Positions 1 to 20,590 of a stretch of DNA of 20,590 nt are shown here, in pieces. The notes under the pieces were generated by a model. It searched no databases and was not told the DNA's origin. It saw nothing but the letters and a program-made list of their open reading frames with translations. The stretch is taken from positions 1 to 20,590 of IMG/VR virus record IMGVR_UViG_3300018079_000042. One strand, given 5' to 3'. The DNA is from a virus. The position numbers and the translations under genes were made by a program. How positions within the stretch are numbered: the stretch's first letter is position 1; the number at the start of each line of letters is the position of its first letter.

Positions 1-459
1 GCGTTTCAACGCGTCGAACACCACACCACGTTGACCACCGCCAGTCATCGTACCTATCTTCAGGGTATATCTCTTCTGTAGAATGTCTGAGGTCTTCTTG
101 TTGGGCTGAATGTAGCTGTCAGGCATCTCACCAGTCTTAAGGAAGTGTTTGAATCTCTCCACCCGCTTGTCATGGCGATCCTTGATCTTCGGATCAACCG
201 CATGGAAGTAGTATTGCAACCACGTGAGCTGCACGAAGCTGGCAATGACAGGCACGAAGATTTCGGATGGGCAAGTCAGCGGCATCTCAAGATCATGATT
301 GATGAGAAATCGCTGCGCTGAGGAGGCGCTAAGCTCCTTTAGTTCAGCGATCGTGACGGTGATCCCACGAGCATTAATGATGAGCTCATAAGATCCCTTG
401 ACGTAGTAAAGATGCCCGTCCCTCTCGCGAAGGACGGGCTCAACAGGTTGGTTTTTCAT
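1..459 (-). CDS. Partial protein ending in a winged-helix-like segment (C-terminus off the window)
   Basis: An open frame runs from ATG at 459 to the window edge (153 codons, no stop), so the C-terminus is missing. It begins MKNQPVEPVLRERDGHLYYV. I do not recognise the N-terminal 125 residues. The last 20 or so visible residues (TMTGGGQRGVVFDALKR) resemble the start of the domain in the upstream neighbour (KTGGQVELIVNSLKKRG), which suggests a larger paralogue with the same C-terminal helix-turn-helix-like domain. It follows the 481-834 gene by 21 bp in the same reading phase, with no strong ribosome-binding site, so translation may be coupled to that gene. It is probably transcribed from the promoter at 878-906. 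The frame is sound; the function is inferred only from the short match. Confidence 0.72.
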   Translation of the reverse strand, partial: MKNQPVEPVLRERDGHLYYVKGSYELIINARGITVTIAELKELSASSAQRFLINHDLEMPLTCPSEIFVPVIASFVQLTWLQYYFHAVDPKIKDRHDKRVERFKHFLKTGEMPDSYIQPNKKTSDILQKRYTLKIGTMTGGGQRGVVFDALKR

Positions 460-480
460 ATAAGTGGTTAATCGATGGGA

Positions 481-834
481 TTAAGCGGCCACCTTGACTG
501 TCTCGATGGTTCCATTCTTCTTCATGCTGGTCATGTAGAAGCTGACCACTGACTTGGGGCTTTGCTTCGTCTGCAACTTTCCCTCGATGTCCTTCGTGAT
601 CTCGTCAACCGAGGCCTCTCCTCTTTTCTTCAAGGAGTTCACGATCAATTCGACCTGACCACCAGTCTTGAACTTCACCTCCTTGGCCGTCAGTTTGAAC
701 TTCGTGGCGACCTTATGGGCCTTTGCCTCCTTGGCTGTTTTCTTCTTTGCAGCAGCATCAACATCGGTCTCAGCTGCCTTCTTGCTGACCTTCTCCGCGG
801 GTGCTGCGGCGGCCTTACTCTGTTTCTTAGCCAT
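481..834 (-). CDS. Small basic winged-helix-like protein with Lys/Ala-rich N-terminal tail
   Basis: 117 residues. Residues 1-50 are a low-complexity tail of Lys, Ala and Glu (runs such as AAAKKKTAKEAKAHK), reminiscent of bacterial and eukaryotic histone-H1-like tails. Residues 55-115 form a compact domain with helix, helix and wing-like strands (GQVELIVNSL, VDEIT, TKQSPKSVVSFYM, NGTIETV). The same domain is recognisable in the rightward gene at 11882-12277, with about 20 identical positions over 58 aligned by eye, and its beginning appears in the partial gene at 1-459. The ATG at 834 has a strong AAGGAG site; the leader AAGGAGAATAACATGGC is almost identical to that of the 11882 gene. A near-consensus promoter lies 44 bp upstream. 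A DNA-binding, chromatin-like or regulatory role is my inference; the family is not one I can name. Confidence 0.85.
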   Translation of the reverse strand: MAKKQSKAAAAPAEKVSKKAAETDVDAAAKKKTAKEAKAHKVATKFKLTAKEVKFKTGGQVELIVNSLKKRGEASVDEITKDIEGKLQTKQSPKSVVSFYMTSMKKNGTIETVKVAA

Positions 835-877
835 GTTATTCTCCTTTTGATTTGAACATTAACTACTAACTAGAAAC

Positions 878-906
878 ATTATATTTAGAATTTTGTCCCG
901 TGTAAA
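878..906 (-). promoter_or_regulatory. Sigma70-like promoter for the 481-834 gene
   Basis: On the minus strand TTTACA (906-901) and a perfect TATAAT (883-878) are separated by exactly 17 bp. The gene starts 44 bp further on, leaving room for a leader with the AAGGAG site. The promoter before the terminase genes (12553-12582) uses the same two hexamers. Confidence 0.65.
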
Positions 907-953
907 CATGGACGATAAAAATACTTCTGCGGCAGGGGACCTATCCTTCGTTG

Positions 954-2144
954 TTATATCTCATAATTCCGCCATGAGTCAGGCCTATAAATGATCAACC
1001 GATGCTTGGCGCGTGTGACCGCCACGTACCAGACACGATGTTCTTCTTGATCTGAGACCTGCCACATATGATCATGACTTAGTCTTGGCATTGCCGTATT
1101 TAGGACCACCGTGTTGGCCTCACGTCCCTTAGCCTGATGAATCGTCATCATCCCATCAAGTGGCCTTGTCTTCAGGAACTTAAGTGGCGCAAGCATCTCA
1201 TTTAACTGGGTACGCCCACGTGCAAGGACCATCGTGTTAGGGTCATGGAACATATCCTCAGTTAACCGAAATGCGATCTCCACATTCTGCCCCATCATAA
1301 GTCGAGGGATGAAGACCTTTTCCTGCCGTCTACTTACACGTGAGATTATCTTGTCAGCCACCTCCTTTACCTGAGCCGTCAGCCGGTGGCTATTGCCCAA
1401 GATCTTATGCTCGTCAACCTTCCGATCTAAGAATACCTCGGACGACGCGCCTGCCCAGTTGAAAATGGCTTGGTCATCGTCTCCTGCCATATACACCATC
1501 TCGCACTGTTGCGACATCTTATCGACGACCTTCCATTGTAACTTAGACAGATCCTGCGCCTCATCGATGATCATCCGCTTTATTGGAAGCGGGTGACCGA
1601 AGTTCAGATATAAGAATAATAGATCAGTAAAGTCAGACAACCCCTGCACATTCTTCCATTCCCTGAATGCCCTGATGAATGAGTCGGCCGCCGACTGAGG
1701 GATCTCAATTGGTAATACCTCATTCAGGTCTAACATCTTATGTCGTGCAAGGTGATAGGCCTGTAGGATCTTATCCCACTGGTTCCTTGATCTGGTAAAT
1801 GTAAACTCGTTGTCCATCAATGGGTCTAATGTCAGGCCAGTGTTTAGGTTTACCCCTGCCGACTTACCAAATTCCTTTAATTCCTTGGGACCCATCACAT
1901 TCACCCCACGTAGCTCTGAGTAGCACATCGCGTGAATTGTCTTCAAACGCGGAAAGTTGTTATGATGCTTATACCGTGAATCCTGCCTAACTCGATCTTC
2001 CACCTCCTTGCGTGCGGCACGTGTAAAGGTCATGAATGCAATCTCATCGATTGGTACCTCCTTTAGCCACGAAGAGAGGGTAGTGATCATCGTGGTTGTC
2101 TTGCCAGTCCCCGGTGGCCCGAATAACTTAAAGCTCCAAGGCAT
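954..2144 (-). CDS. Compact UvrD/Rep-like superfamily 1A DNA helicase
   Basis: Start chosen at ATG 2144 (396 residues) because AGAGGAG lies 5 nt upstream; an ATG at 2183 adds 13 residues but has no such site. SF1A motifs are visible in order: Walker A GPPGTGKT (9-16), motif Ia MTFTRAARKE (about 38-47), motif Ib TIHAMCY (about 69-75), Walker B IIDEAQD (192-198), motif III GDDDQAIFNWAGA (221-233), motif V TIHQAKGREAN (334-344) and motif VI YVAVTRAKHRL (about 373-383). The family unwinds DNA 3' to 5' using ATP. Cellular UvrD/Rep are about 670-720 residues, so this is a stripped form with short 1B/2B insertions, as in many phages. The start overlaps the end of the primase gene by 17 bp, which suggests translational coupling and joint action at a fork or in repair. 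It ends with TAA. Confidence 0.93.
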   Translation of the reverse strand: MPWSFKLFGPPGTGKTTTMITTLSSWLKEVPIDEIAFMTFTRAARKEVEDRVRQDSRYKHHNNFPRLKTIHAMCYSELRGVNVMGPKELKEFGKSAGVNLNTGLTLDPLMDNEFTFTRSRNQWDKILQAYHLARHKMLDLNEVLPIEIPQSAADSFIRAFREWKNVQGLSDFTDLLFLYLNFGHPLPIKRMIIDEAQDLSKLQWKVVDKMSQQCEMVYMAGDDDQAIFNWAGASSEVFLDRKVDEHKILGNSHRLTAQVKEVADKIISRVSRRQEKVFIPRLMMGQNVEIAFRLTEDMFHDPNTMVLARGRTQLNEMLAPLKFLKTRPLDGMMTIHQAKGREANTVVLNTAMPRLSHDHMWQVSDQEEHRVWYVAVTRAKHRLIIYRPDSWRNYEI

Positions 2145-3618
2145 CTGACTCCTCTTCTTTTCGCAGACCGTAGAATTCATCATACTTGATCGCCCATAGC
2201 AAGACCAACTTACCGTCTATTGAGACCCGTCTGTAGGCACAACCATGATTTCTTATCAGCATGAAGACTCGGTTATCTGCGATCCTATCCAGCTTATGCA
2301 TCGCTAGGTATTTCCTCAGAGAGTTTGCCCTGAATACGATGTATTCACCCTTCTTGACTGGAAGATCACGAAAGACGTCAATGTCCTGTTTAGACTTTTC
2401 ACACAGTTCTAAGAACTCCGTGACACAGTTAAGGATTTGACCGTTTATTGAGGCATCCTTAGGTGCACCGATCTCAGTCCGCTTATCAAGTAAGTCCTTG
2501 ACTTGCTTCTCCCAATCAAGTTGCTTCAATGGCTTGACCACGAGATTCATGATCTCCATCAGGCGCAGGCGAAACACCCTGAAGTTTAAGAACTCCTCAC
2601 TTGAGAGCGAGATGTCTTTACCGTTAACCTCCAACATAAAGTATGGTGGGTCTGTATTTAGCTTTCTGCAATGTGTGATCGTCGCCGGGTGGTAGATGCT
2701 CTCCAATTCTTTACCCGGGAAATTCGAGATCCCAAACTTAAGCTTTGCGCATGCGTCATAGTCACAATGACTACAGATCGGCTCGGTGTCACAGGTGTAT
2801 TGATATGTTGTCTTATTCAATGAACGAACAACGGTGTTAAGCTCTTTGTATGGCAGTGGTGGAGACACGTTCCTAAGATTATGCTCCATTAACTGGGACT
2901 CCCAGTCCTTTGGGTTTGACTTCTTAAAGAAGACACCAAAGTTAAACAGGCCAGAATTCCTGGATCCTTCAGGTAGACCAAGTTTGGTTAATGCCCTTAG
3001 ACATGGTGGGTACTCCTTTAATGCCTCATCGTCATCAATGGCCCCGGCTTCCTGCACCTTAAATGCTGGCAGGTTATCTACAGCTTCAAAGAACTCTTCT
3101 AATGAGAGCGGTCGCTCTGAGTTAACGGCATATCTTATCGTCTGCTCAGCGTTATGATATGGGAGATTGATCCAGTTACCTATGACGTCGGGTGTGATCT
3201 TAACTTGCTTTGGAAAGATCTCGGACTTGGTGTACCCGAGCTTAGTCGCCCATGCCTTCATCTGTGTCTTGACGATGGCTGCTTGGGTTGGTTCCTTAAA
3301 GAACACAAATAGGTGCGCACCTCCAGATTTTGTCTTACAGACAATGAGTGGTAGTTTGTTGTCTGCTACCCGCTTTGCAAGGGTCAGATGATTCAGGTCG
3401 TAGACGTCTATATCAATGGCCGCAAACAGACAGGTCCCATCTTCTTGGATTGGGATGATGCCTAGACCAAGCTTACCTTCAAGGTGGTCCTTGTAGTGTT
3501 GAGGAGTCACGGGGCGTGATATTGTCTTTGCCCCGTGCTCATCACTCCAAATTCCGTATGCCGACGCCCGACCGGTGAACAACTCGCTAAATCTCACCAG
3601 TTGATTCGGGGTCATCAT
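2128..3618 (-). CDS. Archaeo-eukaryotic primase (AEP) with PriL-like cysteine domain and C-terminal region
   Basis: 496 residues. AEP catalytic motifs are clear: motif I AAIDIDVYD (D69, D71; metal binding), motif II KSGGAHLFVF (S98, H102; nucleotide binding) and motif III GNWINLPYH (147-155). The metal-binding DxD and the SxxxH pattern are as in PrimPol and TOTE-type primases. Residues 204-292 carry PPC (C206), a conserved RN, PPL, then YTC (C276), C282, C285 and C290. This resembles the C-terminal domain of the large primase subunit PriL, whose four cysteines hold a [4Fe-4S] cluster, so metal binding is likely. Residues 300-480 match in style the C-terminal region of other phage AEP primases, with a final winged-helix-like segment. 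It probably makes primers (or DNA) for phage replication. It overlaps the preceding gene by 32 bp and the helicase gene by 17 bp. Two adjacent ATGs begin it; either could be used. Confidence 0.9.
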   Translation of the reverse strand: MMTPNQLVRFSELFTGRASAYGIWSDEHGAKTISRPVTPQHYKDHLEGKLGLGIIPIQEDGTCLFAAIDIDVYDLNHLTLAKRVADNKLPLIVCKTKSGGAHLFVFFKEPTQAAIVKTQMKAWATKLGYTKSEIFPKQVKITPDVIGNWINLPYHNAEQTIRYAVNSERPLSLEEFFEAVDNLPAFKVQEAGAIDDDEALKEYPPCLRALTKLGLPEGSRNSGLFNFGVFFKKSNPKDWESQLMEHNLRNVSPPLPYKELNTVVRSLNKTTYQYTCDTEPICSHCDYDACAKLKFGISNFPGKELESIYHPATITHCRKLNTDPPYFMLEVNGKDISLSSEEFLNFRVFRLRLMEIMNLVVKPLKQLDWEKQVKDLLDKRTEIGAPKDASINGQILNCVTEFLELCEKSKQDIDVFRDLPVKKGEYIVFRANSLRKYLAMHKLDRIADNRVFMLIRNHGCAYRRVSIDGKLVLLWAIKYDEFYGLRKEEESDALEL

Positions 3619-4132
3619 CAGCGTGTACCTTGAGTGCCTCGCGATTCATGGATTCGTAGAAGGATGTGACCTGTTGAAACATCTGATCATCCAACCAGCC
3701 CTTCGACTCCAACTTGTAGTTGAAGAACTGTTGACCAGCCCCGATGTCATCAATCGGGGTTACATGAACCATCGCAGCATACAAGGGTGCATTACGCATC
3801 CTCACCATGGTGTTGAAGTTTCGAGCCACCTTTGTGCTGGCGCTCTTGAAGCTCATGGCAATCAGTTCTGAGGTTAGCTTACCGTCTCGGACGATCAATG
3901 ACGGGTAGCTGTAGATGAGGTAGCAGGCGGGAGGTTCGTCATCTTGGAACTGTGAATGCGGGCAGGCGGCGCAGGTCTCACACAATCGACCACCATCAAT
4001 CGCGTTGAACGACTGACATTCAATACCGCCGCCCTCCGCGATTGGTTTGAATTTGATGCGGGTCTTAATCATGTACAACGGGATGAGATCAATTGCGTCG
4101 TCATAGACCTCACCTGAGAGTGTATTGAACAT
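3587..4132 (-). CDS. Cysteine-rich phage protein, downstream part of a frame broken by an amber codon
   Basis: This is the 181-codon stretch from the first ATG (4132) after an in-frame TAG at 4198-4196. The same frame continues upstream to a well-placed start at 4369 (see 4196-4369), so the intact protein would be 260 residues. Visible here are a cysteine cluster (ECQSFN, LCETCAACPHS, PPACY; six cysteines within about 36 residues) that suggests metal binding, then IGAGQQFFNYKLESKGW. I believe this is the type of protein often encoded beside phage primases and recombination functions, with PRL-x-SP at the N-terminus, CxSxxG and a CxxCP cluster. I cannot give it a proven activity; single-strand DNA binding is a guess. 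GAGGGG lies just upstream of ATG 4132, so a shortened product could be made. It ends in TAG, 32 bp inside the primase gene. Confidence 0.75.
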   Translation of the reverse strand: MFNTLSGEVYDDAIDLIPLYMIKTRIKFKPIAEGGGIECQSFNAIDGGRLCETCAACPHSQFQDDEPPACYLIYSYPSLIVRDGKLTSELIAMSFKSASTKVARNFNTMVRMRNAPLYAAMVHVTPIDDIGAGQQFFNYKLESKGWLDDQMFQQVTSFYESMNREALKVHADDDPESTGEI

Positions 4133-4195
4133 CTGCCCCTCAAGTAGATCTTGGATGAACTTCGGGTCTTGTTTTTTCCGCTGCGGGCTATTGGA

Positions 4196-4369
4196 CTAAC
4201 AGATGGCCAGGCGTGGCACCGTAAAGTCCTGGTTGTCTGCCTCCTCAAGACCTGTGGAACCTGCTGGGATGTAGGACGGCCGGCTCATCAATGCCCCGCC
4301 CTTCTGATCTACCAAGGCCTTGGACGGCCTGGGTGCTTCCTTCTTCTTTGGATCTTCCTTCTTTGCCAT
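4196..4369 (-). CDS. N-terminal 57 codons of the amber-split cysteine-rich gene
   Basis: ATG at 4369 has an excellent site (AAGGAGAGACC immediately upstream). It begins MAKKEDPKKKEAPRPSKALV and ends FTVPRLAIC followed by TAG (4198-4196). Reading on past the TAG in the same frame gives SNSPQRKKQDPKFIQDLLEG and then the 3587-4132 protein without further interruption. The run PRLAIC-stop-SNSP looks like the P-R-L-x-x-x-Q-x-x-SP segment of the related phage proteins I recall, so a single C-to-T change in a CAG glutamine codon would explain the stop. Alternatives are programmed readthrough, amber suppression by a tRNA, or a base error in the assembly. The presence of the stop is certain; its meaning is not. 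Confidence 0.7.
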   Translation of the reverse strand: MAKKEDPKKKEAPRPSKALVDQKGGALMSRPSYIPAGSTGLEEADNQDFTVPRLAIC

Positions 4370-4379
4370 GGTCTCTCCT

Positions 4380-4661
4380 TTAGATTTTTGTGTAACCTTC
4401 CTCGAATGCTTTGGCTGGCGAAAAAGATTTATAACCGTCGGCGTAAACTACGTAGTAACCGCCAACTTCAGGGCGATGACGACACATGTATTCAAAGTCG
4501 ACACGCACAGGCTCAAACCCAAGATCGGCTATAGTCAATAACCGACTTCCGTCATCTTCTTGTGCAGGCTGAATGGTCGGGTATGTAATGATCCCAGCAA
4601 TTTTCAGGGCCATTACTTCTTTATGGCACCTGTATCTTGGCATAGGCATCTCTTTTGCCAT
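4380..4661 (-). CDS. Small conserved-type phage protein of unknown function
   Basis: 93 residues from ATG 4661, with AAGGAGAGACC immediately before it, the same leader as the next gene at 4369. It begins MAKEMPMPRYRCHKEVMALK and ends with an aromatic segment (GGYYVVYADGYKSF, then SPAKAFEEGYTKI). Small proteins with a YRxHKxVxALKI start and a GGYYVxYxDGYxSxSPAxAFxxGY end are, as I recall them, widespread among phages without known function. The fold may be a small alpha/beta domain. It sits 10 bp before the amber-split gene. It ends in TAA and no membrane segment is visible. Confidence 0.85.
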   Translation of the reverse strand: MAKEMPMPRYRCHKEVMALKIAGIITYPTIQPAQEDDGSRLLTIADLGFEPVRVDFEYMCRHRPEVGGYYVVYADGYKSFSPAKAFEEGYTKI

Positions 4662-4729
4662 GGTCTCTCCTTTATTTTATCGCTGATGGCCAGCTTTGTG
4701 ACGGAGGTCGATACGGGAACCACAAGAAG

Positions 4730-4822
4730 CTATTGCGGGCGCTCCAGTCCGTAAACCAAGACGCCGCTCCCTATCCATCCCATGACACAACCGACAACTA
4801 ACACGGCAGACAGAGGTCCCAT
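4730..4822 (-). CDS. Candidate 30-residue membrane peptide in the 4662-4917 gap
   Basis: The 256 bp between the genes at 4661 and 4918 hold no convincing gene. The best candidate is MGPLSAVLVVGCVMGWIGSG followed by VLVYGLERPQ, a single hydrophobic helix with a charged end, read from ATG 4822 to TAG 4730. It has no clear ribosome-binding site. A competing 68-codon frame (4883 to 4677) has an Arg/Cys/Ser composition that does not look like a folded protein. Either may be chance. Confidence 0.25.
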   Translation of the reverse strand: MGPLSAVLVVGCVMGWIGSGVLVYGLERPQ

Positions 4823-4917
4823 CAGGACATGACCACAAACCCCGCTCGGTCGCACTCTCCAACTCGTATCTGGCTAATCGCATCTCTAGCGCTCAGCACG
4901 CCATCAGCAAATCATCA

Positions 4918-5127
4918 TTATCTCATCGGACTTTCGCCTTTACGTAGCACCCACCTTAATGCGTCTACCACCCCCTTTACATAGTTCGGCTCACGCTGCA
5001 TTTCTTTATGATGGGCATAGACCTTCTCCCCAGCGTCACACATTTTGACGATCTCCTCCTGCCTCCGCATCGGAGGTACAGCCGCCTTGTCAATCCTTTT
5101 CGATGAGGGTCCCCTTCTTGCAAGCAT
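4918..5127 (-). CDS. Small basic phage protein of unknown function
   Basis: 69 residues from ATG 5127, preceded by AGGA and 7 nt of spacing (AGGAAGTAAACA). The composition is basic, with Arg/Lys at both ends. The C-terminal half (VKGVVDALRWVLRKGESP) looks like an amphipathic helix with the VxALRWVL pattern seen in other small phage proteins. The ribosome-binding site overlaps the stop of the preceding gene (TAG at 5140-5138), so translation is probably coupled. No function can be given. Confidence 0.75.
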   Translation of the reverse strand: MLARRGPSSKRIDKAAVPPMRRQEEIVKMCDAGEKVYAHHKEMQREPNYVKGVVDALRWVLRKGESPMR

Positions 5128-5137
5128 TGTTTACTTC

Positions 5138-5365
5138 CTAGTCAGGGATCTTACACCGTTCAGGAAAAAGTCGTTGAAACTCCAAGATACCTACTAGGTG
5201 CTCTCGAGCACGGGAGATCTTATTTGGGTTAACCCCAGCTCGTTCAGCATCCTCGATCCACTGTCTCACGGTGTCTGGAGATATTAGATCTTTACCACGG
5301 ATGATGAAGATTGGTTCATCAGGAGGGATCTTATCCCATGTTTCTTGACAACAAAACTTAGGCAT
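5138..5365 (-). CDS. Small phage protein (W/A-rich helical motif) of unknown function
   Basis: 75 residues. ATG 5365 is chosen over an upstream ATG (5380) because GGGAGG lies 6 nt before it; that site sits in the last codons of the preceding gene, whose TAA (5369-5367) is 1 bp upstream. The pattern is EPIFIIRGKDLISPDTVRQW, then ERAGVNPNKISRAREH. I associate the arrangement F-I-L/I-RGxD, P-x-x-V-x-x-W, A-x-x-x-GV-x-x-x-K, AR-E with a common group of 70-100 residue phage proteins without assigned role. It has two or three helices and no membrane segment. It ends in TAG. Confidence 0.82.
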   Translation of the reverse strand: MPKFCCQETWDKIPPDEPIFIIRGKDLISPDTVRQWIEDAERAGVNPNKISRAREHLVGILEFQRLFPERCKIPD

Positions 5366-5366
5366 G

Positions 5367-5780
5367 TTACCTCCCGCCACGTCGAAAGGTGATTCGTGAC
5401 TTCATGTACGCCTCCACGCCATCAGGTAGGGGCCTTGCCTCCTCAAGGAGTTCCTTGCAGAGGGCCTTAAGGGTGGAGTGATGCATGGTCAAAGCGTCTT
5501 GATAACCGTTCACGTCGATCCATCCCATGAACGCTGATTTATCTGCCACGGTGGGGTAACACAAACCTCGCAAGGATAGGTGGTGCCCAGTCTCGGTCTT
5601 CAAAGCGGTCAATTCAGATGATTCCATGAGGTCAACAAGGTTATCCTCAATGGAGGCAAGCCGTTCGTTGACTTCCTTTAACTGCTTCTCAAGATTTTCT
5701 TTCTCAATGCGTTCTACTGAGAACCTTTCGGCGAGTTGGGCGATGGTGATGGTCGTTGTTTTATAGTTAGGTCCCGTCAT
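5367..5780 (-). CDS. Coiled-coil phage protein of unknown function
   Basis: 137 residues if started at ATG 5780, which overlaps the previous stop (TAA 5769-5767) by 14 bp. A longer version from ATG 5870 (167 residues) has AAGGA upstream but would add 30 low-complexity residues and overlap the previous gene by 104 bp, so I prefer 5780 while keeping the other possible. Residues about 17-50 form a heptad-rich coiled coil (VERIEKENLEKQLKEVNERL). The C-terminal half (DKSAFMGWIDVNGYQDALTM, LKALCKELLEEARPLPDGVE, ITFRRGGR) resembles a phage protein type with an F-x-x-W-I-D-x-x-G motif and a basic tail. It ends in TAA immediately before the next gene's start. Confidence 0.8.
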   Translation of the reverse strand: MTGPNYKTTTITIAQLAERFSVERIEKENLEKQLKEVNERLASIEDNLVDLMESSELTALKTETGHHLSLRGLCYPTVADKSAFMGWIDVNGYQDALTMHHSTLKALCKELLEEARPLPDGVEAYMKSRITFRRGGR

Positions 5781-6087
5781 TGCCTTTGACGAGGTCAAAG
5801 AACTCAGCTGCTGGGTCAACGTACCCTTGCCGCCTTGAGGCGCTTTTTGTTTCGCGCTGTTCGTAGGCATCTTTCTTTTTCCTTTCTTGGATTAATTCAA
5901 ACACGTCATACATCCATGGTCTTGTTCGAGCAGCAAAGAAGAATCTCCGTATGTTACTGCTCAACTCAAGATCACTAAGCTCTGCGATCAACTCCGTTGC
6001 GGCCGCCAGCTGATCATCAGGCCTTGCACGAGGCACAAGCGCTCTTCCTAATGCTTTATAGAATGCGTGCCTCAGGACAGCCTTCAT
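5767..6087 (-). CDS. Small phage protein of unknown function with very strong ribosome-binding site
   Basis: 106 residues from ATG 6087. AAAGGAGGAGGT precedes this ATG directly, which makes it preferable to the ATG at 6102. The N-terminal part is helical (KAVLRHAFYKALGRALVP), residues 25-70 contain two predicted helices (AAATELIAELSDLELSSNIR), and the end is charged (QERKKKDAYEQRETK). No motif is recognised. It is the first gene after the SNF2-like gene and may have its own promoter (6120-6161). The next gene starts 14 bp before its stop. Confidence 0.8.
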   Translation of the reverse strand: MKAVLRHAFYKALGRALVPRARPDDQLAAATELIAELSDLELSSNIRRFFFAARTRPWMYDVFELIQERKKKDAYEQRETKSASRRQGYVDPAAEFFDLVKGNDGT

Positions 6088-6119
6088 ACCTCCTCCTTTC
6101 ATTAAATTTCAAGATACTA

Positions 6120-6161
6120 ATCATATCATGATGAGGCACTACTGTAAATTAGATGTGTCAA
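6120..6161 (-). promoter_or_regulatory. Possible promoter resembling the two operator-promoters, without the palindrome
   Basis: On the minus strand an extended -10 (TGA followed by TATGAT, 6128-6120) lies 31 bp after TTGAC, itself within TTTATTTGAC. The same TTTATTTGAC-to-TGA-hexamer arrangement occurs at 9525-9567 and 10929-10971. The GGTGTACACC palindrome is absent and the element overlaps the end of the SNF2-like gene, so this may be chance. It would start a transcript about 25 nt before the 6087 gene. Confidence 0.35.
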
Positions 6162-7641
6162 ATAAATCCTTACTTCGTAACGCTGCTGTCTTTTCCTCTT
6201 GTAAGACCTTAAGCCATTCTCCCCTAGTCCAGTTGGCAAGCTCGGTCTTTCTCCTCAAAGCAGTCAGCACCGCGCGGTCCACCGTCGGCTCACCCTTTGG
6301 CCCCGTCGCGATTGAGTCCACCACTGAGACGCTCTCCGCGGTCTGCCCCATACGGTCCACACGGCCAATGGCTTGGATCCTCATGAGAAGAGAATACGCA
6401 CGTGAGAGAAATAACATGTTTGACGCGCGCTGAAGGTTGACCCCCATCCCACCCGCCGCAAGCTGCGAGACAAGGATGCCGTTCTCATCATTGTTAAAGC
6501 CTCTAATGACCGTATCCCGTTTATCTCTAGTCATCCCACCGATAAGCATGCCCACTGAACGATATGGTGCAACCTGTTTAACAACGTGTCGTAAGATGGC
6601 CGTGGCCACCCGTGCCGTCTCCACCCTAAACCACGTCCAGACGATGAGCCGGCCCTCCTGTCGTTCCTCAAGATAGTCGAGCGTGTCGTCGATCTTTTCA
6701 CTTCCGACCACGTGCTCCTCGAGCTGACCCGCCGTGATCTCCATCAACCGCACAAGCCTGACACCCGCGTTGGATGCGGTCAGAATCTTCTGATCACCAG
6801 GCCCCTCCCTGAGGATCGCGATGAGCTCGTCACGCATGTCTGTATAAACCCTCCACGTCGTTTTCTCTAGGGGGACGAATCGTGGTGTTAGGGTCACAGG
6901 TGGAAGGTCTAAGGCCTCTTTTTTTCGGCGTTGCAGGTAGAACGGTCTGATCTTCTTATAGAGCTCTACCTGCGTCTCCTTCGCGAGGCCCACCACCTGC
7001 TTCCCCATGTACCCGCCCATCTTACAATAACGAAGGCGAAACACCCAACGACTGCAGTCAATGATGTTGTAGTCAAGCACCAGGAACTGGGAGTACAGAT
7101 CTTCTGGGGTGTTGGCGATTGGTGTCCCATTGAGGATATACCGACGAAAGAAGTGGCGAGCCAGCTTGATGCATGCCTTTGTGCGGGCGGCACGCATGGC
7201 CTTGATGTATGAGCTTTCGTCCATAACGATCATGGCGCGTTCAGCCCTTGCCCATCTGATCAAGCTACTGTGATGGCCCTCACTCCGAAGGATGTCGTAC
7301 GAGACGATGACCCATTGCCAGTCCTTTGACCACAGCTTGTGGTAGGAGTATGAGTCAAAGATGAACACTTGCCTTGGGTCGATGCCCCAGGTTGCCAGCT
7401 CCCCAAACTCTGGGTCTGCCCACGCAAAACGGACAGGGGCAGGACAAATCACCATCACACGGGTTATCTCACCGGTCTTCAATAGCTCCTTGGCCGCCTC
7501 GATACAGACCCGAGTCTTTCCCATCCCAGGCTCATCAAAGAGTGCGAAGTACTCATGAGCTAAGAACGCCTTGAGGGCGGTCCGTTGTGTGGCGATCAGC
7601 GGCCTTACCTTTCCTGGTCGTGGCTCAAGATTGGTCGCCAT
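6139..7641 (-). CDS. SNF2-like superfamily 2 helicase/DNA translocase
   Basis: 500 residues. SF2/SNF2 motifs in order: a Q-like start (LIATQRTALKAFL), motif I DEPGMGKT (36-43), motif Ia CPAPV (66-70), motif II VMDESS (139-144; DESS in place of DEAH), motif III NGTPIANTPEDLYSQF (171-186), the RRKKEALDLPP segment (238-248) that follows lobe 1 in SNF2 proteins, and motifs V and VI in lobe 2 ending in QAIGRVDRMGQT. The family uses ATP to move along duplex DNA or remodel protein-DNA complexes. In phages similar proteins sit in replication/recombination blocks. It is near the minimal SNF2 core length, with no extra domain visible. GGAAGGAG precedes ATG 7641 by about 10 nt. The start overlaps the previous gene by 37 bp, and the gene ends in TAG. 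Confidence 0.92.
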   Translation of the reverse strand: MATNLEPRPGKVRPLIATQRTALKAFLAHEYFALFDEPGMGKTRVCIEAAKELLKTGEITRVMVICPAPVRFAWADPEFGELATWGIDPRQVFIFDSYSYHKLWSKDWQWVIVSYDILRSEGHHSSLIRWARAERAMIVMDESSYIKAMRAARTKACIKLARHFFRRYILNGTPIANTPEDLYSQFLVLDYNIIDCSRWVFRLRYCKMGGYMGKQVVGLAKETQVELYKKIRPFYLQRRKKEALDLPPVTLTPRFVPLEKTTWRVYTDMRDELIAILREGPGDQKILTASNAGVRLVRLMEITAGQLEEHVVGSEKIDDTLDYLEERQEGRLIVWTWFRVETARVATAILRHVVKQVAPYRSVGMLIGGMTRDKRDTVIRGFNNDENGILVSQLAAGGMGVNLQRASNMLFLSRAYSLLMRIQAIGRVDRMGQTAESVSVVDSIATGPKGEPTVDRAVLTALRRKTELANWTRGEWLKVLQEEKTAALRSKDLFDTSNLQ

Positions 7642-7934
7642 GGGCTCATATCTCCTTCCATGATTTGTTCTACCGCGATCTGGAATGCCTTGAGTGGGCT
7701 CATGGCGCCGTACGTATCAACCACGAAGGCCCTGCCCACACAGAGTGTGTTGTTGTTCTTAGGTCCAAAGACCGGTGATGACATCTGAATCTCAACCTCC
7801 CACTGGCTTAAGCTATACTTGGCTGAGACCATGCGAAAGCTGATGTTGATCGGGTGTGATACAAAGTCAGACAGTTTTTCTTCTGCCATAAGGGTTATTG
7901 TCCTTCCATAGGACTTATGCTTGAACTTACGCAT
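7605..7934 (-). CDS. Small phage protein of unknown function
   Basis: 109 residues from ATG 7934, which overlaps the previous stop as TGATG, so coupled translation is likely. An internal ATG at 7889 (94 residues, MAEEKLSDFV) is an alternative, with GGAAGGA about 13 nt upstream. The sequence alternates polar and hydrophobic residues (YSLSQWEVEIQMSSPVFGP), suggesting a small beta domain, followed by a helix (PLKAFQIAVEQIMEG). No known motif. The last 37 bp overlap the SNF2-like gene. Confidence 0.75.
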   Translation of the reverse strand: MRKFKHKSYGRTITLMAEEKLSDFVSHPINISFRMVSAKYSLSQWEVEIQMSSPVFGPKNNNTLCVGRAFVVDTYGAMSPLKAFQIAVEQIMEGDMSPWRPILSHDQER

Positions 7935-8197
7935 CAGTATTCTACCTCTACAACTAGGTCCCCGTGTTTATTAAGCTCATCAATAAGGATGAGGTACGGG
8001 TTGTTCTTACATTTAAGATTGTCAGGCTCAAAGACGGCGGCCATCCCACGAAGTGCCGGGATGGAGGACCGGCTTAATTGCCATGGCGGTTCAGACCCAA
8101 AACAGGCGGTCTTCATCGTTGAGATGAACCGCTGTGGTGCCATCAATGGCAGGTTTTTTCCTGGTTTAACAGGGTGATAGGTGACGGTCGCACTCAT
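7934..8197 (-). CDS. Small phage protein of unknown function
   Basis: 87 residues from ATG 8197, with AAAGGAGAGAAC directly upstream; longer starts up to 8290 lack such a site and would translate through the hairpin at 8215-8250. It begins MSATVTYHPVKPGKNLPLMA and ends LILIDELNKHGDLVVEVEY, an ending (a helix followed by HGxIxVxxEY) common in small phage proteins. No catalytic motif. The upstream leader AAATCTAAAGGAGA is also found before the gene at 4369. Confidence 0.8.
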   Translation of the reverse strand: MSATVTYHPVKPGKNLPLMAPQRFISTMKTACFGSEPPWQLSRSSIPALRGMAAVFEPDNLKCKNNPYLILIDELNKHGDLVVEVEY

Positions 8198-8214
8198 GTT
8201 CTCTCCTTTAGATT

Positions 8215-8250
8215 TGAGGGGCGGTAACCATGGCGGGAAGCCGCCCCTCA
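8215..8250. other. Perfect 10-bp inverted repeat between the DUF932-type gene and the next gene
   Basis: TGAGGGGCGG (8215-8224) and CCGCCCCTCA (8241-8250) pair perfectly around a 16-nt loop. The structure lies in the 104-bp gap between genes, 17 bp upstream of the 8197 start. It lacks a following T-run on the minus strand, so it is more likely an RNA processing or attenuation structure than a simple terminator. The right arm is part of a longer repeated stretch (8232-8249). Confidence 0.55.
8232..8249. repeat. 18-bp exact direct repeat, copy 1
   Basis: GGCGGGAAGCCGCCCCTC occurs here and again, in the same orientation, at 10787-10804. Both contain a small GGCGG-GAAG-CCGCC hairpin, and both would read RGGFPP on the minus strand. 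This copy is non-coding by the start I prefer for the 8197 gene. Confidence 0.7.
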
Positions 8251-8301
8251 GGTCGCAGATTTTAGCATCCTTCAGCAGGGCCATGACCACCGGGCCAAGA
8301 C

Positions 8302-9489
8302 CTAGAAGTTTACCATCATCAGCCGACCAACCGCGGTCTCAAGCCTCGTGCGCTCATCAGCGTACGGCGACTCCTGACTTAGTCGCGTGAGACCATTAAC
8401 CATCCCCCATGGGGTGCATGGGTCACCATCCTCATCCGATGTCTCGGTCTGAACCTTGATGTAGGCTGACTCCAACTGCTTGCGAGTGATGTTAAACCGA
8501 AATGCATAGATCTTGTCACATACCTCCTCAAGGTCGTCCCCCAACTTGTAGGTCTGCAACCGTTTGATCTTATCGGTGTCCTCCTTCGAGGATCGGTCTA
8601 GCCACCCCCTCAACTCCTTGGCCATCGCCTCCCACGCCAGTTGGAAGGAGACATTCACATGGATGATCCGGAAGGTGGCCACGTTCTCCGCGCCCCACAC
8701 GATGTGGTTGCCACACACGTACCGGTAGAGGAATCGCCACACCTTGAAGGCATAGCCGGGGACCTCGTAGTTCGAGATGAAGATGCCGCGCGCGAGGCCG
8801 GCGCTCGTCCCATCTGGAATGCGATGCTCCTCATTCACGAGGAAGGCGAACATGTCGTGGTCACTGGCGTACAGCCCGGCAGGCCCGATGTGATCACCCA
8901 CGTTGATCGACAGGCCGTTGCCCATCGCCCTCAGCACGTCCTGCCTTGTCGCGACCTTAGTAGGTCCCTCCATGCTCGTTGGGCGTGCCGGTGGCACCCG
9001 CCAACCATCACCATGGCGTGCGACCTCCAGGAGCTGGTCACAGATCTGATAGTTCCAGATCCTGGTGTATGTGGGAGTGTTGTAGAACCGAAACACCTCA
9101 TCATTGTGCCCGTTGTTCTTCAGACCGATGATGGTCACCGGGTTTCGTGAGCGATGTTGAGACAGGTGATGATTCATCACCTCACTGGTCAGCACCGATG
9201 GTAGACCCCCAAGATAATTGGCCGGGGCACCCAGGTCCCCACACAACTGCTTGAACCCCCAGTTGCTTAGCCTCATGGCGTTGCCCTTGGCAGTCATATA
9301 GATTTCGTTGCTGCTGTCTGCCTCAAACTTGAGGTCACCCAACATCATCGTTTGCTCCGTCCGATTGTGATAGTACTCGTAGCACTGGTCCCTCATCTCT
9401 TGCAAGGTCCAGAACCGCTCATCTGCCGGGCGCGTCGCCCACTGTCTTGACGCGGCGTACAGATTCCTGCTCTTCGTGATCGTCGCCAT
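8302..9489 (-). CDS. DUF932-type phage/plasmid protein
   Basis: 395 residues from ATG 9489, with AAGGAGGCCAACC before it; an ATG at 9513 adds 8 residues without a site. Recognisable features are a segment near the N-terminus (RLSNWGFKQLCGDLGAPANY) matching the family's S-x-x-A-F-x-Q-L-x-x-x-L-G-I-P-A-x-Y pattern, a central FLVNEEHRIPDG, a WRFLYRYVCGNHIVWGAENV segment (C-x-N-x-x-V/I-W-G, typical of the family), and a helical C-terminal third. DUF932 proteins are frequent in phages and plasmids; their role is unresolved, with links to replication and recombination. It has its own promoter/operator (9525-9567). Its TAG stop is followed by the hairpin-containing gap. Confidence 0.88.
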   Translation of the reverse strand: MATITKSRNLYAASRQWATRPADERFWTLQEMRDQCYEYYHNRTEQTMMLGDLKFEADSSNEIYMTAKGNAMRLSNWGFKQLCGDLGAPANYLGGLPSVLTSEVMNHHLSQHRSRNPVTIIGLKNNGHNDEVFRFYNTPTYTRIWNYQICDQLLEVARHGDGWRVPPARPTSMEGPTKVATRQDVLRAMGNGLSINVGDHIGPAGLYASDHDMFAFLVNEEHRIPDGTSAGLARGIFISNYEVPGYAFKVWRFLYRYVCGNHIVWGAENVATFRIIHVNVSFQLAWEAMAKELRGWLDRSSKEDTDKIKRLQTYKLGDDLEEVCDKIYAFRFNITRKQLESAYIKVQTETSDEDGDPCTPWGMVNGLTRLSQESPYADERTRLETAVGRLMMVNF

Positions 9490-9524
9490 GGTTGGCCTCC
9501 TTGTTTTTATCAACTACTGTAAAT

Positions 9525-9567
9525 ATAGTATCAAGACCCGATGTCTGGTGTACACCCGTGAGGTCAA
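9525..9567 (-). promoter_or_regulatory. Early promoter with palindromic operator, copy A
   Basis: Read on the minus strand: TTTGACC, then the perfect 10-bp palindrome GGTGTACACC (9547-9556), then 16 bp, then an extended -10 (TGA followed by TACTAT, 9530-9525). The palindrome occupies the place of a -35 box, so a dimeric regulator probably acts here. Copy B at 10929-10971 has identical spacing. A start about 7 bp after the -10 leaves a short leader ending in AAGGAGG before the DUF932-type gene. Confidence 0.65.
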
Positions 9568-9649
9568 ATAAACTTCTTACCTGGCTGATGGGCAGCGATA
9601 GAAGCGAGGTACCTCCTCCTTAATCTGGTGATAACCCACCTCACAAATC

Positions 9650-9880
9650 TCAGCAGTTAAACCACCTTGACACGCGGTGAAACTCCTGCTCGGTGGCGAG
9701 CTCATCTAACCACCGTAACAGACCTAAGAACCTGATGATGTGGCCCTGCTCAAGTGCCTGGATCCCCTCCTTAAATGTGATCGCCCTGATGGACTCATCA
9801 AGCACCTGAACCTTGGTGGCCAACTGAGCGCTTAACCCCCGAGGGTCCACCAGATCTAGCAAGTAAACCTGCGCTGACAT
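9650..9880 (-). CDS. Small phage protein of unknown function
   Basis: 76 residues from ATG 9880, with GGGAGG six nt upstream; the ATG at 9895 is less likely. It begins MSAQVYLLDLVDPRGLSAQL and is largely helical (ITFKEGIQALEQGHIIRFLG), ending VSRWFNC. No motif is recognised. It starts 83 bp inside the preceding gene in another frame, a long overlap for this genome. The 160 bp downstream hold the operator-promoter of the next gene. Confidence 0.7.
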   Translation of the reverse strand: MSAQVYLLDLVDPRGLSAQLATKVQVLDESIRAITFKEGIQALEQGHIIRFLGLLRWLDELATEQEFHRVSRWFNC

Positions 9881-10208
9881 GTAGCCTCCCTGCATGGTAA
9901 CGGCTCAAGACCTCCCTGATGATCACATACAGCTCCAACACGTGGTTCCTCACCTCTTCTTTCGTTGATCTCATCACCCAATTCTTGTTTTCCTGCCGTA
10001 ACCTCCGGTCCTCCAAGTCCTCCATCATCACCTCATGCCACCGGTCAAAGTGCATCTCAAGCTCCTCACCGGACATGAGCTCAGCCGCCAGACGTAGGTT
10101 GGTGATATTCGGGGTGGGTTTTTCCCACAGCTCAACCCAGGCCTTCATCGCCCTTGGCGAGATGCTGTCCAGCATGTTCTGGCACCTGATGATGCTGATT
10201 GGCTTCAT
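9798..10208 (-). CDS. Helical phage protein of unknown function
   Basis: 136 residues from ATG 10208, with GGGAGGTGGGCC upstream. The first 100 residues are helical and charged (SGEELEMHFDRWHEVMMEDL, RSTKEEVRNHVLELYVIIRE). The last 33 residues (from HAGRLHVSAG) are Gly/Ser/Arg-rich and overlap the next gene; they look like sequence shaped by the other frame, so the functional part probably ends near residue 103. No function known. Confidence 0.72.
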   Translation of the reverse strand: MKPISIIRCQNMLDSISPRAMKAWVELWEKPTPNITNLRLAAELMSGEELEMHFDRWHEVMMEDLEDRRLRQENKNWVMRSTKEEVRNHVLELYVIIREVLSRYHAGRLHVSAGLLARSGGPSGVKRSVGHQGSGA

Positions 10209-10222
10209 GGCCCACCTCCCAC

Positions 10223-10330
10223 CTACTCAACATTCCTTGTCCAGTGCTTATACAGCCTCATGATCACGTCCGCGACCAGCAACCACAGCACGATCTCCAC
10301 GATCCACCCGAGCCCCCACAGATGCCACAT
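10223..10330 (-). CDS. 35-residue single-pass membrane peptide
   Basis: ATG at 10330 has an ideal site (AAGGAGGAATC). The peptide MWHLWGLGWIVEIVLWLLVA continues DVIMRLYKHWTRNVE and ends in TAG at 10225-10223. Residues 3-24 form one hydrophobic helix, with positive charge only after it, which predicts an N-out/C-in membrane protein. It lies between two genes, and its stop is within the ribosome-binding region of the 10208 gene. Small early membrane peptides of phages often act on host envelope or exclusion functions, but that is only a suggestion. Confidence 0.68.
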   Translation of the reverse strand: MWHLWGLGWIVEIVLWLLVADVIMRLYKHWTRNVE

Positions 10331-10358
10331 GATTCCTCCTTATTCATCAGATGTCTCT

Positions 10359-10616
10359 TCATCTGCGTGGTAAGAGCCTCCGGTCTCCAGCCAGCAGGCG
10401 CCCGCCACGGTTACAAAGGTTGTGCCACGCGCAGGCCTTGCACATCGGGTAGGCCCGTTTGTCCCTCTCATGCCACACGAGTGCCACCGCGGGCGCACCA
10501 CACGCGATATACGTGGAGATGCTCCTCGTTGAGGCCTCCTGGCAGATGATCCCGTCCAGGTTCAGCGGCTGTGCCTCGTAGGTCATCAGAGGTGCCTCAA
10601 ATGAATTCCGTGTCAT
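10359..10616 (-). CDS. Small cysteine-containing phage protein
   Basis: 85 residues from ATG 10616, with GGTGAGG just upstream and a 20-bp overlap with the previous gene. An alternative is ATG 10586 with GAGG upstream. The core CGAPAVALVWHERDKRAYPM is followed by CKACAWHNLCNRGG, with a C near residue 39 and a C-x2-C-x3-H-x2-C cluster, so it is probably a small zinc-binding domain. I recall similar C-G-x-P-A, RAYPMC and CAxHN patterns in small proteins of other phages without a known role. The last 12 residues are Arg/Leu-rich. Confidence 0.75.
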   Translation of the reverse strand: MTRNSFEAPLMTYEAQPLNLDGIICQEASTRSISTYIACGAPAVALVWHERDKRAYPMCKACAWHNLCNRGGRLLAGDRRLLPRR

Positions 10617-10872
10617 GCCTCACCCCCGCCTGATAGTATAGGATCTCGACACCGTTCGGCAGCATGACAAGCAGCTCCCCCGTGGTGCTGAAGATGATCC
10701 TGCATCTCTTGCTCTTTTTGTAATGGACCTTCAGTTCCTGCAGCGCCTCAAGCGAGACTGGTACATCTACACAATGCTCAGGCACCGGCGGGAAGCCGCC
10801 CCTCGTTGGATCTCCGGCTGGGTGCCAATTCGGATGGTGGGCTGGCTCACAGCAATGACATAGCTTAGACAT
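10597..10872 (-). CDS. First leftward gene: small Cys/His-containing protein of unknown function
   Basis: 91 residues from ATG 10872, preceded by GAGGTG; an ATG at 10902 would add 10 residues but has no proper site. It begins MSKLCHCCEPAHHPNWHPAG, with closely spaced Cys and His that could bind metal, followed by RGGFPPVPEHC. The C-terminal half (RCRIIFSTTGELLVMLPNGV) looks like a small beta structure. It is the first gene downstream of operator-promoter B and therefore probably among the earliest expressed. The RGGFPP part is encoded by the second copy of the 18-bp repeat. Confidence 0.72.
   Translation of the reverse strand: MSKLCHCCEPAHHPNWHPAGDPTRGGFPPVPEHCVDVPVSLEALQELKVHYKKSKRCRIIFSTTGELLVMLPNGVEILYYQAGVRHDTEFI
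10787..10804. repeat. 18-bp exact direct repeat, copy 2
   Basis: Identical to 8232-8249 (GGCGGGAAGCCGCCCCTC). Here it lies inside the 10597-10872 gene. Confidence 0.7.
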
Positions 10873-10928
10873 AGACACACCTCGCGTGCTCAACTCAGCC
10901 ATGGTCCAATAATTTATTTACTAGGGCT

Positions 10929-10971
10929 ATTATGTCATGAGCAGACGTCTGGTGTACACCCGGTAGGTCAA
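10929..10971 (-). promoter_or_regulatory. Early promoter with palindromic operator, copy B
   Basis: On the minus strand: TTTGACC, the palindrome GGTGTACACC (10951-10960), 16 bp, then an extended -10 (TGA followed by CATAAT, 10934-10929). The spacing is the same as in copy A. A second palindrome AGACGTCT (10943-10950) abuts the first. Similarity to copy A continues upstream through GGTAAGAA to TATCGCT (to about 11003), so about 65 bp were duplicated. It drives the gene at 10872 and probably the whole first leftward block. Confidence 0.68.
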
Positions 10972-11111
10972 ATATATTTCTTACCGTCTTTCTCAAGCGA
11001 TACGAGCCTCTTACCAGGTAGGAAAGGCCAGCTAGAAGTGGTAGGATTAATTGGTTAATAAAAAGACTTTTTTTTGACGATACATTCATTTGCCAAAAAA
11101 ATGCTTACGAC

Positions 11112-11636
11112 GGACTGCAGCTCGTTCTACTTCTTATTTGACAAGGCTTACGTTATATGACTTAAATCCCAAGCCATGAACTGCAGTCAACTGCAAGTGA
11201 GTGAGGGATGGGTCTTTTTACAGGAGTGGTACGACGAAAGACCTAAAGTTATGCGTGCGGAACACCGCATGATATTTTTTCAAAAGGAATATTACGATCA
11301 TTAGATAAAGGTGCAAGCCTAGTTCCGGAACAGCTGCGATGGTCAATAATCGCACCATTGCTTGATAAAAGTCGTTGATGTAGGTTGTAACAATTGCACA
11401 CGGGTGGTTGCAGGAACCTTTGACTGGTACTTTCGCATGCGCTTTCATACCTTTGATACGATTAAAGACATATTGCCCTGTGTAGAAGTGTTGTTCTCGT
11501 TACGCGGCCAAAAACCCTTTAATCGTAAAGGTTAAGGAGCCAGCACTGCAGTTCATTGATTGTCACCTCACTTACCAACCATTGGGCTGCAGTGATACGA
11601 TATATACCCTGAGGTGTTGCACTAGAACTGCAGTGC
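11112..11636. repeat. Five dispersed dyads related to GAACTGCAGTTC
   Basis: Copies: GGACTGCAGCTC (11112-11123), GAACTGCAGTCA (11178-11189), GCACTGCAGTTC (11543-11554), GGGCTGCAGTGA (11584-11595), GAACTGCAGTGC (11625-11636). All share CTGCAG. Three have the full 8-bp palindrome ACTGCAGT, and the third and fifth are exact inverted copies of each other. They look like binding sites for a dimeric protein. Confidence 0.65.
11138..11167 (+). promoter_or_regulatory. Possible rightward promoter in the control region
   Basis: TTGACA (11138-11143) matches the -35 consensus exactly. TTAAAT (11162-11167) after 18 bp is a fair -10. It sits between the first two dyads, so a protein bound there would control it. 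No gene follows closely on the plus strand; a non-coding or priming transcript is possible. Confidence 0.35.
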
Positions 11637-11710
11637 CAGTCTTTTTACGACGCGTCTTTTATCATCGGCATCATTACGATGATTAGGTTATATCCCAAGC
11701 GCCTAGTGAA
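11148..11710. repeat. Three diverged copies of an approximately 35-bp repeat
   Basis: Copies at about 11148-11181, 11291-11322 and 11673-11710 share TTACG or ATTACGAT, then A/T-rich sequence, then CAAGC and usually CCTAG. The first and third share ATCCCAAGC and GAAC at the end; the second and third share ATTACGAT-x-ATTAG. They were aligned by eye only. Confidence 0.45.
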
Positions 11711-11811
11711 CACTATTTCCATCAGTTTGGCCAGCGTCCTTTTATTTGCTGGGTGAGGTGTGTGGAGATAGGTCACCGGTGGTCTCGAGACCGTGAAAAA
11801 AATATGTGTAC

Positions 11812-11841
11812 TTGTTCAAAATTTCATATTAAGATTATCCT
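11812..11841 (+). promoter_or_regulatory. Weak candidate promoter for the 11882 gene
   Basis: TTGTTC (11812-11817) and TATCCT (11836-11841) with 18 bp between them lie 40 bp before the gene, just after an A-tract and the GGTCTCGAGACC palindrome. Both boxes are poor matches, so this promoter may need an activator. Confidence 0.3.
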
Positions 11842-11881
11842 AACATGAGGTAATCCTACCCCATGAACAAGGAGAATAACC

Positions 11882-12277
11882 ATGGCACGCATCTACACAC
11901 CAACGCAGGTCCTGACCACGAGTCCAGTGGGTCAGCTTCGACTGATCTCCAACGCGTTCGGAGAGCTTAAGGGCGGGACCGTGAAGGAGATCACTGAACA
12001 TGTCCAGAAGAACGGTCTTGTCACCAAGCAGGATCCTACCCGAGTGGTCATGTTTTACATGATCCACCTTGGTAAGATCGGTAAGGTCAAGGAGATCACG
12101 GAGATCGAGTTAACTGCACTGAGGATGAAGACCACCGAGACCAAGGGAAATGGAAGTGAGAAACTGACAAAGGTTGTCAGTGAGAAGAAGTCCTCCCCCA
12201 AGACTATCACCGCTACGAAGACCACCCCCAAGACTATCACCGCTACGAAGTCCTCCCCCAAGACCGCTACCAGCTAG
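11882..12277 (+). CDS. Winged-helix-like protein with histone-H1-like SPK-repeat tail
   Basis: 131 residues from ATG 11882 with AAGGAG well placed. Residues 14-72 form the same domain as in the 481-834 protein: GQLRLISNAF, VKEITEHV, TKQDPTRVVMFYM, KIGKVKEI. From about residue 90 the protein becomes a basic Lys/Thr/Ser tail with three repeats of the type (S/T)(S/T)PKT-ITATK. Tails rich in S/T-P-K are typical of eukaryotic linker histones, whose globular part is also a winged helix, so the architecture parallels H1, though common origin is not implied. The gene stands alone between the control region and a strong hairpin, which fits a regulator or nucleoid-type protein needed at its own level. 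It might bind the dyads next to it. Function is inferred, not known. Confidence 0.85.
   Translation: MARIYTPTQVLTTSPVGQLRLISNAFGELKGGTVKEITEHVQKNGLVTKQDPTRVVMFYMIHLGKIGKVKEITEIELTALRMKTTETKGNGSEKLTKVVSEKKSSPKTITATKTTPKTITATKSSPKTATS
12181..12270 (+). repeat. Three tandem 30-bp units encoding the SPK tail
   Basis: Units 12181-12210, 12211-12240 and 12241-12270 share CCCCCAAGACTATCAC (the last unit diverges after AAGAC), and units two and three share CGCTACGAAG. Each encodes a ten-residue (S/T)(S/T)PKT-ITATK-like block. The close nucleotide identity points to recent expansion by slippage or recombination. Confidence 0.75.
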
Positions 12278-12287
12278 TCTTACCTAA

Positions 12288-12309
12288 GGGGAGACCATGA
12301 GGTCTCCCC
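12288..12309 (+). terminator. Strong hairpin after the 11882 gene
   Basis: GGGGAGACC (12288-12296) and GGTCTCCCC (12301-12309) form a perfect 9-bp stem with loop ATGA, 10 bp after the TAG stop. The following sequence is C/T-rich rather than a pure T-run, so termination is likely but may be incomplete. The mirror-symmetric stem could also serve leftward transcripts. Confidence 0.6.
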
Positions 12310-12343
12310 CTCCCCTCTAACAAACAATTAGTTACAATCCTGT

Positions 12344-12423
12344 ACTGACAGTAGTTGTCAGTGTGCTACCTCACTGCCCTATTCTGGCAGTTTGTGGGTG
12401 ATCCTGGGAGGGCCCGGCTCCCA
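12344..12423. other. Three further hairpins in the 12310-12550 intergenic stretch
   Basis: ACTGACA/TGTCAGT (12344-12362, 7 bp, loop 5), ACTGCC/GGCAGT (12373-12391, 6 bp, loop 7, followed by TTTG) and TGGGAG/CTCCCA (12405-12423, 6 bp, loop 7). With the terminator they make four hairpins in 136 bp. The rest of the gap is non-coding, with an A/T-rich part (12528-12555) just before the terminase promoter. Confidence 0.45.
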
Positions 12424-12552
12424 AAACCGACGATCGACCCACCTCACGCAAGACGTCCCCGTAATTTTGCCGAAGTTTCTGGATTTTGTTCGGGGTTGAA
12501 CACAATTCAGCCTGTTGTTTCCGAGATTAGTTTTATATAGCTAAAATAATTG

Positions 12553-12582
12553 TTTACAGAAGAAATCTCCCACACCTATAAT
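12553..12582 (+). promoter_or_regulatory. Sigma70-like promoter for the terminase/structural genes
   Basis: TTTACA (12553-12558), 18 bp, perfect TATAAT (12577-12582), preceded by an A/T-rich stretch that could act as an UP element. The predicted start near 12589 gives a leader of about 17 nt before the 12606 ATG. The hexamers are the same as in the promoter at 878-906. Confidence 0.65.
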
Positions 12583-12605
12583 CATTGGCCATGGGGGTGA
12601 CATCG

Positions 12606-13292
12606 ATGTTACGCGCGCGTGCGTTCCCAGACCAGGAGAGAAAGACGCGGAAATCAAAGTTCCTACGCGAGGCACGTTTGTCTGAGAAGAAGAAGATGCT
12701 CGCGGCGTTGCCCGCGGGGCAGCGGCCTCACCTGGTCGAGCCTGAGAAGATCGTTGCCTTTCGATTTGACCAGGAGTTGGTCAGACGGCTTGTCCTCAGG
12801 CAGCCACTGCCGAAGATCATCGCGGCGATGGGTGGGAGGGAGATTGAGCCGCTCGTCCACGCCCGGCTTGGCGACATCGACTTCAGGGAGAAGCTCAACG
12901 AGTACACCCTCGGTGGGGTGCAACGGCTGGAGGCGGAGGTTCAAGACTCACTCAAGGAGCTGCAGATGATCCTCCGCCTCTCGGCTGATGAGATGATGCA
13001 CATCACCTTGGAGATCGCCCGTCGCAAGAATGCCAAGGACTCCGACCGGCTGACCGCGGTGAACATGGTGATGGATCGCGCCCAGGCGCTCGTCCCCATG
13101 CGTGTGAACGCGACCCCACCGGGTGGCAATGTGTTTAACTTCGGCGCCGACGTCGTGAAGGAGGTGATGGGGGCCCTCGCGGAGATGGCCGGGCCACAGA
13201 CGCGCTTGGTGCCAGCGGGGCGGACGGTGGGTATGCTGACCGTGGAGGAGCGTGACGAGCTGCGTCAGGAGGCCACCGATGAAAGTGGATAG
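12606..13292 (+). CDS. terS: Probable terminase small subunit
   Basis: 228 residues from ATG 12606, preceded at 5 nt by GGGGGTGA, which pairs well with the 16S rRNA tail; starts at 12585 (TTG) or 12591 lie almost at the predicted transcript start and are less likely. The N-terminus is highly basic (LRARAFPDQERKTRKSKFLR). A middle segment (LVRRLVLRQPLPKIIAAMGG) has a helix-turn-helix feel. A long helical region (GVQRLEAEVQDSLKELQMIL and on to DRLTAVNMVMDRAQAL) could give oligomerisation. The identity rests on its position 30 bp before the large subunit and on this layout; small subunits diverge too much to name by sequence. The family recognises the packaging site and regulates the large subunit. 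It ends in TAG. Confidence 0.72.
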   Translation: MLRARAFPDQERKTRKSKFLREARLSEKKKMLAALPAGQRPHLVEPEKIVAFRFDQELVRRLVLRQPLPKIIAAMGGREIEPLVHARLGDIDFREKLNEYTLGGVQRLEAEVQDSLKELQMILRLSADEMMHITLEIARRKNAKDSDRLTAVNMVMDRAQALVPMRVNATPPGGNVFNFGADVVKEVMGALAEMAGPQTRLVPAGRTVGMLTVEERDELRQEATDESG

Positions 13293-13322
13293 GCCGCTGA
13301 ATGAAGAGGTTGGGGTTCAAGG

Positions 13323-14909
13323 ATGACTGAGCCGAATCTCCACGACCCGTATGAGTTCGCCATGCGGATGAAGTGGTTGGCGCTCTCCTCACTTTACTTC
13401 TTCGCGAAGGTCATCTTTAAGTATAACAAGCTGGTGCCTCACCTGCACCAGCCGCTGTGCAACACGTTGCAGCGCCCCCTGGGCAAGACCGTGGTTGAGC
13501 TGCCCAGGGGTCACTTTAAGACGACGGTGGCCTCGAAGTCACTGCCGACGTGGCGGGCGCTCCCGATGGAGGCTGAGGTCACTGACTACGCGCTTGAACA
13601 TGGGTGGACGATCGAGGAGGAGATCAGTGAGCTACGACGGGTGCATAACCCAAACGTCCGGGTGTTGGTCATCTCAAGCACTGAGACCAATGCTAAGAAG
13701 ATCCTACGCTCGACGCGGCAGCAGCTTGAGTCGAATGCGCTGTTCAGGTCCCTGTGGCCAGGGGTGCTGCCGAATGAGAGGTGTCGGTGGACGGACACGG
13801 AGCTAGAGTTTAATCGGACGGAGAGGTTTAGCGAGTCCACGGTGGAGGCGACGGGCGTGGGGTCGGCGCTCCAGTCACGGCACTACGATCTGATGATCGG
13901 GGATGACCTCGTTGGCCTGGAGGCGATGGGGTCCGAGACGGTGATGAGGGGGATCATCGACTATCACGTGCTGCTCGAGGGGGCGTTTGATGACCCGGAC
14001 CATAGTGAAAGCTTGGTCATTGGGAACCGGTGGGCGTTTAATGACCTCAACTCCTGGATCCGTGAGAATGAGCTAGATTATGAGTTCATCACACGCTCGG
14101 CGATTGAGGATGGGGTCGTTATCTTTCCGGAAAGGTTCAGCCTCAAGGGCCTCGCGAGGATCAGACGGAAGCAGGGGGACTACTTCTTCTCTTGTCAGTA
14201 TCTTAATGATCCCATCGCCCCCGGGGCCCATGATTTCGAGCCCGAGTGGTTACGGTCTTTTACGGTTGAGTTGGAGGCCAAGCCGTTGGCCGCCGCAGGT
14301 GCCCAAAAGGTAGAGGTCTATGTTCGTGATGATGGAAAGCGCATGTATCTGGGCAAGCTCAATCGTTTTGTGTTGATTGATCCGGCGCGTGAGGGCAAGA
14401 GGGGTAAGGCCCGACATGCCGTGCTTGTGGTTGGCGTGGATTCGGCTGAGGACCATTGGATCCTGTATGCGTGGGCTGACAGGACATCCACCGACACGAT
14501 GATGGAAAAGGCATTTTACGCCTATGAGAGGTTTAAGTGCCAGCGGTGCGGCATTGAGGGCTACGGTGGAGATCAGCACCTGCAAAACTACATGAACTAT
14601 AAGGCTCGTGTAGAGAAGAAGAAGATGAACGTGGTGGTGTTTAGGAAGGCCACGGATCGGTCGAAGGAGGAGAGGATCAGGGCGACGCAACCCAGGTTTG
14701 AGCGACGGTCGGTCGCGCTGGTTGATTCGGACGTGGAGTTTAGAAAAGAGTATATGCAGTTCCCCTCGGGGGCCACGGTTGACCTCCTCGACGCCTACTC
14801 TCATGCGGATGAGATCTGTAGGCGCCCGGTGGGGGAAGAAGAGTATGAGGTCGTGAGGAAACGGATCAACGCGCTCCAAAACTCAGTCAGCAAGACATCG
14901 GGGTATTGA
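13323..14909 (+). CDS. terL: Terminase large subunit (DNA-packaging ATPase/nuclease)
   Basis: 528 residues. The ATPase domain has a Walker-A-like PRGHFKTT (61-68, with K66), a Walker B YDLMIGDD (188-195, D194/D195) and a coupling motif VIGNRWAFNDL (232-242). The C-terminal RNase-H-like nuclease has FVLIDPA (D353), GIEGYG (E412) and ATVDLLDAYSHAD (D487 and D490) as the expected acidic residues. It cuts concatemeric DNA and pumps it into the prohead through the portal. The insert between Walker A and VRVLVISST is somewhat long (ALEHGWTIEEEISELRRVHN) but within family variation. It starts 30 bp after the small subunit. The ribosome-binding site is weak (AAGG too close), so coupling is possible. 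It ends TGA one base before the next gene. Confidence 0.95.
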   Translation: MTEPNLHDPYEFAMRMKWLALSSLYFFAKVIFKYNKLVPHLHQPLCNTLQRPLGKTVVELPRGHFKTTVASKSLPTWRALPMEAEVTDYALEHGWTIEEEISELRRVHNPNVRVLVISSTETNAKKILRSTRQQLESNALFRSLWPGVLPNERCRWTDTELEFNRTERFSESTVEATGVGSALQSRHYDLMIGDDLVGLEAMGSETVMRGIIDYHVLLEGAFDDPDHSESLVIGNRWAFNDLNSWIRENELDYEFITRSAIEDGVVIFPERFSLKGLARIRRKQGDYFFSCQYLNDPIAPGAHDFEPEWLRSFTVELEAKPLAAAGAQKVEVYVRDDGKRMYLGKLNRFVLIDPAREGKRGKARHAVLVVGVDSAEDHWILYAWADRTSTDTMMEKAFYAYERFKCQRCGIEGYGGDQHLQNYMNYKARVEKKKMNVVVFRKATDRSKEERIRATQPRFERRSVALVDSDVEFRKEYMQFPSGATVDLLDAYSHADEICRRPVGEEEYEVVRKRINALQNSVSKTSGY

Positions 14910-14910
14910 C

Positions 14911-15336
14911 ATGACATATCGATCGACCTGCAGGTTGACCATCGTGATTGCCAGCCTCATCATGTTGCTTCTTCTGTTAACCGCACGCGCGCACGCGCAG
15001 ACGACCGCGCCCACGATGACGGTGAAGAAGTTCGTCGGTGAGAACACTATCCTTGCATGGCTTTATGAGGTAGTTGATGAGCCCATGGTTACACAATTCG
15101 AGCTTCGATGGACTGATGATCTAACAAAGACCACCATCCTGTTGAAGACGGTCCCGATCAATCTTCGAACTACATCTATCAGTGCCGCTTATACCCCTGG
15201 ATTTAAGTTCACCTATTATAACCTGGTCGCGGTTAAGGTGAACGTCGCCCCAATACCTAACGAGGTTAGCGCTCCCTCGAATACCGTTGCGATCGAGCGC
15301 GTCGGTAGACCCCCTAGGAGTTTAACAGAACAGTAA
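14911..15336 (+). CDS. Secreted fibronectin-III-like protein
   Basis: 141 residues, ATG 11 or fewer bases after the terminase stop region. The N-terminus is a textbook Sec signal: positive MTYRSTCR, a hydrophobic core (IVIASLIMLLLLLTA) and an A-H-A cleavage site before Q30. The mature part is a beta-sandwich-like domain: FELRWTDDL, then TTSISAAY, YYNLVAVKVNVAP and EVSAPSNTVAIERV, which is the W...Y-x-x-x-A-V...S-x-P-S-x-x-V pattern of fibronectin type III modules. An exported Ig/FN3-like protein in a packaging/structural operon is unusual; it could act at the envelope (binding, exclusion) or be a cargo gene. No lysis motif is present. Confidence 0.78.
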   Translation: MTYRSTCRLTIVIASLIMLLLLLTARAHAQTTAPTMTVKKFVGENTILAWLYEVVDEPMVTQFELRWTDDLTKTTILLKTVPINLRTTSISAAYTPGFKFTYYNLVAVKVNVAPIPNEVSAPSNTVAIERVGRPPRSLTEQ

Positions 15337-15365
15337 AAACATGGCCTGCGGGCCAAGGAGGCATC

Positions 15366-15947
15366 ATGGGAGGATTGAGCTTTCCAAACCTTACCGCTGA
15401 TCCATTGACAGGCGTCCTTGGGTTTAAGGGCGGTGGTGGTTCAAGTTTGTTTGATGAGCGGTCGCTCACGGCGATCGCCGCGGACATCATCTTTGGCAAC
15501 ATCCCGCAACACTTTAGGGCTATCTTGCTTAAGTTTAGGTTGCGTGGTGACAACGCCGCTGATCAGAACCTGTTGGTTCAGTTCAACGGTGACGTCACGG
15601 CGCTGTACGACCAGCAGGTGCTTACCATCAACAATATCACCGCCACGGCCGTGGGCGCGGCCGCGGGTACCTCGATTAAGGCCGCGTTGATCCCTGGGAC
15701 TGGTTCACCGGCCAACGTCTGGGCGCACGGCGAGGTTGAGGTCCCTAGCTACAATCTTAAGACAAATCGGAAGCCGTTGTTCTCAAGGGGTTACCATGAG
15801 AACGCGGAGACCGCCGCTGGTCAGAATTATCTCATTGACAGCGGGCTGTGGCGTACGTTTGCTTCACCGATCACCAGCATCCGGCTGCTTCCGGCCGCTG
15901 GCAATTTCATCATTGGTTCGAGTGTTCAGGCACTCGGTCTCTACTAG
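15366..15947 (+). CDS. Virion-type beta-rich protein (decoration or tail surface)
   Basis: 193 residues from ATG 15366 with AAGGAGG upstream. It begins with a glycine-rich start (GFKGGGGSS), then ILLKFRLRGDNAADQNLLVQ, LYDQQVLTIN, a loop PGTGSPAN, and an end LWRTFASPITSIRLLPAAGN followed by FIIGSSVQALGLY. I know this layout (R-x-D, L-x-x-F-N-G-D, G-x-W, I-T-S-I-x-L, GN-F-x-x-GS, Y/L-GL) from proteins encoded among phage structural genes with a jelly-roll-like fold. Its exact location in the virion is not settled. Its TAG stop is part of the next gene's ribosome-binding site. Confidence 0.78.
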   Translation: MGGLSFPNLTADPLTGVLGFKGGGGSSLFDERSLTAIAADIIFGNIPQHFRAILLKFRLRGDNAADQNLLVQFNGDVTALYDQQVLTINNITATAVGAAAGTSIKAALIPGTGSPANVWAHGEVEVPSYNLKTNRKPLFSRGYHENAETAAGQNYLIDSGLWRTFASPITSIRLLPAAGNFIIGSSVQALGLY

Positions 15948-15956
15948 GAGGCCCCG

Positions 15957-16292
15957 ATGGACCTAATCCCGCTAGATGAGGTGAAGCCAACCCCGGGCAC
16001 CCCGCTGAAGTTGACGGTGAACTTTCCGCTTCGTGAGGAAGAAAAGGTAAATACGATCTACCTTCAGGTGCTGCCCGGGAACCTGGGGGACGTGTACCTC
16101 GGCCGTGAGAATCTAAACGTGGCGACGAAGGTCGGGATCATCGCTAGGTTACGCCCGCCCACGGCCAATCATCTACCTGACCTGGCGTTTAACATGCCGA
16201 TCGGCATCTCCAACCCATTCAGGGTGGGTGTCTATCGGATCGCTGTGGACACCCTGAATGATGGGGTGATTCCGAGCATCGGGATAGCTTGA
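15957..16292 (+). CDS. Small beta-rich structural-type protein
   Basis: 111 residues from ATG 15957, with TAGGAGG at 9 nt, the site overlapping the preceding stop. The frame is also in phase with the preceding gene through its TAG and three codons, so readthrough would give a fusion of the two. Strands such as LKLTVNFPL, NTIYLQVLPGN and GVYRIAVDTL suggest a small beta sandwich. No membrane segment. Position argues for a virion component. It ends TGA overlapping the next ATG. Confidence 0.74.
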   Translation: MDLIPLDEVKPTPGTPLKLTVNFPLREEEKVNTIYLQVLPGNLGDVYLGRENLNVATKVGIIARLRPPTANHLPDLAFNMPIGISNPFRVGVYRIAVDTLNDGVIPSIGIA

Positions 16293-16528
16293 TGGCCATC
16301 ATACAACTATTATTGATCTTTGCGATCCTTGGTGTCCTTGGGTTGATCATTCGCCATCTTGGTGAGATTCGTGCTGCCTTGGTCAAGGCAGATCCAAGGC
16401 TTGGCGGTAAGCTGGCCTGCTATTACTGTGGAAGCTATTTCTTGTTGACCGAGGTAGAGGTGTTTGGGGCGTACACGTACTGTAAGCAGCACGGTCGTGC
16501 GCGTCAGCAGAGCTGTAACTCGAGGTAA
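16292..16528 (+). CDS. Small membrane-anchored zinc-ribbon-like protein
   Basis: 78 residues from ATG 16292 in a TGATG overlap with the preceding gene. Residues 2-20 are a hydrophobic helix (AIIQLLLIFAILGVLGLII). After a basic linker, C43-x2-C46 and C64-x2-H67 form a likely zinc site (LACYYCGSYF, YTYCKQH). The end is basic. Topology is probably N-out with the zinc domain inside the cell, or part of a spanin- or holin-like function, but neither is shown. Membrane plus zinc finger in so small a protein is uncommon. Confidence 0.72.
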   Translation: MAIIQLLLIFAILGVLGLIIRHLGEIRAALVKADPRLGGKLACYYCGSYFLLTEVEVFGAYTYCKQHGRARQQSCNSR

Positions 16529-16531
16529 GAC

Positions 16532-17386
16532 GTGGACTCATTTCTTCCATACCAGGATCCCGCGGTTGTTAGCCGCAAACTTGACTCTGAGAGCCTCGCT
16601 GTCGGCTTGAACACCGTTGAGCGCGAGCGCATGCAGCTTGCTGGAGCACTCGCAGCCGAAATTGCGCGGGTACTCAATGCTGCGCCTGTTGGGACTGACT
16701 ATGGTCTTGTAACTCGTAATATCCCATCTGGCACACAGTTGGTTGACGGTAGCGGTGTGGTCCAACCAGTCAGTGCTGTTAATTTAGACATTCGTGACCT
16801 AGTGTTTGCACTTGACAAGGTTGATGTTTCAGGAAGCACTGGAGTAGTAGTTACAGGTAATGTTGCGCATAACGTAGCAGACACTGGCAATCCATTAAAG
16901 GTTGGTGGTCGCGCTCAAGCTATTCAGATAACTGCGGCGACTGACGGGGCTAGAGTAGATGCTATCTATGACCGTCACGGTAACCAGCGAGTAAGAATCG
17001 GGCCTCCGGCTGCATCTGTTTTTACGAACGTTAACTTCCCAGCGTCTAACACCCGAGCAAGTTCTACTCGTGCAGCCGGAGCTACTGGCGTTCGTCACGT
17101 CCTCACGGGTTTGACAGCTATCCTTGCTGGCGGAGTAACAGCCCCATCAGTGGCAGTTCAGGTAGATGTTAGAGTTCGCGACGGGGTCCTAGATACTGGC
17201 ACAATTCTTTGGCAAGCCGTAATGACTTTGCCGGCTATAGCCGGAGTTATGAACGGTATTACTCGCTCCGGTTTGTGGATTCCGGGCACGGCTGCTACTG
17301 CTATGACCATCGAATTCAGCGCGGTGGCCGGTGGGGCAAACACATACGAAAGCGTCTCGATGGAGATCACCGATATCACGGAGTAA
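16532..17386 (+). CDS. Probable virion surface protein, beta-rich
   Basis: 284 residues starting at GTG 16532, with GAGG about 7 nt upstream. Residues 1-60 are helical (SLAVGLNTVERERMQLAGAL). The middle is repetitive beta-type sequence (VSAVNLDIRDLVFAL, GVVVTGNVAHNV). The C-terminal 120 residues (RHVLTGLTAILAGGVTAPSV, GLWIPGTAATAMTIEFSAVA) look like a jelly-roll similar to phage appendage proteins. Codons here are clearly more A/T-rich than in the terminase or portal genes, as in the next two genes. Function is inferred from context only. Confidence 0.72.
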   Translation: MDSFLPYQDPAVVSRKLDSESLAVGLNTVERERMQLAGALAAEIARVLNAAPVGTDYGLVTRNIPSGTQLVDGSGVVQPVSAVNLDIRDLVFALDKVDVSGSTGVVVTGNVAHNVADTGNPLKVGGRAQAIQITAATDGARVDAIYDRHGNQRVRIGPPAASVFTNVNFPASNTRASSTRAAGATGVRHVLTGLTAILAGGVTAPSVAVQVDVRVRDGVLDTGTILWQAVMTLPAIAGVMNGITRSGLWIPGTAATAMTIEFSAVAGGANTYESVSMEITDITE

Positions 17387-17390
17387 CTTT

Positions 17391-17594
17391 ATGTTTTTGG
17401 TGGTAGATGAGCTTCCCCCAGAGGGAAATGAGGTTCAAATTTTTGGGGTTGGTTTAGGTTCTACTCACGGTTACCGATTCGGCCCTCTGATATCCATCAT
17501 TTGGCGAGAAGCGGTTGATGGACCAGATCCAATTACGCTTGGTGTTGTTGTATCTTGGGAGCCTAACTTAGGTTTTGGAGCGGTTGTTGTATAA
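17391..17594 (+). CDS. Small beta-rich protein of unknown function
   Basis: 67 residues from ATG 17391 (FLVVDELPPEGNEVQIFGVG), with GGAG 7 nt upstream (GGAGTAACTTTATG) and 4 bp after the preceding stop. A longer frame from 17331 would overlap the previous gene and has no site. Pattern FGPLISIIWREA and TLGVVVSWEP is strand-rich. Probably a structural or assembly component of the same cassette. Confidence 0.62.
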   Translation: MFLVVDELPPEGNEVQIFGVGLGSTHGYRFGPLISIIWREAVDGPDPITLGVVVSWEPNLGFGAVVV

Positions 17595-17628
17595 CCTATA
17601 AAGTCCAACATAGTTTTGAGTATCTGAG

Positions 17629-18330
17629 ATGCCGATAACGTTTGTAGGTGGTATTGTAACGATCAATGCATCAACTGGCGCAGATGTCGTCCATACCTTA
17701 AATGACAGTTTACTAAATAATGATGTTGTTCTTATCCTTGGGGTGGTAAGGGATGTAGATGATACGGTAACTATCACGGGTTACACTCAAATCGCCACCT
17801 GGGATAGAGGTACCACAGCCCGTTATTTTCTATTCGGTCGTCGCTGGCTTGCGGGTGATCCTACAATTGTAACGTTTGACAAGAGTACCGCTACTGGGGA
17901 CACTTATGTATTCTCGATAGCGTTCCGTGGATGTATCTCTATCGGCACGGCTTGGGAGGTAGTTGGTACTGGAAGTGGAACCACTGCTGATCCTTCGGTA
18001 TTCACTGGTATCACAACTCTCACACCTGGATCAATGGTGGTTTGTACTTGCGGAGGAGAGGATAACAACAATGCTAGTATTATCACGACAGGAACTGACC
18101 CAGCGACTTATAATGAGGTCTATGCTGAGTCTGCAACTGGTGCCGATGGGGTTATTACCTTCAGTTATGAAATTCGTACCGCAACTGGAGCAACTGGAAG
18201 TGTTTCTGTGAACTGGAACGTAGCGATCCCAGTAGGAGCAGGTGGAATAGTCATCGCCCTGAAACCGGAACCGTTTAATGAAAGTGTATTTGGAACTACA
18301 CTGATGGATTTAATGGGAGTGGGACATTAA
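17629..18330 (+). CDS. Ig/jelly-roll-like virion protein
   Basis: 233 residues from ATG 17629. The sequence is almost all beta type: NDVVLILGVVRDVDDTVTIT, RYFLFGRRWLAGDPTIVTFD, TYVFSIAFRGCI, LTPGSMVVCTCGGEDNNN, GVITFSYEI. The order (N-D-V-V, G-Y-T, Y-x-x-x-x-R, Y-x-F-x-x-A-F-R-G, long Gly/Thr loops) fits a family of phage-encoded surface modules. The ribosome-binding site is weak. Thr, Gly and Val are very abundant, as in virion surface proteins. The gene ends TAA immediately before the next ATG. Confidence 0.72.
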   Translation: MPITFVGGIVTINASTGADVVHTLNDSLLNNDVVLILGVVRDVDDTVTITGYTQIATWDRGTTARYFLFGRRWLAGDPTIVTFDKSTATGDTYVFSIAFRGCISIGTAWEVVGTGSGTTADPSVFTGITTLTPGSMVVCTCGGEDNNNASIITTGTDPATYNEVYAESATGADGVITFSYEIRTATGATGSVSVNWNVAIPVGAGGIVIALKPEPFNESVFGTTLMDLMGVGH

Positions 18331-18456
18331 ATGGCAAATGCAGCGATCTTAAATCAAGCAAGCACCCGCTGGTATTTTCCAGTGGTTGGCGTGGTGCTTC
18401 GACAGATTATTAGAATCCCACGCGCCTTGGGCGCGATTCGGCCATGGAGTAGATGA
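18331..18456 (+). CDS. 41-residue small protein just before the portal gene
   Basis: ATG 18331 directly follows the preceding TAA (TAAATG), with GGGA about 8 nt upstream. The peptide begins MANAAILNQASTRWYFPVVG, has a hydrophobic middle (YFPVVGVVLRQII) and a basic end (RIPRALGAIRPWSR). Its TGA overlaps the portal ATG. The tight start and stop linkage on both sides supports a real, coupled gene; no function is known. Confidence 0.5.
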   Translation: MANAAILNQASTRWYFPVVGVVLRQIIRIPRALGAIRPWSR

Positions 18457-20384
18457 TGATTAGGGCCATCCCCATCAAGGGCCTCAGTGAGGAACGTGAG
18501 CGCGAGTTAAAGCACTATGTGCGCACGAACCTTGATCGCGCGATCCGTGGGACGCAGACGCTCTTTACCGAGCATGTCCCGCGCTGGCGCAAAATCTATA
18601 ATGGGGAGCCATTTGAGCAGGTGAAGAGCTTCCCATGGCACCGGGCGAGCAACTTCGTGGTCCAGCTGGTGGGCATCCATACCGATACCTTGGTGGCGCG
18701 CATCCTCTCCCTCATCTTTAAGACGGACCCGCTGTTTACGTTTACCGCGTTTGGTGAGCTTCCAGAGCATGTGAAGAAGGACCTGGAAGATTTCATGAAG
18801 CACGCCTCACTGGATGAGACGGAGCTCGCGATGTATAACGTGATCAAGGATTGGTTGTTCGATATCGTGAAACTGGGCTCATCGGTGGCGAAGGTGCCCT
18901 ACGTGACGGACCGCACCATCGTGGTTGAGCCCTCGTCAACCCCGAATGAGATCTCAGAAAGGGAGGTGGTGCGATACGACGGGCCCAAACCAATGAAGGT
19001 CCTCTTTACGGACTTTTTGATGTGGCCACTTGGGGTGCAGGACTTTAAGGACGCGATCATGAAGGTACACCGGGTTCGTCTCCATAAGGAGACCGCGCTC
19101 CTACGGGCCTATCAGGGGTTCTATGATCTTGACGTGATCAAGAAGTTGTACAGCCGGCCCGATCTCAGCAACCGGACACCTGTCGAGGTAAAGCAGGAGG
19201 AAAATACCGGCATCGTTTCATTGCCGGCGGATCGGTTGACGTTCTATGAATGCTGGATCGATAAATACCCACTGGTTGACGGTAGGTATTACTCACTGGT
19301 GTTGACCTACCACCTTGAGTCTGACAGCTTTGTCCGTAAGATCTATAACCCGTACAATACCGGTGATGAGCTCTCAGACGTCTTTATCGGGTGCAAGCTG
19401 TTTCCACGTGATGACATGTGGCACGGTCGTGGATTCGCGGAATTGCTTGAACAATCGCAGGAGGAGGCAAGCACCATCCACAACCAACGGCGTGACGCCG
19501 CCACCGCGGCCAACACAAACATCATTGTGGCTCGTAAGGACTCGATGTTAGACCTTAGCTTCCCATTATTTCCGAATAAGCCGTTGTTCGTGGACAGTCT
19601 AGACGATATTCGGGTAGAAAAGATGGGTCAACCGTCGACCTTTGAATTTGAGGAGGAACGGATTGCCCTTGACCTGGCGGAGCGAAGGTCAGGTGTCAGC
19701 CCGCCGATGATCGGCTACGGCGCAGGTGCGATGGGTGGAAAACGCGGGGTCTACTCCGCCTCAGGTACGCTATCCATGCTTCAAGAGGGTAACATGCGGA
19801 CTGACCTGAATATTATGGACCTGCGCGCGGCTGTTACCCGGACAGGTCGCCTTGCTTTAAAGTCATACGCGCTCGGGGGCGTGCACGAGCGTCTTCGTCA
19901 GAAGTTTGACCCGGCTCGCATGATTCGGATCTTACGGAGTATCGCGATGTACAATCAGCTGCAGATGGATCTGACCTGCAGCAATGCGTCGGTAAATCGT
20001 GAGGTTGAGCGTCAGCATGCAACCATGCTTGCTCAAACGATGAGCACGTATTATAAGGAGTCGATTGAGTTGGTCAAGATGATCATGATGATCAAGGACC
20101 CGACGCTCCAGGGTTACCTGATGAGCATCTATAAAGGAAGTAAGGTCCTCTTTCACAACATTCTAAAGAGCTTCGACAATGGAGACACCGAACGCATCCT
20201 CCCCAAACTCAACCTACCAGGAGCTGATCTCCCGGCTGGAGCCCCTGGCCAAGGAGTTCCTGGACAACAAGGAAACGTTGTACCTTTTGCTCAACAGCCA
20301 GGAATGGAGGGTGTTCCTACGGCTCCTGGGGCACCTGGAGAGCAGGTCCCGCCGGACGCTGGAGCGCTCCCACCTTCCGCCTGA
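18453..20384 (+). CDS. Portal protein
   Basis: 643 residues. Residues 58-83 (SFPWHRASNFVVQLVGIHTD) match the W-x-x-A-S-N...D-x-x-x-A-R signature of phage portals. Then come VAKVPYVTDRTIVVEP (wing/stem strands), long helices (LLEQSQEEASTIHNQRRDAA), the segment RRSGVSPPMIGYGAGA and a helical C-terminal barrel. The dodecameric portal is the head vertex through which TerL pumps DNA. The last 65 residues turn abruptly into Pro/Gly/Ala/Gln-rich sequence (LPAGAPGQGVPGQQGNVVPF), the part that overlaps the next gene. Two adjacent ATGs are possible (18453, 18456); GGAG at 18446-18449 suits the second slightly better. Confidence 0.9.
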   Translation: MMIRAIPIKGLSEERERELKHYVRTNLDRAIRGTQTLFTEHVPRWRKIYNGEPFEQVKSFPWHRASNFVVQLVGIHTDTLVARILSLIFKTDPLFTFTAFGELPEHVKKDLEDFMKHASLDETELAMYNVIKDWLFDIVKLGSSVAKVPYVTDRTIVVEPSSTPNEISEREVVRYDGPKPMKVLFTDFLMWPLGVQDFKDAIMKVHRVRLHKETALLRAYQGFYDLDVIKKLYSRPDLSNRTPVEVKQEENTGIVSLPADRLTFYECWIDKYPLVDGRYYSLVLTYHLESDSFVRKIYNPYNTGDELSDVFIGCKLFPRDDMWHGRGFAELLEQSQEEASTIHNQRRDAATAANTNIIVARKDSMLDLSFPLFPNKPLFVDSLDDIRVEKMGQPSTFEFEEERIALDLAERRSGVSPPMIGYGAGAMGGKRGVYSASGTLSMLQEGNMRTDLNIMDLRAAVTRTGRLALKSYALGGVHERLRQKFDPARMIRILRSIAMYNQLQMDLTCSNASVNREVERQHATMLAQTMSTYYKESIELVKMIMMIKDPTLQGYLMSIYKGSKVLFHNILKSFDNGDTERILPKLNLPGADLPAGAPGQGVPGQQGNVVPFAQQPGMEGVPTAPGAPGEQVPPDAGALPPSA

Positions 20385-20590
20385 GATGTACAAGGCGCAA
20401 GGGGCATTGCAGGTGATCAGGGAGATCAAGGCGTTTAAGGAGAACCTCAAACAGCTTGACGAGAACATGACTAAGTTCTTGGAGGAGTCAGACAAATCTA
20501 AGAGGACGGAGGTATTCTATGATGAGGAACTTGAGACTTTACAACGCGAGTCCGCCAAGTACACCGCAGGGCGGGCCGCCGGCGCCCAAC
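20179..20590 (+). CDS. Partial helical protein overlapping the portal 3' end
   Basis: An open frame from ATG 20179 runs past the portal stop to the window edge (137 codons, no stop). It begins METPNASSPNSTYQELISRL and is strongly helical: ETLYLLLNSQEWRVFLRLLG, SHLPPEMYKAQGALQVIREI, AFKENLKQLDENMTKFLEES. The pattern S-x-E-W...L...L-x-x-x-L...G-x-L-x-V-I is one I associate with small helical proteins often encoded right after the portal. About 206 bp overlap the portal in another frame. A later start (ATG 20386, 2 bp past the portal stop) is possible but would cut off the W-containing helix and has no ribosome-binding site. Confidence 0.72.
   Translation, partial: METPNASSPNSTYQELISRLEPLAKEFLDNKETLYLLLNSQEWRVFLRLLGHLESRSRRTLERSHLPPEMYKAQGALQVIREIKAFKENLKQLDENMTKFLEESDKSKRTEVFYDEELETLQRESAKYTAGRAAGAQ

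Follow-up and report, generated by a model that had tools for sequence, protein, structure and literature searches.

The window, by which we mean the whole stretch of DNA that was analysed, is a 20,590-base IMG/VR virus record and represents a phage fragment, in which terminase, portal, helicase and primase genes are present. A gene on its minus strand carries an in-frame TAG, and translation of the frame has shown that this codon is its sole interruption (Table 1). The start codon is preceded by a strong Shine-Dalgarno sequence (AAAGGAGAGACC ATG) with an anti-SD pairing of -8.7 kcal/mol. Translation and pairing energy hence agree with the initial annotation, which had described a 260-codon frame with a strong ribosome-binding site and a single TAG at codon 58. 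The interruption of this frame is more than a chance occurrence, since the 202 codons downstream of it stay open and constrained.

Table 1. Positions of the features of the interrupted gene in the window
Feature	Position	Strand	Remark
Interrupted gene, Pam3_Gp34 family (PF23977 / PHROG_2402)	3587..4369	-	260 codons; probable OB-fold replication-associated protein
In-frame TAG, codon 58	4196..4198	-	Gln in this column in 92 of 94 homologues
Shine-Dalgarno region, AAGGAGAGA	4372..4380	-	Sequence and anti-SD pairing
Internal ATG, codon 80	4130..4132	-	Possible restart giving 181 aa; GAGGGG just upstream
Gene's own terminator TAG	3587..3589	-	Kept in 3 of 3 relatives

Relatives of the window and the neighbouring genes

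Nothing similar to the window at the DNA level was found in the annotated phage collection, and the collections searched may leave out the window itself and near-identical records. The close relatives are three IMG/VR contigs, namely G001 (51.5 kb, with a 127-bp terminal repeat that marks it as complete), G002 (47 kb) and G003 (22 kb); the blocks which they share with the window are mostly of 77-87% DNA identity, and the Pam3_Gp34-family protein is of 92-94% identity. No frameshift or internal stop was found in the core of the other genes shared with these relatives. An in-frame stop close to the beginning of the homologues of the gene at 954-2183 was considered and rejected, as it falls in the 5' extension of the ORF, outside the gene core. 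A search for a related prophage or host, in which genome contigs were queried with the portal protein, gave no relative, and the Rfam scan of the window gave zero matches.

Two regions adjoining the gene were also noted. About 535 bases directly upstream of it (window 4381-4914), with an extra ORF at 4380-4661 (PHROG_11049), are missing in all three relatives. An identical 21-nt module consisting of the ribosome site plus start is present at 4362-4382 and 4654-4674, and recombination at this repeated module may be the source of the difference in the upstream segment. On the other side, the neighbouring primase-like gene (window 2128-3618) matched PHROG_21866 and a TOTE-type archaeo-eukaryotic primase domain (PF22548, E 1.9e-16).

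Family, predicted fold and conservation of codon 58

With the TAG read as Gln, the translated frame matched the PF23977 (Pam3_Gp34) family over residues 36-246 with an E value of 2.3e-36 and 126 bits against a cut-off of 27, and matched PHROG_2402 with an E value of 8.5e-34 as compared to 5.8e-16 for the downstream 181-aa ORF alone. Therefore, both halves belong to one gene, and the proposal that the sequence on the two sides of the TAG fits one protein type holds. Under the standard code, an intact frame across the Pam3_Gp34 domain is absent due to the TAG at codon 58, and the window gene is an interrupted copy of a gene of this family; an unbroken frame is required of a working member, while descent from the family does not depend on it. 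On reading through codon 58 the gene shares with the family the full-length match and the motif P-R-L-x3-Q-x2-S, and it differs in carrying an in-frame TAG. In the named relatives, the family gene is placed in the replication region, close to genes for helicase, SSB and DNA polymerase.

The AlphaFold2 model, for which 45 sequences from the window and IMG/VR were used as input, has a pLDDT of 69.9 and a pTM of 0.68, and its confident strands and helices lie mostly between residues 53 and 244. No significant match to the model was obtained by Foldseek against the PDB, and the PDB sequence search with the family gave no solved relative. In a second structural comparison the top match was a phiC31 RDF fusion (Z 7.5), and the next matches were mostly OB-fold proteins, such as the BRCA2 OB region (Z 6.4), RB69 gp32 (5.6), T4 gp32 (5.4) and SSBs (about 4). 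As none of the structural matches reaches Z 8, an OB fold is likely, not proven. The model suggests a likely resemblance to the OB fold of phage ssDNA-binding proteins, and the gene product is probably an OB-fold replication protein with putative DNA binding. A zinc-site-like Cys/His cluster is present at residues 118-149 (C118, C130, C133, C136, H138 and C149; CX2CX2CPH...C), which the window shares with the three close relatives and which was seen in none of the 11 named distant homologues. A zinc site is likewise known from T4 gp32.

Conservation at codon 58 was analysed in an alignment of 94 sequences, comprising the three close relatives, 11 named phages (whose hosts include Alteromonas, Burkholderia, Vibrio, Acinetobacter, Stenotrophomonas, Salmonella, Xanthomonas, Aeromonas and Pseudomonas) and 80 IMG/VR homologues. 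The gene is intact in all three close relatives, with CAA (Gln) at this codon; Gln occupies the column in 14 of 14 close and named distant homologues and, with the IMG/VR members included, in 92 of 94. The two remaining homologues, L103 and L106, have Ser and look like one lineage. The column is among the most conserved ones along with G40, E42, P52, S61, G78 and N82, and an internal stop was seen in none of the 83 IMG/VR homologues. Three of these (L041, L053 and L104) had at first been flagged as disrupted and were found to be intact, the match having overrun the natural start or stop. The full alignment of 15 homologues showed too much diversity for use as a scan query; a degenerate scan of the collection for a TAG at the CQSNSPQRK motif gave nothing apart from a single match in contig L008, which encodes other proteins, has no DNA similarity to the window and was rejected as a chance match.

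A change of CAG to TAG at an expected glutamine had been put forward in the initial annotation. The glutamine part is upheld by the alignment, while the relatives carry CAA rather than CAG, so two base differences separate the TAG from their codon. The direct precursor of TAG at this position was probably CAG.

Decoding of the TAG codon

The possibility that TAG is reassigned to Gln (genetic code 15), as is the case for certain crAss-like and Lak phages, was suggested by the nature of the lost residue, and it is refuted by the composition of the window. The 27 window genes terminate with TAG in 7 cases, TAA in 13 and TGA in 7, and among their 5,882 codons the TAG at codon 58 is the only in-frame stop; the coding fraction under table 11 is 84%. 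Moreover, the terminal TAG of the interrupted gene is conserved in 4 of 4 phages, and a suppressor tRNA was found neither in the window nor in the relatives. The earlier argument against a general reassignment, based on the many genes ending at TAG, is hence sound; the TAG-ending genes listed for it hold with the exception of the one at 10223, which is merely a 35-codon ORF. Recoding of TAG to Gln in phages has been proved by metaproteomics (PMC9523058), and the code 15 phages have many in-frame TAGs, short genes and a low coding capacity under table 11, with a Sup-CTA tRNA in 52% of them (PMC11210395). The window gene resembles these phages (PMC9523058, PMC11210395) in having TAG where Gln is expected. 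Whereas their genes are fragmented under table 11 by many in-frame TAGs and often accompanied by a Sup-CTA tRNA, the window has one in-frame TAG and normal gene lengths, and uses TAG as a terminator.

Suppression without reassignment would require an amber suppressor tRNA, encoded by the host or the phage, which inserts Gln and makes the gene a natural conditional mutant. Replacement of a near-invariant Gln by TAG with constraint persisting downstream would fit this explanation, and hosts with a natural suppressor could in principle exist. However, the tRNA gene search, which covered the 20.6-kb window fragment and the three relatives including the complete G001, found none, hence no tRNA with a CUA anticodon; further, suppression would be needed by one gene only while seven genes end in TAG. 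Suppressor-dependent expression, raised earlier as an option, has gained no positive evidence and is very unlikely.

The frame being open on either side of the TAG could also be read as programmed readthrough giving two products from one gene. Against this, the TAG is conserved in 0 of the 83 IMG/VR homologues, the local RNA fold is no stronger than that of shuffled sequences (z 0.35), and the 57-residue product would be without nearly all of the fold. As the TAG recurs in no relative and neither a structured element nor a tRNA was found, this further option of the initial annotation is hardly credible.

Translation may alternatively restart at the ATG of codon 80 (4132), 66 bases downstream of a real TAG, giving 181 residues with most of the OB barrel and partial function. 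GAGGGG lies 3 bases before this ATG with an anti-SD pairing of -7.2 kcal/mol, as compared to -8.7 for the true start, the window has ATG at codon 80 in place of the TTG or TTA of the relatives, and many of the SSB-type OB-fold structural matches begin near residue 72-81. On the other hand, 10 of the 93 homologues have Met in this column, which makes the change of Leu to Met unremarkable. A predicted hairpin holds the Shine-Dalgarno sequence of the restart, and the product would lack seven near-invariant residues (G40, E42, D48, P52, Q58, S61 and G78). Initiation at codon 80 is seen in no aligned homologue; homologues starting at the internal methionine would have spoken against an interrupted gene, and in each of the three close homologues the upstream ATG is the start and codon 80 encodes Leu. 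A restart is thus improbable, though less so than suppression.

Age and probable origin of the stop

Comparison of the window with its relatives gave dN/dS values of 0.04-0.06 before the stop and 0.034-0.037 after it; among the relatives themselves the value after the stop position is similar, at 0-0.054. Only 7 amino-acid changes after the stop are specific to the window, on a branch with a dS of about 0.5, which bounds unconstrained evolution to about 6% of this branch (upper 95% bound) on the assumption that all 7 changes arose without constraint. From the low dN/dS and this bound, the stop should be recent, an error, or somehow read through. A nonsense allele in a gene so constrained should be purged; therefore, if real, it is very young or rescued.

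An isolated recent nonsense change of a Gln codon to TAG, being either a real allele in the phage population or a consensus or assembly error of the metagenomic contig, is the explanation we prefer, with a probability of about 87%. The Gln codon 58 would have changed recently in an otherwise normal gene of the phage replication region, and the source may be a true allele of the sampled population or an error of the metagenomic consensus or assembly. As TAG is read as an ordinary stop, the main product would be a 57-residue peptide from which nearly all of the predicted fold is missing, and this truncated product has presumably lost its function. Intact relatives with Gln and the constraint past the stop support the nonsense mutation and the assembly or strain variant, both of which had been among the options offered at the outset. 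A lineage that keeps an amber at a near-invariant Gln of an ssDNA-binding-type protein, made only in suppressor hosts, or that has split the gene via the new Met80, is improbable.

Spontaneous amber mutations in phage replication genes are represented by the classical T4-type amber mutants, to which the window is similar in the single change of Gln to TAG type and in affecting a gene on which DNA replication likely depends, and from which it differs in coming from a metagenomic contig. The evidence does not call for a new mechanism, and the case has the appearance of a common nonsense mutation or an error of the consensus.

As it stands, one nonsense difference, found in a single phage contig from a metagenome, is of little importance. 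It carries a warning for annotation, as gene callers may report a 181-aa protein from Met80, which would be a truncated form of a conserved replication-region protein. Should the amber prove to be fixed, as judged from reads and host data, it would represent a naturally occurring host-conditional allele of the phage.

Follow-up and report, generated by a model that had tools for sequence, protein, structure and literature searches.

A dual-coded junction between a portal gene and a conserved small helical gene in uncultured tailed phages

SU10-type portals form a dodecameric ring at one vertex. A portal protein of this podovirus SU10/N4-like kind (643 aa) is encoded at 18453..20384 of the window, i.e., the whole stretch of 20,590 nt analyzed here, which derives from an uncultured tailed phage; all window features given below are on the + strand. 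The protein matches the Pfam family SU10_portal (35.8 bits versus a curated cut-off of 30) as well as phrog_1216 (E 1e-7), and its AlphaFold model resembles the portals of Pa223, N4, cyanophage A4, VP1 and SU10 (Foldseek, E 3e-20 to 3e-17). Compared to the described SU10/N4-type podoviral portals (PF23899; PDB 9nwm, 9yf8, 9k09, and 7z44), the fold is the same but the sequences are only weakly alike, at about 14% identity.

The portal ends in a low-complexity Pro/Gly/Ala/Gln tail of 59 residues after P584 (20205..20381), these four amino acids making up 66% of it, and residues 589–643 are predicted to be disordered (pLDDT about 31). An earlier reading from the sequence alone (the sequence-only reading) was thus right in calling the portal end Pro/Gly/Ala-rich and low in complexity, whereas its term "collagen-like" is too strong, as not more than about three consecutive Gly-X-Y triplets (GVPGQQGNV) and no long run are present. 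Downstream, a small helical gene, in the following gp2, extends over 20179..20590, with an ATG at 20179 in frame +1 to the portal, and runs off the contig end. Portal and gp2 consequently share 206 nt out of frame (20179..20384), which is long considering the median of 14 nt (interquartile range 8–26) that PMC8903798 gives for +1 overlaps in viruses.

Two constrained frames in the shared stretch

The overlap of about 200 bp noticed in the sequence-only reading is real. Start, frame, portal stop and gp2 stop are kept in 9/9 full close relatives (L002–L010; 92–94% portal identity), and retention of the overlap in these nine other contigs rules out an assembly artefact. By itself, an open +1 frame would say little about dual coding, as portal tails of non-overlapping relatives average 1.1 stops per tail in this frame. 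Variable sites were counted among six distinct haplotypes of the window clade, with the upstream portal sequence and the gp2-only sequence as references. Upstream of the overlap, 17/167 first, 7/167 second and 85/167 third portal positions are variable, compared to 14/67, 6/68 and 14/68, respectively, within it. The drop at portal third positions is significant (p 1.9e-5), and the same holds for gp2 third positions, corresponding to portal first positions, when comparing overlap and gp2-only sequence (14/67 versus 32/45, p 1.7e-7). With variation suppressed at the third positions of both frames, each frame restrains the otherwise free positions of the other. The synonymous-site analysis of both frames, which had been suggested along with the first description of the overlap, therefore indicates constraint in both. 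Judged from this pattern of substitutions, the overlap almost certainly exists with purifying selection acting on both frames.

The signal of the gp2 frame is not evenly distributed along the overlap. Over its first 99 nt, 10/33 portal third positions are variable (versus 85/167 upstream, p 0.036), while the effect is stronger over the final 104 nt (4/35, p 1e-5), so that the true gp2 start could be located downstream of 20179. Pooling four other small groups likewise reveals suppression at portal third positions (22/118 versus 266/668, p 6.7e-6); in the same pool, gp2 third-position suppression is non-significant (31/114 versus 71/186, p 0.06), and one two-member group lacks portal third-position suppression (9/26 versus 38/167).

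Portal and gp2 in the portal family

Portal-based searches gave 23 IMG/VR loci and then the best 80 of 161 confirmed loci, from which 69 distinct portal C-terminal regions were compared; these are not independent, several being near identical. In 66/69, gp2 adjoins the portal; the other three (L048, L061, and L070), with contigs that break off less than about 100 nt from the portal stop, allow no assessment of gp2. A long overlap is present in 46/66, always in frame +1. In the remaining 20, gp2 starts no more than 2 nt beyond or 4 nt ahead of the last base of the portal gene, and an in-frame gp2 start further inside the portal was found in 0/20. At the chosen starts, picked by ribosome-site strength except for the ATG of the window clade, overlap length ranges from 68 to 209 nt with a median of 113 nt (42 relatives). 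Counts on 42 relatives omit the near duplicates L003, L033, L093, and L103. In addition, L063 and L085 were dropped from some non-overlapping counts (relic search and codon usage, 18/20), the hairpin composition comparison was done without L063, L085, and L093, the relic-search profile without L012 and the tree without L003; the portals of L011, L022, L060, and L109 are incomplete.

Of the 46 overlapping gp2 sequences, 43 are found by a profile of the 20 non-overlapping ones, 35 of them at E<1e-3 and that of the window at 0.006; the reverse profile finds 20/20 non-overlapping ones. Moreover, when the window clade, L021 and the deep relatives are left out of the profile, the window gp2 is recovered from 399 ORFs at E 5e-9. 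By these profile comparisons, gp2 of overlapping and non-overlapping relatives is homologous. The homologues adjoining portals in relatives, together with the profile matches, rule out a fresh orphan. A pre-existing downstream gene, as had been assumed in the sequence-only reading, is thus borne out. The further claim that its frame encodes helices continuing past the portal stop also holds by structure prediction. In the window, gp2 is cut off by the contig end after 137 codons, compared to a full length of 160 aa in close relatives; its residues 1–68 fall within the portal overlap. Alignment and helical model place a hairpin at residues 41–84 (20299..20430), with predicted helices H41–63 and H67–84 and the family motif (R/K)AQG (20392–20403) inside it. 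At a pLDDT of about 98, this hairpin is the best-defined part of the model.

Comparing gp2 with Pfam, PHROGs and PDB sequences gave no match of note. For its predicted structure, BFVD yielded only hits at E 0.05 or worse, the best being unnamed phage proteins of 71–98 aa, and the Z values of PDB hits did not exceed 6.4, a level that any hairpin may reach. Direct gp2 searches found no relatives in viral contigs, although the portal-based loci encode gp2, and none in phage records; in genome contigs, 0 of 35 gp2 pattern matches were confirmed. A scaffold-like gene, gp3, starts next to gp2 (20519..20590, frame +1 to gp2, with GGAGG at 20508–20512), and the gene after gp2 matches the one annotated after the portal in Caudoviricetes sp. 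vir526 (BK063670, L012). Throughout the portal family, gp2 thus occurs as a conserved gene for a small helical hairpin, placed between the portal and the scaffold-like gene. A role in head assembly together with portal and scaffold, as read from synteny only, is somewhat favored.

The portal of BK063670 shares 22% identity with that of the window and is likewise followed by a scaffold-like gene. Between them, a gp2-like ORF of 88 aa (L012 5579–5845) with AGGAG upstream has 209 nt in common with the portal, in frame +1. It is omitted from the annotation, and a gp2 profile that excludes this ORF matches it weakly (E 0.005). In L124 (MW202601), an unannotated, helical-looking small ORF (5072–5356) occupies the place of gp2 after the portal without overlap; no confirmed match to the gp2 profile was obtained for it (E 1.3). 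In close relatives, gp2 shares a further 140–143 nt with gp3, again in frame +1 (L005 5067–5209), so that only about 137 of the 483 nt of gp2 are free of either neighbor. At gp3 third positions, 12/45 sites are variable in this second overlap (five haplotypes) versus 81/181 in gp3-only sequence (four haplotypes).

Concerning translation, a weak Shine-Dalgarno-like site, AAAGAG (20165..20170), was placed upstream of the gp2 ATG by reading the sequence; at the same place, AAGGAG is found in L021, the nearest relative outside the window clade. A strong Shine-Dalgarno sequence at the gp2 ATG is present in 0/6 window-clade haplotypes. Among candidate ATG/GTG codons, strong sites are found upstream of 28/87 in the gp2 frame versus 6/104 and 0/19 in the other frames. 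The weak site of the window clade and the +1 frame of all overlapping relatives would also be compatible with gp2 being reached by +1 ribosomal frameshifting, resulting in a portal-gp2 fusion and no separate protein. However, the gp2 ATG is conserved in the window clade, a strong Shine-Dalgarno sequence precedes gp2 in 28/42 overlapping relatives and separate gp2 starts are present in 20/20 non-overlapping ones, which makes frameshifting highly improbable.

Origin of the portal tail and history of the overlap

The sequence-only reading had proposed that the portal extended its frame over gp2 and that its tail was created by this overprinting. The latter is not borne out, as non-overlapping relatives have similar tails (n = 20; 43–70 residues, median 52.5, 59–82% Pro/Gly/Ala/Gln) to those of overlapping ones (n = 46; 29–96 residues, median 46.5, 42–81%). 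With length and make-up being alike in both states, the tail is not a product of the overlap, and we regard its independence from the latter as very probable. A Gly-rich stretch followed by a hydrophobic residue and Gln terminates many tails, with and without overlap. In overlapping loci such as L089, L113, and L120, such an end (hydrophobic-Gln-stop) is spelled by the codons of the conserved Phe-(Asn/Ser)-(Glu/Asp) of gp2; similar portal ends also occur without overlap.

A part of the extension claim persists, however, for the window clade. Its overlap reaches deeper into gp2 than in most overlapping relatives, with an additional segment (20322..20384) reading APGAPGEQVPPDAGALPPSA plus stop in the portal frame and the first hairpin helix in the gp2 frame. 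The distance from portal stop to the gp2 Gln codon is 14 nt in the window clade, 23 nt in L021 and 77 nt in 24 relatives; compared to the last, 63 nt of the gp2 hairpin are, therefore, also portal-coding in the window clade. In all six sequences of this clade, the portal frame of the segment is open to the portal's own stop with 55–70% Pro/Gly/Ala, while the matching stretch of L021 shows 30%. The G+C content of the shared hairpin stretch is 73% in the window versus a mean of 45% in 43 relatives with an earlier portal stop. In the window clade, the stretch thus seems to have been reshaped so as to serve both proteins.

Codon usage gives a similar but limited indication. Against a 5–95% range of r 0.21–0.73 for reference chunks, the gp2 frame of the window overlap is typical (r 0.49) and the portal frame is not (r 0.02), and the gp2 frame is also the more typical one in the six window-clade sequences, L021 and L012. 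These values lend modest support to gp2 being the older frame in the window clade. Across 42 overlapping relatives, the result is split, the gp2 frame being more typical in 19 and the portal frame in 23; codon usage accordingly fails as a general arrow of time. Taken at its broadest, i.e., as a lengthening of the portal over gp2 that made the whole Pro/Gly tail, overprinting is unlikely, and for the entire tail it is refuted by the tails of the 20 non-overlapping relatives. In 43 relatives with an earlier portal stop, the portal-frame reading of the hairpin averages 20% Pro/Gly/Ala and is interrupted by a stop in 40/43, so that a tail of this kind would not result from overprinting by itself. 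Given this composition, the richness in Pro and Gly is also not explained as a mere side effect of reading the hairpin in the other frame. An extension by about the last 20 residues in the window-clade lineage only remains plausible with modest support, the ancestral place of the portal stop being ambiguous on the portal tree (77 or 23 nt). Relatives in which gp2 begins at the portal end, named in the sequence-only reading as counterevidence to overprinting, do exist as a sister lineage (20/66), although neither the window clade nor L021 includes any.

Whether portal and gp2 were joined or separated was assessed on a tree of 68 portals, tails excluded, the rooting of which rests on very long branches. 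Overlap is present in the deep relatives L030 and L012/L033, in the window clade with L021 and in a clade of 36 (with L070 not assessable), and the non-overlapping relatives sit between these groups as two or three lineages. Parsimony requires two changes of overlap state, and a single clade of non-overlapping relatives is not rejected, albeit at a borderline p-AU of 0.064. The overlap might, hence, be ancestral, and duplication of the shared stretch might later have separated the two genes in the non-overlapping relatives, a course for which the single frame common to 46/46 overlaps speaks as well. On the other hand, non-overlapping tails read in frame +1 (18 of the 20 analyzed) score like shuffles and thus reveal no gp2 relic, the branches at the root are long, and the more distant L124 portal is followed by its small ORF, unconfirmed as gp2, without overlap. 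An ancestral overlap is thus a serious possibility rather than a probable one. The L124 arrangement would fit the opposite course, in which gp2 was drawn into the portal tail by deletion, on one or more occasions. This is also in line with the shorter distance between a conserved portal Pro and a conserved gp2 Gln in overlapping than in non-overlapping relatives (163–259 versus 293–488 nt) at similar tail lengths, but conflicts with the identical frame of all 46 overlaps and their occurrence in the deep relatives; a derived overlap may be considered, yet stays short of likely.

Proposed explanation and comparison with known overlaps

Overall, we favor as likely a dual-coded junction of two old head-region genes with a portal tail independent of the overlap. 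Interpenetration of portal and gp2 varies by lineage, from none via about 70–150 nt to about 185–209 nt, with the window clade near the maximum, its portal stop lying 63 nt further down in the alignment and its gp2 start presumably further up than in the commonest overlapping arrangement. Pro, Gly, and Ala codons would leave portal third positions free, which in frame +1 are gp2 second positions. As the latter decide the residue class, they would stay choosable in gp2, and the overlap might be tolerated for this reason. In the Pro/Gly/Ala codons of window-clade tails, A and T account for 37 and 38% of third bases versus 21 and 23% in the portal body, compared to 27 and 33% versus 24 and 27% in non-overlapping tails. 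That +1 suits a Pro/Gly/Ala tail would fit 46/46 overlaps being in this frame. Probably, gp2 has a start of its own within the portal gene and is translated in coupling with the portal, and its product would probably act with portal and scaffold in procapsid assembly, a step proposed from synteny only. More tentatively, and with considerable doubt, a hidden gene family could reside unannotated at the portal 3' end of many uncultured phages, the tail coding for a helical assembly partner, both being remodelled together and the +1 overlap being ancestral and undone in some lineages.

The relatives provide a natural series of 0 to 209 nt overlap of the same two genes, in which making and undoing of overlaps is traceable and testable. 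Furthermore, a conserved small head-region gene left out of one annotated close-family record (BK063670) is flagged, and a low-complexity tail leaving the partner's second codon positions free in +1 offers a simple reason for hosting overlaps. In the open PMC literature, mostly screened by title and beginning of the abstract, no report of a similar overlap between a portal and its downstream gene was found, and PMC8008677 concerns a different one. PMC8227390 reports a proposal that disorder in one partner may relieve overlap constraint, which the predicted disorder of the portal tail fits. In the terms used there, portal third on gp2 second positions corresponds to cp32. As in same-strand +1 viral overlaps such as phiX174 D/E, named in the same paper, both frames are constrained here. 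The junction of portal and gp2 differs from overlaps of the D/E type in being, as far as shown, a terminal overlap of two old genes and not the birth of a new one.
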